Origin: Hymenobacter edaphi
GTDB taxonomy: Bacteria > Bacteroidota > Bacteroidia > Cytophagales > Hymenobacteraceae
Direction of reading: 5' to 3'
NCBI RefSeq assembly: GCF_003258365.1
Contig: NZ_QHKM01000003.1
Span: 186,001 to 250,000, forward strand
Length of the DNA: 64,000 nucleotides
How positions within the stretch are numbered: the stretch's first letter is position 1; every line of letters starts with the position of its first letter. Shown here one piece after another: positions 1 to 64,000 of this stretch. The notes under the pieces were generated by a model, which worked only from the letters and a program-made list of their open reading frames with translations, searched no databases and had not been told where the DNA came from. The position numbers and the translations under genes are program-made.

Positions 1-501
1 GGCGCACTCCGCGTGGGCGCTGAAGGCATCAAGGTGCAGTGCGGCGGCCGCCTCGGCGGTGCTGAAATTGCCCGTTCGGAACAATACAAGGAAGGCCGCA
101 CCCCGCTGCACACCCTCCGCGCTGACATTGACTACGCCCTCTCGGAAGCCCAGACGGTGTATGGCAAAATCGGCATCAAGGTGTGGATCATGCGTGGCGA
201 GGTATTCGGCAAGCCCGACCTGTCGCCCAACCAGCTGCTGAGCCAGCAGCAAGGCCCGGCCGGCAACGACCGTGGCGACCGTGGCCCGCGCGGTGAGCGT
301 GGCGACCGGGGTGACCGTGGTGGCCGTGGCGGCGACCGTGGTGGCCGTGGTGGCAACGACCGTGGCCCGCGTGGCGGCGGTGACAACCGTGGTGGCCAAG
401 GTGGCTTCGGCGGTGGTGCCGGTGGCAACCGTGGCGGCCAAGGTGGCGGCGCTAATCGTGGCGGTCAAGGCGGCGGCGCAAGCCGTGGCCCGCGTCGCTA
501 G
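1..501 (+). CDS. rpsC: 30S ribosomal protein S3, C-terminal part (5' end outside the window)
   Basis: The frame is open from the first base, so this is the 3' part of the gene. The visible part carries the S3 C-terminal domain with the signature [12 protein letters not shown] near its start, a region that lines the mRNA entry channel of the 30S subunit. From about nt 255 to the stop the protein becomes a tail of roughly 80 residues built from Gly, Arg, Asp, Asn and Gln in RGD, RGG and GGQ triplets. E. coli S3 has no such tail. The gene precedes rplP by 36 nt in the S10 operon order. The family call is certain; the role of the tail is unknown. Confidence 0.97.
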
Positions 502-537
502 TCCTTCTTCCTTCCACTTCTTTTTCGAGACTAAGAC

Positions 538-960
538 ATGTTACAACCGAAAAGAACCAAGTATCGGAAGATGCAGAAGGGCCGCGTAAACGGCCTGGCC
601 TATCGTGGCAGCTCGCTGGACTTCGGTTCGTTTGGCATTAAGTCGCTGGAGGCCGCTTGGATCACCGCGCGTCAGATTGAAGCTGCTCGTATCGCCATGA
701 CCCGCGCTATGAAGCGTGAAGGTCAAGTGTGGATCCGCATCTTCCCGGACAAGCCTATCACCAAGAAGCCCGCCGAGGTACGTATGGGTAAGGGCAAAGG
801 CTCGCCCGAATACTGGGTAGCCATTGTGAAGCCCGGCACCATCCTGTTTGAATCGGATGGCGTTTCGCTGGAACTCGCACAGGAGTCGCTGCGTTTGGCG
901 GCTCAGAAGTTGCCGGTTCGCACCAAGTTTGTCGTTCGTCGTGACTTCGTTGAGGCATAA
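538..960 (+). CDS. rplP: 50S ribosomal protein L16
   Basis: The 140-residue product starts [16 protein letters not shown] and has the L16 core [18 protein letters not shown] followed by [12 protein letters not shown]. The length is normal for L16. L16 sits in the 50S subunit near the A-site tRNA and helps organise the peptidyl-transferase region. The gene lies between rpsC and rpmC, 5 nt before rpmC, so it is surely co-transcribed with the S10 operon. Confidence 0.98.
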
Positions 961-965
961 GCAAG

Positions 966-1166
966 ATGAAAAACGCTGAAATCCGTGCCCTTTCGATCGA
1001 GGATCTGAAAGAGCAAATCAACAAGGAGCAGACGGGCGCGCAAACCCTGCGTTTCGCCCACGCTATTTCCCCGCTCGAAAACCCGGTCCGCATCAAAACG
1101 GCCCGCCGGAACATCGCCCGCCTGCTCACCGAGCTGAAGCGTCGCGAGCAGGAGCAGCAATCGTAG
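966..1166 (+). CDS. rpmC: 50S ribosomal protein L29
   Basis: This is a 66-residue protein with the helical-hairpin composition of L29 ([18 protein letters not shown] at the start, [16 protein letters not shown] near the end). L29 lies near the nascent-chain exit and contributes to the trigger factor and SRP docking site. It follows rplP by 5 nt and precedes rpsQ by 13 nt, which is the standard S10-operon order. Confidence 0.96.
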
Positions 1167-1179
1167 TCCCCCGCTAGTA

Positions 1180-1470
1180 ATGGAAAACAACGCAGAACAG
1201 CAGGGCACCGCTACGGTAGAGCGTAACCTGCGCAAAGAGCGTATCGGCCGCGTGACCAGCAGCAAGATGGATAAAACCATCGTGGTCGTGGTCGAGAGCA
1301 AAATGAAGCACCCGATTTACGGCAAGTTCGTAACGAAATCGACCAAATTCACCGCTCACGACGAGAACAACGAGTGCGGCGAAGGCGATACGGTGCGCAT
1401 CATGGAAACCCGCCCGCTGAGCAAGCGCAAGCGGTGGCGTCTGGTAGAAATCGTAGAGCGAGCCAAGTAA
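1180..1470 (+). CDS. rpsQ: 30S ribosomal protein S17
   Basis: The 96-residue product has the S17 OB-fold hallmarks: [18 protein letters not shown] near residue 25, then [19 protein letters not shown] and a C-terminal [21 protein letters not shown]17 is an early 16S rRNA-binding assembly protein. A short acidic/Gln N-terminal segment ([14 protein letters not shown]) precedes the conserved domain. rplN starts 1 nt after its stop codon. Confidence 0.97.
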
Positions 1471-1471
1471 T

Positions 1472-1840
1472 ATGATCCAGCAAGAATCCCGTCTGACGGT
1501 AGCCGACAACAGCGGCGCCAAAGAAGTGCTCTGCATCCGTGTCCTCGGGGGCACCGGCAAAAAGTACGCTTCGGTAGGCGACAAAATTGTCGTAGCTATC
1601 AAGTCGGCCATCCCTTCGGGCAACGCCAAGAAGGGTTCCGTATCGAAAGCTGTGGTGGTTCGCACGAAGAAGGAAGTACGCCGTAAAGACGGTTCGTACA
1701 TCCGCTTCGACGACAACGCCGCCGTGCTGCTCAACAACAACGACGAGCCTCGCGGCACGCGTATCTTCGGCCCGGTGGCCCGCGAACTGCGCGAGAAGCA
1801 GTTCATGAAGATCGTTTCGCTGGCTCCTGAAGTTCTCTAA
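1472..1840 (+). CDS. rplN: 50S ribosomal protein L14
   Basis: The 122-residue protein begins [27 protein letters not shown], which is diagnostic for L14, and ends [12 protein letters not shown] as in most L14 proteins. Length is standard. L14 lies at the subunit interface and contributes to bridges with 16S rRNA. In the spc operon rplN is the usual first gene, but here it follows rpsQ with only 1 nt between, so the S10 and spc units appear fused. Confidence 0.98.
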
Positions 1841-1845
1841 CCGCA

Positions 1846-2112
1846 ATGGCACTGAAAACCAAAGAAGCAAAGCCCGCGAAGCTGCACGTGAAAACCGGTG
1901 ATACCGTCCAGGTAATCGCCGGTGACGAGCGCGGCAAGACTGGCGTCATCAAATCGGTGAACCGCCAGACCCAGCGCGTCATCATCGAAGGCCTGAACCT
2001 GGTCACGAAGCACTCGAAGCCGAGCGCCAAGAACCCCCAGGGTGGCATCTCGAAGATCGAGTCGCCGATTCACGTCAGCAATGTCAAGCTTGTTAGCTCG
2101 GCTAACGCCTAA
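1846..2112 (+). CDS. rplX: 50S ribosomal protein L24, short form
   Basis: The KOW motif region [20 protein letters not shown] at residues 16-35 and the downstream [19 protein letters not shown] identify L24, which initiates 50S assembly and lies at the exit tunnel. The product is only 88 residues and ends shortly after [14 protein letters not shown]. It therefore lacks the C-terminal segment with the CPKC-like motif seen in many L24 proteins of about 103 residues. The stop is followed 14 nt later by rplE, so this is a natural short form and not a frameshift. Confidence 0.95.
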
Positions 2113-2126
2113 TCAAGTATCCGACA

Positions 2127-2681
2127 ATGGCTCGACTGAAAGAAATTTACGACAAGGAGATTCGCCAGCAGCTGCAGGAGAAATTCCAGTTCAAGAGCAC
2201 CATGCAGGTGCCGCGCATTACCAAAATCTGCATCAACCGCGGTATTGGTAAGGCTGTAGCCGACAAGAAGCTCGTTGACAACGGCGTGGACGAACTGACC
2301 ATCATCACCGGTCAGAAAGCCGTTCCGACCATCGCCAAGCGTTCGGTTTCGAACTTCAAGCTGCGCGAGGGCATGCCGATCGGCGCCCGCGTGACGCTGC
2401 GTGGCAACCAGATGTACGAGTTCCTGGACCGTCTGCTGACCGTGGCTCTGCCCCGCGTCCGTGACTTCAAAGGCATCAACGACAAAGGCTTCGACGGCCG
2501 TGGTAACTACACCCTCGGCATCAAGGAGCAAATCATCTTCCCGGAAATCTCCATTGACAAGATCAAGGAGATTGGCGGGATGGATATTACCTTCGTGACG
2601 ACGGCTGAAAACGACGAGCAGAGCTACGAGCTGCTGCGCGCCTTCGGGATGCCGTTTGCTAACGCCAAGAAAAGCAGCTAA
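2127..2681 (+). CDS. rplE: 50S ribosomal protein L5
   Basis: The 184-residue product shows the L5 signatures [16 protein letters not shown] at about residues 28-43, [26 protein letters not shown] in the middle and [10 protein letters not shown] near the end. L5 binds 5S rRNA in the central protuberance and contacts P-site tRNA. It sits in standard order between rplX and rpsN. Confidence 0.98.
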
Positions 2682-2684
2682 TCC

Positions 2685-2954
2685 ATGGCTAAGGAATCAA
2701 TCAAAGCAAGAGAGCGGAAGCGTGAGGCGCTGGTAGCTCGCTACGCCGAGAAGCGCAAGGCCCTGAAAGCCGCTGGCGACTTCGAAGGTCTCGACAAACT
2801 GCCCCGCAACGCTTCGCCCGTACGTCTGCACAACCGTTGCAAACTGACCGGCCGTCCGCGTGGCTACATGCGCAAGTTTGGCATCAGCCGCGTAACGTTC
2901 CGGGAAATGGCTTCGGCCGGCAAAATCCCCGGCGTAACGAAAGCTAGCTGGTAG
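2685..2954 (+). CDS. rpsN: 30S ribosomal protein S14, zinc-independent type
   Basis: The 89-residue protein contains [20 protein letters not shown] and [17 protein letters not shown], the S14 core. It is the longer C-minus form: it lacks the CxxC pairs of zinc-binding S14 and keeps a single Cys. S14 helps form the 30S head near the A site. A strong terminator-like hairpin lies immediately downstream, so transcription of the S10/spc leader genes probably drops here, which is unusual. Confidence 0.97.
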
Positions 2955-2980
2955 TCCGCTACCGCCAGCAATGCTCAGCA

Positions 2981-3032
2981 AAACTGCTCAGCTGAAACTC
3001 TCTCGGGAGTTTTGGCTGGGCAGTTTTCTTTT
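2981..3032 (+). terminator. Intrinsic terminator after rpsN
   Basis: AAAACTGCTCAGC (2981-2993) pairs with GCTGGGCAGTTTT (3016-3028), with one G-U wobble. A nested arm AAACTC (2996-3001) pairs with GAGTTT (3008-3013). A TTTTCTTTT tract follows. This is a convincing Rho-independent terminator in the middle of what is normally one continuous ribosomal operon. Confidence 0.8.
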
Positions 3033-3062
3033 GATGTAATCTTGGGTCACTCAAGTCGCTTT

Positions 3063-3620
3063 ATGAAGCTATACGAACACATGGAAACCTACCTCGGGCT
3101 AATATCACGTGGGTGGGCGGAGAAGAATAAAAAGTATGGGATTCAAGTGGTGTTGTTCGAGCAAAATCCAGCTGAGGACCTGTCCACTTACTGCACTCTG
3201 GGGTTGGATAAGTTCGTGCTCGACATAGGTGACGGCAAGAAGATTCGGCAAGAGTTAATCTTCAGCACTTACAAAACCTATCCGCCTGATGAGGTGGCCT
3301 CGTTTCTCATGACGTTTGCAGAAAGCGTTGCTGATAGTGGCAAAGGGTTATTGAGAGGAGAAGTTATAGAAGGTAAGCCACTGATAGATGGGGTAGAGGT
3401 AACAGGAATGTATGCGTCTGTACCTGTGTTCTGGCCTGATGAATTACATGAGTTTGAAGGAAGCTCGCCAACCACGATTTTCGTTTGGTTGCTTCCCATA
3501 CTCAAATCAGAAGCTGAAGTAATACGCGAAGAGGGATGGAACTACTTCGAGCATTATCTAGAGGAACATTCAGAAGCTGATTTGTGGGATTTGGATAGAG
3601 ATGCTATTCCGTTGCGCTAG
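3063..3620 (+). CDS. SUFU (suppressor of fused)-domain protein, inserted between rpsN and rpsH
   Basis: From the ATG at 3063 the product is 185 residues, starting MKLYEHMETYLGLIS; an upstream in-frame start exists but would lie inside the terminator. The pattern TYCTLGLDKF, RQELIFSTYK, the late WLLPILKSEAEVIREEGW and the closing DLWDLDR match the bacterial SUFU-domain family (PF05076). SUFU-domain proteins occur as immunity proteins in polymorphic toxin loci. No toxin is adjacent here, so a function as an orphan immunity protein is only inference. The gene has visibly lower GC and more ATA, TTA and AGA codons than the ribosomal genes on either side, which suggests recent acquisition. Confidence 0.8.
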   Translation: MKLYEHMETYLGLISRGWAEKNKKYGIQVVLFEQNPAEDLSTYCTLGLDKFVLDIGDGKKIRQELIFSTYKTYPPDEVASFLMTFAESVADSGKGLLRGEVIEGKPLIDGVEVTGMYASVPVFWPDELHEFEGSSPTTIFVWLLPILKSEAEVIREEGWNYFEHYLEEHSEADLWDLDRDAIPLR

Positions 3621-3685
3621 AGTATCCGCAGAACATTATGACAACTAAGCTAAGTTGCCTATTGCTTTTGTGTTAAGCATTTACG

Positions 3686-3693
3686 TATCTTTG
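3686..3693 (+). promoter_or_regulatory. Candidate -7 box (TATCTTTG), distal rpsH promoter
   Basis: TATCTTTG matches the Bacteroidota sigma-70-family -7 consensus TAnnTTTG exactly. TTTTG lies 15 nt upstream at 3666-3670, somewhat closer than the usual -33 spacing. Transcripts from here would carry a leader of about 200 nt containing the hairpin at 3716-3731. Confidence 0.55.
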
Positions 3694-3849
3694 CACCCCA
3701 GAATGCTCTAGGGCCGTGGGGGACGCCCCACACACCATTTGGCAGGTTGCCACAAGAAACCATTGGCTGCGGCGGAAACGCTGTGGATGTCAAGTAGTCT
3801 TAACCGAGGATTTCGCCGTCATAGGAAGACTATGGCTGCGAAATTTTCC

Positions 3850-3857
3850 TACCTTTG
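3850..3857 (+). promoter_or_regulatory. Candidate -7 box (TACCTTTG), proximal rpsH promoter
   Basis: TACCTTTG matches the TAnnTTTG consensus exactly and lies 38 nt before the rpsH ATG. No good -33 TTTG element is evident at the expected distance. Confidence 0.5.
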
Positions 3858-3895
3858 CGGTTCCCTTAACGCGGGATGCCCTTCAAATCATCCAA

Positions 3896-4294
3896 ATGAA
3901 CACAGATCCGATTGCCGACTACCTGACCCGGGTGCGCAACGCCATCAAGGCCAACCACCGGGTAGTAGAAATTCCGGCTAACAAAATCAAAAAGGAAATC
4001 ACGAAAGTACTCTACGAGAAAGGGTACATTCAGAGCTACCGTTTTGATGACTCGGCAGTACAAGGCACGATCAAAATCGCGCTGAAGTACCACCCCGTGA
4101 CCAAGAAGCCCGCCATCCAGAAGCTGCAGCGGATCAGCACCCCGGGCCTGCGTACGTACGCCCACGTTGAAAACCTGCCGCGCGTGCTGAGCGGTCTGGG
4201 CATTGCCATCCTGTCGACCTCGAAAGGGGTAATGACGGAGAAGGAAGCTCGCACCCAGAACGTAGGCGGCGAGGTGCTGTGCTACGTGTACTAA
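3896..4294 (+). CDS. rpsH: 30S ribosomal protein S8
   Basis: The ATG at 3896 gives a 132-residue protein starting MNTDPIADYLTRVRNAIKANH, the canonical S8 N-terminus. The C-terminal ISTPGLRTYAHVENLPRVLSG and STSKGVMTEKEA complete the family pattern. The frame is open further upstream, but that extension has no S8 similarity. S8 binds the central domain of 16S rRNA and in E. coli autoregulates the spc operon. Here it heads a new transcription unit after the SUFU gene. Confidence 0.97.
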   Translation: MNTDPIADYLTRVRNAIKANHRVVEIPANKIKKEITKVLYEKGYIQSYRFDDSAVQGTIKIALKYHPVTKKPAIQKLQRISTPGLRTYAHVENLPRVLSGLGIAILSTSKGVMTEKEARTQNVGGEVLCYVY

Positions 4295-4323
4295 GCTCAA
4301 CGCAGCAGTAAACTCCCGACAAT

Positions 4324-4878
4324 ATGTCCCGCATTGGTAAACTCCCGATCAGCCTGCCCTCGGGCGTGCAGGTATCGGTTGATAACGACAACACCATCAC
4401 GGTTAAGGGCCCCAAAGGGGAACTGAAAACCGCTGTCGACCGCGACATCACGGTACGCTCCGAAGACAACACCGTAGTCGTAGAACGTCCTACCGAGCAA
4501 AAGCGCCACAAGGCCATGCACGGCCTCTACCGTTCGCTGCTCAACAACATGGTAACCGGCGTCAGCACCGGCTACACGCACCAGCTGGAACTGGTGGGCG
4601 TAGGTTTCAAGGCTACTGCTACCGGCTCGACGCTGGAGCTGGCCCTGGGCTACTCGCACAACATCTTCCTGGCGCTGCCGAAAGAAGTAACCGCTACGGC
4701 CGTTACCGAAAAAGGTAAGAACCCCATCATCACCCTGACCAGCATCGATAAGGAACTCATCGGCCAGGTGGCCGCTAAGATTCGTTCGTTGCGCAAGGTG
4801 GAGCCCTACAAAGGCAAAGGTGTGCGCTTCGTTGGTGAGCAGATTCGTCGTAAGGCTGGTAAGACTGCCTCGAAATAA
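4324..4878 (+). CDS. rplF: 50S ribosomal protein L6
   Basis: The 184-residue product begins MSRIGKLPISLPSGVQV and has two L6 repeats. The C-terminal repeat contains KVEPYKGKGVRF, part of the L6 signature. L6 binds 23S rRNA domain VI near the factor-binding site. It sits 29 nt after rpsH and 9 nt before rplR. Confidence 0.98.
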   Translation: MSRIGKLPISLPSGVQVSVDNDNTITVKGPKGELKTAVDRDITVRSEDNTVVVERPTEQKRHKAMHGLYRSLLNNMVTGVSTGYTHQLELVGVGFKATATGSTLELALGYSHNIFLALPKEVTATAVTEKGKNPIITLTSIDKELIGQVAAKIRSLRKVEPYKGKGVRFVGEQIRRKAGKTASK

Positions 4879-4887
4879 CCGAGCATC

Positions 4888-5235
4888 ATGGCTTTTAATA
4901 AAACTGAGAGAAGACTCCGGATCAAGCGCCACATCCGCACGAAAGTGTCGGGTACCGCTGAGCGCCCCCGCCTGTCGGTGTTCCGCAGCAACAAGGGCAT
5001 CTACGCCCAGATCATCGACGACACCGCCGGCCGCACGCTGGTAGCCGCTTCGTCGAAGAACGTAACGGCTGGCGACTCGCCGGTAGCTACCGCTTCGGCA
5101 GTAGGCAAAGAGCTGGCCTCGCGTGCGACGGCCGCCGGTATCACGACGGTTGTATTCGACCGTTCGGGCTACCTCTACCACGGTCGCGTTAAATCATTGG
5201 CAGAAGGTGCCCGCGAAGGCGGCCTGAATTTCTAA
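4888..5235 (+). CDS. rplR: 50S ribosomal protein L18
   Basis: The 115-residue protein starts [20 protein letters not shown], then has [20 protein letters not shown] and ends [24 protein letters not shown]. These are standard L18 motifs. L18 binds 5S rRNA with L5 in the central protuberance. Spacing to rplF and rpsE is below 10 nt. Confidence 0.98.
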
Positions 5236-5241
5236 GCAGCT

Positions 5242-5760
5242 ATGCGCGAGCAAAATAAACCCACGGCGAAGACCACCGAGTCGGACCTGAAGGAAAAAGT
5301 AGTTGCCATCAACCGCGTAGCGAAGGTGGTAAAAGGTGGTCGTCGCTTCAGCTTCTCGGCCATCGTAGTAGTAGGTGACGGCGCTGGCACCGTAGGTTAC
5401 GGCCTGGGCAAAGCCAACGAAGTAACCGACGCCATTGCCAAAGCCATTGACGATGCCAAGAAAAACTTGGTGAAGGTGCCGCTGTACAAGCACACCGTTC
5501 CCCACGTGATGGAAGGCAAGTACTCGGGTGGCTTCGTGCTGGTGCAGCCGGCCGCTGCCGGTACCGGCGTAATTGCTGGTGGTGCTATGCGTGCCGTGTT
5601 CGAAAGCGCCGGCATCAAGGACGTACTGGCCAAGTCGAAAGGTTCGTCGAACCCCCACAACGTGGTGAAGGCTACCTTCGACGCCCTGAACAAGATGCGC
5701 GACCCGATGCAGATTGCACAGCAGCGCGGCATCTCCCTCGCCAAAGTATTTAACGGCTAA
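5242..5760 (+). CDS. rpsE: 30S ribosomal protein S5
   Basis: The 172-residue product has the double-stranded RNA-binding-like N-terminal domain ([20 protein letters not shown]) and the S5 C-terminal domain with [18 protein letters not shown] and [20 protein letters not shown]5 acts in decoding fidelity and mRNA unwinding. It follows rplR by 6 nt and precedes rpmD by 6 nt. Confidence 0.98.
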
Positions 5761-5766
5761 GCGACG

Positions 5767-5946
5767 ATGGCACTGATCCAAATCAAACAAGTGCGCAGCG
5801 TAATTGACCGCCCCGAGCGTCAGAAGCGCACGATGAAGGCCCTGGGCCTGACCAAAATCGGCGCTGTCCGCGAGGTGGAAAACACCGCGGCCATTGCCGG
5901 CATGGTAGCCAAAGTTGGCCACCTGATCGAAGTAACCGAACTGTAG
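5767..5946 (+). CDS. rpmD: 50S ribosomal protein L30
   Basis: A 59-codon frame starting [20 protein letters not shown] lies between rpsE and rpl[10 protein letters not shown] and the ending GHLIEVTEL match L30, which is typically 58-60 residues. The context rpsE-rpmD-rplO is the invariant spc order. Confidence 0.96.
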
Positions 5947-5959
5947 ACCTCAGCTCATC

Positions 5960-6406
5960 ATGAATCTCAGCAATCTTAAGCCCGCTGAAGGCTCGGTACG
6001 CAACAACAAGCGTCTGGGTCGTGGTGAAGGCTCGACCCGCGGCGGTACGTCGACGCGCGGCCATAAAGGCCAGAAGTCGCGTTCGGGTTACTCCAAGAAA
6101 ATCGGCTTTGAAGGTGGCCAGATGCCCCTGCAGCGCCGCGTGCCGAAGTTCGGCTTCAAAAACATCAACCGTGTGGAGTACAAGGGTATCAACCTGGACG
6201 TACTGCAGGCCCTGAACGAGAAATCGGCAACGGGTACGATGGATGTGGCCTACTTCATCCAGCACGGTCTGGTGTCGAAAAACGCCAAGATCAAGGTTCT
6301 CGGCCGTGGCGAACTGACCGCCGCAGTAGAAGTACACGCCCATGCTTTCTCGCAATCGGCTATCGAAGCCATTGAGAAGGCGGGTGGCAAAGCAGTGACC
6401 CTGTAG
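5960..6406 (+). CDS. rplO: 50S ribosomal protein L15
   Basis: The 148-residue protein has the glycine- and arginine-rich N-terminal extension typical of L15 (LGRGEGSTRGGTSTRGHKGQ, then GFEGGQMPLQRRVPKFGF). The C-terminal globular domain ends with SAIEAIEKAGGKAVTL. L15 threads into 23S rRNA late in assembly. secY begins 16 nt downstream. Confidence 0.98.
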   Translation: MNLSNLKPAEGSVRNNKRLGRGEGSTRGGTSTRGHKGQKSRSGYSKKIGFEGGQMPLQRRVPKFGFKNINRVEYKGINLDVLQALNEKSATGTMDVAYFIQHGLVSKNAKIKVLGRGELTAAVEVHAHAFSQSAIEAIEKAGGKAVTL

Positions 6407-6422
6407 TCAAAGCACGCCGGCG

Positions 6423-7736
6423 ATGAACAAGTTTATCACGACGATTAAGAACATTTTTGCGATTGAGGATCTGCGTACGCGGATTCTCAATACGCTTTTT
6501 TTCATCGCCATTTACCGGCTGGGTTCTTACGTTGTGCTGCCGGGCGTCGATCCGTCTCGTCTCGACACCAAGTCGGGCGGGATTTTCGGCATCCTCGACA
6601 CCTTGCTCGGCGGCGCGTTTAGCCACGCTTCCATCTTCGCGCTGGGCATCATGCCCTACATCTCGGCCTCTATCGTACTGCAACTGCTGACCATCGCAGT
6701 GCCGTACTTCCAGAAGCTGCAGAAAGAAGGGGAGTCGGGACGTAAGAAGATCAACCAGTACACCCGTCTGCTCACCATTCCTATTGTAATGGCGCAGTCG
6801 GTGGGCTTCATCGCCACGATTAACCAGGACGCCTTGGTTTCGCCGGGGGTATTCTTCACCGTCTCGACGATGATTATTCTCACGGCCGGCACGCTGTTCT
6901 GCATGTGGCTGGGCGAGAAAATCACCGACAAGGGCATCGGTAACGGTATCTCGATGATCATTATGATCGGTATCGTCTCGCGTTTTCCCGGCGCTATCAT
7001 CGGGGAAGCCGCGGCGAAAGGGATGCGCGGTTCGCTGATCTTCCTGATCGAGCTGGCGGTGTTGTTCTTCGTGGTTATGGGCGTTATCATCCTGACGCAG
7101 GCCGTACGCCAGATTCCGGTGCAGTACGCCAAGCAAGTGGGCGGCGTAAGCCAGTTGAACGCCCAGCGTCAGTTTATCCCGCTGAAGGTGAATGCGGCCG
7201 GCGTTATGCCGATCATTTTCGCCCAGTCGCTGATGTTCGTGCCGGCCATTGCGGCTTCGGCGTGGAAGGACAGCGACACGGCTAACTTCATCGGCCAGAA
7301 GTTTTCGGACTACACCTCGTGGCAATACAACCTAGTGTTTGCGGTACTGATCATTCTGTTCACGTACTTCTACACCGCCATCAGCGTGAATCCGAAGCAG
7401 ATTGCCGATGATCTGAAGCGTAGCGGTGGTTTCGTACCGGGCGTGAAGCCAGGTGATGCTACCTCGGAGTACATCGACGAGGTGCTGACCCACATCACGC
7501 TGCCCGGGGCCATTGCTCTGGCGCTGATTGCAATCTTTCCGGCCATTGCGTTGTTGTTTGGGGTCACTCGCCCGTTCTCGGCCTTCTACGGCGGCACGTC
7601 GCTCATCATCATGGTGGGCGTGGTACTTGATACCATGAACCAGATTGAAAGCTATCTGCTCATGCGCCACTACGATGGGATGATGAAAACGGGCAAGCTG
7701 AAAGGTCGGACGCAAAACATTGCGCTGGCCTCCTAA
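6423..7736 (+). CDS. secY: Preprotein translocase subunit SecY
   Basis: The 437-residue integral membrane protein forms the channel of the SecYEG translocon in the inner membrane. Diagnostic segments are LGIMPYISASIVLQLL near residue 77, GIGNGISMIIMIGI in the middle and ALIAIFPAIALLFG late, with about ten hydrophobic helices overall. As usual it is encoded after rplO. adk does not follow; map comes next after 3 nt. The channel partner SecA is encoded at 49718 in this same window. Confidence 0.98.
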   Translation: MNKFITTIKNIFAIEDLRTRILNTLFFIAIYRLGSYVVLPGVDPSRLDTKSGGIFGILDTLLGGAFSHASIFALGIMPYISASIVLQLLTIAVPYFQKLQKEGESGRKKINQYTRLLTIPIVMAQSVGFIATINQDALVSPGVFFTVSTMIILTAGTLFCMWLGEKITDKGIGNGISMIIMIGIVSRFPGAIIGEAAAKGMRGSLIFLIELAVLFFVVMGVIILTQAVRQIPVQYAKQVGGVSQLNAQRQFIPLKVNAAGVMPIIFAQSLMFVPAIAASAWKDSDTANFIGQKFSDYTSWQYNLVFAVLIILFTYFYTAISVNPKQIADDLKRSGGFVPGVKPGDATSEYIDEVLTHITLPGAIALALIAIFPAIALLFGVTRPFSAFYGGTSLIIMVGVVLDTMNQIESYLLMRHYDGMMKTGKLKGRTQNIALAS

Positions 7737-7739
7737 GCC

Positions 7740-8546
7740 ATGATCCTCTACAAGACCGAAGAAGAAATTGAATTGATCCGAGCCAGCGCTGATGTGCTGG
7801 CTCGTGCCCATGGGGAAGTTGCTGGTATGATCCGGGAAGGAATTACCACTGGTGAGCTGGACAAGCGCGCCGAGGAATTCATTCGGGACCACGGCGGCGT
7901 TCCTTCCTTCAAGGGCTACAACGGGTTCAAATACAGCCTGTGCATTTCGCCCAATGCGGTGGTAGTGCACGGGTTTCCCGGCAACCATGTATTGAAAAGC
8001 GGCGACATCGTTTCGGTAGACGCGGGCGTGAAGCTCAACGGCTACCATAGCGACAGCGCCTATACCTACCCGGTAGGGGAGGTGAAACCGGAAGTGTTAG
8101 CCTTGCTCGAAGCCACCAAGCAATCCTTGTACGAGGGCATCGAGCAGGCTGTAGCTGGCAACCGCATGGGTGACGTCGGCTACGCCATCCAGAACTACGT
8201 GGAAAAACGTGGATACTCGGTGGTTCGGGAACTTGTTGGGCACGGCATCGGTAAGAGCCTGCACGAGAAGCCCGAGGTACCGAACTACGGCAAACGTGGC
8301 TCGGGCCTGAAACTGCAGAGCGGCTTGGTCATGGCCATCGAACCGATGGTGAACCTGGGTACGAAAGCAGTAGTGCAGGAACAGGATGGCTGGACCATCC
8401 GAACCAAAGACCGGCAACCCTCGGCGCATTTCGAGCACACCGTGGTGGTTCGCCAGAATAAAGCGGAGATATTAACCTCTTTCGCCCACATAGAAAAAGC
8501 GTTACAGCAGACCTCGCAGCCTTATGGCCAAACAGTCATCGATTGA
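7740..8546 (+). CDS. map: Type I methionine aminopeptidase
   Basis: The 268-residue enzyme removes initiator Met from nascent proteins. The five metal ligands are visible: two Asp in [18 protein letters not shown], His in [10 protein letters not shown], Glu in AIEPMVNLG and Glu in HFEHTVVV. The substrate-pocket sequence [12 protein letters not shown] is also present. Its 3' end overlaps infA by 23 nt, implying translational coupling. It lacks the N-terminal zinc-finger extension of eukaryotic type I enzymes. Confidence 0.97.
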
Positions 8547-8742
8547 GCAGGACGGAACCATCCTGGAAGCCCTGTCTAATGCCATGTTCCGGGTGGAACT
8601 GGAAAACGGGCACCAGCTGATTGCGCACATCTCCGGAAAGATGCGCATGCACTACATCAAGATTCTGCCCGGCGATAAGGTGAAGCTCGAAATGTCGCCC
8701 TACGATTTGTCGAAGGGGCGGATCGTTTACCGTTACAAATAA
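8524..8742 (+). CDS. infA: Translation initiation factor IF-1
   Basis: The 72-residue OB-fold protein starts [17 protein letters not shown] and contains [20 protein letters not shown] and [11 protein letters not shown], all diagnostic of IF-1. IF-1 blocks the 30S A site during initiation. Its start codon lies inside the last codons of map in another frame. rpmJ follows after 9 nt, the usual arrangement. Confidence 0.98.
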
Positions 8743-8751
8743 CCCCCGGCC

Positions 8752-8868
8752 ATGAAAGTCAAAGCCTCGGTCAAAAAACGCAGCGTCGACTGCAAAGTGA
8801 TTCGCCGTAAAGGGAAGCTTTACGTGATCAACAAGAAAAACCCCCGCTACAAGCAGCGTCAGGGTTAA
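8752..8868 (+). CDS. rpmJ: 50S ribosomal protein L36
   Basis: A 38-codon frame begins [20 protein letters not shown] and ends NPRYKQRQG, the L36 pattern. The canonical zinc ligands are depleted: only one Cys (DCKVI) remains of the usual C-x2-C...C-x4-H set, so this is the zinc-independent form. The position between infA and rpsM is classical. Confidence 0.95.
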
Positions 8869-8889
8869 TCAACAAGCAATAGGAAGAAC

Positions 8890-9267
8890 ATGGCACGTAT
8901 TGCAGGGGTAGACATCCCGGACAAAAAGCGCGGCGAAATCGCCCTCACCTACATCTTCGGCATCGGTCGTTCGTCGGCCGCCGCTATCCTGACCAAAGCA
9001 GGTGTTGACCTGAACAAGAAGGTTAGCGAGTGGACGGAAGCCGAGTCGGGTGAAATCCGTAGCATCATTGCTTCGGAGTACAAGACTGAGGGTGTACTGC
9101 GCTCGGAAGTTCAGCTCAACATCAAGCGTTTGATGGACATCGGTTGCTACCGTGGCCTCCGTCACCGCAAAGGGCTGCCGGTTCGGGGTCAGCGTACCAA
9201 GAACAACTCGCGCACCCGCAAAGGCAAACGGAAGACCGTTGCCGGTAAGAAGAAGGCTACGAAATAA
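8890..9267 (+). CDS. rpsM: 30S ribosomal protein S13
   Basis: The 125-residue product starts [26 protein letters not shown] and includes [19 protein letters not shown] followed by [15 protein letters not shown], the S13 signature and basic tail. S13 sits in the 30S head and forms bridges to the 50S subunit. It begins the alpha-operon part of the cluster. Confidence 0.98.
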
Positions 9268-9348
9268 ATCATAGCGGGAATCGGCGGCGGGCCTTCATGA
9301 CTTTCCAACTGCCGCCAACACCTCTCGCTCGTTTTCTGCGAAAACCAA

Positions 9349-9741
9349 ATGGCACAAAAGAGAAAAGACAAAGCCAAGAAGCGCGTCGTCCAGGTGGAAG
9401 CCACCGGTCAGGTGCACATCAAGGCTTCGTTCAACAACATCATCATCTCGGTCACCAACAACAATGGCCAGGTGATTTCGTGGGCTTCGGCCGGCAAAAT
9501 GGGCTTCCGTGGTTCCAAAAAGAACACGCCCTACGCCGCCCAAACCGCAGCCCAAGATTGCGGCAAAGTAGCTTACGACCTGGGCATGCGCAAGTGCGAA
9601 GTGTTCGTGAAAGGTCCGGGCGCTGGCCGCGAGTCGGCTATCCGTGCGTTCCAAAATATGGGCATTGAGGTGCAGACCATCCGCGACGTGACGCCGCTGC
9701 CGCACAACGGCTGCCGTCCCCCCAAACGTCGCCGCGTCTGA
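9349..9741 (+). CDS. rpsK: 30S ribosomal protein S11
   Basis: The 130-residue product contains [40 protein letters not shown] and the C-terminal [18 protein letters not shown], which is nearly invariant in S11. S11 lies on the 30S platform at the E site. The 81-nt gap from rpsM contains a weak GGCGGC/GCCGCC inverted repeat. Confidence 0.98.
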
Positions 9742-9833
9742 GTAACGGCAGACGCGTGGCCGCTACCGCCCCGTGAGGGAGCTATGGTGGCCAGGCAGTT
9801 TTCTTTTCTTCCCAGAAAAATCACCTCTCTAGA

Positions 9834-10439
9834 ATGGCACGTTATACCGGCCCCAAAACCAAGATTGCCCGTCGCTTCGGGGAAGCCATTTTCGGCCCGA
9901 GCAAGGCACTCACCAAGAAAGCATATCCTCCGGGCCAGCACGGCCGCGGCCGCCGCAAGAAGCAGTCGGAATACGCCGTGCAGCTGATGGAGAAGCAAAA
10001 AGTGAAGTACCTCTACGGGGTACTGGAAAAGCAGTTCGCTAACCTCTTCGACAAAGCCGCCCGCGTACCCGGTATCACCGGCGAAAACCTGCTGGCTTTC
10101 CTGGAGACGCGTCTGGACAACGTGGTGTACCGTCTGGGCATTGCCCCGACGCGCCGCGCTGCCCGTCAGCTGGTTTCGCACAAGCACATCACGGTGAACG
10201 GCGAGGTGGTGAACATCCCCTCGTACCACGTGAAGCCCGGCACTATCGTAGCCGTGCGCGAAAAGTCGAAGTCGCTGGAAGCCATCGTGAACAGCCTGTC
10301 GGTGCGCAACGCCCGTCAGTTCGGCTGGCTCGAATGGGACGGCAAGGAGCTGGCCGGCAAGGTCATCTCGACGCCGCAGCGCGACCAGATTCCCGAGAAA
10401 ATCGAGGAGCAGCTGATCGTCGAACTGTATTCGAAGTAA
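9834..10439 (+). CDS. rpsD: 30S ribosomal protein S4
   Basis: The 201-residue protein starts [21 protein letters not shown] and carries the S4 RNA-binding domain from about residue 93 ([36 protein letters not shown]). S4 is a primary 16S rRNA binder that in E. coli also represses the alpha operon. The 92-nt upstream gap ends in a T-rich run after a GC-rich imperfect hairpin, a possible leader structure. The zinc-binding Cys cluster of some S4 proteins is absent. Confidence 0.98.
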
Positions 10440-10450
10440 GCCTGATAGCA

Positions 10451-10494
10451 GAGCCGGCCGCTGCCTGGAATTCTATTCCGGCAGCGGCCGGCTC
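10451..10494 (+). repeat. Long perfect inverted repeat between rpsD and rpoA
   Basis: Fifteen bases (10451-10465, GAGCCGGCCGCTGCC) pair perfectly with 10480-10494. Inside, GGAA (10467-10470) pairs with TTCC (10476-10479), leaving a small loop. It is followed by a pyrimidine-rich tract but no continuous T run, so it may be an attenuator or RNA processing site rather than a full terminator. Confidence 0.65.
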
Positions 10495-10540
10495 CTGCAT
10501 TGGTTTCTTCCTTCCTTCAACATCCCTTACATCCGCATCT

Positions 10541-11530
10541 ATGTCAATTCTCGCTTTTCAAATGCCGGAGAAGGTCGTAATGGAGAAATCCGACGACTTC
10601 TACGGAACGTTTGAGTTTAAACCGCTGGAGAAGGGTTACGGCGTGACGATCGGCAACGCGCTGCGGCGCATCCTGCTGTCGTCGCTCGAGGGGTACGCAA
10701 TTACCTCGGTCCGCACGAGCAACGTGCTGCACGAGTTCCAGACCATCGAAGGCGTTATCGAGGACATGTCGGAAATCATCCTGAACCTGAAGCAAGTTCG
10801 GTTCAAGAAGATCAACGACGTTATCGAAGACAAAATCACGGTGCGCATCAGCGGCCAGGAGTCCTTCACGGCCGGCGACATCAACAAGTTCACCAACGGC
10901 TTCCAGGTGCTGAACCCGGACCTGGTGATTTGCAACATCGACCCGAGCACCTCGCTGGAGTTCGAATTCACGGTTCAGAAGGGCCGTGGCTACGTGCCCG
11001 CCGAGGAAAACAAGCCGGCTGACCAAGTTTTCGGTCAGATTGCCATCGACGCTATCTTCACGCCCATCAAGAACGTGAAGTACAGCATCGAGAACACCCG
11101 CGTGGAGCAGAAGACCGACTACGAGCGGTTGCTGTTGGAAATTCACACGGACGGCTCGATCCACCCCGAGGATGCGCTGAAAGGCGCCGCCAACATCCTG
11201 ATCCAACACTTCATGTTGTTCTCGGACAACACGATGACCTTCGAAACGGCCAAGGCCGAAGAGGAGACCAGCGTGGACGAAGAGACGCTGCACATGCGCA
11301 AGGTCCTCAAGACCCCGCTGCAGGACATGGACCTGTCGGTTCGCGCCTACAACTGCCTCAAAGCCGCCGACATCAAGACCCTCGGCGACCTGGTGCAGCT
11401 GGACCTGGCCGACATGATGAAGTTCCGCAACTTCGGTAAGAAGTCGCTGACCGAGCTGGAAAACCTCGTCGAGGAAAAAGGCCTGCACTTCGGCATGGAC
11501 GTGGCCAAGTTCCGTCTGGAAGAAGACTAG
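10541..11530 (+). CDS. rpoA: DNA-directed RNA polymerase subunit alpha
   Basis: The ATG at 10541 gives 329 residues starting [19 protein letters not shown]. The N-terminal assembly domain has [21 protein letters not shown] at about residues 31-50. The C-terminal domain, from about residue 255, contains [20 protein letters not shown] and [18 protein letters not shown] and binds UP elements and activators. Alpha dimerises to nucleate RNA polymerase assembly. The frame is open further upstream through the inverted repeat, but the extension is not conserved. It is followed by a strong terminator before rplQ. Confidence 0.98.
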
Positions 11531-11540
11531 TATCTTTGAA

Positions 11541-11587
11541 GAATGAGTGAGCTGAAACCCTCGGCTCATTCATTCTTTTTTCTTTTT
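11541..11587 (+). terminator. Terminator between rpoA and rplQ
   Basis: GAATGAGTGAGC (11541-11552) pairs with GCTCATTCATTC (11564-11575), with one G-U wobble, followed by TTTTTTCTTTTT. It lies 10 nt after the rpoA stop codon, so rplQ may be transcribed partly from its own promoter in the following 100 nt. Confidence 0.8.
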
Positions 11588-11684
11588 CACACTTCCCGGT
11601 GTGCCCCACGGGGCGACGGTTCTAATGAGGTTTCGGCCCGCCGTGGTCGTCGTCCGCAAGCACACCACTAACTTTTCTTGACCA

Positions 11685-12257
11685 ATGCGTCACGGTAAAA
11701 AAGACAACCACCTGGGCCGGACCACCGCCCACCGCAGCGCCATGCTGTCGAACCTCGCCATCTCGCTGATCCTGCACAAGCGGATTACGACGACGACGGC
11801 CAAGGCCAAGGAACTGCGTAAGTACGTAGAGCCGATTCTGACCCGCTCGAAGGACGACACGACGCACTCGCGCCGCATCGTATTTGCTGAGCTGCAGAAC
11901 AAAGAAGCCATCAAGGAGCTGTACGGCGAAGTAGCTGGCAAAATTGCCGGCCGTCCGGGCGGTTACACCCGCATCATCAAGCTGAGCGCCGGCCGTGCCG
12001 GTGACAACGCTGATATGTGCGTAATCGAGCTGGTGGACTACAACGACACCCTGCTGGAAGCCAAATCGGCTGGTGAAGCCAAGGCTACGACCCGTCGTTC
12101 GCGCCGCGGTGGTGCCAAGAAGGAAGGCGCTGCCACCACGGCCGCTCCCGCTGCTTCGACCACGCAGGTAGAAACGTCGGCTCCGGCTGACACGGCTACC
12201 GAAACGCTGAAAGAAGGCGAAACCCGCGAAGACAAGACCGAAGAGTCGGCTTCGTAA
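11685..12257 (+). CDS. rplQ: 50S ribosomal protein L17 with C-terminal extension
   Basis: The first ~120 residues match L17 ([52 protein letters not shown]). The product is 190 residues, whereas E. coli L17 has 127. The extra ~60 residues are rich in Ala, Thr, Ser and Glu, with an [10 protein letters not shown] patch before an acidic end. L17 lies at the polypeptide exit site, so the tail would protrude where nascent chains emerge. The gene ends the alpha operon; a clear terminator follows. Confidence 0.96.
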
Positions 12258-12284
12258 TTCGCCGCGCTGACGCGCTGAGAATTG

Positions 12285-12321
12285 AAAGGGACGGTTCCTG
12301 CGGGAGTCGTCCCTTTTTTTT
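12285..12321 (+). terminator. Terminator of the alpha operon
   Basis: GGGACG (12288-12293) pairs with CGTCCC (12308-12313), flanked by AAA on the left and a run of eight T on the right. It lies 28 nt after the rplQ stop codon. Confidence 0.88.
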
Positions 12322-13946
<1,625 letters not shown>

Positions 13947-13986
13947 GGACGGCGCAGGTCGGCCCGGTGGGCCGATTCGGGTCGTG

Positions 13987-14022
13987 AAAAAGCCGCCGTT
14001 CGGAAGAACGGCGGCTTTTTTT
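13987..14022 (+). terminator. Terminator after eno
   Basis: AAAAAGCCGCCGTT (13987-14000) pairs with AACGGCGGCTTTTT, and a run of seven T ends the element. It lies 40 nt after the stop codon. The A-run on the left would let it act in both directions. Confidence 0.9.
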
Positions 14023-14119
14023 GTTGGGGTGGGTTTAGCGGTGGGCTGCCCGGGCAGCGCAAGCCGGCCGAAGCGGCAAATAATCAGTGGAAGCAGCGGC
14101 GCAAAGTTTGCGCAGCGCC

Positions 14120-14127
14120 TATCTTTG
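14120..14127 (+). promoter_or_regulatory. Candidate -7 box of the DivIC-like gene
   Basis: TATCTTTG matches TAnnTTTG exactly and ends only 3 nt before the ATG at 14131. If used, transcription would start at or next to the start codon, giving a leaderless mRNA. No clear -33 TTTG is seen. Confidence 0.45.
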
Positions 14128-14130
14128 GGT

Positions 14131-14445
14131 ATGCGTTTTTCTGACGTGCTGGGGCGCGTACCGCGGTTGCTGCGCAACTTTTATCTGCTCACCGGGCTGG
14201 CGTTCCTGGTGTGGATGCTGCTGTTCGACTCGAACGACCTGCTGAAGCAGTACGAAATGCTGGATAAATACCGGGAACTGCAGGAGCAGAAGCAGTACTA
14301 TACCGGCAAAATTGAGGAGGTAAAGCAGGACCGGGCCGAGCTGTTGAGCAGCCCGGAAATGCTGGAAAAGTTTGCCCGCGAGAAATACGTGATGAAGCGC
14401 CCGGGGGAGGACGTGTTCCTGCTGGTGCCGGAGGAGAAGGAATAG
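14131..14445 (+). CDS. FtsB/DivIC-like septum formation initiator
   Basis: The 104-residue protein has a short cytoplasmic N-terminus, one membrane helix (about residues 17-33, NFYLLTGLAFLVWMLLFD) and a periplasmic coiled coil (QYEMLDKYRELQEQKQYYTG, then ELLSSPEMLEKFAREKYVM). This layout and the REKYVMKRPGEDVF ending match the FtsB/DivIC family that joins FtsL and FtsQ in the divisome. I chose the ATG at 14131 because the upstream open frame is low in conserved content. Placement after eno is common for FtsB-type genes. Confidence 0.85.
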   Translation: MRFSDVLGRVPRLLRNFYLLTGLAFLVWMLLFDSNDLLKQYEMLDKYRELQEQKQYYTGKIEEVKQDRAELLSSPEMLEKFAREKYVMKRPGEDVFLLVPEEKE

Positions 14446-14458
14446 GCCGGCAGTGGCG

Positions 14459-14478
14459 AAGCTGATTATCAGCTTTTT
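14459..14478 (+). terminator. Terminator after the DivIC-like gene
   Basis: AAGCTGA (14459-14465) pairs with TCAGCTT and ends in TTTTT. It is short but well placed, 14 nt after the stop. Confidence 0.6.
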
Positions 14479-14639
14479 CGGTCACGGACAAAGCTGATTC
14501 GGAAGAATAGGCAGCTCAACAGTGCACTATGCGTTGAGCCGGGGAGGTTATTGCAATATTTTGTGGGCAGGCTAAAACTTTGATTGTCTTTTAGCCTTAA
14601 CTTTCGGGGTTCATTCTAACCAACAAATATTTTTTGGGT

Positions 14640-17600
14640 ATGGAGAAGCCTTACTTTTCGAGGTACGGTAACAAAATCCGGCTGCTGACATGGCTGGTAA
14701 TGAGCTGGCTGGGCCTGCAACAGGCTGCCGCTCAAACGTACACTATGCCGGTAAGCGGCAACAACACCATCACCACCTGCGCGGGTACTCTGTATGACAA
14801 CGGCGGGGCCAGCGGCCCCTACGTCGGCAGCGCAGGCGCCCTGACCATTATGCCGGCCACCACCGGCAGCAAGGTGCAGCTCACCTTCACGTCGGCGTCG
14901 ATTGACTACTACGACTACCTGACCATCTACGACGGCACCAGCACGTCGGCGCCGATTATCGGGACGTACTACGGTACCACCAACATCGGGACGGTGTACG
15001 GGACCTCGACCAGCGGCGCCATCACGCTGCGCTTGAGCGGCACCAACTACTACGGCTACGCTGGTTTTGCGGCCAACATTGCCTGCGTGACCAGCGTGCC
15101 GCAGCCCGATCTGGCCGTGCAGGGCGCCTCGGCCTTCCCGCTGTCGGCGGTGGCAGGCAGCTACCTCTCGCTGAGCTGCAGCATCTACAACCTCTCGGGC
15201 ACCACGGCCACGAGCAGCAACGTGGGCTACTACCTCTCGACGGACAACACGCTGAGCTCCTCCGACCAGCTGCTGGGCTACTCCACCGGCTACTCGCTGG
15301 CCGTGGGCGGCTCCTCGACGCGCAGCAGCTCGGTGCAGGTGCCGACGACGACGACCCCCGGCTCGTACTACCTGCTGTTTGCGGGCGACTACGACAACCT
15401 CGTCAACGAAAGCAACGAGCAGAACAACGTGGCCAGCGTGTCGTTTACCGTCAGCGCCCCGAGCTACGACCTGGTGATTCAGACGCCGAGCGCGACGCCG
15501 ACCTCGGTGGCGCAGGGCGGCACCCTTTCGCTGTCGTGCTACATCAGCAACGTGGGCAACGCCACGACGACCTCCAGCAGCGTGGGCTACTACCTCTCCA
15601 GCAACACCACGCTCGATGCCTCGGACGTGCTGCTGACCTCGACGTACGGCGGCGCCCTGGCGCCCTCGTCGTTTGGCACCAGCCGCTACGGCTACACCAA
15701 CATTCCGACCACCACGCCGACGGGCAGCTACTACGTGCTGTTCGTGGCCGACTACCAGGGGCTGGTGTCGGAAACCAATGAAACCAACAACGTGGCCTCG
15801 GTGGCCATTACCGTGTCGCCGCCCGGCGTCGACCTGGCCATTCAGCAGGCCCAGCTGGGCAACACCTCCGTGCTGGCTGGTTCCGCCATCTACGCGTCGG
15901 CCTACCTCTACAACCTGGGCAACACCAACGCCGGCGCCCACCGCGTGGGCTACTACCTCTCCAGCAACACCACGCTCGATGCCTCGGACGTGCTGCTGCA
16001 GAGCGGCAGCGTGAACAGCCTGACGGCCGGCCAGTACTACTCGCTGTACCCGACGCTGACCATTCCGGCCTCGACCACGACGGGCAGCTACTACGTGCTG
16101 TTTGTGGCCGATGACCAGGGCCAGGTGACGGAAACCAACGAAACCAACAACGTGGCCTCGGTGGCCCTGACGGTGACGCAGCCCAACGTGGACCTGCAGA
16201 TCCAGCAGGCGACGCTGACGCCCACCACGACCTCGGCCGGCAGCAGCGTGTACGCCACCTGCAGCATCTACAACGCGGGCACTACCTTTGCCGCCTCCTC
16301 CAACGTGGGCTACTACCTCTCGAGCAACACCACGCTGGACGCCGCCGATACCTACCTGAACTACGCCTACGGCAGCACCCTGTCGGGCGGCTTCAGCTCG
16401 TCGCGGGCCATGTCGCTGACCATCCCGACCAACACGGCTACCGGCAGCTACTACGTGCTGTTCGTGGCCGACTACCAGGGCCAGGTAACGGAAACCAACG
16501 AAACCAACAACGTGGCTTCGGTGGCCCTGACGGTGACGGCCCCGAGCGTGGACCTGCAGATTCAGCAGGCAGCGCTGACGCCTTCGACGACTTCGGCCGG
16601 GGGGAGCATCTACGCCGGCTGCAACATCTACAACGCGGGTACCACCCAGGCGCTGTACAGCAACGTGGGCTACTACCTCTCGAGCAACACCACGCTGGAC
16701 GCCGCCGATACCTACCTGAACTACTCGTACGGCAGCACCCTGTCGGGCGGCTTCAGCTCGTCGCGCTCGGCTTCGCTCTACATCCCGACCAACACGGCCG
16801 CCGGCAGCTACTACGTGCTGTTCGTGGCCGACTACCAGGGCCAGGTAACGGAAACCAACGAAACCAACAACGTGGCTTCGGTGGCCCTGACGGTGGTGCC
16901 GCCCAGCCCGGACCTGACGGTCAGCAGCTTCTACCCGGGGGCGTATAACATGAACTCGGGCACCAGCACCAGCGTGTCGGGCTACGTGTACAACCAGGGG
17001 CAGGCCACGGCCACTTCGAGCAACGCCGGCTTCTACCTCTCCACCGACGCTACCTTCAGCTCCGGCGACGTACTGCTGACCTCCAGCACCGGCGGCGCGC
17101 TGAGCGCCGGCCTGTCCAGCTACCGTTCGGGCACCATCACCATTCCGGCCGCCACCACCACCGGCAGCTACTACCTGCTGTTCGTGGCCGATAACCTGAA
17201 CCAGGTGACGGAAAGCAACGAAACCAACAACGTTGCCTACTACTCCATCTACGTGACCAACGTGACGCCCATCAACGGCACGCTGGTGCCCTACTCGGGT
17301 TCGGCCAGCATCACCAGCTGCAACACCAACATCTACGACAACGGCGGCAACGGCAACTACGCCGATAACTCGGAGGGCACGCTGACCATCAACCCCGGCA
17401 CGACCGGCAGCAAAGTGCGCCTCACCTTCAGCTCGTTCGCCCTCGAAACCTGCTGCGACTACGTCTCGATTTACGACGGCACCAGCACCAGCTCCCCGCT
17501 GATTGGCACCTACGTGTACAGCCCCGGGGTCGTGACGGCTTCGAGCACCAACACCAGCGGCGCCCTGACCGTGCGCTTCCACTCCGACGGCAGCGCCACG

Positions 17601-18650
17601 TACTCCGGTTTTGAAGCCGCCGTATCGTGCGTATCGACGGTGCCGGCCGACCTGACCCTGACCCAGGTGGCGGCCACGCCCACGAGCGTAATGGCGGGTG
17701 GCACCACCACCGTGAGCCTGAGCGTGAACAACGTCGGTGCCGGGGCAGCCGCCTCGACGCCGGTGGCCTACTACCTCTCGGCCGACAACACGCTGGATGC
17801 CGCCGACCGCCTGCTGGCCAACGTGACCGGCGCTGGCCTGAACGCCAGCACCAGCGTGACGCGCAGCAACGTGGTGACGATTCCGGCCGCCACCACGGCC
17901 GGCAGCTACTTCCTGATCTGCGCCGCCGACATCAACAACGTGGTAACCGAGAGCAACGAGAACAACAACGTGGCCACGGGCGTCGCCATCACCGTGACGG
18001 CCGTTACCGCCGACCTCGCGGTCAGCGCGCCGACGCTGACGCCGACCACCGTTATGGCCGGCAACAACGTGACGGCTACCTGCTTCCACGAGAATAGCGG
18101 CATGGTAAGCGCCGGCGCCCACACGCTCGGCTTCTACCTCTCCACCGACGCCAGCTTCAGCGCCAACGACGTGCTGCTGCACAGCATCAGCATCTCCTCG
18201 ATGCCGGCGGGCAGCGGCCTGACGCGCGTAGGCACCTTCGCCATTCCGGCCGCCACGGCCGCCGGCACCTACTACGTGCTGTACGTGGCCGACTCGCAGG
18301 GCCAGATTACCGAAGGCAACGAAACCAACAACGTCGCCAGCCGGGCCCTGACGGTGACCATCAACACGGCCGCGCGCGAGCAGTCGGCCGGCTTTGCCAT
18401 CACCGTGCACCCCAACCCCACCACCACGGGCCAGCCCTTCCTGGTGGAGTTTGCCGGCAACGGCACGGCCCCGGCGGCCAGCCTGGCCCTCTACAACAGC
18501 CTGGGCCAGCTGGTAAGCGAGCAGCGGACCACGCTGCGCGGTAATGCGGCCCCGGTGAGCATTTCGACGACGGGCCTGGCCCGCGGCGTATACACCCTGC
18601 GCATCACCGGCGAAAAGCTGAACGCGACGCGTCAGGTTATCGTCGACTAG
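14640..18650 (+). CDS. Giant secreted CUB/CARDB-repeat protein with T9SS sorting domain
   Basis: The 1336-residue product has a signal peptide (residues 1-32, ending QQAAAQ). A CUB-like domain (about 34-152, Asp/Tyr-rich YDYLTIYDGTSTSAP) follows, then six CARDB-type repeats of about 120 residues (about 155-875). Next come a second CUB-like domain (about 877-1000) and two more CARDB repeats (to about 1242). Each CARDB unit ends GSYYVLFVADxxGQVTETNE or similar. The last ~85 residues (VHPNPTTTGQPFLVEF to TRQVIVD) are a T9SS type A sorting domain, so the protein is probably displayed on or released from the cell surface. An adhesin or matrix role is inference. Repeats 3-5 are nearly identical at DNA level. 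Confidence 0.88.
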   Translation: MEKPYFSRYGNKIRLLTWLVMSWLGLQQAAAQTYTMPVSGNNTITTCAGTLYDNGGASGPYVGSAGALTIMPATTGSKVQLTFTSASIDYYDYLTIYDGTSTSAPIIGTYYGTTNIGTVYGTSTSGAITLRLSGTNYYGYAGFAANIACVTSVPQPDLAVQGASAFPLSAVAGSYLSLSCSIYNLSGTTATSSNVGYYLSTDNTLSSSDQLLGYSTGYSLAVGGSSTRSSSVQVPTTTTPGSYYLLFAGDYDNLVNESNEQNNVASVSFTVSAPSYDLVIQTPSATPTSVAQGGTLSLSCYISNVGNATTTSSSVGYYLSSNTTLDASDVLLTSTYGGALAPSSFGTSRYGYTNIPTTTPTGSYYVLFVADYQGLVSETNETNNVASVAITVSPPGVDLAIQQAQLGNTSVLAGSAIYASAYLYNLGNTNAGAHRVGYYLSSNTTLDASDVLLQSGSVNSLTAGQYYSLYPTLTIPASTTTGSYYVLFVADDQGQVTETNETNNVASVALTVTQPNVDLQIQQATLTPTTTSAGSSVYATCSIYNAGTTFAASSNVGYYLSSNTTLDAADTYLNYAYGSTLSGGFSSSRAMSLTIPTNTATGSYYVLFVADYQGQVTETNETNNVASVALTVTAPSVDLQIQQAALTPSTTSAGGSIYAGCNIYNAGTTQALYSNVGYYLSSNTTLDAADTYLNYSYGSTLSGGFSSSRSASLYIPTNTAAGSYYVLFVADYQGQVTETNETNNVASVALTVVPPSPDLTVSSFYPGAYNMNSGTSTSVSGYVYNQGQATATSSNAGFYLSTDATFSSGDVLLTSSTGGALSAGLSSYRSGTITIPAATTTGSYYLLFVADNLNQVTESNETNNVAYYSIYVTNVTPINGTLVPYSGSASITSCNTNIYDNGGNGNYADNSEGTLTINPGTTGSKVRLTFSSFALETCCDYVSIYDGTSTSSPLIGTYVYSPGVVTASSTNTSGALTVRFHSDGSATYSGFEAAVSCVSTVPADLTLTQVAATPTSVMAGGTTTVSLSVNNVGAGAAASTPVAYYLSADNTLDAADRLLANVTGAGLNASTSVTRSNVVTIPAATTAGSYFLICAADINNVVTESNENNNVATGVAITVTAVTADLAVSAPTLTPTTVMAGNNVTATCFHENSGMVSAGAHTLGFYLSTDASFSANDVLLHSISISSMPAGSGLTRVGTFAIPAATAAGTYYVLYVADSQGQITEGNETNNVASRALTVTINTAAREQSAGFAITVHPNPTTTGQPFLVEFAGNGTAPAASLALYNSLGQLVSEQRTTLRGNAAPVSISTTGLARGVYTLRITGEKLNATRQVIVD
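15825..16905 (+). repeat. Three nearly identical ~360-bp tandem CARDB units
   Basis: Units starting near 15825, 16185 and 16545 share long blocks of nearly identical DNA, for example the segment encoding GSYYVLFVADYQGQVTETNE and, between units 4 and 5, the block around CTGGACGCCGCCGATACC. The flanking units are more diverged. This pattern points to recent internal duplication or gene conversion. Confidence 0.8.
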
Positions 18651-18673
18651 CGGCAGGCAGACTATCCGCTGGT

Positions 18674-18723
18674 ATCGGCGGCATCGGTCGTGGGTTTTCG
18701 GACCCGTGGCCGGTGCCGCCGAT
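18674..18723 (+). terminator. Hairpin after the CARDB gene
   Basis: ATCGGCGGC (18674-18682) pairs perfectly with GCCGCCGAT (18715-18723), with an inner GGGT/ACCC stem. There is no T run, so this is a weak or Rho-assisted terminator at best. Confidence 0.4.
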
Positions 18724-18776
18724 TTGCGTTGGCGGCACTCCGCAACTTATGAGGCCCGGCGGCGCGTTAGGCGGGT

Positions 18777-19247
18777 ATGTTTCGTAGCGCAATTCGACTT
18801 CGGGCCGGGCTGCCGGCCGGCGGGCTGACCAGTATGCTGATCCTTGGGCTGTGCCTGCTGGCGCGGCCGGCCAGCCCGGCGGCGGAGGCACCCTCGCAGG
18901 TGCAGGTGGCGCGGCGGTTTCTGCTGGCCGTGCTGGCCGGGCACCGGGCAGCGGCTTACCGCCTGCTGGCCCCCGAAACGCAGGCCCGGGTGTCGGCCGA
19001 CAGCTTTGCCGTGGCCGTGCGGCCGCTCTACGCCGAGGGCCAGCGCCGCGGCACCACCATCGACCTCTACAAGTTCGGGTTTCGCATCGGCGACACGGAT
19101 ACGCAGCCCTTCTGCGCGTTCATGTTTCGCAGCGACACCACGGCCGCCCGGCCGCAGGTGCAGCTGGACGTGACCTTCGGCAGCAACGCCGCCCGGCGGG
19201 TGCAGGGCTTCGGCCTGCTGCAACCGGAGGCGGCGCCCGCCCGCTAG
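18777..19247 (+). CDS. Small exported protein of unknown function
   Basis: The 156-residue product has a basic N-terminus and a hydrophobic signal segment (LTSMLILGLCLLARPASPAA), so it is probably exported. The mature part begins VARRFLLAVLAGHRAAAYRLL, which resembles the first helices of NTF2-like or DUF3887-type domains. The rest, including DLYKFGFRIGDTDTQPFCAFMF, is not recognised. Its stop codon overlaps the stop codon of the convergent anmK inside one CTAG tetranucleotide. No function is assigned. Confidence 0.7.
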   Translation: MFRSAIRLRAGLPAGGLTSMLILGLCLLARPASPAAEAPSQVQVARRFLLAVLAGHRAAAYRLLAPETQARVSADSFAVAVRPLYAEGQRRGTTIDLYKFGFRIGDTDTQPFCAFMFRSDTTAARPQVQLDVTFGSNAARRVQGFGLLQPEAAPAR

Positions 19248-20449
19248 CCCGGCAGGGAAATCTTGCCCATCGTCACGGCCGGGACGCGCTGTCGCCCCTG
19301 CCCGATGGACAGCGCCGAGCCGGCCAGCGCCTCGTTGGCCAGCACGGCAAAGAGCACCGCCTCCTTGGCATCGGGCGCGACGCCGAGCACCTGGGTATCG
19401 GCAAACGGGCAGTGGGGCAGGCTCTGCCGAATGGCTCGCAGCAAGGTGGGGTTGTGCATGCCGCCGCCGCTCACGTACACGGCCGCCCGCGGATTGGGGC
19501 CCAGCGCCTGCTCGACGGCCCGCCGAATGCCCGCGGCGCTGAAGGCCGTGAGGGTGGCCAGCAGGTCGGCGGGGGCGAGGGCGCTGGTGGCGCTGCGCTG
19601 CTGGGCCGCGCGCACGTAGGCCGGGCCGAACAGCTCGGGGCCGGTGGTCTTGGGCAGCGCGGCACCGAAGAACGGGTGGTCGAGCAGGGCCGCCAGCAGG
19701 GCGGTATCGGCGGTGCCGGCGGCGGCAAACCGGCCGTCGGGGTCGAAACTGTGGCCGGGGTACAGCTCGCGCACAAAGGCGTCGAGCAGGGTGTTGCCGG
19801 GGCCCACGTCGGTGCTGAAGACCAACGCGGCGTCGCGGGAGGCGGGCAGGTAGGTGAAGTTGGCAATGCCGCCGAGGTTGAGCAGCAGCCGGTCTTCGGT
19901 CGCGCTCGAAAACAGCAGGTAGTCGCCGTAGGCCGCCAGCGGGGCCCCTTCGCCGCCGGCCGCTATGTGCTTCTGGCGGAAGTCGCTGAGCGTGATGAGG
20001 CCGCTGCGCACAGCTAGGTGGTCCCCGTCGCCGATCTGCAGCGTGGCGTTGAGCGGGTACTCGGCGCGTTGGTGCTGGTGCTGCGGGGCGTGGTACACCG
20101 TCTGCCCGTGGCTGGCCACCGCATCGACGTCGGCGGGGAGGAGGCCCCAGCCGTGCAGCGCATCGAGCACCAGCTGGCCGTGCAGCGTACCGATCCAGGC
20201 GTTGAGCAGGGTCAGCTCCTCCAGCGAGGCGGTTTCAAGGGCGAATACCCGCCGGATACGCTGGCGCACGTCTTCCGCGTAGGGCAGCGTGGTGAATTGC
20301 TCCAGGGTGAGGCGGGTGGCGGGGCCGTGGCCTTCGAAGCGGCACAGGGCCAGGTCGAGGCCGTCGAGCGAGGTGCCGGACATCAGGCCGAGGATGCGGC
20401 GCGTGGGCTGCGCGGCAACGCGGCAGAGGCGGGCGAGGTGCGGGTTCAT
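19244..20449 (-). CDS. anmK: Anhydro-N-acetylmuramic acid kinase
   Basis: The 401-residue cytoplasmic kinase hydrolyses and phosphorylates 1,6-anhydro-MurNAc to MurNAc-6-phosphate in peptidoglycan recycling. The signature LGLMSGTSLDGLDLA is at residues 20-34. Later motifs are VASHGQTVYH, the phosphate-2 region LNLGGIANFTYLP and VYVSGGGMHNPTL. The gene is divergent from the YdeI-like gene (65 nt apart) and convergent with the exported protein gene, so it is probably a single-gene unit. It fits with the two YkuD_2 proteins here only in the broad sense of cell-wall metabolism. Confidence 0.95.
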   Translation of the reverse strand: MNPHLARLCRVAAQPTRRILGLMSGTSLDGLDLALCRFEGHGPATRLTLEQFTTLPYAEDVRQRIRRVFALETASLEELTLLNAWIGTLHGQLVLDALHGWGLLPADVDAVASHGQTVYHAPQHQHQRAEYPLNATLQIGDGDHLAVRSGLITLSDFRQKHIAAGGEGAPLAAYGDYLLFSSATEDRLLLNLGGIANFTYLPASRDAALVFSTDVGPGNTLLDAFVRELYPGHSFDPDGRFAAAGTADTALLAALLDHPFFGAALPKTTGPELFGPAYVRAAQQRSATSALAPADLLATLTAFSAAGIRRAVEQALGPNPRAAVYVSGGGMHNPTLLRAIRQSLPHCPFADTQVLGVAPDAKEAVLFAVLANEALAGSALSIGQGRQRVPAVTMGKISLPG

Positions 20450-20514
20450 GGCGGTGAAGGTAGCGCCCTGGGCTGGGAGGCCGTATCTTCCGCCGCTACC
20501 AACTGCTTGCCGCT

Positions 20515-21141
20515 ATGCCGCCCAAAACTACCCTTGCCGACCTGGCCCTGGTCAGCGCTGCCACCCGCGACGAGTGGCGGCAGTGGCTGCTGGAAAATCA
20601 CGAAACCGCCCCCGGCATCTGGCTGGTGTACCACAAGAAAGGCAGCGGGCAGCCGAGCATCAGCTGGGCTGAGGCCGTGGAGGAGGCGCTGTGCTTCGGC
20701 TGGATCGACTCGAAGGCCGTGAGCCTCGACGCGCACCGCTACAAGCAGGTCTTCACGCCGCGCAAGCCCCGCAGCGTGTGGTCGAAAATCAACAAGGCCA
20801 CGCTGGAGCGGCTGCAGGCTGCGGGGCAGATGATGCCCGCCGGCTTGCGCGCGGTGGAAGTGGCCCGGCAGAACGGCTCGTGGTCGGCCATCGACTCGGC
20901 CGAGAACCACGAAGTGCCCGCCGACCTAGCCGCGGCCCTGGCCGCCGATGAAACGGCCGCGCGCAACTTTGCCGCCCTCAGCCCCTCGCGCCGCAAAATG
21001 TACCTGCAGGGCCTGCTGGCCGTGAAGCGCCCCGAAACCCGCGCCCGCCGCATTGCCGCCATCGTGGAGGAAGCCCGGCAGACGCCGCCGAGGGCGCGGA
21101 AGGCCGGTGGGGCAGGAGGGGAGGCATCAGCGGGTGAGTAA
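20515..21141 (+). CDS. YdeI/OmpD-associated family protein
   Basis: The 208-residue product has the family pattern TRDEWRQWLLENHETAPGIWLVYHKK, then SWAEAVEEALCFGWIDSK and FTPRKPRSVWSKINK. The C-terminal part, FAALSPSRRKMYLQGLLAVKRPETRARRI, matches the OmdA/YdeI C-terminal segment (PF13376-type). The family is widespread and has been linked to tolerance of bacteriocins and polymyxin, but no enzymatic activity is established. A Lys/Arg/Gly-rich tail ends the protein. No signal peptide is visible, so it is cytoplasmic. Confidence 0.88.
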   Translation: MPPKTTLADLALVSAATRDEWRQWLLENHETAPGIWLVYHKKGSGQPSISWAEAVEEALCFGWIDSKAVSLDAHRYKQVFTPRKPRSVWSKINKATLERLQAAGQMMPAGLRAVEVARQNGSWSAIDSAENHEVPADLAAALAADETAARNFAALSPSRRKMYLQGLLAVKRPETRARRIAAIVEEARQTPPRARKAGGAGGEASAGE

Positions 21142-21166
21142 ACCGGCCCGTCGTGCAGAGCGCAGT

Positions 21167-21214
21167 ATCTCGCCGGATAGCAATTCCAATTAGCGGGGTA
21201 CTATCCGGCGAGAT
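21167..21214 (+). repeat. Dispersed palindromic repeat, copy 2
   Basis: ATCTCGCCGGATAG (21167-21180) pairs perfectly with 21201-21214. The left arm and the following AATTC resemble 22253-22275 in copy 3. It lies between the YdeI-like gene and the aldo/keto reductase and might also act as a terminator, though no T run follows. Confidence 0.7.
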
Positions 21215-21351
21215 GCTTGACTACTACGTCGACCTTCGGTTCTGCCTGACGCTCCGGGTAGCCGTCAGTGGTACCCGGACGTAAGCATTTTGCCGACTTA
21301 GCGGTTATACACCACGGCCGCCGCTTCCGGCGCCGCTCAAGCTTCCTTATC

Positions 21352-22212
21352 ATGGCCGGCACGACCACCAACACCGTTTCGAAAACCTTCGCCCTGGGCG
21401 GCGACCTGACCATCAACCGCATGGGCTACGGCGCCATGCGCATCACCGGCGAGGGCATCTGGGGCCCGCCCAAGGACCACGACGAAGCCATCCGCGTGCT
21501 CCGGCGCGCCGTGGAGCTGGGCATCAACTTCATCGACACGGCCGACAGCTACGGCCCGAACGTGTCGGAGGAGCTGATTGCCGAAGCCCTGCACCCGTAC
21601 CCCGCCGGCCTCGTCATCGGCACCAAGGGCGCGCTGTTGCGCACCGGGCCCAACGAATGGCCCATCGACGCCAGCCCACGGCACCTGGAAGAAGCCCTGC
21701 ACGGCAGCCTGAAGCGCCTCAAGCAGGAGCGCATCGACCTCTACCAGCTGCACCGCATCGACCCGAACGTGCCCGCCGAGGAAAGCTTCGCGTGGCTGCA
21801 GCGCAACCAGCAGAAGGGCCTGATCCGGCACATCGGCCTTTCCGAAGTGACGGTGGAGCAGATCAAACAGGCCCAGGCGTTTTTTCCGGTGGTGTCGGTG
21901 CAGAACATGTACAGCGTGGACAACCGCAAGTGGGAGGCCGAGCTGGACTACTGCCAGCAGCACAACATTGCCTTCATCCCGTGGTACCCGCTGGCCGGCG
22001 GCAACCAGGATGCGCTCAGCAAGCTCACCGGCATCGGCCAGCGCCTCGGCGCCAGCCCCCAGCAGGTGGCCCTGGCCTGGCTGCTGCACCGCTCGCCCAA
22101 CATCCTGCTCATCCCCGGCACGTCCAAGGTGAAGCACCTGGAGGAAAACGTGAAAGCCGCCGACCTGCAGCTCTCCGCCGAGGATATGGCCGCGCTGGAG
22201 CAGTTGGGGTAG
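21352..22212 (+). CDS. Aldo/keto reductase family oxidoreductase
   Basis: The 286-residue TIM-barrel enzyme has the AKR catalytic tetrad: Asp and Tyr in FIDTADSYGP, Lys in VIGTKGAL and His in YQLHRIDPN. Cofactor-binding segments are LAWLLHRSPNILLIPGTSKV and HLEENVKAADLQLS at the C-terminus, typical of NADPH-dependent AKRs. The start at 21352 (MAGTTTNTVSKTFALGG) gives a normal length. The substrate cannot be read from the sequence. Dispersed repeats flank the gene on both sides. Confidence 0.93.
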   Translation: MAGTTTNTVSKTFALGGDLTINRMGYGAMRITGEGIWGPPKDHDEAIRVLRRAVELGINFIDTADSYGPNVSEELIAEALHPYPAGLVIGTKGALLRTGPNEWPIDASPRHLEEALHGSLKRLKQERIDLYQLHRIDPNVPAEESFAWLQRNQQKGLIRHIGLSEVTVEQIKQAQAFFPVVSVQNMYSVDNRKWEAELDYCQQHNIAFIPWYPLAGGNQDALSKLTGIGQRLGASPQQVALAWLLHRSPNILLIPGTSKVKHLEENVKAADLQLSAEDMAALEQLG

Positions 22213-22228
22213 GGAAAGGGTAAACTAA

Positions 22229-22341
22229 ACGTCATGTCGAGCGAAGTCGAGACATCTCGCTGGATAGTAATTCTCCCGTTGAATAGGATTTACTCTCAGA
22301 CATCAGCACGCAAGATGTCTCGGCTTCGCTCGACATGACGT
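22229..22341 (+). repeat. Dispersed palindromic repeat, copy 3 (most complete)
   Basis: A 29-nt left arm (22229-22257) pairs with 22313-22341 with a single A/G difference that still allows a G-U pair. The inner part contains CTCGCTGGATAGTAATTC, similar to copy 2, and a 45-nt segment (22297-22341) similar to copy 1. It is non-coding and about 113 nt long. Confidence 0.8.
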
Positions 22342-22353
22342 GCAGTTGGAATC

Positions 22354-22410
22354 GACATCAACAGAAACGGCCCGGCGGTGCTATACCGCCGGGCCGTTTC
22401 TGTTGATGTC
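22354..22410. terminator. Bidirectional terminator, perfect 26-bp stem
   Basis: Bases 22354-22379 pair perfectly with 22385-22410 around a 5-nt loop (GCTAT). The stem contains AACGGCCCGGCGG with TTTCTGTT on its 3' side. It sits between the convergent aldo/keto reductase and Hsp70 genes and can serve both. Confidence 0.8.
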
Positions 22411-22418
22411 AGCCGAAG

Positions 22419-24281
22419 CTAGATAATCTTCTTGCCCGACATGGCCTGCTTGATGCTGATCTGCATCACGCGCTCGGCGAAGGGGCTGGTCAGGGCCTCC
22501 AGGTCGTCGAGGGCGCGGTAGATGGTGTCTTTGTCGCCGGACGAGAGGGTGCCGCGCAGCACCTCGGCCTGCTGGCGCGTCTGGCTAATTTCGTCCTCGG
22601 TCAGGTGCTGGCCGTTGTTCTGCACGAAGCGGTCCACCTGGTAGAGCATCTGCTCGGCGGCGGTGCGGGCTTCGATGACCATGCGGGCGGCCACGTCGTC
22701 CTTGGCGTGGGTGAGCGAGTCCATCAGCATCTGCTCCACCTGCTCGTCGGTGAGGCCGTACTGGGGCTTGATTTCCACGCTCTGCTGGGTGCCCGAGCGC
22801 AGCTCGATGGCCTCGACTTTCAGGATGCCGTCGGCGTTCAGGATGAAATTGACGTCAATCTTCGGCAGGCCGGCGGGCATGGCCGGAATGCCGCGCAGGT
22901 CGAATTCGGCCAGCTTGCGGTTTTCCTTCACCAAATCCCGCTCGCCCTGAAACACCGCAATCTTCATGTTCACCTGCCCGTCCACCGAGGTGGTGTACTG
23001 GCGGCCGGCCTTGGTCGGAATCTTGGAGTTGCGCGGAATAATCGGGTCCATCAGCCCGCCCAGCGTCTCGATGCCCAGGGTGAGCGGCGTCACGTCGAGC
23101 AGCAGGATGTCGCGGCGGTTGCCGGCCAGGATGTCGGCCTGAATGGCGGCGCCCAGGGCCACCACTTCGTCGGGGTTGAGCGAGGCGTTGGCCGGCTGCC
23201 CGAAGAACGCGGACACCGAATCGTACACCAGCGGTACGCGGGTGGAGCCGCCCACCAGCAGCACCGCGTCGAGCTTGTCGGCCGGGAGCTTGGCGTCGCT
23301 CAGGGCGCGGCGGCAGCTGTCGATGGTGCGCTCCACGAGCGGGCGGATCAGCTCGTCGAACTCCTGGCGGTTCAGCGTGAGGTTGTTGGCCTGGTCGAGC
23401 TGGGCGCCGAACAGGTCGTTGTCGGAGAGGTAGCGCTTGGCCTGCTCGGCCAGCAGGCGCAGGCGCTGCTTGAGCTGCGGGCTGTCGGCCACGGCCTGCT
23501 GCAGCTCGTGGCGGTGCACCCAGTGGTTGACGATGGCGCGGTCGAAGTCGTCGCCGCCGAGGTAGGTGTCGCCGTTGGTGCTCAGTACCTCGAAAATGCC
23601 CTGGTGCAGGCTCAGGATGCTGATGTCGAAGGTGCCACCGCCGAGGTCGTACACGGCCACGGTCTTTTCCTCCTCAGGGTTCAGCCCGATGCCGTAGGCA
23701 AGCGCGGCGGCCGTGGGCTCATTCACAATGCGCAGCACTTCCAGCCCGGCGAGGCGGCCGGCGTCCCGCGTGGCCTGCCGCTGCGAGTCGTTGAAGTAGG
23801 CCGGCACGGTGATGACGGCCTTGTTGACGGGCGTCTTAAGGGCGTGCTCGGCGCGGGCGCGCAGCTCCTTCAGAATTTCGCTCGACAGCTCGATGGGGGA
23901 GTAGAAGCGGTCCGCCACGCGGATTTTCACCAGGCCCTCGGAGTCGTCGTCGATAACCTTGTAGCCCAGGTCGCCGGCGTGCTGGCCCAGGTCGCGGTAG
24001 CTTTTGCCGAGCAGGCGCTTCACCGAGTAGATGGTGCGCTCGGGGGCGGTTTCGAGGTAGTCCTTGGCATCGTTGCCCACCAGCGGGGCCGCGCCGTCCT
24101 GCGGGAAGTGCACCACCGAGGGCACGATGGTGCCGCGGCCCTGGTCGTTGATGGCAATGGGCTGCCGCGACTCGGGGTGAATGTAGGCGACGAGGCTATT
24201 GGTGGTACCCAGGTCGATGCCGACGATGATTTCCTCCTGCTGGAGGGCGCCGGTTGACAGGTTGATGGAAACTTTGGCCAT
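22419..24281 (-). CDS. hscA: HscA-like Hsp70 chaperone
   Basis: The 620-residue protein has all Hsp70 ATPase signatures: GIDLGTTNS (21-29), YDLGGGTFD (211-219) and [11 protein letters not shown] near residue 348. The substrate-binding domain follows ([17 protein letters not shown] onward). Length and the short N-terminal extension [17 protein letters not shown] fit HscA, the chaperone of Fe-S cluster transfer, better than DnaK. It also lacks the DnaK-type disordered C-terminal tail. No hscB, iscU or ferredoxin gene is next to it, so the HscA call rests on similarity alone. It is divergent from the YkuD_2 lipoprotein gene, 101 nt apart. Confidence 0.82.
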
Positions 24282-24382
24282 ATTGAGTGCTCAGAACGCA
24301 GCCCGGAAGGGACTGCCGCGCCGGGGCGCAAAAGTACAACGGAAACGCCGCCGGGTCGGGGGCGACGCCGGCATTACCGCCT

Positions 24383-25225
24383 ATGCGCAGCACAACAACC
24401 ATTCTGGGGCTGGGGTTATGCCTGCTTGGCGGCCTGGGCCTGCTGCCGGCCTGCCAGTCCTCCGACGCCGGGCAATCGGCCGGGCCCCCGAGCACCCGGA
24501 TCAGTGCCCGGCCGGCCGTAGCTACTACGCAGCCTGCCCCCGCGAAGCTATTGCCGGGCTTGCCCGATTCCTTGCAGCCCCAGCCGCTGGCCCCGCTGCC
24601 CGGCCTTTCCGACTCGGTGCGGGCGGAGGTGCGGCGCCTGCACGCCGCGCTGGGGCCGGAGGCGGCCACGCTGCGCCCGGCGGTGCTGGAGCGGGCCTAC
24701 GCCGGCTACCAGCGCCTGCGCCGGGCCCGGCAGCTGCGCGGCCCCCGCGTGCTGGCCGTGGCCGACATGGAGTTGCCGTCCTCCGAGCCGCGCCTCTGGG
24801 TTATCGACGTGCGCAACAGCCGCCTGCTGCACCACAGCCACGTGGCCCACGGCCGCGGCTCGGGTGGCCTGCGCGCCCGCCGCTTCTCCGACCGGCTGAA
24901 GTCGGCCTGCACGGCGCTGGGCTTCTACCGCACCGGCGACACCTACCGCGGCAAGCACGGCCTCTCGCGCCGCCTGCACGGCCTCGACCGGGGGCAGAAC
25001 GGCCACGCCAGCAGCCGCTACGTGGTGCTGCACGCCGCCGATTACGCCAGCGCCGACTACCTCGCCCGCCACGGGCAGCTGGGCAATAGCCGCGGCTGCC
25101 CGGCCTTGCCGCCCGCCCAGTACCGGGCCATCATCAACCGGCTGGAGGAGGGGAGCTGCCTGTTTATCTACGGGCCCGATGCAGCGTACGCCTCGCGTTG
25201 GCTGCCGGCAACGTCTTGGCAATGA
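24383..25225 (+). CDS. YkuD_2-family (murein L,D-transpeptidase-like) lipoprotein
   Basis: Starting at 24383 the product is 280 residues with a lipoprotein signal ending LLPAC (Cys24). The conserved part runs from about residue 125 (LAVADMELPSSEPRLWVIDV) to GNSRGCPALP (about 234-243). The latter carries the Cys of the YkuD-type active site, with a candidate catalytic His in VVLHAADY (about 216). This is the YkuD_2 family (PF13645), related to L,D-transpeptidases that act on peptidoglycan. Activity is inferred. A paralogue lies at 35780. The upstream open frame is not used because it would place the lipobox internally. Confidence 0.87.
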   Translation: MRSTTTILGLGLCLLGGLGLLPACQSSDAGQSAGPPSTRISARPAVATTQPAPAKLLPGLPDSLQPQPLAPLPGLSDSVRAEVRRLHAALGPEAATLRPAVLERAYAGYQRLRRARQLRGPRVLAVADMELPSSEPRLWVIDVRNSRLLHHSHVAHGRGSGGLRARRFSDRLKSACTALGFYRTGDTYRGKHGLSRRLHGLDRGQNGHASSRYVVLHAADYASADYLARHGQLGNSRGCPALPPAQYRAIINRLEEGSCLFIYGPDAAYASRWLPATSWQ

Positions 25226-25603
25226 CAGCGCTGCCTGGGGCGGGTGAGGCTTTTCCGGTAGGGAGTTGTCCGGTTCCGGGTTTGTCGCAGATTAATGCTA
25301 ATGTTTTTTTCGAATCCTCCAATCTTTCTACGGATTCCTTACGTATCTGACGCCGTAATCGAATACTAAGGCACGCTGGCTGCCGCACCGGCTGTCGTTC
25401 GTCTTATTCTTCTATTGCCTGGCTGCTTCGATTATGGAGCGCCAGCCGCGCCCCTCCTTACCGCCCCGCTGCCGGGGCACCCTAGCGTCGAGTTGATCCT
25501 GCCGGTTGCCGGCGGGCAGCACACTCATTTTATCCTGGAAAATGTCGTCCGGCAATGGTGCCGGATGCATGATTCATATTCCCCAACCAAACCCCCCAAT
25601 CCT
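25226..25603 (+). other. Intergenic region upstream of the DUF4331 cluster
   Basis: This 378-nt stretch should contain the promoter of the downstream cluster. The DUF4331 reading frame is open from about 25415, but that part lacks any signal sequence or conserved residues. A T-rich segment (TGTTTTTTTCG) lies near 25303-25313. I saw no strong hairpin and no exact -7 consensus. Confidence 0.4.
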
Positions 25604-27724
25604 ATGAAGAACGGTTTCCGCCCGTTATTCTTCCTGGGCTTGTCGGCAGCCGCGGCGCTTGGCGTCGTGGCCTACAGCGGGCAGCAAGCCCCGCTGGAAG
25701 CCTCAAGCCACCGCGAAGCCCCGTTGATTGCCGACGACCCGCTGGCCGACAACACCGACCTCTACGCCTTCCGTTCGCCGGACGACGACTCCAAGATTAC
25801 CATCATTGCCAACTACATTCCGCTGGAACTGCCCCAGGGCGGGCCGAACTACAACACGTTCGGCGAAAACGTGCGGTACGAAATCCACATCAAGAACAAG
25901 TCGACCAGCACGGGCGACGACATCACCTACCGCTTCACGTTCACGCGCGTCAACCAGGACCCGACCACGTTCTTCAACATCCGGCTGGGGCAGCAAAACC
26001 TGAAGACCACCTACACGATGGAGCAGAGCCTCGCGGGCGGGGCCTTCACCACGCTGATTTCCAACGGCGTAGTGCCGCCGCCCAACGTGGGCCCGCGCTC
26101 CATCACCAGCACGCCGGCCGGCCTGGGCACGACCTATAACACGCTCATGACCAACGCCGTGCAGACGCTGGGTAACGGTGGCAAGGTGTTCTGCGGCCCC
26201 GTCGACGACCCGTTCTTCGCCGACCTGGGCGGCATCTTTGACCTGGGCGGCATCCGCGCCCCCGGCCAGGCCCGCGACGGGCTGGCCCGGAAAAATACCC
26301 ACGCCATTGCCCTGCAAATCCCCATTGCGGCGCTGCAGAAGGATGGCAAAACGGCCGCACAGGCCGCCAACATCCTCGATCCGGACTTCGTTATCGGCGT
26401 GTGGGCCTCGGCCAGCCGCCCGGCCCTGCGCACCCTGAACACCGACGGCACGCAGACGCACACCGGCAGCTGGGTACAGGTGTCGCGCATCGGCATGCCG
26501 CTGCTGAACGAGGTGGTGAACCCCATCGGCGCCAAAGACGCCTGGAACGCCAAGACGCCCTACGCCGAAGCCACCGTCACCGACGACTACCTCTCCAACC
26601 CGGAGCTGGGCCTGTACATGGCCGAAGGCACGGCCAACGGCCAGACCTACTACGGCGCCGCCGTGCCCGGCCTGGGCGCGCTGCGCATTCAGTCGGCTTC
26701 GCTGGCCGGCAGCCCCGGCCTGCCCGCTGCCGGCTTCGACTTCCGCAACGGCGCCGCCGGCCTGTCGGGCCTGGCTGGTAGTTCGGCGGTTACCGGCACG
26801 GCGCTGGCCCCGGCTCCGGCCGGCTACGGCCCCTACCTGCTGCGCGCCGGCAAGCCCCGCTCGGTGGACATTCTGCCCATCTTCCACACCGGCGTGCCGA
26901 ACGCCATTCCGTACCAGCTGGCGACCGGCAAAACGCCCCGCAACCCGCTTACGGCCGGCAAGCCCTTCATCAACAACTTCCTGCTGGCCAACGCCACGGC
27001 CGCTAACCCCGGCGGCGACATGCTGCGCCTGAACATGGCCGTGCCCGTGACGCCGCGCAACTCGGCCGACTTCAGCTCGGAAGGCCTGCTGCAGGCCGCC
27101 GTGCTCGGCCTGACGGACGCGCGCTTCAACGCCAGCGCTGCCCTGCAGAACATTCCGAACATGGACGGCTTCCCGAACGGCCGCCGCCTCGAAGACGACG
27201 TGACCCGCATCGAGCTACAGGCCGTGGGTGGGGCCGTACTGGCCGCCATCGGGTTGTTCTACGACGACTACACGTCCACCTCGACCAGCCCGCTGACGCC
27301 GCGCCTGCTGGGCGTGGTCGGCTTCAACGCCGGCATCACGGCCAACGACACCACGCTGAAGGCCGCCTTCCCCTACGTGCAGACCCCCTGGAGCGGCACC
27401 AAGGCCCAGCAGACGGCCCTCTCGCAGCGCAGCAGCAACCTGAACCTGCAGCCCCAGCTGATGTCGGCGCAGGTATACCCGAACCCCTTCGGCGCCAGCA
27501 CCACCATCCGCTACGAAACGGCCGTGAAAATGCCCGTGACCATCGTCATCATGGACCTGATGGGCCGCGTGGTGGCCACGCCCGTGCGCAACAAGACGGA
27601 AGCGCCCGGCGTGCACGAGTACCGCTGGGAAGCCGGCAAGCTGGCGGCCGGCGAGTACATTGCCACCATCCGCACCGGCAACACCACGCTGCAGTCGGTA
27701 CACATTCTGCACCGCGGCGAATAG
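25604..27724 (+). CDS. DUF4331 domain protein secreted by T9SS
   Basis: The 706-residue protein begins with a signal peptide (MKNGFRPLFFLGLSAAAALG). Then comes the DUF4331 pattern SSHREAPLIADDPLADNTD, LYAFRSPDDDSKITIIANYI and ENVRYEIHIKNKS. Middle motifs include GGIFDLGGIRAPGQARDGL and KNTHAIALQIPI. The last ~85 residues (VYPNPFGASTTIRYE onward, from about 622) are a T9SS type A sorting domain, so it reaches the surface. DUF4331 has no assigned reaction. It is the first gene of a co-directional cluster with a TPR protein, a HupE-like protein, a Cys-rich protein and a TonB receptor. Confidence 0.9.
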   Translation: MKNGFRPLFFLGLSAAAALGVVAYSGQQAPLEASSHREAPLIADDPLADNTDLYAFRSPDDDSKITIIANYIPLELPQGGPNYNTFGENVRYEIHIKNKSTSTGDDITYRFTFTRVNQDPTTFFNIRLGQQNLKTTYTMEQSLAGGAFTTLISNGVVPPPNVGPRSITSTPAGLGTTYNTLMTNAVQTLGNGGKVFCGPVDDPFFADLGGIFDLGGIRAPGQARDGLARKNTHAIALQIPIAALQKDGKTAAQAANILDPDFVIGVWASASRPALRTLNTDGTQTHTGSWVQVSRIGMPLLNEVVNPIGAKDAWNAKTPYAEATVTDDYLSNPELGLYMAEGTANGQTYYGAAVPGLGALRIQSASLAGSPGLPAAGFDFRNGAAGLSGLAGSSAVTGTALAPAPAGYGPYLLRAGKPRSVDILPIFHTGVPNAIPYQLATGKTPRNPLTAGKPFINNFLLANATAANPGGDMLRLNMAVPVTPRNSADFSSEGLLQAAVLGLTDARFNASAALQNIPNMDGFPNGRRLEDDVTRIELQAVGGAVLAAIGLFYDDYTSTSTSPLTPRLLGVVGFNAGITANDTTLKAAFPYVQTPWSGTKAQQTALSQRSSNLNLQPQLMSAQVYPNPFGASTTIRYETAVKMPVTIVIMDLMGRVVATPVRNKTEAPGVHEYRWEAGKLAAGEYIATIRTGNTTLQSVHILHRGE

Positions 27725-27738
27725 CCTCGGCGCTTAAC

Positions 27739-27818
27739 GGCGGGGCGGCCCGGTGCCGCCCCGCCTACGGCCGCCGCCGGCCGCGCATCGGAGCCGCACC
27801 GATGCCGCGGCCGGCGGC
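27739..27818 (+). repeat. Two consecutive GC-rich hairpins between the DUF4331 and TPR genes
   Basis: GGCGGGGCGGC (27739-27749) pairs with 27755-27765 around CCGGT. Directly after it, GCCGCCGGCCGCG (27773-27785) pairs with 27806-27818, with an inner CATCGG/CCGATG stem (27786-27791 with 27799-27804). No T run follows, so mRNA stabilisation or partial attenuation is as likely as termination. Confidence 0.65.
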
Positions 27819-27861
27819 ACCAGCCGTAGCGGCGTTTCTCTCAACTTCCTGAATTTTCCCT

Positions 27862-29199
27862 ATGTCCCTACCTCGACGCATCCTATACGCCTTGCTGCTG
27901 GTGGGTTTTGCCGTGTCGGTGGCGGCTGTGCTGCTGGCCCGCAAGGAGGTGCCCGTGCCGCAGCTGAAGGAGCGCCGCGGCGCCCTGGCCATCGGCGGCG
28001 AGTGGCTGAACACCAAGCAGGCCGTAGCGGGCCTGCAGGAGCGCCTGCGCCGCAACCCCGACGACCACGAATCCCGCCTGCAGCTGGCCCAGGCCTACGT
28101 GCAGGAAAGCCGCGTGACCGGCGACCATACCTACTACGACGCGGCGGCGCTCAAGCTCGTGGACGAGGTGCTGCGCCGGCGCCCCGACGATTTTGAGGCC
28201 CTGTGCACCAAGGCCGTCATCAGCCTCTCGCAGCACCACTTCGGGCAGGGCCTGACGCTGGCTGAGCACGCGGCCGAGCTGAACCCCTACAACGGCTTCG
28301 TGCAGGGCCTGCTCTGCGATGCGCACCTGGAACTGGGCCACTACCCCGCCGCCATCAAGGCCGCCGACCGCATGAACGAGCTGCGCCCCGACCTGCGGGC
28401 ATACTCGCGCGTGTCGTACCTGCGCGAAATACACGGCGACGTGGGGGGCGCCCGGGAAGCCATGGACCTGGCCGTGCGGGCCGGCGTGCCCGGCCTGGAA
28501 CAAACCGAGTGGTGCCGCGTGATGCTCGGCCGCCTCTACGAAGATTCCGGTGACCTGACCCGTGCCACCGCGGCCTACCGCCAGGCCCTGCAGACGCGCC
28601 CCGGCTACGCCTACGCCCAGGCCGGTATGGCCCGCGTGGCCCGCACCCGCGGCGACTACAACACCGCCATCCGCCTGCTCAAACAGGCCCGCGCCCAGGT
28701 ACGCGACTTCGCCTTCGACGACGAGCTGACCGACCTGTACCGCCTCAACGACCAGCCTACGCAGGCCGATGCGTCGGCCCGCAACGTTATCAAGCAGCTG
28801 CAGGCCCACGCCAACACCAACGACGAGGAAGACGGGCAGGGCCACTACACCGACCGGGAGCTGGCCTACGCCTACCTCAAGGCCGGCGACCTGGACCAGG
28901 CCCTCACGCACGCCCAAACCGAGTACGAGCGGCGTCCGGCCAACATCGACGTGTGCGAAACCATGGCCTGGGTGCACTACAAGCGCGGCGACTATGCCGA
29001 AGCCCGCAAGTACATGACGCAGGCCCTGCGCACCAACTGCCGCAACCCCCAGCTGCTCTACCGCGCCGGCTGCATTGCCCTGCGCAACGGCGAAGTGGCC
29101 CGGGGCGAGTCGTGGCTGCGGCAGGCCCGCGAGCAGAACCCCAACTTCCGGCCCGACCCGACCGACCCCACGCTGCCGCCGCTGGTGGCCCGCCGCTGA
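27862..29199 (+). CDS. Membrane-anchored TPR protein
   Basis: The 445-residue protein has an N-terminal hydrophobic segment (about residues 6-25, ILYALLLVGFAVSVAAVLLA) and then a series of tetratricopeptide-like helices. Examples are NPDDHESRLQLAQAYVQESR, YEDSGDLTRATAAYRQALQT and YKRGDYAEARKYMTQALRT. It is probably anchored in the membrane with the repeats in the periplasm. It contains no catalytic motif and probably acts as a protein-interaction scaffold. It lies between the DUF4331 gene and the HupE-like gene, 27 nt before the latter, consistent with one operon. Confidence 0.85.
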   Translation: MSLPRRILYALLLVGFAVSVAAVLLARKEVPVPQLKERRGALAIGGEWLNTKQAVAGLQERLRRNPDDHESRLQLAQAYVQESRVTGDHTYYDAAALKLVDEVLRRRPDDFEALCTKAVISLSQHHFGQGLTLAEHAAELNPYNGFVQGLLCDAHLELGHYPAAIKAADRMNELRPDLRAYSRVSYLREIHGDVGGAREAMDLAVRAGVPGLEQTEWCRVMLGRLYEDSGDLTRATAAYRQALQTRPGYAYAQAGMARVARTRGDYNTAIRLLKQARAQVRDFAFDDELTDLYRLNDQPTQADASARNVIKQLQAHANTNDEEDGQGHYTDRELAYAYLKAGDLDQALTHAQTEYERRPANIDVCETMAWVHYKRGDYAEARKYMTQALRTNCRNPQLLYRAGCIALRNGEVARGESWLRQAREQNPNFRPDPTDPTLPPLVARR

Positions 29200-29226
29200 T
29201 CCGCCCCGCTCGCCCAAGAAGCTGCG

Positions 29227-29922
29227 ATGAAACCGCTTGCCTTTTCGCTCCGCGCCGGGGCCTTGCTCACCGGGGTGCTCTTCCTGCCGCTGCTGGCCGG
29301 AGCGCACCCGTTCAGCAACGTCGACATCAGCTCCCTCTCGCGGCCCCAGGCCGTGTGGGGCTACCTGCAGCTGGGCTTTCAGCACATCATCCCGCTCTCG
29401 GCCGACATGGCCTGGGGCCTCGACCACATCCTGTTCATCGTGAGCCTGTTTGTGCTGGAGCCGCGCCTGAAGCCGGTGCTGCTGCAGGCCACGGCCTTCA
29501 CGGTGGCCCACAGCATCACGCTGGGCCTGGCCGCCGCCGGGCTGATTTCGGTGGACGCGGGCGTGGTGGAGCCGCTGATTGCCTTGTCCATCCTGTTCGT
29601 GGCCCTCGAAAACCTGATTACCGACCGACTGCGGCCCTGGCGGCTGGCGGTGGTGTTCGGCTTCGGGCTGCTGCACGGGCTGGGCTTTGCCGGCATCCTG
29701 CGCGACATCGGCCTGCCCCGGCACCTGTTCTACGAAGCCCTGGTGAGCTTCAACGTGGGCGTGGAGCTGGGCCAGGTCAGCATCATTTTGCTCTGCTGGC
29801 TGATTATCGGCTGGTGGACGGCCCCGAAGCCCTGGTACAAGCAGCGCGTGCTCATGCCCATGTCGGTGTGCATTGCGCTGGTGGCCGCCTGGTGGACGGT
29901 CGAGCGGGTGTTCTTCGTCTGA
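29227..29922 (+). CDS. HupE/UreJ-family membrane protein
   Basis: The 231-residue protein has a signal peptide ending LAGAHPFSN and about six membrane helices. Conserved histidines lie in or near the helices: His27, His53 (GFQHII), His67 (GLDHILFI), His95 (VAHSITLG) and His150 (FGLLHGLGFA). This pattern is that of HupE/UreJ_2 proteins, some of which transport nickel or cobalt for hydrogenase or urease. No hydrogenase or urease gene is in the window. Its position beside a TonB receptor suggests it moves a metal across the inner membrane, which is inference. Confidence 0.88.
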   Translation: MKPLAFSLRAGALLTGVLFLPLLAGAHPFSNVDISSLSRPQAVWGYLQLGFQHIIPLSADMAWGLDHILFIVSLFVLEPRLKPVLLQATAFTVAHSITLGLAAAGLISVDAGVVEPLIALSILFVALENLITDRLRPWRLAVVFGFGLLHGLGFAGILRDIGLPRHLFYEALVSFNVGVELGQVSIILLCWLIIGWWTAPKPWYKQRVLMPMSVCIALVAAWWTVERVFFV

Positions 29923-30070
29923 CGCCGCGCGGGCGTGGTCCGATTGTTCCAGGCCGTGGTCTGATTGATTCCCCGAGCCGGCTTTTCGCCCGCTTCCTCA
30001 CTCATGAATGGCTGCTGGCGCCAGAACAACCAGTTATCTAGCCATTCACCCATTTAACAATTCAACGAAA

Positions 30071-30466
30071 ATGCGTCAGGCCTTCATCGTGCTGCTGCTG
30101 CTCAACTACCTGCTGGTGGTGGCGTGCGGCTGCGTGGGCCGGCGCACGGATGACTGGGAGCGGTACCGGCCCAAACGGGCCTACGTGCACCGCGCCACCT
30201 GCCAGCGCGACAACGCGCTGCGCCTCGACTGCTTCGACCGCTGCAACGGCGACCAGCACCGCTGGACGCCCCGGCAGGCCGGCGAAGATATCTGGCACCA
30301 CATTGCGGCTCAAGTGAACGGCACGGACGTGCACTTGCTGGCGGAAACAGCACTGCTGCCGCCGCGCCCGGCCCCGCGCCAGCCCCGGCCCACCTTCCCG
30401 AGGTGGACGCCCGCGCTGGCCCTGGGCCTGTTGGCTGAGCCCGACGCGCCACCCAGGCGGGGATAA
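30071..30466 (+). CDS. Small Cys-rich exported or membrane-anchored protein
   Basis: From the ATG at 30071 the product is 131 residues. It opens with a hydrophobic segment ending in CGC (Cys19, Cys21), so it could be a lipoprotein or retained by a signal anchor. The segment CQRDNALRLDCFDRCNGDQH (Cys44, Cys54, Cys58) recalls the short Bacteroidota proteins with a C-x9-C-x3-C arrangement that often precede TonB receptors in metal loci. The Pro/Arg-rich C-terminus is not conserved-looking. A metal-handling role is inferred from these Cys residues and the position before the receptor gene. Confidence 0.6.
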   Translation: MRQAFIVLLLLNYLLVVACGCVGRRTDDWERYRPKRAYVHRATCQRDNALRLDCFDRCNGDQHRWTPRQAGEDIWHHIAAQVNGTDVHLLAETALLPPRPAPRQPRPTFPRWTPALALGLLAEPDAPPRRG

Positions 30467-30632
30467 GACCCCGGATGCCTACCGGCCCAGAGGCCGGGCA
30501 GCCGTCCGTTCCCGGCCCAATCCACCCGCCTGCTTGCCGCGGAAGGTTGGGCGCCCGTCTTATTCTCGTCACCCGACGACCGGCTGGCCGCCGCGCAACC
30601 GCGGGCCGGCCCGGCGTCACTGCGTTGCCGCT

Positions 30633-32945
30633 ATGCCCTTACTGCTACGCTTCGGCTGCCCGACCCGGCGGCCCGGCTTGCTGTTGCTTTTCCTGATTGT
30701 GCTGTCGGCTGCGGCCGCGCGCGCCCAAACGCTGGCCACCCTGCGCGGCTCGGTGCTCGATTCGACCTCGCACCGCCCGCTGCCGGGCGTGACGGTGCGC
30801 CTCGACGGCCGCCCCGCCGACGGAGCCACCTCCGACGCCCTGGGCCGCTTCCGCCTCGGTGGGCTGCCCGCGGGCACGTATCAGGTGCGCGTGTCGGCGC
30901 TGGGCTACCGCAGCCAGACCGCGGCCCTGACCGTGGCCGCCACCGGCGCCGCGCCCGAGCCCCTGACCCTGGCGCTGGTGCCCACCGCCCTGCAGCTGGC
31001 CGAAGTCACCGTGGCCCAGCCCCGCGACCTGAACCAGAGCGTGGCCGCCATCAGCGGCATCGACCGGCAGCTGCGGCCCGTCAACTCGGCCCAGGACCTG
31101 CTGCGGCTGGTGCCGGGGCTGTTCATTGCCCAGCACGCGGGCGGGGGCAAGGCCGAGCAGATTTTTCTGCGCGGCTTCGACGTGGACCACGGCACCGACT
31201 TCGCCGTGAGCATCGACGGCATGCCGGTGAACATGGTGTCGCACGCGCACGGGCAGGGCTACGCCGACTTTCACTTCGTCATTCCCGAGGTAGTGGAGCA
31301 GCTGCGCGTGTACAAAGGCCCGTATTCGGCCCGCTTCGGGGATTTTGCCACGGCCGGCGCCGGCGAATTCACCACCAAAACCAGCCTGGAGCAAAGCCAG
31401 GTGAAGCTGGAAGTCGGTCGCTTCGACACGCGCCGGGCGGTGCTGCTGCTCGATTTGCTGGGCAAGAACGGGCACCTGTTCAGCCCGCGCGGCCGCGAAA
31501 GCGCCTACCTGGCCGCCGAGTACAACTTCACTAACTCGTATTTCGAGCAGAAGCAGCACTTCAACCGTTTCAACGGCCTGCTCAAGTACACCGGGCAGCT
31601 GTCGGAGCGCGCCACGCTGGCGGTGAGCGGCTGGCACTTCAACTCGCGCTGGGACGCCTCGGGCCAGGTGCCGGAGCGCGCCATCCGGGAGGGCCTGATT
31701 ACCCGCTTTGGCTCCATCGACCCGACCGAGGGCGGCAACACGGCCCGCAGCAATGCCAACGTGCAGCTCACGGTGGATTTGCCCCACGACGCGGTGCTCA
31801 CCCAGCAGGCGTACTACTCGCGCTACGGCTTCAACCTGTACTCCAACTTCACCTTCTTCCGCGACAACCCCACGGACGGGGACCAGATTCGGCAGAACGA
31901 GGCGCGCCACCTGGCCGGCTACCGCGGCACCTACGAGCGGGGCTTCGCCGTGGGCGGCCGCACCCTGCGCACCACGCTCGGCCTCGGTACCCGCTTCGAC
32001 GACGTGGACCTGGCCCTGCGCCACGCCGTGCGCCGCCGCGTGACGGATACGCTCGTCAGCGGCCGGGTGCAGGAGCAGGGCTACTTCACCTGGCTCGACG
32101 CCACGCTGCCGCTGTCGGACCGCCTCACGCTGAACGCCGCCGCCCGCCTCGATTACTTCCGCTTCCGCTTCCGCGAAGACCGGGTGGACTCCCTCTCGGG
32201 CCGGGCCGGCAAAGCCCGCGTCAGCCCCAAGCTGAACCTGTACTACCAGCTCAGCCCGGCCGTGCAGCTGTTTGCGCGCTCCGGCTTCGGCTTTCACTCC
32301 AACGACGCCCGCTCGGTGGTGCTCAACCGCGCCGGCGCCCTGCCGCGGGCCATCGGCTACGAAGTCGGCTCGAACTTCAAGCCCGTGCCCGAGCTGGTGG
32401 TGAACCTGGCCGTGTGGGCCCTGCACCTGCAGGACGAGCTGATCTACGTGGGCGACGAGGCCGTGGTGGAAAGCGCCGGCCGCACCCGCCGCCTGGGCGT
32501 CGACGTGGCCGTGCGCTACCAGCTCACGCCCGCCCTCTTCGCCGACGTGGACCTGAACCTGAACCACGGCCGCTCGGTGGACGACCCCCGGGGCGAAAAC
32601 TACATTCCGCTGGCGCCCAGCCGCACCAGCATCGGCGGCCTGACCTGGAAACGACCCAACGGCCTGAGCGCCAGCCTGCGCTACCGCCACGTCGACAGCC
32701 GCCCGGCCAACGAGGACAACTCGGTGCGCGCCCGCGGCTACACCCTCGTCGACGCCGTGGCCAGCTACACCCACCGCCGCTACCAGCTGGGCCTGACGGT
32801 GGAAAACCTACTGAACGTGGACTGGAACGAGGCTCAGTTCGACACCGAAAGCCAGCTGCGCGGCGAGGCCGCCCCCGTTTCGGAGCTGCACTTCACGCCC
32901 GGCACCCCGTTCTTCGCCAAGCTGACAGGCAGCTTCTTTTTCTAG
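30633..32945 (+). CDS. TonB-dependent outer membrane receptor with His-rich plug
   Basis: The 770-residue protein has a signal peptide (to about residue 34, AAARAQ). A CarboxypepD_reg-like domain (about 36-115, LRGSVLDSTSHRPLPGVTV) follows, then a plug (about 130-255) and a ~500-residue beta-barrel ending LHFTPGTPFFAKLTGSFFF with the terminal aromatic residue. The plug contains IAQHAGGGKAEQIFLRGFDV and VSHAHGQGYADFHF (about 201-214), with several His that could contact a metal or metal complex. The receptor uses TonB energy for uptake through the outer membrane. It ends the DUF4331-TPR-HupE cluster. The substrate is unknown. Confidence 0.92.
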   Translation: MPLLLRFGCPTRRPGLLLLFLIVLSAAAARAQTLATLRGSVLDSTSHRPLPGVTVRLDGRPADGATSDALGRFRLGGLPAGTYQVRVSALGYRSQTAALTVAATGAAPEPLTLALVPTALQLAEVTVAQPRDLNQSVAAISGIDRQLRPVNSAQDLLRLVPGLFIAQHAGGGKAEQIFLRGFDVDHGTDFAVSIDGMPVNMVSHAHGQGYADFHFVIPEVVEQLRVYKGPYSARFGDFATAGAGEFTTKTSLEQSQVKLEVGRFDTRRAVLLLDLLGKNGHLFSPRGRESAYLAAEYNFTNSYFEQKQHFNRFNGLLKYTGQLSERATLAVSGWHFNSRWDASGQVPERAIREGLITRFGSIDPTEGGNTARSNANVQLTVDLPHDAVLTQQAYYSRYGFNLYSNFTFFRDNPTDGDQIRQNEARHLAGYRGTYERGFAVGGRTLRTTLGLGTRFDDVDLALRHAVRRRVTDTLVSGRVQEQGYFTWLDATLPLSDRLTLNAAARLDYFRFRFREDRVDSLSGRAGKARVSPKLNLYYQLSPAVQLFARSGFGFHSNDARSVVLNRAGALPRAIGYEVGSNFKPVPELVVNLAVWALHLQDELIYVGDEAVVESAGRTRRLGVDVAVRYQLTPALFADVDLNLNHGRSVDDPRGENYIPLAPSRTSIGGLTWKRPNGLSASLRYRHVDSRPANEDNSVRARGYTLVDAVASYTHRRYQLGLTVENLLNVDWNEAQFDTESQLRGEAAPVSELHFTPGTPFFAKLTGSFFF

Positions 32946-33109
32946 AGGCTGTTATTGCCAAGCCCGCCAAATACACGTTGCCGGCCGCATCGGGGGCCGT
33001 AGCCATCGGGAAACATCAGCAAGGACTGCCGCGCGGGCGCTGCTGGGGCCATACGCCGGCAACGGGCACGACACCCCAAACGACCCGGCCTGCCGCCCGC
33101 AAAAGCAAA

Positions 33110-33138
33110 AAGCCGCTTCCAGGTTTTGGAAGCGGCTT
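33110..33138 (-). terminator. Terminator of the amylase gene
   Basis: AAGCCGCTTCC (33110-33120) pairs with GGAAGCGGCTT (33128-33138). On the minus strand the stem is followed by TTTTTGCTTTT. It lies 23 nt after the stop codon. Confidence 0.85.
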
Positions 33139-33161
33139 AGTGGGGTGCAAGTGAACCGTGC

Positions 33162-35537
33162 TTACTTCACCACCAGCTTGCGCGTGAGGTGCAGCTCGGG
33201 CACGCTCACCGTGTACACGCCGGCGGGCAGCTGCCGGGCCGGTTGCAGGCGCGTGGTGGTCGAGCCGGGGTAAAGTTTTAAAGCTTCCTGGTGCACGCGG
33301 CGGCCGGTCAAATCGTGCAGCTGCAGCGTTACCGTCTGCTCCTCGGGCGCCACCAGCGTCAGCTCGATGCGGTCGGCGGCCGTCGGGTTCGGGTACAGCT
33401 GCAGGTCGGCGGCCACGTTCAGCTTGGCATCGGCCGTGCTGGTAACGGTGGCGCTACGGCCGGCCGTGGCGGTGTTGATGACGGTCGGCGCTGTGTAGGT
33501 CACTTTCACGAAGGCCGGCTGGGCCGGGTTGGTGGTGGCGTTCTGGCGGGCGCGCAGCGTAATCCAGCCGTCTGCGGTGGGCGTGTAGGTGCCCGTGAGC
33601 GTGCCGGTGCCCGTCTTGCTGCTCACCAGCGTGCCGGCCGCGTTGTAGAGGCCCACCACCAGCGAGTAGGCGCCGTTGGAGGGAAACAGGTTGTAGCTCA
33701 CCGTCTTGTTGGCCGCCACGTAGATGCGGCCGGCCGTGCGCCAGGCCGTCGACGAGGCCGGCAGCTTGCCGCCCTGGCCCAGGGAGCGGGTGTCCCGGTC
33801 GCCGAGGTCGTCGTTCAGCTCCCATTCCTGCGTCGTGCTCATGGCGGCGCGCACGTAGTTGGTGCCGATGTTCACCGGGGCCCACACCGAGTAGCCGCGG
33901 CGGCCGGCGGTGGCCGTGCCGTTGCAGGGCGGGGTGTTGATGCTCACCGTCTGCGAGCCGCTCACCGTCACGGTGGCCGTGCCGTTGGCGCCGGAGTAGT
34001 CCTTCAACACCGTGCCCGGGGCGAAGTCGCACGACACCGTGTTGTTCTGCCAGGCCGAGAAGTTGTCGTTGATGCCGATGAGGGCCTTGGTGCTGCGCTC
34101 GATGACGAGGTGGTCGGCGGCCTGGTAGCGCACCTTGTAGGCCCCGTCCTTGAAGCGCAGGTTCTGGTGGCACCAGATCAGGTTTTCCAGGTCCGAGCGC
34201 GTGGGCAGGTCGGTGGTATTGGTCGGCTTGTGCGAGAAGCGTTTGCCGGTGTTGCCCACGTTGAAGAGGTCCTCAAAGAAAATCTGCGGGGAGCCGTCGA
34301 GGGCCAGCGCGGCGGCGTAGGTGGCCGAGAGGCGCGGGTCAAACGGGTCGATGTGCGGGGCCAGTTCCGAGCCGGTGTTCCAGCCGGTGTAGTTGCCGGT
34401 GCTGCCAGTCTGGGGCCGGAACGTGTCGTGGTTGTTCACGAAGGGCACCGTGCGGTGCACGTACTGCCCGCCGATGTTGACCACCCGCGTGCCCTGCTGG
34501 TAGCCCGGCAACGAGCCGAGGTCGAAGTTGCCGCCGCCGCTGACGATGCTGTAGAGCCCGTTGCGCAGCCCGAAATCAAAGGTGCCCGCGCGGTTCTGTA
34601 CGTTGGTGCACCACTGGTCGAGCTGGGAGCCGCCGCCTACCCATTCGCCCACGGCGTACATGCCCGCGCCGCCCGAGGCCCAGCCGGCGTTGCTCTGCAG
34701 GTTATACAGGAAATCTTCGGTGGCGAAGTCCGGGAAGTGCTTCACCGCGTCGAGGCGCACGCCGTCGAAGCCTACCTGCTTTTTATACCAGATCAGCCAG
34801 TTGCGGGCCCCGGTGCGCATATAATCGGCCGTCTGCGCGGGGTTGAAGGTGGCGTTGGAGCTGCTGCCGTAAGAGCCGGAGTAGTAGCTCACATCGGGCC
34901 CGAAATACACCGCGTTCCAGTCGCCGGAAGTAGAATTATTGCCGGGGTTGGGGTTGAAGTTCTGCCAGTTCTTGGGCCAGCGGCCCGAGCGCGCCAGGTA
35001 GTTGGCGGCGTCCTCGGCGGAGGCCGGCGTGTTGTAGGAGACGTAACGGAAGTTTTTGTACTTACTCGTGTTGTAGTCTTCCCAGGCGGCTGGGTCCTGC
35101 CCGCCCGCGCCCGACTGCGAGCCGGCCCCGTCGACGTGGTTGAGCACCACGTCCTGCACCACTTCGATGCCGTTGGCGTGCAGCACGGCCACCATGCGCA
35201 GCAACTCATCCTTGGTGCCCAGGCGCGTGCCTACAAAGCCCTTTTGGTACTTGTCGCCGAGGTCGTAGTGGTCAAACGGGGAGTAGCCGTTGCCCTGGTT
35301 GCCGTTCTTGATGCTCGGCGGAATCCAGACCGCATCGACGCCCATGGCCTTGAGGCGGGGCGCCAGCTCGGCCAGGTAGTTGGCCCAGCCGTTGGGGTAG
35401 TTGGAGTTCCAGTAGTCCCACCAGAAGCCCTGGAGGACGACTTTGGATTGTGCCTGTGCGGGGGAGCCCAGCAGGAGGGCCACACCGACTGCGGCCAGCG
35501 TCCCCAGACGGGACGCGGTGCGCCAGATTTTCAGCAT
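33162..35537 (-). CDS. Secreted alpha-amylase (GH13) with T9SS sorting domain
   Basis: The ATG complement at 35537 gives 791 residues with a signal peptide (MLKIWRTASRLGTLAAVGVA to PAQAQ). The GH13 barrel shows DVVLNHVDG, the nucleophile Asp in FDGVRLDAVKHFP (about 262), the acid/base Glu in YAVGEWVGGG (about 298) and the transition-state Asp in FVNNHDTF (about 368). It should hydrolyse alpha-1,4-glucans outside the cell. A beta-rich domain follows. The last ~80 residues (LQLYPNPTAADRIELTL onward) are a T9SS type A sorting domain. The longer upstream frame is rejected because it buries the signal peptide. Confidence 0.94.
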   Translation of the reverse strand: MLKIWRTASRLGTLAAVGVALLLGSPAQAQSKVVLQGFWWDYWNSNYPNGWANYLAELAPRLKAMGVDAVWIPPSIKNGNQGNGYSPFDHYDLGDKYQKGFVGTRLGTKDELLRMVAVLHANGIEVVQDVVLNHVDGAGSQSGAGGQDPAAWEDYNTSKYKNFRYVSYNTPASAEDAANYLARSGRWPKNWQNFNPNPGNNSTSGDWNAVYFGPDVSYYSGSYGSSSNATFNPAQTADYMRTGARNWLIWYKKQVGFDGVRLDAVKHFPDFATEDFLYNLQSNAGWASGGAGMYAVGEWVGGGSQLDQWCTNVQNRAGTFDFGLRNGLYSIVSGGGNFDLGSLPGYQQGTRVVNIGGQYVHRTVPFVNNHDTFRPQTGSTGNYTGWNTGSELAPHIDPFDPRLSATYAAALALDGSPQIFFEDLFNVGNTGKRFSHKPTNTTDLPTRSDLENLIWCHQNLRFKDGAYKVRYQAADHLVIERSTKALIGINDNFSAWQNNTVSCDFAPGTVLKDYSGANGTATVTVSGSQTVSINTPPCNGTATAGRRGYSVWAPVNIGTNYVRAAMSTTQEWELNDDLGDRDTRSLGQGGKLPASSTAWRTAGRIYVAANKTVSYNLFPSNGAYSLVVGLYNAAGTLVSSKTGTGTLTGTYTPTADGWITLRARQNATTNPAQPAFVKVTYTAPTVINTATAGRSATVTSTADAKLNVAADLQLYPNPTAADRIELTLVAPEEQTVTLQLHDLTGRRVHQEALKLYPGSTTTRLQPARQLPAGVYTVSVPELHLTRKLVVK

Positions 35538-35779
35538 GAGTAAAGGTTGGGAATGCGGTAAGGGAAAAGGGACAGAACCGGGATGTGTGCACGCAAACCG
35601 GGGCGGTAAGTTGCGGAATATTTTTAGGTTCCACAATCGTTTGCGAAGGTTTTTAAGCCCCGGCGGAATCATCCGCGGCCCCGGCCCGTTGATAATATCA
35701 GTTGCAGCCTATATCGGGGCCGCATCGTATAGAGCCTAAACGGGCCGTAAGACCCTGTAGCCCAAACGAAACTCCTCCG

Positions 35780-36628
35780 ATGGAAAAGCATAATAGCGTC
35801 GTTCACCGCCTCCGTCTGAAAGTCAAGGCGCGCCGTCTGGCCCGCCGGGCGCTGCCGTTCGTGGCTTCTCTGTTCCTGGCTACGCCGCTGGCCGGGCCGG
35901 TGCGCACCACGCAGGCCCACGGGCACCAGCTGCCGGTGGCCCTTAGCCACCCCGCCGCGCCGTCGCCCGTCACGCTGCTTACCCAGGGCACGCGCCAGCT
36001 CTACAACGAGCTGAACCTGGGGCAGCAGGGCCTGAGCTTCGACGTGTTTGAGAAGGCCTACACCGGCTACCTGAATCTGCGCGCCGAGGACAAGCTCGAC
36101 CCCAGCCGCCAGTTGCTGGCCGTGGCCGATTTCGACCTGCCCAGCACCGAAAAGCGCCTGTGGGTGCTCGATCTGGACAAGAAGGCGGTGCTGTTTCACA
36201 CGCTGGTGGCCCACGGCCACAACTCCGGCGAAAACGTGGCCACCACTTTCTCCAACCAGAACGAGTCGAACATGAGCAGCCTGGGCTTCTACGTGACCGA
36301 TGCCGAGTACGTGGGCAAGCACGGCCGCTCTCTCAAGCTCGACGGCCAGGACCTGGGCTTCAACGACAACGCCCGCGAGCGGGCCGTGGTGATGCACGGC
36401 GCCGAGTACGTGAGCGAAGACTTTATCAAGCAGAACGGCCGCCTGGGCCGCAGCCTCGGTTGCCCGGCCCTGCCCATGGACCAGTACGCCCAGATCATCG
36501 ATACGCTCGGCAAGGGGGCCTGCCTGTTTCTGAACGGCAACGACCCCAGCTACCAGTCGCAGTACCTCGATACCGCTGAAGCGGCCCGCGTCTACGCGGC
36601 CGTCGACGGCGGCGGGCAGGCGGTGTAG
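35780..36628 (+). CDS. YkuD_2-family (murein L,D-transpeptidase-like) exported protein
   Basis: The ATG at 35780 gives 282 residues. A basic N-terminus and a hydrophobic stretch (ALPFVASLFLATPLAGPV) form a signal peptide without a lipobox Cys. The conserved core runs from YNELNLGQQGLSFDVFEKAY through VVMHGAEYVS (His about 204) to LGRSLGCPALP (Cys about 226), the YkuD_2 active-site pattern. It is a paralogue of the lipoprotein at 24383, with the same order of motifs but a free rather than lipid-anchored N-terminus. It is divergent from the amylase gene. The peptidoglycan role is inferred from the family. Confidence 0.87.
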   Translation: MEKHNSVVHRLRLKVKARRLARRALPFVASLFLATPLAGPVRTTQAHGHQLPVALSHPAAPSPVTLLTQGTRQLYNELNLGQQGLSFDVFEKAYTGYLNLRAEDKLDPSRQLLAVADFDLPSTEKRLWVLDLDKKAVLFHTLVAHGHNSGENVATTFSNQNESNMSSLGFYVTDAEYVGKHGRSLKLDGQDLGFNDNARERAVVMHGAEYVSEDFIKQNGRLGRSLGCPALPMDQYAQIIDTLGKGACLFLNGNDPSYQSQYLDTAEAARVYAAVDGGGQAV

Positions 36629-36678
36629 GCTTGAATCAGTAGTGAACGGGGCGCAGGCAGCTGCTTACCGACCCGTTG

Positions 36679-36720
36679 GCCCGGTGCGCGAGGATAGTCC
36701 TCAGCGCACCGGGCTTTTTT
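36679..36720 (+). terminator. Terminator after the second YkuD_2 gene
   Basis: GCCCGGTGCGC (36679-36689) pairs with 36704-36714, with an inner GAGGA/TCCTC stem (36690-36694 with 36698-36702) and a run of six T. It is a strong intrinsic terminator. Confidence 0.9.
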
Positions 36721-36839
36721 GGTGGAAAAGTGCAGCCGGCATCGGGGCTGGGCGGCTTACTGGCGCCGGAGGCTGAGCAAGCCGTCCGCGCCGGCGTACC
36801 GCGTAAGGAAGCTGGCGCCTTTCTTTGCGTACCGTGTTT

Positions 36840-37961
36840 ATGCGAAGCTCTCTACAACGTTATGCCCCGCGCACCGGGCGGGCCGTGCGCAGCCTCGTGC
36901 AGCTGCAGGAGGCGCCCTGGCGCTGGCGGGTGGGCCTAGAGGCCGCGCTGGCTTTGGGGCTGCCCGTCGGGCTGTTTACGTTGCTGGGCCAGCAGCCCCT
37001 GGGCCTGCAGGCGGCGCTGGGCAGCTTCACGGCCCTGTACGGGGCCAGCCTCGCCCGCCCCGACCGGGCCCGCCTGCTGCCGCTGGTGGCCGCGGGCCTG
37101 CTGCTGGCCGCGGCGCTGGGCGTGTTGTGCGCCGGCAATCTGTGGCTGACCGGGACCTGTCTGGTCGTGGTCAGCGGGCTGGCGGGGGGGCTGGTGCTGG
37201 GCTACCGACTGGGGCCGCCCGGGCCCATGATGTTTGTGCTGGTGGCCGCGGTGGCGGGCCGCCTGACGGCGCCCGTGGCCCTGGGCGGCGTGGGCCTGCC
37301 GGGGCTGCGGCTGCTGGGACTGGTGGCCGTAGGTGCCGCGCTGGCCTACCTGGTCATCGTGGCCCCGCTCGCGTTGCCATCGGTGCGGCGCCGGAGTCTG
37401 GGGCGTGGCCTGAAAACGATATTTCCCGGCTTCAGCCTGCCCCCCGAAACCGTTGGCCTCGCCTTGCGCGTGGTAGTGGCGGTGCTGGTAGCAGGGCTGC
37501 TCAGCCGGCCCATGGGCGCCTACCGCAGCTACTGGGTGGTGCTTAGCGCGGTGGCAGTGCTGCAGTCCAGCCCCTCGCGGCGGCTGACTACCATTCGTGG
37601 GCTGCACCGCGTCGTGGGCACGGTGCTCGGCATCCTGGTGTTTGAGGCCATCTGGCTGCTGCACCCGGCGGGGCTGCTGGCCGTGGCGGTGCTGATGCTG
37701 CTGCAGGGTATTACCGAAGTGGTAGTAGCGCGCAATTACGCCCTGGCCCTGCTGTTCATCACCCCAATGGCGCTGCTCAACGCCACCCTCGGCCACCCCG
37801 GTGCCACGCTGCCCACGGTGCAGGGGCGGGTATTCGATACCCTGCTGGGCGCGGGTATTGCGCTGGGCGTGTTCTGGCTCGGCGAGGCGCTGATGTACTT
37901 CCGAACCAGTTCCGCTGCTGCGCAAACCCAAGGGCCGGAAGACGCTGAGGAAGTAGCGTAA
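36840..37961 (+). CDS. FUSC-family membrane protein
   Basis: The 373-residue product has about ten membrane helices in two clusters separated by a basic cytosolic segment (LPSVRRRSLGRGLKTI, about residues 181-196). This is the layout of FUSC_2 (PF13515) proteins related to aromatic-acid exporters such as AaeB. The second half contains YRSYWVVLSAVAVLQSS and RGLHRVVGTVLGILVFEA, which match that domain. It is shorter than full-length AaeB-type exporters. I chose the ATG at 36840. An export role is inferred and the substrate is unknown. Confidence 0.85.
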   Translation: MRSSLQRYAPRTGRAVRSLVQLQEAPWRWRVGLEAALALGLPVGLFTLLGQQPLGLQAALGSFTALYGASLARPDRARLLPLVAAGLLLAAALGVLCAGNLWLTGTCLVVVSGLAGGLVLGYRLGPPGPMMFVLVAAVAGRLTAPVALGGVGLPGLRLLGLVAVGAALAYLVIVAPLALPSVRRRSLGRGLKTIFPGFSLPPETVGLALRVVVAVLVAGLLSRPMGAYRSYWVVLSAVAVLQSSPSRRLTTIRGLHRVVGTVLGILVFEAIWLLHPAGLLAVAVLMLLQGITEVVVARNYALALLFITPMALLNATLGHPGATLPTVQGRVFDTLLGAGIALGVFWLGEALMYFRTSSAAAQTQGPEDAEEVA

Positions 37962-37990
37962 GCCGGCGCTACGGAAGGCCCCCAGTAAGC

Positions 37991-38028
37991 ACCAAGCGCC
38001 GCCCGATTACTACCGGGCGGCGCTTGGT
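37991..38028. terminator. Bidirectional terminator between FUSC and Ldh genes
   Basis: A 15-bp stem is formed by ACCAAGCGCCGCCCG (37991-38005) and 38014-38028. It separates two convergent genes and lacks a long T run on either side. Confidence 0.65.
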
Positions 38029-38043
38029 TCAGGACGATGGGGC

Positions 38044-39105
38044 TTACAGCGCCACGCCGAACTTCTGCCCAACGGTTTGCAAATCGTCCACCACTTTCTG
38101 CAGCAGCGGAATGCCGTGGGTGAGCCGCTCCTCCGTCATGCGGCGCTCCGGGTCGCCGGGGATGAGCACCTGCTGGCCGGGCACGGCCTTGGCCTGGCGG
38201 AAGGTTTCAATCCACTTGTCCATATGCGCTTTGAACTCGGCGGCGGGGCGGAAGGCGTCCACGCGCATCACCCCGAAGAAATGGCCGATGCCCTGGCCCA
38301 CCGGGTCGGCGGGCGGCTGCAGGAAGGCCACGAACGGGGGCACCCAGGGGCCGTAGTTGGCGCCCGACAGCACGGCGGAGAGGATGTCGACGGTGGCGCC
38401 GAGGCCGTAGCCTTTGTGGGAGCCCGTTTCGCCGCCCAGCGGCACCAGCGCGCCGCCGTTGCGGGTTTCGGTGGGGTTGCTGCTCGGCTGGCCCTCTTTG
38501 TCCTGAATCCAGCCGGCGGGGGCGGGCAGGCCCTTGCGCTCCAGGATTTCCATCTTGCCCTGGGCGGCCGTGGTGGTGGCCATGTCGAGCACGAAGGGCG
38601 GCTGCTCCCCGGCCGGAATGGCGACGGAAATCGGGTTGGTGCCGAGCAGGCGCTCCAGCGAATACGTGGGGGCCACCAGCGGCGAGGCGTTGGTGAGGGC
38701 AATGCCAATCATGTCGTGCGGCAAAGCCAGCATGGCGTGGTAGCCGGCAATGCCGAAGTGGTTGGAGTTGCGCACCGCCACCCAGCCCGTGCCCGCCACC
38801 CGCGCCTTTTCGATGGCCAGCCGCATGGCGTGCGGGGCCACCACCAGCCCCAGGCCCGCGTCGCCGTCGACCACGGCCGTGCTCGGCGTTTCGTGCACCA
38901 GCCCGATGCGCGGGGCGGCGTTGATGCGCTGGGCTTCCCAGAGGCGCACGTAGCCGCTGAGCCGCGCCACGCCGTGCGAATCGACGCCGCGCAAATCGGC
39001 GGACAGCAGGGTTTCGGTGGCCTGGCGGGCGTCCTCGGCGGGGCAGCCCATGGCGCGAAACACGCCCTCGGCAAAATCAAACAGACGCTGGTACTCGAAA
39101 GTCAA
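38044..39105 (-). CDS. Ldh-family (malate/L-lactate dehydrogenase-type) oxidoreductase
   Basis: The product has the Ldh_2 family (PF02615) pattern: ADLRGVDSHGVARLSGYV, then VRNSNHFGIAGYHAM and the later KGYGLGATVDILSAVLSG. The family includes NAD(P)-dependent malate, ureidoglycolate and related 2-hydroxy acid dehydrogenases. The start is uncertain: the frame is open to 39192, but the first conserved residue is near TFEYQRLF, which follows a TTG at 39105, giving 353 residues. An ATG 16 codons further in (FRAMGCP) would cut the first helix. The 41-bp repeat array lies between this gene and ppx upstream. Confidence 0.88.
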   Translation of the reverse strand: MTFEYQRLFDFAEGVFRAMGCPAEDARQATETLLSADLRGVDSHGVARLSGYVRLWEAQRINAAPRIGLVHETPSTAVVDGDAGLGLVVAPHAMRLAIEKARVAGTGWVAVRNSNHFGIAGYHAMLALPHDMIGIALTNASPLVAPTYSLERLLGTNPISVAIPAGEQPPFVLDMATTTAAQGKMEILERKGLPAPAGWIQDKEGQPSSNPTETRNGGALVPLGGETGSHKGYGLGATVDILSAVLSGANYGPWVPPFVAFLQPPADPVGQGIGHFFGVMRVDAFRPAAEFKAHMDKWIETFRQAKAVPGQQVLIPGDPERRMTEERLTHGIPLLQKVVDDLQTVGQKFGVAL

Positions 39106-39177
39106 GGGGGCAGCAGGTAAAGGTGGAAGGGGAGGAGGGCCGAGCCAGCCTGAACAGCCAGCGGCGCTCAGGCCACA

Positions 39178-39404
39178 ATTCGGAAAGCGCAAAAATGGTT
39201 GTCAGAGGCCATTCCGCATTTCGGAACGGGCAAAAACGCTTGTCAGACCCCATTCCGAAATGCGGAACGACCAAAAACGCTTGTCAGAGGCCATTCCGCA
39301 TTCCGGAATGACCAAAAATGGCTGTCAGACCCCGTTCCGGAATGCGGAATGGCCAAAAACGCTTGTCAGACCCCGTTCCGGAATGCGGAACGGGGTCTGA
39401 CAAG
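39178..39404. repeat. Array of 41-bp tandem repeats with palindromic cores
   Basis: TGTCAGA recurs at 39200, 39241, 39282, 39323 and 39364, an exact 41-bp period, with a partial unit at 39178-39199. Each unit has a core TTCCG-5 nt-CGGAA. The 5-nt loop reads CATTT, AAATG, CATTC, GAATG, GAATG, so it flips orientation. Units 1 and 3 start TGTCAGAGGCC, units 2, 4 and 5 TGTCAGACCCC. The last unit is a long palindrome (arms TTGTCAGACCCCGTTCCG at 39363-39380 and 39386-39403). On the minus strand most units read as a hairpin then GTTTTTGG or ATTTTTGG, so the array also looks like stacked terminators after ppx. Confidence 0.9.
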
Positions 39405-39426
39405 CCGCCGGGAGCATTTCTACAAG

Positions 39427-40368
39427 TTACTCGCCCAGCATTTCGGCCAGCAGGCCCTCTTTCAGCGCGTAGGCGGAGGCTTTGATGCGGGTGAGGCGGC
39501 AGGCGTTGAGCACGAAGTCGATGAGCACGCAGGCCACCACAATCATGTCGGCGCGCATGGGCGTCATGCCGGGCAGGGCCAGGCGCTGCTCGTGGGTGGT
39601 GTTCAGCAGCTCGTCGTAGCTGCGGTAAAAGCTGTCGAGCGACACCTCGCGGGCGGCGGGCTGCCGGGCCAAATCCTGGCCCTGCCGGGCGGCTTCCAGG
39701 TCGCCCAGGGTGTCGAACGAGCCGGAGGCGCCCACCAGGGTGCTGGGGCGGAAATGCTCCACGGCCGAGAGCATGGGCACCAGCGCGTGGCGCAGGAAAT
39801 CCTGCTCGGCGCGCACGTCGTCCGGGGTGAGCGGGTCGTGGCGGAAAAACTGGTCGAGCAGGCGCTGGGCCCCGATTTCAAAGCTCTGCTTCCAGAAAAT
39901 CTGCTGGTCGTTGGCAATGATAAACTCCACCGAGCCCCCGCCGATGTCCATGAGCAGATGCGGCTCGTCGCCCAGCGGCACGGCCTGCCGGATGCCCTTG
40001 CAGATCAGCTCGGCCTCGCGGGCGCCGGCAATGACTTCCACCCGAATGCCGGTCTGCTCGAAAATGGCCTTCACCAGCTCCGCGCCGTTGCGGGCCACGC
40101 GCACCGCGCTGGTGGCCGTGGCGCGCACGTCCGTTACCTGGTGCAGCTCGATTTCCTCCTGGAAGGCCTGCAGCGTGTGCAGGGCCCGGTCGAAGGCGGC
40201 CGGCGCAATTTCGCCCTGGCTGATGCCGCCCTCGCCCAGCTTCACGCCCACCTTGGTGCGCAGCAGCACCCGCGGCGCCTCGCCGCGCCGCTCGGGCAGC
40301 TCCACGATGAGCAGGTGAAACGTGTTGGTGCCCATATCGATGAGGGCCAGGCGTTTTTTGTGTGACAT
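39427..40368 (-). CDS. Ppx/GppA-family exopolyphosphatase
   Basis: From the ATG complement at 40368 the product is 313 residues with the actin-like fold motifs LALIDMGTNTFHLLIVEL (8-25), LMDIGGGSVEFIIAN in the middle and VGASGSFDTLGD. The family removes phosphate from polyphosphate or from the stringent-response alarmone precursor pppGpp. The protein is of the short type, without the C-terminal HD-like domain of E. coli Ppx, so the choice between the two activities is open. Downstream lies the 41-bp repeat array. Confidence 0.92.
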   Translation of the reverse strand: MSHKKRLALIDMGTNTFHLLIVELPERRGEAPRVLLRTKVGVKLGEGGISQGEIAPAAFDRALHTLQAFQEEIELHQVTDVRATATSAVRVARNGAELVKAIFEQTGIRVEVIAGAREAELICKGIRQAVPLGDEPHLLMDIGGGSVEFIIANDQQIFWKQSFEIGAQRLLDQFFRHDPLTPDDVRAEQDFLRHALVPMLSAVEHFRPSTLVGASGSFDTLGDLEAARQGQDLARQPAAREVSLDSFYRSYDELLNTTHEQRLALPGMTPMRADMIVVACVLIDFVLNACRLTRIKASAYALKEGLLAEMLGE

Positions 40369-40375
40369 AGCTTTG

Positions 40376-40498
40376 GGGTGACACGTAGCACGTGACAAGT
40401 AACAGGTAAGTAGTGAGAAGCGAAACGGGACACGTAGGCGGGAGTCCGCAACAAGTTACTTGCTCAACCTGTCACGTGTCGCTTGTTACCTGCTGCCT
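40376..40498. repeat. Repetitive intergenic segment with ACACGTGACA and CAAGTAAC motifs
   Basis: The stretch upstream of ppx carries CACGTGACAAGTAACAGGTA near 40391-40410 and, in the opposite orientation, CCTGTCACGTGTCGCTTGTT near 40470-40490. The two halves can form an imperfect long hairpin. It lies between two minus-strand genes and has no coding content. The repeated motifs suggest another intergenic repeat family. Confidence 0.55.
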
Positions 40499-40500
40499 TC

Positions 40501-41394
40501 TCAATTCGCGAACCGGCAGAAGGTACCCAGCGGCAGCTTGCGCTGGCCCTTGTCGTGCAGGTAGATTTCCCCGATTTCGCGCTGCCGGCCGTAGGGCGCG
40601 TAAATCGTGTCGATGAGGTTGTCCAGAATCAGCGCCGAGTAGCCGATGGAGTAAAGGTTGATGACGTAGAAGTGGTCCTGCGGGTCGAGCAGCTCGCGGC
40701 ACATCTTCAGCATCTCGTTGAGCTGGTCTTCGAGCTGCCACTTCTCGCCGGTGGGGCCGCGGCCGTAGGCGGGCGGGTCGAGGATGAGGCCCTGGTACTT
40801 GTTGCCGCGCTTCACCTCGCGCTGCACGTACTTGAAGGCGTCTTCCACCAGCCAGCGCACCCCGTCGAGGCCGGAGGCTTCCATGTTGTCGCGGGCCCAG
40901 AAGTTGACCTGCTTCACCGAGTCGAGGTGGGTCACGTCGGCGCCGGCGGCGCGGGCGGCCAGGGTGGCCCCGCCGGTGTAGGCGAACAGGTTCAGCACCC
41001 GGGGCTTTTCGGCGCGGCGCTGCTTGGTTTGCTCGTAGATAAACTGCCAGTTCGGGTCCTGCTCCGGAAACAGGCCCACGTGCTTAAACGAGGAGAGGCC
41101 CAGGCGGAAACGCAGCTTCAGCCCGTCGGGCCGCTCGTAGTCGATGTACCACTGCTCGGCCATGCCCGGCTTGAGCTTCCACTGGCCTTTTTCGGTGGCC
41201 GCGTTGGCGCCCTTTTCGCGGGTGAAAGTGGCGTGGGCCCGGTCCCACTCGCTCTGGGGCAGGTGCGGGTCCCACACGGCCTGGGGCTCGGGGCGGCTGA
41301 GCACGTAGCGCCCGAAGCGCTCCAGCTTTTGGAAGTTGCCGCTGTCGAGCAGCTCGTAGTCGGGCCAGGGACTGGTGGTGAGGAAGGAGTACAT
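40501..41394 (-). CDS. Class I SAM-dependent methyltransferase, RlmI-like
   Basis: The 297-residue protein starts MYSFLTTSPWPDYELLDSGN. The SAM-binding motif is VLNLFAYTGGATLAAR (about residues 135-150), followed by the acidic loop THLDSVKQ and the motif LILDPPAYGRGP. DPPxxGR-type motifs of this kind occur in the SAM methyltransferase family PF10672 that includes 23S rRNA cytosine methyltransferase RlmI. There is no N-terminal PUA domain, so the substrate may differ. It is divergent from the unknown gene at 41471. Confidence 0.85.
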   Translation of the reverse strand: MYSFLTTSPWPDYELLDSGNFQKLERFGRYVLSRPEPQAVWDPHLPQSEWDRAHATFTREKGANAATEKGQWKLKPGMAEQWYIDYERPDGLKLRFRLGLSSFKHVGLFPEQDPNWQFIYEQTKQRRAEKPRVLNLFAYTGGATLAARAAGADVTHLDSVKQVNFWARDNMEASGLDGVRWLVEDAFKYVQREVKRGNKYQGLILDPPAYGRGPTGEKWQLEDQLNEMLKMCRELLDPQDHFYVINLYSIGYSALILDNLIDTIYAPYGRQREIGEIYLHDKGQRKLPLGTFCRFAN

Positions 41395-41470
41395 CGGGGG
41401 CAAAAGTACGGCATTCGGGCTTGTGAGGCCGACGTGCGGTATCTTGCAGCTAACCGCTTTACCCGGTTCC

Positions 41471-42652
41471 ATGCCCCGAATGGATCCAGACTGGCCACTG
41501 TTCGTGGTACCTCATCAGAGCCAAAAAAACTGCTGCCAGCTGGCCCGCATTGTGCCCGACGGGCAGCTGCACCGGCTACGCCCCCGGCTGCCTTTTCCGT
41601 TCACGCGCCTCCGGAAACGCAACCCGCACGCCCTGAATGCCGGCTGGCTTGTCGGCCTGCTGCCCTTCGACCCGCAGCAACCGGTGATGCGTCTGTTCCG
41701 GGCGCGGCTGCATGCGGGCGGGCAACGCCTGGAGCGGTTACCCGACATCAAGCTTCACCCGGCGCTGGAGGTTCATTCGCTGTTACTTGATGGTGACTGG
41801 CTGTACTTGGGTGGTGGAACCAACCGTTGGGCGCACCATAATCTGAGTGCCAAGGACGTTCCAGTCGGAGAATACTTTAGCCGACTACGGTTGTCCGATG
41901 CAAATCCCGCGCTGACGACGCTGCCGCTGCCCGTGGAATTTGGGCCGGGCAAGGCCGTTGATGATTTGCAGCGCGACGCCTACGGTCAGCTGTTGGTCCT
42001 TGACAACGTGGTCTGCCCTAAGTATCTGTTTTTATACCAGCTGTATGGACACCAGCCGCCAAAGTGGCTAAAGACGCATAAGCTGCCTTTTCACCGCGTC
42101 AACGAGACCTACGAACGGGCCAGCTGGAATGAGCATTTTATTGCCTTGCTCTCGTGGGGAGTAGGAGAAGTAGGCAGCACTCGCTATATCTCCGTATTAC
42201 GCCGTCGTGATATGAAACCGGTGTGGCTGGCAGGTGAACATTGGAGGCATAGATTTCAATTAGCCGAAATACAGACGCCCAGGCCGCACCTGTCTGATGC
42301 GGTTATCTGCGAAAATCAAGTGGTTTTCGCGTTAGGATTGGGTGGGCTGGGTTCTGCTCGACTGGACGCCGCAACCGTCTGGCCTAAGCGACGAGTGAGC
42401 TATGGCTACTATGAATGTTGGCCTAACGGTCGTAATCAGCCAAGCGTCTGGCGGCGTGAGCGACCCTACGAATTTGCTTCCGAAATCGACCTACGCACTG
42501 CTGGGCCGGCCGAAGGCGTAACGTGGCTGCCCCCGACGCCCGAGCAGCCGGCCATTGTCGAAACCGTGCGGGCAGTACACCCGACCCTGCTGCTGCTCAC
42601 CGGCCGGCACGAGCCGCGGGGACTGGAAGTCTGCTGGACTCGGCTAATCTGA
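41471..42652 (+). CDS. Protein of unknown function, possibly beta-propeller
   Basis: The 393-residue product starts MPRMDPDWPLFVVP and has no signal peptide or membrane helix. Short repeated Trp/Tyr/Leu/Gly strands (DGDWLYLGGGTNRW, YGQLLVLDNVVCPKYLFLYQ, STRYISVLRRRDMKPVWLA, CENQVVFALGLGGLG) look like propeller blades, but I could not count blades with confidence. The second half, from about 41950 to 42480, has lower GC and more rare codons than its neighbours, a possible sign of transfer. A TATCTTGC box lies near 41440. No function is assigned. Confidence 0.65.
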   Translation: MPRMDPDWPLFVVPHQSQKNCCQLARIVPDGQLHRLRPRLPFPFTRLRKRNPHALNAGWLVGLLPFDPQQPVMRLFRARLHAGGQRLERLPDIKLHPALEVHSLLLDGDWLYLGGGTNRWAHHNLSAKDVPVGEYFSRLRLSDANPALTTLPLPVEFGPGKAVDDLQRDAYGQLLVLDNVVCPKYLFLYQLYGHQPPKWLKTHKLPFHRVNETYERASWNEHFIALLSWGVGEVGSTRYISVLRRRDMKPVWLAGEHWRHRFQLAEIQTPRPHLSDAVICENQVVFALGLGGLGSARLDAATVWPKRRVSYGYYECWPNGRNQPSVWRRERPYEFASEIDLRTAGPAEGVTWLPPTPEQPAIVETVRAVHPTLLLLTGRHEPRGLEVCWTRLI

Positions 42653-42731
42653 TTCTCAGCGGGAGTAAAGCTATTCTGAAACGTCCTTCGTGAAACCTTC
42701 GGGCATCTCTACGGGGACCAGAGGCCTGTGT

Positions 42732-42739
42732 TATCTTTA
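42732..42739 (+). promoter_or_regulatory. Candidate -7 box of the DinB-like gene
   Basis: TATCTTTA differs from TAnnTTTG only in its last base and ends 5 nt before the ATG at 42745. As with the DivIC-like gene, transcription from it would give an almost leaderless mRNA. Confidence 0.4.
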
Positions 42740-42744
42740 GCCTC

Positions 42745-43227
42745 ATGCCCGAACTTCCCCGCCTCCTCGACCAGCTCGAACGCGCTTTCCACGGCGACGC
42801 CTGGTCCGGCCCTTCGCTGCTGGCTACGCTGGTTGGGCTTTCGGCCGATCAGGCGGCGGCGCGGCCCATTCCGTCGGCGCACAGCATCTGGGAGCTGGTG
42901 CTGCACCTGCGCACCTGGGCCGATACCGTGCGCGTGCGCATCGAGCAGCGCTACCACGTGCTCATCGAGGGCGAAGACTGGCCCGCCGTGCCCCTGGTGG
43001 CCGATGAAACGGCCTGGCAGACGGCCCTGAGCGAGCTGTCCAAAGCGCACGAGCAGCTGATGACGGCCGCGCAGGCGCTGTCCGAAAAAGACCTCGCCCA
43101 AGTGCTCGGCGCCGAGCGCAACCGCCCGGACGGTTCGGGTGTTTCCGTTTACGTATTGTTGCACGGCACGGCGCAGCACTACCTCTACCACGCCGGCCAG
43201 GTGGCCTTGCTGCGCAAGCTGGTCTGA
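42745..43227 (+). CDS. DinB-family protein
   Basis: The 160-residue four-helix-bundle protein has the DinB/YfiT pattern: a His after the second helix (HSIWELVLHLRTWADTV) and HGTAQHYLYHAGQVALLRKL at the C-terminus. The His residues in these two segments are the usual metal ligands of the family. DinB-like proteins include thiol transferases and damage-induced proteins, but no specific reaction can be given. It precedes dapF by 21 nt and may be co-transcribed with it. Confidence 0.85.
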   Translation: MPELPRLLDQLERAFHGDAWSGPSLLATLVGLSADQAAARPIPSAHSIWELVLHLRTWADTVRVRIEQRYHVLIEGEDWPAVPLVADETAWQTALSELSKAHEQLMTAAQALSEKDLAQVLGAERNRPDGSGVSVYVLLHGTAQHYLYHAGQVALLRKLV

Positions 43228-43248
43228 CCGCTTTTTCTCTGCTTTTCC

Positions 43249-44037
43249 ATGCGTTTTCATAAGTACCAGGGCACCGGCAACGACTTCGTCATGATTGACG
43301 ACCGCGCCCGCACCTTTCCGGCCGACGACTATGCCCTGGTGCGCCGCCTCTGCGAGCGGCGCCGCGGCATCGGGGCCGATGGGCTCATCCTGCTGCGCAC
43401 CCTGCCCGGCTACGACTTCGAGATGGTGTACTACAACGCCGACGGCTACCTGGGCTCGATGTGCGGCAACGGCGGCCGCTGCACCGTGGCCTTTGCCCAG
43501 CAGCTCGGCGTGATTCAGGACAAAGCCCACTTCCTCGCCGCCGACGGCCCGCACGAAGCCACCGTGGATGCCGACGGCACCGTGCGCCTGCGCATGATGG
43601 ACGTGGCCGGCCAGCAGGAAGTGCCCGACGGCATTTTTCTCAACACCGGCAGCCCGCACATCGTCCGGTTTCTGCCCGCCAGCTCCCTGGCCGAGCACAA
43701 CGTGTACGCCGAGGGCCGCGCCATTCGCTTCGGCGAGTTTTTCAACGCCCGCGGCGGCACCAACGTCAACTTCGTGGAGGAGCCGCAGGTGAGCGGGCAG
43801 CCCTGGCAGGTGCGCACCTACGAGCGCGGCGTGGAAGACGAAACCCACTCCTGCGGCACCGGCGTGACGGCCGTGGCCCTGGCCGCCGCCCGCCGCGGCG
43901 CCGCCAGCCCGGTGCCCCTGCGCACCATCGGCGGCGACCTGTCGGTAAGCTTTCGGCAGCAGCCCGACGGCTCGTTTACCGAGGTGTACCTGAACGGCCC
44001 GGCGGAGTTCGTCTTCGCGGGCGACATTCAGCTCTAG
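43249..44037 (+). CDS. dapF: Diaminopimelate epimerase
   Basis: The 262-residue enzyme converts LL-diaminopimelate to meso-diaminopimelate, the last step before lysine and the peptidoglycan cross-linking residue. It starts MRFHKYQGTGNDFVMIDDR. The two catalytic Cys are in GSMCGNGGRCT (about 72) and ETHSCGTGVTAV (about 202), and DYNADGYLG-like substrate-binding residues are present as YYNADGYLGSM. The length is normal. The GNAT gene starts 3 nt after its stop, so the two are translationally close. Confidence 0.96.
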   Translation: MRFHKYQGTGNDFVMIDDRARTFPADDYALVRRLCERRRGIGADGLILLRTLPGYDFEMVYYNADGYLGSMCGNGGRCTVAFAQQLGVIQDKAHFLAADGPHEATVDADGTVRLRMMDVAGQQEVPDGIFLNTGSPHIVRFLPASSLAEHNVYAEGRAIRFGEFFNARGGTNVNFVEEPQVSGQPWQVRTYERGVEDETHSCGTGVTAVALAAARRGAASPVPLRTIGGDLSVSFRQQPDGSFTEVYLNGPAEFVFAGDIQL

Positions 44038-44040
44038 CCT

Positions 44041-44568
44041 ATGCTGCGCGGCGACACCGTGTACCTGCGGGCCCTCGAAGCCGATGACCTCGCCTTCCTC
44101 TACGAAATCGAAAACGACGGGAGCGTGTGGGGCCTGGCCTCCGACACGCTCACGCCCATTTCGCACTATTCCCTGGAGCGCTACCTCGATGCCGCTGCGG
44201 CCGATTTCTACGAGGTGCGGCAGCTGCGGCTGGTCATCTGCGCCCGCGCCGACGACGCGGCCGTGGGCACCGTCGACCTGTTCAACTTCGAGCCCCACCA
44301 CCGGCGGGCGGCCGTGGGCATTATGGTGCTGCAGAGCCGCCGCCGCGCCGGCTACGCCGCCGAAGCCCTGCTGCTGACCCAGCGCTACGCCCGCCGCACC
44401 TTGCACCTGCACCAGCTGTATTGCACCATTGCGGGAAATAACCAGGCCAGTCTGCGCCTGTTTCGCGGGGCCGCGTTTCGGCGCGTGGGTGTGCGCCGCC
44501 AGTGGCTCAGCACCGATGTAGGCTGGGAAGATGCGGTGGAAATGCAATGTGTGTTAACGGGCCAATAG
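44041..44568 (+). CDS. GNAT-family N-acetyltransferase
   Basis: The 175-residue protein has the acetyltransferase pattern of the RimJ/SpeG type: LRALEADDLAFLYEIEND, then the acetyl-CoA-binding strand and loop VGIMVLQSRRRAGYAAEALL and LHQLYCTIAGNNQASLRLF. It transfers acetyl from acetyl-CoA to an amine. SpeG-like spermidine acetylation is possible, but the substrate is not certain. It is translated close behind dapF. Its stop codon is inside the terminator hairpin. Confidence 0.87.
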   Translation: MLRGDTVYLRALEADDLAFLYEIENDGSVWGLASDTLTPISHYSLERYLDAAAADFYEVRQLRLVICARADDAAVGTVDLFNFEPHHRRAAVGIMVLQSRRRAGYAAEALLLTQRYARRTLHLHQLYCTIAGNNQASLRLFRGAAFRRVGVRRQWLSTDVGWEDAVEMQCVLTGQ

Positions 44569-44580
44569 GCCCGTTTTTTT
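44556..44580 (+). terminator. Terminator overlapping the GNAT stop codon
   Basis: AACGGGCC (44556-44563) pairs with GGCCCGTT (44568-44575) around AATA and runs into seven T. The stop codon TAG (44566-44568) is in the loop and stem, so translating ribosomes would cover the left arm. Confidence 0.85.
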
Positions 44581-44742
44581 GTGGGGTATCATGCCTTTTT
44601 ATAGTTGAGTTAGCCTGTAAGTATCCTTTTGTCGAGGCTCTGCGTATGCCTATCTGCCGCGCTTGGTTGAGAAGGGCCGTGTAACCGAGCCGACCAATTC
44701 TTATTGCCACACCTACCGCCAAATTCTTTGACGCTCTTACGC

Positions 44743-45966
44743 ATGTCCTTACTCGACGTCCCTTCCTACGCGCCGGCACCTGCCCACAACACGCCCTCGG
44801 ATGCTTCCCCCGAGGCTACTTCCGAAGTCACCAACGACCAGCAGCTGCCCGATCTGGTGTGCTTCGCGCACCTGCACTGGGACTTTGTGTGGCAGCGTCC
44901 CCAGCACCTGTTGTCGCGCTTTGCCAAGCAGACCCGCGTGTTTTACGTGGAGGAGCCCTGCACGCACTGGGGCGACAAAACGATGGAGCCCTGGCTGGAA
45001 ATCAAGGACCGCGAAGAGGGCAAGCTGAAAATCGTGGTGGTGCACCTGCCCGAGGGCATGGCCGAAGAAGCGGCTGACCAAACCCAGGCGGCTATTCTCG
45101 ATGACTACTTCAAACGGGAAAAGATCCAGGACTTCATTGCCTGGTACTACTCGCCCATGTTCCTGGCCAAGTCGCGGCAGTTCCGGCCCGCGCTGACCAT
45201 CTACGACTGCATGGACGAGCTGGCCAACTTCAAGGGCGCCCACCCCGAGCTGCGCAGCCGCGAGCAGGAGCTGTTCCGGAAAGCCCAGCTCGTCTTCACC
45301 GGCGGGCAGAGCCTGTACGAGGCCAAAACCAAGCAGCACCACAGCGCCCACGCCTTCCCGAGCAGCATCGATAAAGCCCACTTCGGCCAGGCCCGCAAAG
45401 CCGCTGCCGATCCGGCCGACCAGGCCGGCATTCCGCACCCGCGCGTGGGCTTCTTCGGCGTGGTCGATGAGCGCCTCGACATCGAGCTGCTGGGCCAGTT
45501 GGCCGCCGCCCGCCCCGACTGGCAGCTGGTCATCATCGGGCCGGTGGTAAAAATCGACCCGGCCACGCTGCCGAAAGGGGACAACATCCACTACCTCGGC
45601 GGCAAGGACTACAAGGAGCTGCCCGACTACCTGCGCGGCTGGGACGTGGCCACCCTGCTCTTCGCCGACAACGAAAGCACCAAGTTCATTTCGCCCACCA
45701 AGACGCCGGAATACCTGGCCGCCGGCCGCCCCGTGGTCAGCACGCCCATCCGCGACGTGGTGCGCCCCTACGGCGAGCTGGGCCTCGTGCACATTGCCGC
45801 CACGGCGCCGGAGTTCGAGCAGGCCATCGAAAAAGCGCTGCAGGACGGCGCCGACCCGGCCTGGCTAAAGCGCGTCGACGAGTACCTCGACACCATCTCC
45901 TGGGACCAAACCTGGCAGGGCATGGTTGATCTGATGCAGGCCGAACTGAAAAAAGCCCAGGCTTAG
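44743..45966 (+). CDS. Glycosyltransferase with WQRPQHLL N-terminal motif
   Basis: The 407-residue cytoplasmic protein has the GT-B fold pattern. The N-terminal domain has CFAHLHWDFVWQRPQHLLSR (about residues 45-65), a motif seen in glycosyltransferases beside UDP-galactopyranose mutase. The C-terminal domain has PRVGFFGVVDERLDIELLGQL, LVIIGPVVKIDPATLPKGDN and FISPTKTPEYLAAGRPVVST, the sugar-nucleotide site. It probably transfers a hexose, perhaps galactofuranose, to a lipid or glycan. It is the first gene of a locus with glf, a GH1-like gene and an RmlD-like gene. Confidence 0.85.
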   Translation: MSLLDVPSYAPAPAHNTPSDASPEATSEVTNDQQLPDLVCFAHLHWDFVWQRPQHLLSRFAKQTRVFYVEEPCTHWGDKTMEPWLEIKDREEGKLKIVVVHLPEGMAEEAADQTQAAILDDYFKREKIQDFIAWYYSPMFLAKSRQFRPALTIYDCMDELANFKGAHPELRSREQELFRKAQLVFTGGQSLYEAKTKQHHSAHAFPSSIDKAHFGQARKAAADPADQAGIPHPRVGFFGVVDERLDIELLGQLAAARPDWQLVIIGPVVKIDPATLPKGDNIHYLGGKDYKELPDYLRGWDVATLLFADNESTKFISPTKTPEYLAAGRPVVSTPIRDVVRPYGELGLVHIAATAPEFEQAIEKALQDGADPAWLKRVDEYLDTISWDQTWQGMVDLMQAELKKAQA

Positions 45967-46032
45967 TACCAGCAGCGCCGCTGACCACACCGCTTCCTTT
46001 TACCCAACCAACCCTAAACTGCCCTCGGAGCT

Positions 46033-47217
46033 ATGTTTGATTACCTCATCGTCGGAGCCGGCTTCGCTGGCAGCGTGCTGGCCGAGCGCCTGGCCACCCG
46101 GTCCAATAAGAAAGTGCTGATCATCGACAAGCGCAACCACATCGGTGGCAACGCTTACGACCACTACAACGAGGATGGCATCCTCGTGCACAAGTACGGT
46201 CCGCATATCTTCCACACCAATTCCAAGGACGTATTCGAGTACCTTTCCAACTTCACCGACTGGCGTCCCTACGAGCACTGGGTGCTGGCGTCGGTGGATG
46301 GGCAGCACGTGCCGATTCCGATCAACCTGGACACCATCAACAAGCTGTACGGCACCAACATGACTTCTTTCGAGGTCGATGCCTTCTTTGAGTCGCAGGC
46401 CGAAGCGGTGCCGGTTATCCGCACCTCGGAAGACGTGGTGGTGAGCAAGGTGGGCCGGGAATTGTACGAGAAATTCTTCCGCAACTACACCCGCAAGCAG
46501 TGGGGCCTCGACCCCTCGGAGCTGGATAAGTCGGTGACTTCGCGCGTGCCGACCCGCACCAACCGGGACCGGCGCTACTTCACCGACACTTACCAGGCCA
46601 TGCCCCTGCACGGCTACACCAAGATGTTCGAGAAGATGCTCGACCACCCGAACATCAAGATCATGCTCAACGTGGATTACCACGAAATCATGAACGTCAT
46701 TCCCTTCAAGGAAATGATTTTCACCGGGCCGGTGGATGAGTACTTTGACTTCAAGTTTGGCAAGCTGCCTTACCGCTCCCTGGAGTTCAAGCACGAGACG
46801 CTCAACAAGGAGCAGCACCTCGAAGCCCCGGTGGTGAACTACCCGAACGAGCACCTCTACACGCGCATCACCGAGTTCAAGGCCCTCACCGGCCAGACGC
46901 ACCCCAAAACCAGCTTGGTGTATGAGTACCCGCGCGCCGAGGGCGACCCGTACTACCCCATTCCGAAGCCCGAAAACGCCGAGCTGTACAACAAATACAA
47001 GAAGCTGGCCGACGAGACGCCCAACGTACACTTCGTAGGCCGCCTGGCCACCTACAAGTACTACAACATGGACCAGGTGGTGGCCCAGGCGCTGACTTTG
47101 TACAAGAAGCTCACTGAGAAATCGGAGGAAGTACAGGTCAAGAAACCGGCCATTACCGGCTCGGCCAGTTTGATGGACAAGCTGCTGCCTCGCGACCCGA
47201 ACAAGCAGCAGGCGTAA
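46033..47217 (+). CDS. glf: UDP-galactopyranose mutase
   Basis: The 394-residue flavoenzyme converts UDP-galactopyranose to UDP-galactofuranose. The FAD-binding motif LIVGAGFAGSVLAERLA is at residues 5-21, followed by DKRNHIGGNAYDHYNEDG and YGPHIFHTNSKDVFEYL, which are invariant in the family. The C-terminal YKYYNMDQVVAQAL completes the fold. It lies 66 nt after the glycosyltransferase gene, so the two are probably co-transcribed. Its product would supply galactofuranose to that transferase. A strong terminator follows. Confidence 0.96.
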   Translation: MFDYLIVGAGFAGSVLAERLATRSNKKVLIIDKRNHIGGNAYDHYNEDGILVHKYGPHIFHTNSKDVFEYLSNFTDWRPYEHWVLASVDGQHVPIPINLDTINKLYGTNMTSFEVDAFFESQAEAVPVIRTSEDVVVSKVGRELYEKFFRNYTRKQWGLDPSELDKSVTSRVPTRTNRDRRYFTDTYQAMPLHGYTKMFEKMLDHPNIKIMLNVDYHEIMNVIPFKEMIFTGPVDEYFDFKFGKLPYRSLEFKHETLNKEQHLEAPVVNYPNEHLYTRITEFKALTGQTHPKTSLVYEYPRAEGDPYYPIPKPENAELYNKYKKLADETPNVHFVGRLATYKYYNMDQVVAQALTLYKKLTEKSEEVQVKKPAITGSASLMDKLLPRDPNKQQA

Positions 47218-47235
47218 GTAGTACCAGTATCAATT

Positions 47236-47285
47236 CCGCGGGGTGTAGCAGTTTGCCGTGCTTGCTACACCCCGCGGCTTTTTTT
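47236..47285 (+). terminator. Terminator after glf
   Basis: CCGCGGGGTGTAGCA (47236-47250) pairs perfectly with 47263-47277 and runs into CTTTTTTT. It ends 5 nt before the start codon of the GH1-like gene, so that gene either depends on readthrough or has a promoter within the hairpin region. Confidence 0.9.
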
Positions 47286-47290
47286 AGCGC

Positions 47291-48592
47291 ATGGCACTGT
47301 TGGAAATGTGGGGCGGCGTCGAATGCAGCATTCGGCGCGTGCAAGATGATTTTTCGGACCAGACGCGCCTGAGCGGCCACCGCCAGCGGCTGGAAGACCT
47401 GGATGAAATAGCCGAGCTGGGCGTGCGCAAGCTGCGCTACCCGGTACTCTGGGAAAACGTGGCGCCCGACAGCCTGGACGAGCCGGACTGGTCGTGGACC
47501 GATGAGCGGATGACGCGCCTCCAGCAGTTGGGCATCGACCCCATCGTGGGCCTGGTGCACCACGGCAGCGGACCGCGCTACACGGCTATGGATCAGCCCG
47601 GCTTCGTGACGGGGCTGGCGCAATTTGCCCGCATGGTGGCCGAGCGCTACCCTTGGGTGACGCACTACACGCCCGTCAACGAGCCGCTGACCACCGCCCG
47701 CTTCAGCGGCCTCTACGGCCTGTGGTACCCGCATAGCCACGACGACGCGGCCTTCGTGCGGATGCTGCTGCATCAGGTGCAGGCCACCAAAGCGGCTATG
47801 CTGGCCATTCGGGAGGTAAACCCGCAGGCCCGGCTGGTGCAGACCGAAGACCTGGGCAAAATCTACAGTACGCCACAGTTGCTGTATCAGGCTGATTTCG
47901 AGAACCAGCGCCGCTGGCTGAGCTTCGACCTGCTCTGCGGCCGCGTAACGCCCGAGCACCTGCTTTACGGCTACCTCCGGGAGCGTGGCGCCACGGCGGA
48001 AGAGCTGGCGGAGCTGGTAGCCGCGCCGTTGCCGCCGGACCTGCTCGGCATCAATTACTACGTTACCAGTGAGCGGTTTCTGGACGAGCGGCTGGAAAGC
48101 TACCCCTCGCACAGCGTGGGCAGCAACCAGGTAGAACGCTACGCCGACGTAGAAGCCGTGCGCGTGGAGCCGCTGCAGCTTGCCGGCCTCCGCACGCTGC
48201 TGCTGGAAGCCTGGCAGCGCTACCAGCTGCCGCTGGCCGTAACGGAAGTACAGCTGGCCTGCACCCGCGAAGAGCAGATGCGTTGGCTGCAGCAGGCCTG
48301 GGATGCCGCCAATGCCGCTGCCGAAGCCGGTGCCGACGTGCGGGCCGTCACCGTGTGGGCCCTCCTGGGAGCCCACAACTGGGACACCCTGCTCACCCGC
48401 GACGGAACCTACGAAACCGGCGTATTCGACGTGCGCAGCGGGCAGCTCCGGCGCACGGCCTTATTCAAGATGGTACAGCACTTGGCCAACAATATTCCTT
48501 ACCACCATCCCGTCCTGCAAGGAGCCGGCTGGTGGCAACGCCCCAACCGTTTTGCTTACCGCCACTTCCTGCCTGCCCAACTCACCACCTAG
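47291..48592 (+). CDS. GH1-like glycosidase domain protein
   Basis: The 433-residue protein has a glycoside hydrolase family 1-type barrel. It has LRYPVLWENVAP near residue 50, YTPVNEPLTTARFSGLYGLW with the candidate acid/base Glu at about 132 (NEP motif), GINYYVTSERFL, and LPLAVTEVQLA with a candidate nucleophile Glu at about 319. Family 1 enzymes normally have TENG at that point; here it is TEVQ. There is no signal peptide, so it acts in the cytoplasm. The stop is 3 nt before the RmlD-like gene, and I recall fused GH1-RmlD proteins in other bacteria, which argues for joint action. Confidence 0.8.
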   Translation: MALLEMWGGVECSIRRVQDDFSDQTRLSGHRQRLEDLDEIAELGVRKLRYPVLWENVAPDSLDEPDWSWTDERMTRLQQLGIDPIVGLVHHGSGPRYTAMDQPGFVTGLAQFARMVAERYPWVTHYTPVNEPLTTARFSGLYGLWYPHSHDDAAFVRMLLHQVQATKAAMLAIREVNPQARLVQTEDLGKIYSTPQLLYQADFENQRRWLSFDLLCGRVTPEHLLYGYLRERGATAEELAELVAAPLPPDLLGINYYVTSERFLDERLESYPSHSVGSNQVERYADVEAVRVEPLQLAGLRTLLLEAWQRYQLPLAVTEVQLACTREEQMRWLQQAWDAANAAAEAGADVRAVTVWALLGAHNWDTLLTRDGTYETGVFDVRSGQLRRTALFKMVQHLANNIPYHHPVLQGAGWWQRPNRFAYRHFLPAQLTT

Positions 48593-48595
48593 CCT

Positions 48596-49507
48596 ATGAA
48601 TGTATTTCAGGCACCGGCTACTGCCGGGCAGCCGTTGCTGATTACCGGCGCCCAGGGCACCCTGGGCCGGGCATTGGAGCGTATCTGCGAAATCCGCAAC
48701 CTCGCCGCCATCTGCCTCAGCCGCCACGAGCTGGACATTGCCGACCCGGTGGCCGTGGAGGTGGCCCTGCAGCGCTACACCCCCTGGGCCGTTGTCAACG
48801 CCGCGGGTTACGTGCGCGTCGACGAAGCGGAAAAGGATGCTGCCCGGTGCTACCACGTCAATACCACCGGGCCCAAGGTGCTGGCTCAGGCCTGCGCCCA
48901 CCGCGCCGTGCAGCTGCTCACGTTTTCCTCGGATCTGGTGTTCGACGGGCAGCAGTCGGTGCCCTATACCGAGGGCGACGCCAAGGGGCCGCTGAACGTG
49001 TACGGCCGCAGCAAGAGCCTCGCCGAGCGCGACGTACTGACGGCCCTGCCGCAGGCCTTGGTAGTGCGCACCAGCGCCTTTTTCGGGCCCTGGGATGAAG
49101 AGAATTTCGTGCATTTCGCCTTGCAGTCTATGCGCAGCGGCCGGGTATTCGAAGCCGCCGACGACCTGCAGATTTCGCCCACCTACGTCCCGGACCTGGT
49201 GAATACCGTTCTGGACCTGCTCATCGACGGGGAAAGCGGCATCTGGCACGTGGCCAACCGCGGTACCTACACCTGGGCCCAGCTGGCGCAGCTGGCCGCC
49301 GAAGCAGCGGGGCTCAACACGGCCCTGGTGCGTCCGCGCCCGGTAGCCGAGTTCGGCTGGTCCGCGCCGCGCCCCGCTTTCAGCGCCCTCAGCACCCGCC
49401 GCGGGATTGTGCTGCCTACCGCCGACGACGGCCTCGGGCGTTACCTGGCCGACACTAGCCGCTCGGGCTGCGTGCTAAAGGGCGAGGAACTGAAACAAGC
49501 ATCGTAG
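48596..49507 (+). CDS. RmlD-like sugar nucleotide reductase (SDR superfamily)
   Basis: The 303-residue protein has the NAD(P)-binding motif LITGAQGTLGRAL (15-27), the VVNAAGYVRVDEAEKD segment and the catalytic Tyr-x3-Lys in YGRSK (about 136-140), as in dTDP-4-dehydrorhamnose reductase. The usual rmlABC partners are not in the window. Its partner is the GH1-like gene 3 nt upstream. The substrate could be a nucleotide sugar or a sugar linked to the GH1 pathway; I cannot tell which. It ends the locus and is followed by a hairpin. Confidence 0.85.
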   Translation: MNVFQAPATAGQPLLITGAQGTLGRALERICEIRNLAAICLSRHELDIADPVAVEVALQRYTPWAVVNAAGYVRVDEAEKDAARCYHVNTTGPKVLAQACAHRAVQLLTFSSDLVFDGQQSVPYTEGDAKGPLNVYGRSKSLAERDVLTALPQALVVRTSAFFGPWDEENFVHFALQSMRSGRVFEAADDLQISPTYVPDLVNTVLDLLIDGESGIWHVANRGTYTWAQLAQLAAEAAGLNTALVRPRPVAEFGWSAPRPAFSALSTRRGIVLPTADDGLGRYLADTSRSGCVLKGEELKQAS

Positions 49508-49585
49508 GAAGAACCACCACCCGCAACTTTGGCACGACCCGCCGGGTGAAGCAGCTGCAAGTCTGCCAATAGTTCTTTCCCGGCC

Positions 49586-49616
49586 AACCCCGCACTCTTT
49601 TTGAAGAGGCGGGGTT
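49586..49616 (+). terminator. Terminator before secA
   Basis: AACCCCGC (49586-49593) pairs with GCGGGGTT (49609-49616), with an inner CTCTT/AAGAG stem. A weak T-rich tract follows. Confidence 0.75.
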
Positions 49617-49669
49617 GTTCATTTCTGGGGCATCTTAGAGCGCGTCTGGGGCTTTTCCCTTAGAAAACG

Positions 49670-49677
49670 TATTTTTG
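49670..49677 (+). promoter_or_regulatory. Candidate -7 box of secA
   Basis: TATTTTTG matches TAnnTTTG exactly, 40 nt before the secA ATG. The region upstream is free of coding sequence and begins after a terminator, so this is a plausible promoter. Confidence 0.6.
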
Positions 49678-49717
49678 AGGTGCGCCCCAGCGCATTCAGT
49701 ACATTTTCCTACACAGC

Positions 49718-53119
<3,402 letters not shown>

Positions 53120-53181
53120 GACCACGGATTGGCTACGCCGAACTTCGTTTCGACGGATTTATCGGATTCCGCGGATTTCGT
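53120..53181 (+). repeat. Left arm of an ATCCG-rich inverted repeat flanking the secA-deoC gap
   Basis: GACCACGGATT (53120-53130) and CGACGGATTTATCGGATTCC onward (53151-53181) match the reverse complement of 53388-53429. A 20-nt piece (53131-53150, GGCTACGCCGAACTTCGTTT) interrupts this arm. It resembles GGCTACGCCGACCTTCGGGT in the rplQ-eno gap. Confidence 0.7.
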
Positions 53182-53203
53182 AGACGATTGTCGTTCAACG
53201 AAC

Positions 53204-53238
53204 CGGAGCCACGGCTACAAGCCGTGGCTCCGTCTTTT
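53204..53238 (+). terminator. Terminator of secA
   Basis: CGGAGCCACGGC (53204-53215) pairs with GCCGTGGCTCCG (53221-53232) around TACAA, followed by TCTTTTT. It lies inside the interval between the two arms of the inverted repeat. Confidence 0.88.
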
Positions 53239-53244
53239 TAGACC

Positions 53245-53252
53245 TATTTTTG
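53245..53252 (+). promoter_or_regulatory. Candidate -7 box upstream of deoC
   Basis: TATTTTTG matches TAnnTTTG exactly and follows the secA terminator. Transcripts from it would have a leader of about 140 nt ending in the right arm of the inverted repeat. Confidence 0.5.
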
Positions 53253-53387
53253 CCGCGTCCTTCAGGTTCGGAATATCGTCGGATAGCGCGGGTGAATACC
53301 ACCTGCGGAACGTCCACGAAATCCGCGAATCAAGGAAAACGTAGTCAAGTCCGAAGAAGCCCGCACGAGTCCGTGATTTAATCGACC

Positions 53388-53429
53388 ACAAAATCCGTGA
53401 AATCCGAAAAATCCGTCGAATCCGTGGTC
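53388..53429 (+). repeat. Right arm of the ATCCG-rich inverted repeat, overlapping the deoC start
   Basis: This 42-nt arm is made of AAATCCGTGAAATCCGAAAAATCCGTCGAATCCG-like steps and pairs with 53120-53181 on the other side of the gap. It covers both candidate GTG starts of deoC (53397 and 53424). Confidence 0.7.
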
Positions 53430-54107
53430 CTGGCGGCCCGCATCGACCACACGCTGCTCAAGCCCGAGGCCACCCGTGACCAGATTGTGCAGCTGTGCGC
53501 CGAGGCGCGGCAGGCGCAGTTTGCCAGCGTGTGCGTGCCGCCGTGCTACGTGAGCGTGGCCGCCAACGAGCTGTACGACTCGGGCGTGACCGTGTGTACC
53601 GTCGTGGGCTTTCCGCTGGGCTACCAGCTCACCAAGGTGAAGTTTTTCGAGGCCCACCAGGCGCTGAGCGAAGGCGCCACGGAAATCGACGTGGTAATGA
53701 ACGTGGCCGCGTTCAAATCGGGGCGCGACGCGGAGGTGGAAGACGAGCTGGGGCAGCTGGCCGAGCTGTGCCACTTCCGCGGCGGCATCCTGAAGGTCAT
53801 CATCGAAACGGCGCTGCTGACGGAAGCCGAAATCCGCCGGGCCTGCGACCTGTGCGCCGCCGCCGGGGCCGACTTCGTGAAAACCTCCACCGGCTTTGCC
53901 AGCCGCGGCGCCTCGGTGGAGGATATCCGGATCATGCGCGACCAGCTGCCGGCCCACATCCGTATCAAAGCTTCCGGCGGCATCCGCACCCACGAGCAGG
54001 CCGTGGCGCTGGTGCAGGCCGGCGCCGACCGCCTCGGGGCCTCCGCCGGCCTCGCCCTGCTCACGTCCGCCGCCGACTCCACCTCCCATGAACCGACTGC
54101 TTACTAA
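53397..54107 (+). CDS. deoC: Deoxyribose-phosphate aldolase
   Basis: The enzyme cleaves 2-deoxyribose-5-phosphate to glyceraldehyde-3-phosphate and acetaldehyde in nucleoside catabolism. The first conserved segment is LAARIDHTLLKPEATRDQI. The Schiff-base Lys is in ADFVKTSTGFA (about 160) and the second Lys in HIRIKASGGIRT (about 190). The start is uncertain: GTG at 53397 gives 236 residues, GTG at 53424 gives 227, and both lie inside the inverted-repeat arm. The 3' end overlaps the SPOR gene by 20 nt, so translation of the two is probably coupled. Confidence 0.93.
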   Translation: MKSEKSVESVVLAARIDHTLLKPEATRDQIVQLCAEARQAQFASVCVPPCYVSVAANELYDSGVTVCTVVGFPLGYQLTKVKFFEAHQALSEGATEIDVVMNVAAFKSGRDAEVEDELGQLAELCHFRGGILKVIIETALLTEAEIRRACDLCAAAGADFVKTSTGFASRGASVEDIRIMRDQLPAHIRIKASGGIRTHEQAVALVQAGADRLGASAGLALLTSAADSTSHEPTAY

Positions 54108-54648
54108 CGTGCCCGTGCTCCTCGCTTCGCTGGCCCTGGCCGGCTGCGCCGCCTCGGGGCCGGCCGCGCCCAGCGCCACCACTGCCGCCCCCGATACCAC
54201 CAGGCCCGCCGCCACTACCGCCAGCCGGGCCAGCCAGCCGGCCGAGGATCTGAGCAAGTACCGGCCGAAGTTCAGCCCGCCGCCCGCGCCCAAGCCGCTG
54301 ACCGGCAAAACCTTCGTCACGCCCACGGCCAGCGTCAACGCCCAGATTGACCAGCGCCTGCGCGACCAAGCCTACACCAACCAGAACGTGAAGTACACCT
54401 CGGGCTACCGCATTCAGGCCTACGTGGGGCTGGAGCGCGACGAGGCCATGGCCATTCGCCGGGCCGTCATCAGCCGCTACCCCGAGGAAACCGACTACGT
54501 GGTGTTCAAGCAGCCGATTTACCGCCTTTTCATCGGCGACTACGCCACCCGTCTCGACGCCGAGCGGGCCATGCTGCGCATCCGGCCGCTGGCGCCCAAG
54601 GCGGAGCTGCAGCCGGCGCAGGTGCTCATCAACAAAACCCGCTTCTAG
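54088..54648 (+). CDS. SPOR-domain lipoprotein
   Basis: The 186-residue product has a lipoprotein signal (MNRLLTNVPVLLASLALAGC, Cys20), then a Pro/Ala/Thr-rich linker. A C-terminal SPOR-like domain (about 105-180, SGYRIQAYVGLERDEAMAIR and YRLFIGDYATRLDAERAM) follows. SPOR domains bind denuded glycan strands at division sites. It starts inside the deoC 3' end and is 3 nt from the next gene, so the three may share one mRNA although their functions look unrelated. Confidence 0.83.
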   Translation: MNRLLTNVPVLLASLALAGCAASGPAAPSATTAAPDTTRPAATTASRASQPAEDLSKYRPKFSPPPAPKPLTGKTFVTPTASVNAQIDQRLRDQAYTNQNVKYTSGYRIQAYVGLERDEAMAIRRAVISRYPEETDYVVFKQPIYRLFIGDYATRLDAERAMLRIRPLAPKAELQPAQVLINKTRF

Positions 54649-54651
54649 CCT

Positions 54652-55047
54652 ATGCCGCTCATTCGTCAGCTGCAGTGGGAGGAGTTGGATTTGTTGCAGG
54701 GCCTGGAGGCCATTCCGACGCAGGACGACAACGGCGGCATGCACTACCGCGTGCGCCACGACGGCCTGGTGCTGCTCGTGTCTTTGTGGTCTGACCTGGG
54801 CCTGGTGGATGTGACGCTGGTGCAGACGGGCACCGAGGCCATTCTGCTGGACCTCACCGTGGCCGTACGCGGACGCATCCGCTACAACAACGACAAGCGC
54901 GGCGAGTACCTGGAGTTTGCCGACTGCGTGCTGGTCAGCCGCGTGACGCTGGCCGAGGAGCAGATGGAAGCCGCTTTCAGTCCCAACCTGCTGGGCCGTG
55001 CCATGCTGCTGGCCGTCAAGCCCCACGTGAGCGTGCTGTTTGAGTAG
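54652..55047 (+). CDS. Small protein of unknown function
   Basis: The 131-residue product starts MPLIRQLQWEELDLLQGLEA and has no signal peptide, membrane helix or recognised motif. The middle (HYRVRHDGLVLLVSLWSDLG, TVAVRGRIRYNNDKRGEYLE) looks beta-rich. It follows the SPOR lipoprotein gene by 3 nt, which supports it being real and co-transcribed. It could be a small cytoplasmic binding protein; nothing more can be read. Confidence 0.65.
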   Translation: MPLIRQLQWEELDLLQGLEAIPTQDDNGGMHYRVRHDGLVLLVSLWSDLGLVDVTLVQTGTEAILLDLTVAVRGRIRYNNDKRGEYLEFADCVLVSRVTLAEEQMEAAFSPNLLGRAMLLAVKPHVSVLFE

Positions 55048-55095
55048 GGGTGGGACCAGATGACCAGCAAGCCGCGCGGTTGTACCTTGCGGCCT

Positions 55096-56292
55096 ATGCA
55101 GCATTTGCTTACCCGCATCCAGGAACTGGCCGCCGCGCAGGCCGCCGACGTGGTAGCGCAGCGCCACCACTTGCACGCCCACCCCGAGCTGTCGTTCAAG
55201 GAGTTTGAAACCGCCAAGTACGTGGCGGCCGAACTGCGCAAGCTCGGCCTCGACCCGCAGCCCATTGCCACCACCGGCCTCGTTGCCCACATCGAAGGCC
55301 GCAACCCCGGCCGCCGCACCGTGGCCCTGCGCGCCGACATGGACGCGCTGCCCATTCAGGAGCAGAACGAGGTGCCGTACCGCTCCCAGAATCCCGGCGT
55401 GATGCACGCCTGCGGCCACGACGTGCATACCTCGTCCCTGCTGGGGGTGGCGCGCATTCTGGTGCAGCTGCGCGACGAGTTCGAGGGCACCGTTAAGCTG
55501 ATGTTTCAGCCCGGCGAGGAGCTGGTGCCCGGCGGCGCATCCATCATGATTCAGGAAGGCGTGCTGGTGAATCCCGCGCCGCAGTCGGTGCTCGGGCAGC
55601 ACGTGTTTCCGCAGCTGCCGGCCGGTAAGGTGGGCATCCACGCGGGCCGCTACATGGCCTCGGCCGACGAGCTGTACCTGACCGTGCGCGGCAAGGGCGG
55701 GCACGGCGCCATGCCCGAGCAGAATATCGATACGGTGCTGGTGGCGGCCAACCTGATTGTGGCCGCCCAGCAGCTGGTGAGCCGCCGCGCCAACCCCAAG
55801 ATTCCCTCGGTGCTGTCCTTCGGCAAAGTCATTGCCAACGGCGCTACCAACGTGATTCCCAACGAAGTCTACATCGAAGGCACCTTCCGCACCATGGACG
55901 AGCAGTGGCGCGAGCAGGCCCACGTACACCTGCGCCAGCTCTGCGAAGGCCTGGCCGCGGCCATGGGCGCCAGCTGCGAGCTGGAGATTCGCCGCGGCTA
56001 CCCCTGCCTCGACAACGACCTGACTGTGACCGGCCGCGTGCGCGCCGCCATGGTCGAGTACCTCGGCGCCGGCAACGTGGTGGACATCGACCAGTGGATG
56101 GCCTCCGAGGACTTTGCCTTCTACTCGCAGCAGGTGCCGAGCTGTTTTTACCGGCTCGGCACCCGCGCCCTCGACGGCCGCTTCGCCTCCTCCGTCCACA
56201 CCCCCACCTTCGACGTAGAAGCCCAGGCCCTGACCGTGGGACCGGGCCTGATGGCCTGGCTGGCCCTGCGCGAGCTGGCCGCGGAAGCCTAA
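55096..56292 (+). CDS. M20 family amidohydrolase
   Basis: The 398-residue enzyme starts MQHLLTRIQELAAAQAADVV and shows the M20D pattern: HHLHAHPELSFKEFET (28-43), RADMDALPIQEQNE, the metal ligands in MHACGHDVHTS (about 102-111) and FQPGEELVPGGA with the catalytic Glu at about 140. A central lid domain follows. The family hydrolyses N-acyl amino acids, hippurate or auxin conjugates; the exact substrate is unknown. The start at 55096 was chosen over 55060, where no conserved residues occur. A TACCTTGC box lies 5 nt upstream. Confidence 0.93.
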   Translation: MQHLLTRIQELAAAQAADVVAQRHHLHAHPELSFKEFETAKYVAAELRKLGLDPQPIATTGLVAHIEGRNPGRRTVALRADMDALPIQEQNEVPYRSQNPGVMHACGHDVHTSSLLGVARILVQLRDEFEGTVKLMFQPGEELVPGGASIMIQEGVLVNPAPQSVLGQHVFPQLPAGKVGIHAGRYMASADELYLTVRGKGGHGAMPEQNIDTVLVAANLIVAAQQLVSRRANPKIPSVLSFGKVIANGATNVIPNEVYIEGTFRTMDEQWREQAHVHLRQLCEGLAAAMGASCELEIRRGYPCLDNDLTVTGRVRAAMVEYLGAGNVVDIDQWMASEDFAFYSQQVPSCFYRLGTRALDGRFASSVHTPTFDVEAQALTVGPGLMAWLALRELAAEA

Positions 56293-56325
56293 CGCCTGTT
56301 CACCGCTAATCAGCTGTATCTGCTT

Positions 56326-57150
56326 ATGAAGTCACTATTGATAAGGGTAGCGCTGGCGGGCAGCCTGCTGGGCCTGCTCGCTCCCCTGACTGCCGCTGCC
56401 CAGCGTCAGCTGCGCAACCCGCTCAACGGCCGCACCGAGCTGCAACTGGAGCTGGCCCGCCAGAACGGCGACCTGTGGTGGGGCAGCCTGCGCGGCCAGC
56501 ACAGCTTCGGCCGCTACGGCGAGTTGTTTGAGTACAACTGGGCCCAGGCCGGCTACGAGCATTTCTGGTCGGAGCACTGGAGCGGCGGTGCCAACGCCCG
56601 CCTGGCGTTTTACAACCGCAACTACACCGATGCCAACGGCAACAGCGGGCTGCAGTTCCTGCTGCGCCCCGAGCTGCTGCTGCGCCACCGCGGCGACGTG
56701 TTCGGCTTCACTTTCGGGCAGCGCCTGAGCCTGGACTACGAGCTTCGGCCGGAGCCCCAGCGCAACCTCGGCCAGGCCCGTCTGCGCCTTGATCTGGAGC
56801 GATTCTACAACGTGGGGGAGCGGGTGAAGCTGCGCCCGCGCCTGGCCTACGAGGCCGCGGCCAACATCCGCCTGCAGCCCCCCGACGACACCCCCGAGGA
56901 GCGCACCCTCGAACAGGGCATCTGGCGGGCCGAAGTTGGCATCCGGCTTTCCGACCACCTGGACCTGACACCCTACGTAGCGCGCCAAACCGATTTTGCC
57001 GTCTTCCTGCCGCAGTTCGACAGCGACGGTAACCCCGTGGCCGGGGGGCGCACCAACGTGCGCACGCCCGTCGTCGGCATCGACCTACGCTACACCTTGT
57101 TCCAGGGCAAGGCTCCGTTCGAACGGGTGCAGCTACCGACGCAGCACTAA
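56326..57150 (+). CDS. DUF2490-like outer membrane beta-barrel protein
   Basis: The 274-residue product has a signal peptide (MKSLLIRVALAGSLLGLLAP to TAAAQ). About ten amphipathic beta-strands with alternating hydrophobic residues follow (ELQLELARQNGDLWWGSLRG, EHWSGGANARLAFYNRN, RLSLDYELRPEPQRNLGQ). The C-terminus ends in a strand (VGIDLRYTLFQ) followed by a short tail. The pattern is that of DUF2490 proteins, presumed outer membrane barrels of unknown function. Conserved residues include the TDFAVFLPQFDSDG turn near the end. Confidence 0.78.
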   Translation: MKSLLIRVALAGSLLGLLAPLTAAAQRQLRNPLNGRTELQLELARQNGDLWWGSLRGQHSFGRYGELFEYNWAQAGYEHFWSEHWSGGANARLAFYNRNYTDANGNSGLQFLLRPELLLRHRGDVFGFTFGQRLSLDYELRPEPQRNLGQARLRLDLERFYNVGERVKLRPRLAYEAAANIRLQPPDDTPEERTLEQGIWRAEVGIRLSDHLDLTPYVARQTDFAVFLPQFDSDGNPVAGGRTNVRTPVVGIDLRYTLFQGKAPFERVQLPTQH

Positions 57151-57371
57151 TTGTTGACTTTTTGGCAGTGTACCGGTGGCGTTGTAATCGTGGCCTGAAG
57201 GCTGTGAGGGAACAAAACGTCGGACTGCTTCCATTTCTGCGGCGGCTGTTGTGGCGTTGAAGTGTCATTTTGGCTGGAAAGCTGGGTTGGTATGAAATTG
57301 ATAGATAGAGAAGTGTCCGCCCCATGTTGGCGGCGGCCTAACTCCGGAACCCAACCCAACCACATACCCTT

Positions 57372-57812
57372 ATGGCAACCATGTTCAACACCCAGCCCGC
57401 CCGTCGTGCCGTGCGTCCCTTCGACGCTGTTCTGAGCCAGTTGTTCAACGATACCCTGCCCGGCTACACCACCGGCGCCGGCTTCCTGCCCGCCGCCGAC
57501 GTGCTGGAAACTGCCACCGGCTTCGAACTGCTGCTCACCCTGCCCGGTGTACCCAAGGACGCGCTGACCATCGACGTGCAGGAAGGCACCCTGACGGTGA
57601 GCGGCGAGCGGAAAGCTCCGGTTACGGAAGGCGAAAACGCCGTGAAAGTGCGCCGCACCGAGTCGAGCTACGGCACGTTCGCCCGCAAATTCCGCCTGCC
57701 CGAAACCGTCAACGCCAACGCCATCGAGGCCCACATGACCGACGGCGTGCTGCGCCTCGTGCTGCCCTTCGACACCGACAAAACCACCAAGCGTCAGATT
57801 GAAGTGCGCTAA
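57372..57812 (+). CDS. Small heat shock protein (Hsp20/alpha-crystallin)
   Basis: The 146-residue protein has the alpha-crystallin domain from about residue 40: ADVLETATGFELLLTLPGVP, then VQEGTLTVSGERKAP and the GVLRLVLPF motif (about 130-138). Hsp20 proteins hold unfolding proteins in oligomers for refolding. The C-terminus lacks the usual IxI anchor, ending KTTKRQIEVR. The 220-nt upstream gap holds no clear -7 box, so a heat-shock sigma factor promoter may be used. Confidence 0.93.
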   Translation: MATMFNTQPARRAVRPFDAVLSQLFNDTLPGYTTGAGFLPAADVLETATGFELLLTLPGVPKDALTIDVQEGTLTVSGERKAPVTEGENAVKVRRTESSYGTFARKFRLPETVNANAIEAHMTDGVLRLVLPFDTDKTTKRQIEVR

Positions 57813-57828
57813 CCGGCCACCAGACTGC

Positions 57829-57859
57829 AAAAAAGGCACCTTCCGTTGGTGCCTTTTTT
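57829..57859. terminator. Terminator after Hsp20
   Basis: AAAAAAGGCACC (57829-57840) pairs with GGTGCCTTTTTT (57848-57859). The A and T runs make it potentially bidirectional. Confidence 0.88.
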
Positions 57860-58012
57860 GTTGGTACGCGTGTTGCTGACTTAGCAAACTGATGCAACCC
57901 TGTACGAGCCGGCGGGTATCTAACGTTAAAGCGCCGCTGGCTCATTGGAGCTTCACGAAGCGTTTCGTACTTTAAACCCGGACTCACTTTTTTTCCTCTT
58001 CTTAGCTTACCC

Positions 58013-59518
58013 ATGCAAGCCAAACAAATGATGCTCGGCCTCCTGGGCTCCGCCATTCTCGGCGGGAGCGTGGCCGTGGGCGGGTACAAGCTGCTGGAAC
58101 CCGCGCGCCCCGATGCGCCGCAGGCCGTAGCTGCCGACCCCAACGTGCGCTACACCAGCGCGCTGCGTAGCTCCACCTACAACGTGCCCGAAGGCCTGAA
58201 CTTCGTGGCGGCCGCCTCGGCCGTGACGCCCGCCGTGGTGCACGTGATGACGGAGTACGCCCCGAAAATGGCGCAGAACGACCAGATCCGCATGGATCCA
58301 TTTCTGCGCCAGTTCTTTGGTGACGACTTCGACGGAGGAATGCGTCGGCAGCCGCAGGGCGCGCAGGTCGGGTCGGGCTCGGGCGTGATTATCGCCGCCA
58401 ACGGCTACATCGTGACCAACAACCACGTCATCGACAAGGCCGACAAGATTGAGGTGGTGCTCGACGACAAGCGCAAGTACTCCGCCAAGCTCATCGGCGC
58501 TGACCCCACCACCGACCTGGCCCTGCTGAAAGTGGAGGCCGACAACCTGCCCTACGTGCGCTACGGCTCGTCCGACAACGTGAAAGTAGGGGAGTGGGTC
58601 CTGGCCGTGGGCAACCCCTTCAACCTGAATTCGACCGTCACGGCGGGCATCATTTCGGCTAAAGGACGCAACATCAACATCCTCAACCGCGAGGACCGCA
58701 TGGGCATCGAATCGTTCCTGCAGACCGACGCGGTGGTAAACCCCGGCAACTCGGGCGGCGCCCTGGTCAACCTGAACGGCGACCTGATCGGCATCAACTC
58801 GGCCATTGCCTCGCACACCGGCTCGTTTGAGGGCTATTCCTTCGCCGTGCCCAGCTCCATCGTGAGCAAGGTGGTGGACGACCTGCTGAAGTACAAAGTG
58901 GTGCAGCGCGCCCTGCTCGGGGTGAACATCCGCGAGGTCGACGCCACGCTGGCTTCGGAGAAAAAGCTGAAGTCGCTTGACGGCGTGTACGTGGTGGGCC
59001 TGAGCTCGAACAGCGCCGCCGCTGACGCCGGCCTGAAGGAAGGCGACATCATCACCGAAATCAACGGGGCCAAGGTGAATACCTCCTCGCAGCTGCAGGA
59101 GCAGGTGGCCCGCTACCGCCCCGGCGACAAAATCAAGGTGAGCTACCTGCGCGGCGAGGACCGCCGCAACACCACCGCCACCCTGCGCAACTCCTCCGGC
59201 ACTACGGACATCGTGCGCGAGGAAACCACCGCTGCCATCGAGTACGAAGGGGCTAAGTTCTCGCCGCTGAGCCGGCAGGAAATGAACAAGCTGGACCTGG
59301 AAGGCGGCGCCAAAATCAGCGGCGTGCGCGGCTCCAACTTCCGCGAAACCGGCATTGCCGACGGCTTCATCATCACCCGCATCGACAAGAACAAGGTGAG
59401 CAAGCCCCAGGACGTGAAGCGCTACCTCGAAGCCGCCAAGCAAAGCCAGGGCGCGCTGGTCGAGGGCGTGTACCCCGACGGCCGCAAGTCCTACTACCCC
59501 ATCGGGCAGGTCGACTAA
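58013..59518 (+). CDS. DegP/HtrA-type periplasmic serine protease
   Basis: The 501-residue protein has an N-terminal hydrophobic segment (MMLGLLGSAILGGSVAVGGY), probably a signal anchor. The trypsin-like domain has catalytic His in VTNNHVID (about 138), Asp in PTTDLALLK (about 167) and Ser in VNPGNSGGALV (about 246). Two PDZ domains follow (about 300-395 and 410-495; LLGVNIREVDATLASEK, then GVRGSNFRETGIADGFI). DegP-type enzymes degrade or chaperone misfolded periplasmic proteins. Its place next to Hsp20 fits a stress theme, but each has its own terminator. Confidence 0.95.
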   Translation: MQAKQMMLGLLGSAILGGSVAVGGYKLLEPARPDAPQAVAADPNVRYTSALRSSTYNVPEGLNFVAAASAVTPAVVHVMTEYAPKMAQNDQIRMDPFLRQFFGDDFDGGMRRQPQGAQVGSGSGVIIAANGYIVTNNHVIDKADKIEVVLDDKRKYSAKLIGADPTTDLALLKVEADNLPYVRYGSSDNVKVGEWVLAVGNPFNLNSTVTAGIISAKGRNINILNREDRMGIESFLQTDAVVNPGNSGGALVNLNGDLIGINSAIASHTGSFEGYSFAVPSSIVSKVVDDLLKYKVVQRALLGVNIREVDATLASEKKLKSLDGVYVVGLSSNSAAADAGLKEGDIITEINGAKVNTSSQLQEQVARYRPGDKIKVSYLRGEDRRNTTATLRNSSGTTDIVREETTAAIEYEGAKFSPLSRQEMNKLDLEGGAKISGVRGSNFRETGIADGFIITRIDKNKVSKPQDVKRYLEAAKQSQGALVEGVYPDGRKSYYPIGQVD

Positions 59519-59538
59519 GCCGCGTCTGTCTTTTCACC

Positions 59539-59574
59539 AAAAAGCCGCCGTCAGCCCTGACGGCGGCTTTTTTT
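59539..59574 (+). terminator. Terminator after the DegP-like gene
   Basis: AAAAAGCCGCCGTCA (59539-59553) pairs with TGACGGCGGCTTTTT, ending in seven T. It lies 20 nt after the stop codon. Confidence 0.92.
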
Positions 59575-59670
59575 GTTGGCGGCAGCTGAGCGGCCACGAG
59601 GCGCCGGCGGAAGCGGGCCCTGGCGCCAGCAGCGTACCCGCACCGGCCGGGATGCCGGCGCCAACAAAAA

Positions 59671-59699
59671 AGCCGGCGCAGCGGGAGGCTGCACCGGCT
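59671..59699 (-). terminator. Terminator of the T9SS protein gene
   Basis: AGCCGGCGCAGC (59671-59682) pairs with GCTGCACCGGCT (59688-59699), with one mismatch or wobble. On the minus strand it is followed by TTTTTTG. It lies just after the stop codon of the gene ending at 59719. Confidence 0.8.
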
Positions 59700-59718
59700 T
59701 TGCAAGGGGACGTGGAAA

Positions 59719-60711
59719 CTACTGCACCACGATGCGGGCCTGCTGGGCACCGCTGCGCACCAGGTACATGCCGGCTTTCACGTCCGACACGTTCAGGCTG
59801 GTGGCGCCGGCGGGCAGCTCACGCACCACGCGACCCTGCAGGTCGAGCAGCTGCACGCGCTGGCCTTTGGCGGCCCCTTCCACCTGCACCAGCTCGCGGG
59901 CCGGGTTCGGGTAAATGGCCAGCGGGCTGAGCTTGGAAGCGGTTTTGGTGCCCGTCGTCGTGTTCGGCGAGAAGATAAACACGCGGTTGTTGCTGGCGCG
60001 GGCTGTGATGGTGGTGGTTTCGGCAGTCGTGCTGAAGGTGGTGGTGTTGCTCAGCGTCGCCAGCGAAATGAAGTTGCCGTTGGCGCGGCCGGCAATGCCC
60101 ACCGACGCCGAGCGCGTGCCCGATACCGTGCCGCTGCCCTGAATGTAGGCGAAGCGCACTTCGTTGGTGGTTTCGTCGAGCTGCACCTGGAACGACTGCA
60201 CCGGGCCGGCGGCCTGCGGAGCCCAGCGGGCGTCGCGCCACTCGATGGTAAACGTGCGGTTCGGGGCCGTGCCGGTGGTGTTGTAGAGCAGGCTGCCGTC
60301 GGGGCTGGTGCCGGTGCCGGAGTTGGCAAAGCTGATATCGTCCCAGAGCGGGGCGGCAATGGGGCGCGGCGTGCCGGAGGTCAGGTTGTTATCCACCTTG
60401 GAGTCCGTCAGGGCTTGCCCAAAGGTGATGAAGCCGTTGGTGGAGGCCGAGACGGTGGTGTAGTTCGTGTCGTCGAACTTGAAGGTGAAGCCCAGCGGGA
60501 TATTGTTGTACCAGCCGTCGTTGATGTTGCCCCCGCTCAGAGCCGGCGAAGTGGCCGTGGCCGGCAGCGCAACGAAGGTAGCGCCCGTAGCCGCGCTCGG
60601 CGTGTAGGTGTTGACGAGCTGGGCCTGAGCCGAAACCAGCGGCAGCGCGGCCAGGGCCGTCAGCGACAGAAGGGCTTTGGTGCGGCGCTTGAGGGGTAGA
60701 AAATGTAACAT
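59719..60711 (-). CDS. Secreted protein with T9SS sorting domain
   Basis: The 330-residue product has a signal peptide (KRRTKALLSLTALAALPLVS to AQAQ). A beta-rich Ser/Thr/Asn/Gly domain follows (GGNINDGWYNNIPLGFTFKF, STNGFITFGQALTDSKVDN, RTFTIEWRDARWA). The TNGFITFG motif is common in secreted Bacteroidota proteins with lectin-like sandwich folds. The last ~75 residues (LAIYPNPARELVQVEGA to QQARIVVQ) are a T9SS type A sorting domain. The function is unknown. It is convergent with the DegP-like gene. Confidence 0.85.
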   Translation of the reverse strand: MLHFLPLKRRTKALLSLTALAALPLVSAQAQLVNTYTPSAATGATFVALPATATSPALSGGNINDGWYNNIPLGFTFKFDDTNYTTVSASTNGFITFGQALTDSKVDNNLTSGTPRPIAAPLWDDISFANSGTGTSPDGSLLYNTTGTAPNRTFTIEWRDARWAPQAAGPVQSFQVQLDETTNEVRFAYIQGSGTVSGTRSASVGIAGRANGNFISLATLSNTTTFSTTAETTTITARASNNRVFIFSPNTTTGTKTASKLSPLAIYPNPARELVQVEGAAKGQRVQLLDLQGRVVRELPAGATSLNVSDVKAGMYLVRSGAQQARIVVQ

Positions 60712-61164
60712 AAGGAAGAATGAGTGGGTGAGAAAGAAAGGGCAGTTCGGGGCGGGAAACCAATGATTCCCGTGGGCAAAAAGGTGCGGTGAGGCGTGTG
60801 GAGCGCGGGCCGGGCTGCTTGAGTTGCCGCCGGGCCGGGCGGAGAGTGGCGAAGCCGGAAGGCTGCTTGGGGTGTAAGAATAAGAAAAAAAGCGCTGACA
60901 GTGCGTATTTGGGAGTTTAAGGTCCGCTCAGAATCTGAACCCTAAAACGAATTGGCTTTTTTTATTTCCGCAAACGTTGTCGGGAACGTTGCCAATGCCC
61001 CTGTTGCGCTGGAAGTGAAGGGACTGAATGCTGCGAAATTGTCTTTTCCCAATCTGGGTCTTTGTGCCTCCGGCGGCCCTCAAGTCGCTGCTTCTTTTGG
61101 TTAGCTTTGCGGCGTCGCCCCGGCGGCTCATTCCCCGATTCAACTTCCCACCCTTCCTTATCTT
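60712..61164. other. Divergent intergenic region between the T9SS protein and aldehyde dehydrogenase genes
   Basis: This 453-nt stretch has no supportable gene. It should hold promoters for both divergent genes. It contains a T-run (CTTTTTTTATTTCC, about 60956-60969) and an operator-like palindrome at 60970-60992 (GCAAACGTT...AACGTTGC, one bulged A). A -7 box (TAGCTTTG, 61102-61109) is listed separately. Which gene the palindrome would control is not clear. Confidence 0.5.
61102..61109 (+). promoter_or_regulatory. Candidate -7 box of the aldehyde dehydrogenase gene
   Basis: TAGCTTTG matches TAnnTTTG exactly, 55 nt before the ATG at 61165. No -33 TTTG is found at the usual distance; TTTTGG occurs just upstream. 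Confidence 0.5.
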
Positions 61165-62763
61165 ATGAAACAAGCCATCGAAGAAGCCACCGCTACGGCT
61201 ACCGACGTGCAGGAACACGACCACCACGGCATCGGGCAGGTGCTGCAGGAGCTGGGCGTAGACGCCATCAATGCTGCTTACAGCACCGGTCTGCAGTGGG
61301 GCGGTACCAGCAACGAGCGAATCCTGAGCATTTCGTCGCCCACCGACGGTAAGCTCATCGGCAAGGTGCGCGTGGCCACGGCTGCCGACTACGAACAGGT
61401 CGTCACGACGGCCCAGGAAGCTTTCAAAACCTGGCGGCTGGTGCCGGCGCCCAAGCGCGGCGAAATCGTGCGGCAGATTGGCAACAAGCTGCGCGAGTAC
61501 AAGGAGCCGCTGGGCAAGCTGGTGAGCTACGAGATGGGCAAAATCCTGCAGGAAGGCCTGGGCGAGGTGCAGGAAATGATTGACATCTGCGACTTCGCCG
61601 TGGGCCTCTCGCGGCAGCTGCACGGCTACACCATGCACTCGGAGCGCCCCGCCCACCGCATGTACGAGCAGTACCACCCGCTGGGTGTCGTCGGCATCAT
61701 CTCGGCCTTCAACTTCCCGGTGGCCGTGTGGAGCTGGAATGCCATGCTGGCCGCCGTGTGCGGCGACGTGAGCATCTGGAAACCCTCGGAGAAGACTCCG
61801 CTGGTGGCCGTGGCCGTGCAGCACATCATCAAGGACGTGCTGCGCGAAAACGAGCTGCCCGAGGGCATTTTCAGCGTCATCGTGGGCGACGCCGAAATCG
61901 GCAGCCTCCTGTCGGCCGATGAGCGCGTGCCGCTGGTATCGGCCACGGGCTCGACGCGCATGGGCAAGAAGGTGGGCGCGGTGGTAGGTGCCCGCCTCGG
62001 CAAGGCCCTGCTGGAGCTGGGCGGCAACAACGCCATCATCATCACCCCCCACGCCGACCTCGACATGGCCATCCGCGCCGTGCTCTTCGGCGCCGTGGGC
62101 ACCGCGGGCCAGCGCTGCACCACCACGCGCCGCCTCATCGTGCACGCCGACGTGTACGACGACGTGAAGCAGCGCCTGCTCTCGGCTTACCCCAAGCTGC
62201 CCATCGGCCACCCGCTGCAGGAGGGCAACCTCGTGGGCCCGCTCATCGATACCGACGCGGTGCAGAGCTTCACCAAGGCGCTGGCGGCCGTGCAAGCCGA
62301 AGGCGGCACGCTGCTCACCGGCGGCGAGGTGCTCAGCGGCCCGGGCTACGAAACCGGTACCTACGTGCAGCCGGCACTGGTGGAAGCCAAAAACGAGTAC
62401 CACACCGTGCAGGAAGAAACCTTCGCCCCGATTCTGTACCTGATCAAGTACGAAGGCACCGTTGAAAACGCCATCGAGTTGCAGAACGGCGTGCGGCAGG
62501 GCCTCTCGTCGTCCATCTTCTCGCTGAACATGCGCGAGACGGAAGCCTTCCTGGCCCACACCGGCTCCGACTGCGGCATTGCCAATGTGAACATCGGCAC
62601 CTCGGGCGCCGAAATCGGCGGGGCTTTCGGCGGCGAGAAGGAAACCGGTGGCGGCCGCGAATCCGGCTCCGACGCCTGGCGCGTGTACATGCGCCGCCAG
62701 ACCAACACCATCAACTACAGCACCCAGCTGCCGCTGGCCCAGGGCATCAAGTTCGATATCTAA
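61165..62763 (+). CDS. ALDH7-type aldehyde dehydrogenase (alpha-aminoadipic semialdehyde dehydrogenase-like)
   Basis: The 532-residue enzyme has the ALDH catalytic Cys in AGQRCTTTRR (about 317) and the general base Glu in LLELGGNNAI (about 283), and the NAD-binding segment SATGSTRMGKKVGAVV. Segments such as QWGGTSNERILSISSPTDG, SERPAHRMYEQYHPLGVVGI and AEIGGAFGGEKETGGGRESG are typical of ALDH7 (antiquitin, AmaB), which oxidises alpha-aminoadipate semialdehyde in lysine degradation. No other lysine-degradation gene is in the window. A 25-residue His/Glu/Thr-rich N-terminal extension precedes the conserved part. Confidence 0.93.
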   Translation: MKQAIEEATATATDVQEHDHHGIGQVLQELGVDAINAAYSTGLQWGGTSNERILSISSPTDGKLIGKVRVATAADYEQVVTTAQEAFKTWRLVPAPKRGEIVRQIGNKLREYKEPLGKLVSYEMGKILQEGLGEVQEMIDICDFAVGLSRQLHGYTMHSERPAHRMYEQYHPLGVVGIISAFNFPVAVWSWNAMLAAVCGDVSIWKPSEKTPLVAVAVQHIIKDVLRENELPEGIFSVIVGDAEIGSLLSADERVPLVSATGSTRMGKKVGAVVGARLGKALLELGGNNAIIITPHADLDMAIRAVLFGAVGTAGQRCTTTRRLIVHADVYDDVKQRLLSAYPKLPIGHPLQEGNLVGPLIDTDAVQSFTKALAAVQAEGGTLLTGGEVLSGPGYETGTYVQPALVEAKNEYHTVQEETFAPILYLIKYEGTVENAIELQNGVRQGLSSSIFSLNMRETEAFLAHTGSDCGIANVNIGTSGAEIGGAFGGEKETGGGRESGSDAWRVYMRRQTNTINYSTQLPLAQGIKFDI

Positions 62764-62782
62764 GCCGGTGCCGTATGCTCCC

Positions 62783-62819
62783 AAAAAAGCCCCGCAGCTA
62801 CCAGCTGCGGGGCTTTTTT
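62783..62819. terminator. Bidirectional terminator after the aldehyde dehydrogenase gene
   Basis: AAAAAAGCCCCGCAGCT (62783-62799) pairs perfectly with 62803-62819 around ACC. A and T runs on both sides let it end both this gene and the convergent lipoprotein gene, whose stop begins 3 nt away. Confidence 0.93.
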
Positions 62820-62821
62820 AC

Positions 62822-63358
62822 TTATCGGCTGATTTTGATGTCGCCGTGGCCTTTCGCCTGCAGCGTACTGCCCGCGTAAAAAACGTAATACAGGCGGTAG
62901 GTCTGGCCGTTGGCGTACTGGTCGGCGTTCAGGACGAGCTGTAAGCCGTAGCCGCCGGTGGTGCTGCCGAGACTGGTCCGGCTGATAACCTGGTAATGCT
63001 GATCGGCCACCACGATTTCCAGGGCCATGCCCGGGGGCTTTTCGAAGGGAAACGTTGCCAATTGACCGGCCGGATTGGGGTACAGCGTCCGAAGGGCCTG
63101 GCGGTTGAACGTACTACTGGCAGCCGCGTTGAGCGGCACGTTCAGCGAGCTGAACAGGGCTAGCTCCTGCTCGTTCCACTCTCCGTCCAGGGACCAGTCG
63201 GTAGCATCGACGTGGCCCGTCGGGCGGTTGTTGGCGTCGGTTTCGGTGACGCCGCCGTTGGGCCCAAAATCAATGCGAGGCCGCTGGTCTTCGTCGGCTT
63301 TCTTGCCGCAGCCCGCCAGCAGGGCCAGCAGCAACAGGCTGTATGCGCAACGTTTCAT
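62822..63358 (-). CDS. Lipoprotein of unknown function
   Basis: From the ATG complement at 63358 the product is 178 residues with a clear lipoprotein signal (MKRCAYSLLLLALLAGCGKK, Cys17). An acidic Asn/Asp-rich stretch follows. The C-terminal half (TLYPNPAGQLATFPFEKPPG, QLVLNADQYANGQTYRLYYV) resembles the beta-fold of T9SS sorting domains, including YPNP, although a lipid anchor and a T9SS signal would be an unusual pair. The FkbM gene lies upstream on the same strand, 22 nt away, so the two may be one operon. No function is assigned. Confidence 0.7.
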   Translation of the reverse strand: MKRCAYSLLLLALLAGCGKKADEDQRPRIDFGPNGGVTETDANNRPTGHVDATDWSLDGEWNEQELALFSSLNVPLNAAASSTFNRQALRTLYPNPAGQLATFPFEKPPGMALEIVVADQHYQVISRTSLGSTTGGYGLQLVLNADQYANGQTYRLYYVFYAGSTLQAKGHGDIKISR

Positions 63359-63380
63359 AGCTAATCGGTTTTCCGGCGGC

Positions 63381-64000
63381 TTACGCCGGATAGGCAATAA
63401 AATAGTAGTTCTTGCCCTGCTCGAACTGCTGCACGAACTCCTGGCGCGTAAACGGCGCCTCGCTGCGCAGCCAGCGCTTCATCAGCGACACCTGCAGGCC
63501 CGCTTTTTCCGTCAGCAGGTCGTACACCTGCTCGGGGCGGGTGCCGTAGCAGTCGGCCGCGCCCAGGCCGTGCTCGAAGATGACTACCGGCCGGGTGCGG
63601 CGCAGCGTTTCCACCGCGCCCTGCAGCACCTGCAGCTCGGCGCCCTCCACGTCGATTTTGATCAAATCCACGCGCTGATCCAGGGGGATGACGTGGTCCA
63701 TCAGGTCGGTTTGCACCTCGATAGTGGTATCCTGCTCGTCGGGCTTGTCGTAGTTGCGCTTCTGCAAGCCGCTGTAGGCGGGGTTGCTGATGACGTAGTT
63801 GAAGGTGGCCGTGCCCTTGGCGTTGCTCAGCGCCACGTTCAGGATGCGGGCCAGGCCCGGCGCGTCGTAGCGGCGCTGCAGGTCGGCGTAGAGGTCGGGG
63901 AGGGGTTCGAAGCCGAAGTGCCGGCCCTGCGGGGCGGCGGCCAGCATCAGGTCCAGCACCTCGCCCTTGTGGCAACCGATATCGATGCAGGTCGAGCCGG
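63381..64000 (-). CDS. FkbM-family methyltransferase (5' end outside the window)
   Basis: The frame is open to the window edge, so the 5' part of the gene is missing. The visible 206 residues show the FkbM pattern: CIDIGCHKGEVLDLMLAAAP at the edge, HFGFEPLPDLYADLQRRY, the VDLIKIDVEGAELQVLQGA motif and VVIFEHGLG near the end. The IDVEGAE segment is the usual identity mark of the family. FkbM-like enzymes O-methylate sugars or other small molecules. Acceptor unknown; a cell-surface glycan is possible. Confidence 0.87.
   Translation of the reverse strand, partial: GSTCIDIGCHKGEVLDLMLAAAPQGRHFGFEPLPDLYADLQRRYDAPGLARILNVALSNAKGTATFNYVISNPAYSGLQKRNYDKPDEQDTTIEVQTDLMDHVIPLDQRVDLIKIDVEGAELQVLQGAVETLRRTRPVVIFEHGLGAADCYGTRPEQVYDLLTEKAGLQVSLMKRWLRSEAPFTRQEFVQQFEQGKNYYFIAYPA

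Follow-up and report, generated by a model that had tools for sequence, protein, structure and literature searches.

A DUF4331 gene cluster in Hymenobacter edaphi as a candidate nickel or cobalt acquisition system

The 64,000-nucleotide stretch of Hymenobacter edaphi DNA analysed here (the window) carries a cluster of five genes on the forward strand at positions 25604-32945 (Table 1). In order, these encode a DUF4331 protein, a TPR protein, a HupE/UreJ-2 permease, a small Cys/His-rich protein and a TonB-dependent receptor (TBDR). A preliminary description of this DNA had proposed five co-directional genes, a surface-secreted DUF4331 protein and a receptor with a His-rich plug, and the analysis confirmed each of these. 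All five genes are present in the same direction, Pfam assigns a family to every product except the 131-aa protein, the DUF4331 protein ends in a T9SS sorting tail matched by both PF18962 and TIGR04183, and H168, H186, H204, H206 and H214 all lie in the plug segment of the receptor. For the receptor gene, an ATG at 30633 is a likelier start than an earlier TTG. To the left of the cluster are genes for an L,D-transpeptidase and, in divergent orientation, an Hsp70; to its right, on the opposite strand, is one for an alpha-amylase with a T9SS tail. No riboswitch reached the Rfam gathering threshold in the window or in four related loci, where a tRNA was the sole match, and a promoter scan yielded nothing useful.

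Table 1. Genes and features of the DUF4331 locus, in window coordinates.
Feature	Position	Strand	Basis
DUF4331 protein, 706 aa, export leader and T9SS C-terminal tail	25604..27724	+	Pfam, TIGR04183
Ser-Ser-His, predicted mature N-terminus of DUF4331, ATCUN-type X-X-His	25703..25711	+	Leader comparison
DUF4331 domain as modelled, residues 34-609	25703..27430	+	AlphaFold2
T9SS sorting tail of the DUF4331 protein, residues 624-696	27473..27691	+	PF18962
TPR protein, 445 aa, hydrophobic N-terminal segment	27862..29199	+	Pfam TPR families
HupE/UreJ-2 permease, 231 aa; leader end LAGA, then His27 as predicted His1	29227..29922	+	PF13795
Small exported Cys/His-rich protein, 131 aa	30071..30466	+	Alignment; no family match
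TonB-dependent receptor (TBDR), 770 aa	30633..32945	+	Pfam plug and barrel; family tree
TBDR plug segment with H168, H186, D189, H204, H206, D212 and H214	31134..31274	+	Family alignment

The first gene product matches DUF4331 (PF14224) over residues 34-595 (E 6.6e-127) and is 95% identical to the DUF4331 protein of H. jeollabukensis. Its C-terminal sorting domain, which marks it as T9SS cargo, is recognized by the Por_Secre_tail model PF18962 (1.7e-6; 28.6 bits against a cut-off of 27) and by TIGR04183 (2.8e-7; 30.4 bits against a cut-off of 23). When the domain alone was modelled with AlphaFold2 from 82 sequences (pLDDT 85.1, pTM 0.89), it appeared as a beta-rich N-terminal half and a helical C-terminal half, with low confidence for the first residues. 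The boundary between these halves seems to coincide, on a rough comparison rather than a residue-by-residue mapping, with the point at which the gene is split in flavobacteria. The 576-residue domain model has no PDB match at E <= 0.001. A full-length model built from 25 sequences was poor (pLDDT 67), and its Ig-like PDB matches are short alignments that probably reflect the T9SS tail or chance. A heme/DOMON reading of the domain was dropped for want of any match.

DUF4331 genes also occur in tandem. Among 29 such pairs, 22 combine an untailed first copy with a T9SS-tailed second copy, five have no tail at all and two carry a tail on both copies; single-copy proteins bear the tail in 71 of 78 cases. 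The untailed and tailed copies thus look as though one DUF4331 protein might act on each side of the outer membrane.

TPR repeats are recognized in the second gene product by Pfam, and its hydrophobic N-terminus, judged by eye, is likely to be a membrane anchor; no relatives of this protein were confirmed in viral contigs. The third product is a clear member of HupE_UreJ_2 (PF13795; 8.3e-45, 152.7 bits against a cut-off of 24.5), a family whose membrane motifs are H..DH and HG. Both motifs are present as H53, D66, H67, H150 and G151, and these residues are invariant in all 11 sequences compared, together with N176 and E180. The permease domain begins at residue 46 of 231, 19 residues past His27. 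Searches assigned the 131-aa Cys/His-rich protein to no family, and it has no plasmid match at E <= 1. Nevertheless, three Cys and two His residues are identical in all 42 aligned Hymenobacter-type sequences, the window included. Among the loci fetched, this protein is labelled only in Hymenobacter and two genomes of the same family, and some other loci have a different His-rich small protein in its place. The fifth product has both the plug (PF07715, 4.6e-19) and the barrel (PF00593, 1e-26) of a TonB receptor, plus a CarboxypepD_reg domain, and scores just 24.7 against the copper-receptor model TIGR01778, whose cut-off is 472.45.

In an even sample of the phylum, 48 of 395 Bacteroidota genomes have a DUF4331 match, and 22 besides the window's own encode a full-length protein. 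At these 22 loci, some of which are on short contigs, a TPR gene lies directly downstream in 20 and nearby in 21. Eleven have a TBDR belonging to this receptor family close by and eight have HupE; HupE or the receptor is found in 16, and all three partners in three. Because TPR (20/22), TBDR (11/22) and HupE (8/22) recur in this way across the phylum sample, we conclude that the clustering is not due to chance, although the 14 loci without HupE and the 11 without the receptor nearby count against the nickel acquisition reading. All 11 loci fetched from the 25 other DUF4331 genomes carry the protein split into N-half and C-half genes, with a TPR gene next in nine, a TBDR near in seven, ECF sigma/anti-sigma genes in five and HupE in one.

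The best 79 loci from a search of genome contigs, a biased sample in that most are from Hymenobacter, include 78 with a countable DUF4331 gene. These carry TPR in 62 cases, HupE in 60, TBDR in 55, all three in 54 and the Cys-rich protein in 36, and the recurrent order is DUF4331-TPR-HupE-(small)-TBDR. Some Hymenobacter loci have a DUF4331 tandem without TPR or HupE alongside. The co-occurrence anticipated in the preliminary description is therefore conserved, although DUF4331-TPR is the core and the full five-gene set belongs to the Hymenobacter type.

DUF4331 proteins are found in Bacteroidota, Proteobacteria, Actinomycetota and one Ignavibacteria MAG. In alpha-, beta- and gammaproteobacteria, DUF4331 and a TPR-like gene are followed by HupE/UreJ-2. 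Plasmids of Pseudoalteromonas, a Comamonadaceae strain and Marinobacter share the order DUF4331, small gene, TPR-like gene and HupE, and a Lichenicola plasmid carries DUF4331, a TPR-like gene and HupE. HupE is above the Pfam cut-off in all four, whereas the TPR assignment is above it in Pseudoalteromonas and Marinobacter and below it in the Comamonadaceae strain and Lichenicola, a point against the acquisition reading. The Pseudoalteromonas locus is preceded by genes for an ECF sigma factor and an RskA anti-sigma factor. In Streptomyces the arrangement is DUF4331-TPR-NicO, where NicO takes the place of HupE, and the Ignavibacteria MAG has the same three genes (NicO E 2.4e-21).

We consider the receptor to be the best guide to the metal, because the neighbours of its family are nikR, hoxN and urease genes. 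Proteobacterial relatives share 30-34% identity with it over 74-84%. Among 11 of their plasmid loci, hand-picked and thus non-random from the best 40 of 78 records and read from PLSDB gene tables that are incomplete, eight have nikR or hoxN/hupN within 5 kb of the TBDR. The nikR gene adjoins the receptor gene in Afipia, a Comamonadaceae strain, Methylomagnum, Paraburkholderia (nikR-hoxN-TBDR) and Polymorphobacter, and hoxN/hupN lies within 5 kb in Cupriavidus pHG1, Bradyrhizobium and Sphingopyxis, the last of which also has cobW and cobN. The remaining three loci count against nickel; one is near cobalamin genes, and at two of the 11 no nickel or cobalt gene is in view. By comparison, nikR or hoxN is found at none of six loci of a different receptor family (Fisher p 0.007), also hand-picked and non-random, from 40 rows listed; one of these control receptors sits in a DUF4198-HupE operon.

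Within Bacteroidota, the receptor family is present in 54 of the 395 genomes at E <= 1e-80, and 13 of the 395 have a clear urease. In four of these 13 (G186, G206, G210 and G316), the urease operon ends with a receptor of this family, 6-8 kb away from ureC and preceded by a hydrophobic HX5DH protein and a urea transporter. Both ureC and the urea transporter are confirmed by Pfam in all four, and the two HX5DH proteins tested in Pfam have no NicO match. One such locus (L155) also has a porin-like gene, and a further genome (G265) shows a similar arrangement on a broken contig.

A tree of 124 sequences separates 16 outgroup receptors with support of 0.97. The urease-linked receptors nest within the group that holds most of the DUF4331-linked ones, and the proteobacterial receptors form a group that includes two from Bacteroidota, of which one is DUF4331-linked. 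Moreover, plug residues H168, H186, D189, H206 and D212 are present in all 107 family members regardless of context (membership set at 300 bits and a length of 450, with L139 and L140 added by hand), and H555 and D558 in 106 of them. The five plug residues do not occur as a set in 17 other receptors, one of which (L137_9) is a mis-called frame comprising the C-terminal portion of a receptor encoded beside HupE.

The genome from which the window derives encodes a urease, accompanied by a 203-aa gene whose NicO match is below the cut-off. It has no match to NikR_C, although control by NikR is not a strict requirement, and none to NiFe hydrogenase. Among eight genomes of the genus, four have both DUF4331 and the receptor, and three of those four have urease; the other four lack all three. 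Across 195 Hymenobacteraceae genomes, 105 have DUF4331, 100 have urease and 69 have both (Fisher 1.1e-5, with kinship ignored). Weak urease matches, with E of about 1e-4, and a fragment in G419 are excluded from the urease count. Because kinship is ignored and one genus (g173) shows the opposite trend, with five DUF4331 genomes, 17 urease genomes and two with both, we take this co-occurrence as weak support. Urease is absent from 36 of the 105 DUF4331 genomes, which counts against the acquisition reading, and therefore urease is not the sole user. Also on the opposing side, G387, a genome of Hymenobacteraceae that has both urease and DUF4331, lacks a receptor of this family.

Comparison of export leaders suggests how the exported proteins might hold metal. 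An N-terminal NH2-X-X-His sequence is the ATCUN motif, a strong chelate for Ni(II) and Cu(II). The 114 distinct DUF4331 leaders compared (a set that excludes 24 proteins whose leaders are shorter than 15 aa and 13 that lack the motif) end just before such a tripeptide, which is SSH in 103 and ADH in 11, and the residue at -1 is Ala in 111. Cleavage before SSH or ADH would leave a predicted ATCUN N-terminus on the mature protein. However, the residue at -3 is Leu in 72 of the 114 and the hydrophobic core is absent in five, both of which count against cleavage at this point. The eight proteobacterial and actinobacterial DUF4331 proteins read have small residues at both -3 and -1. A crude leader rule places the cut exactly at XXH in only 17 of the 83 DUF4331 proteins for which it calls a leader and gives His1 instead in 16; for 57 more it calls none. 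By the same rule, XXH results in none of eight split N-halves and in 12 of 535 other proteins.

The corresponding prediction for HupE is firmer. The crude rule yields His1 in 45 of the 60 HupE proteins with a called leader compared with 13 of 535 other proteins (18 further HupE proteins have no called leader), and for this reason we regard the HupE site as better backed than the DUF4331 site, for which the same rule gives 17 of 83. HupE leaders mostly end in A, G or S before the His, the two NicO replacements start likewise, and HupE proteins away from DUF4331 are often leaderless (five of seven seen). Thus, the leader analysis supports the predicted His1 of HupE and offers a hint of an X-X-His site on DUF4331. 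In 7 of 118 loci with a genuine DUF4331 gene (119 by label; a few genomes are represented twice), a signal peptidase I gene immediately precedes it, and three more loci have such a gene at another position. Three of these ten were assigned by Pfam and the rest by a profile derived from them. This placement fits a need for exact processing.

Neither DUF4331 nor PF14224 is named in any paper found in the literature searched, and the closest known systems, as they appear in excerpts of the papers cited here, share only some features with the locus. N-terminal-His domains on HupE/UreJ-2 proteins, the anglerases, bind Cu in vitro, and one also binds Ni; the isolated Ang domains prefer Cu over Ni, which counts against nickel (PMC12537917). 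Like the anglerases, the HupE protein of the window is a PF13795 permease with a predicted His1 after its leader, and relatives include long His1-type proteins (359-439 aa). Unlike them, the protein of the window is a short form that lacks a separate Ang domain; about 20 residues separate His1 from the permease domain. It is accompanied by DUF4331, TPR and the receptor. The main text of that paper contains no instance of ATCUN, TPR or tetratricopeptide. The same source reports a DUF4198 protein that binds Ni in vitro. DUF4331 resembles it in being exported, with a predicted N-terminal His and with TonB and nickel genes nearby, and differs in belonging to PF14224, in having the His at predicted position 3 and a T9SS tail, and in its 576-residue modelled domain lacking a PDB counterpart at the threshold used.

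Nickel routes through TonB-dependent receptors are also on record, both as predicted nickel/cobalt transporters of region VIII, cluster 52 (PMC2771747) and as FrpB4, the nickel receptor of Helicobacter (PMC3856676). The receptor of the window would resemble these as an outer-membrane TonB route for nickel, and its relatives are nikR-linked. It differs in that the receptors described here belong to DUF4331 or urease operons of Bacteroidota and that the host has no NikR match.

Taken together, the locus is probably an acquisition system for nickel and possibly also cobalt. The likeliest cargo judged from sequence is nickel, perhaps cobalt, because nikR, hoxN and urease genes lie beside the receptor family, its putative plug ligands are shared across contexts and NicO can replace HupE; on the same grounds, the metal-acquisition idea of the preliminary description is supported and narrowed to these two metals. 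From the computed gene content, conservation, receptor family and contexts, shared ligands and leader pattern we infer the following route: which metal moves and in what direction, where the leader is cut, and how the proteins bind the metal, touch one another and pass it on. The DUF4331 protein would be exported and signal peptidase would expose an N-terminal Ser-Ser-His that could chelate Ni(II) in ATCUN fashion. On the cell surface, the T9SS-tailed protein may offer the metal, or a complex that contains it, to the receptor, whose His/Asp-rich plug would move it into the periplasm. There, the Cys/His-rich protein, the membrane-anchored TPR scaffold and, where present, the untailed DUF4331 copy might deliver it to HupE, whose N-terminal His1 would supply the inner-membrane permease. 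In Hymenobacter, urease would be a likely user among others. More tentatively, and with the balance somewhat against it, DUF4331 may be a new family of secreted nickel hooks. Its SSH or ADH end would be exposed by signal peptidase, a dedicated one in some lineages, and two copies across the outer membrane would relay nickel through the His-plug receptor to the His1 permease in a chain of processed N-termini.

We regard it as unlikely that the metal is instead copper (or zinc), with N-terminal His sites that provide surface or periplasmic copper enzymes with their metal and a receptor that carries copper or a mixed chelate. The affinity of ATCUN and N-terminal His sites for Cu(II) equals or exceeds that for Ni(II), the small protein is rich in Cys and His, and a zinc ABC transporter is encoded at one nikR-linked receptor locus. 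Yet the genes around the receptor family are nikR, hoxN, urease and cobalt or cobalamin genes, NicO stands in for HupE, and the TIGR01778 score is far below its cut-off, even if metals other than nickel and cobalt are not wholly absent from these neighbourhoods (a heavy-metal P-type ATPase gene adjoins the Afipia receptor gene).

That DUF4331-TPR is an independent exported module, serving structure, adhesion or secretion and merely settling near metal genes, seems quite improbable to us. Such a module would account for the fact that only the DUF4331-TPR pair is nearly universal (20/22), for Sulfitobacter and Paracoccus, where DUF4331 lies beside type II secretion genes without HupE, for Miltoncostaea, where DUF4331-TPR has no annotated transporter adjoining it, and for the Hymenobacter tandems that lack TPR and HupE beside them. 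It fits poorly with the 16 of 22 sampled loci that have HupE or a receptor of the nickel-linked family, and HupE or NicO recurs too often downstream of it, at loci of Proteobacteria, Actinomycetota and Ignavibacteria, to be a bystander. Sequestration or detoxification of nickel or cobalt, in which DUF4331 would hold excess metal outside while HupE or NicO stores or exports it, is highly unlikely in our estimation. A TonB-dependent receptor works inward, and members of this family neighbour nikR and hoxN or form part of urease operons, even though NicO includes exporters such as RcnA. A HupE/UreJ gene of Sphingobium ba1 is up-regulated by nickel excess (PMC5557971, in excerpt), which argues for detoxification and against uptake.

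If the nickel or cobalt acquisition reading is true, DUF4331, a domain found in several phyla, would gain a testable function, and the nickel/cobalt receptor family would be widened to the urease and DUF4331 operons of Bacteroidota. In addition, X-X-His would join the recently described His1 proteins that feed HupE permeases, as another type of metal site created by N-terminal processing.

In the window, the five-gene cluster is bracketed by two plus-strand YkuD_2 L,D-transpeptidase genes, and the receptor gene adjoins a gene for an alpha-amylase-like protein that carries a T9SS tail. In some other Hymenobacter loci (L098, L104, L106, L107, L109, L124, L127 and L129), a DUF4331 gene of 573-616 aa precedes a second one of twice the length (about 1260 aa), and no TPR or HupE gene is labelled alongside these pairs.

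ECF sigma factor and anti-sigma factor genes adjoin the operon at L117 and L123. The anti-sigma factor at L117 contains a cupin domain, and that of Pseudoalteromonas (L138) contains an RskA domain.

Table. Coordinates of neighbouring and comparison features
Feature	Location	Strand	Position
YkuD_2 L,D-transpeptidase gene	24383-25225	+	one side of cluster
Alpha-amylase-like protein	33162-35672	opposite to receptor gene	adjoins receptor gene
YkuD_2 L,D-transpeptidase gene	35780-36628	+	other side of cluster
ECF sigma and anti-sigma factors	L117:5860-6938		adjoining operon
ECF sigma and anti-sigma factors	L123:6243-7422		adjoining operon
SMP-30-annotated frame, Comamonadaceae plasmid	L137:12271-12897		immediately after HupE
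Receptor region, GOD-10R plasmid	L147:2817-13654
DUF4198-to-receptor row, pLA3	L176:1847-7079

On Novosphingobium plasmid pLA3, consecutive genes code for DUF4198, a hypothetical protein, HupE/UreJ, a second hypothetical protein and a TonB receptor. This row parallels the DUF4331 operon in arrangement, although its receptor belongs to another family. A plasmid of Hymenobacter sp. GOD-10R carries a receptor of the same family as that in the window, neighboured by a long HupE gene, three DUF3500 genes and a cytochrome c peroxidase gene.

The SMP-30-annotated frame of the Comamonadaceae plasmid appears to correspond to the C-terminal portion of a TonB receptor. Thus, the receptor may once have been part of the proteobacterial operon as well.
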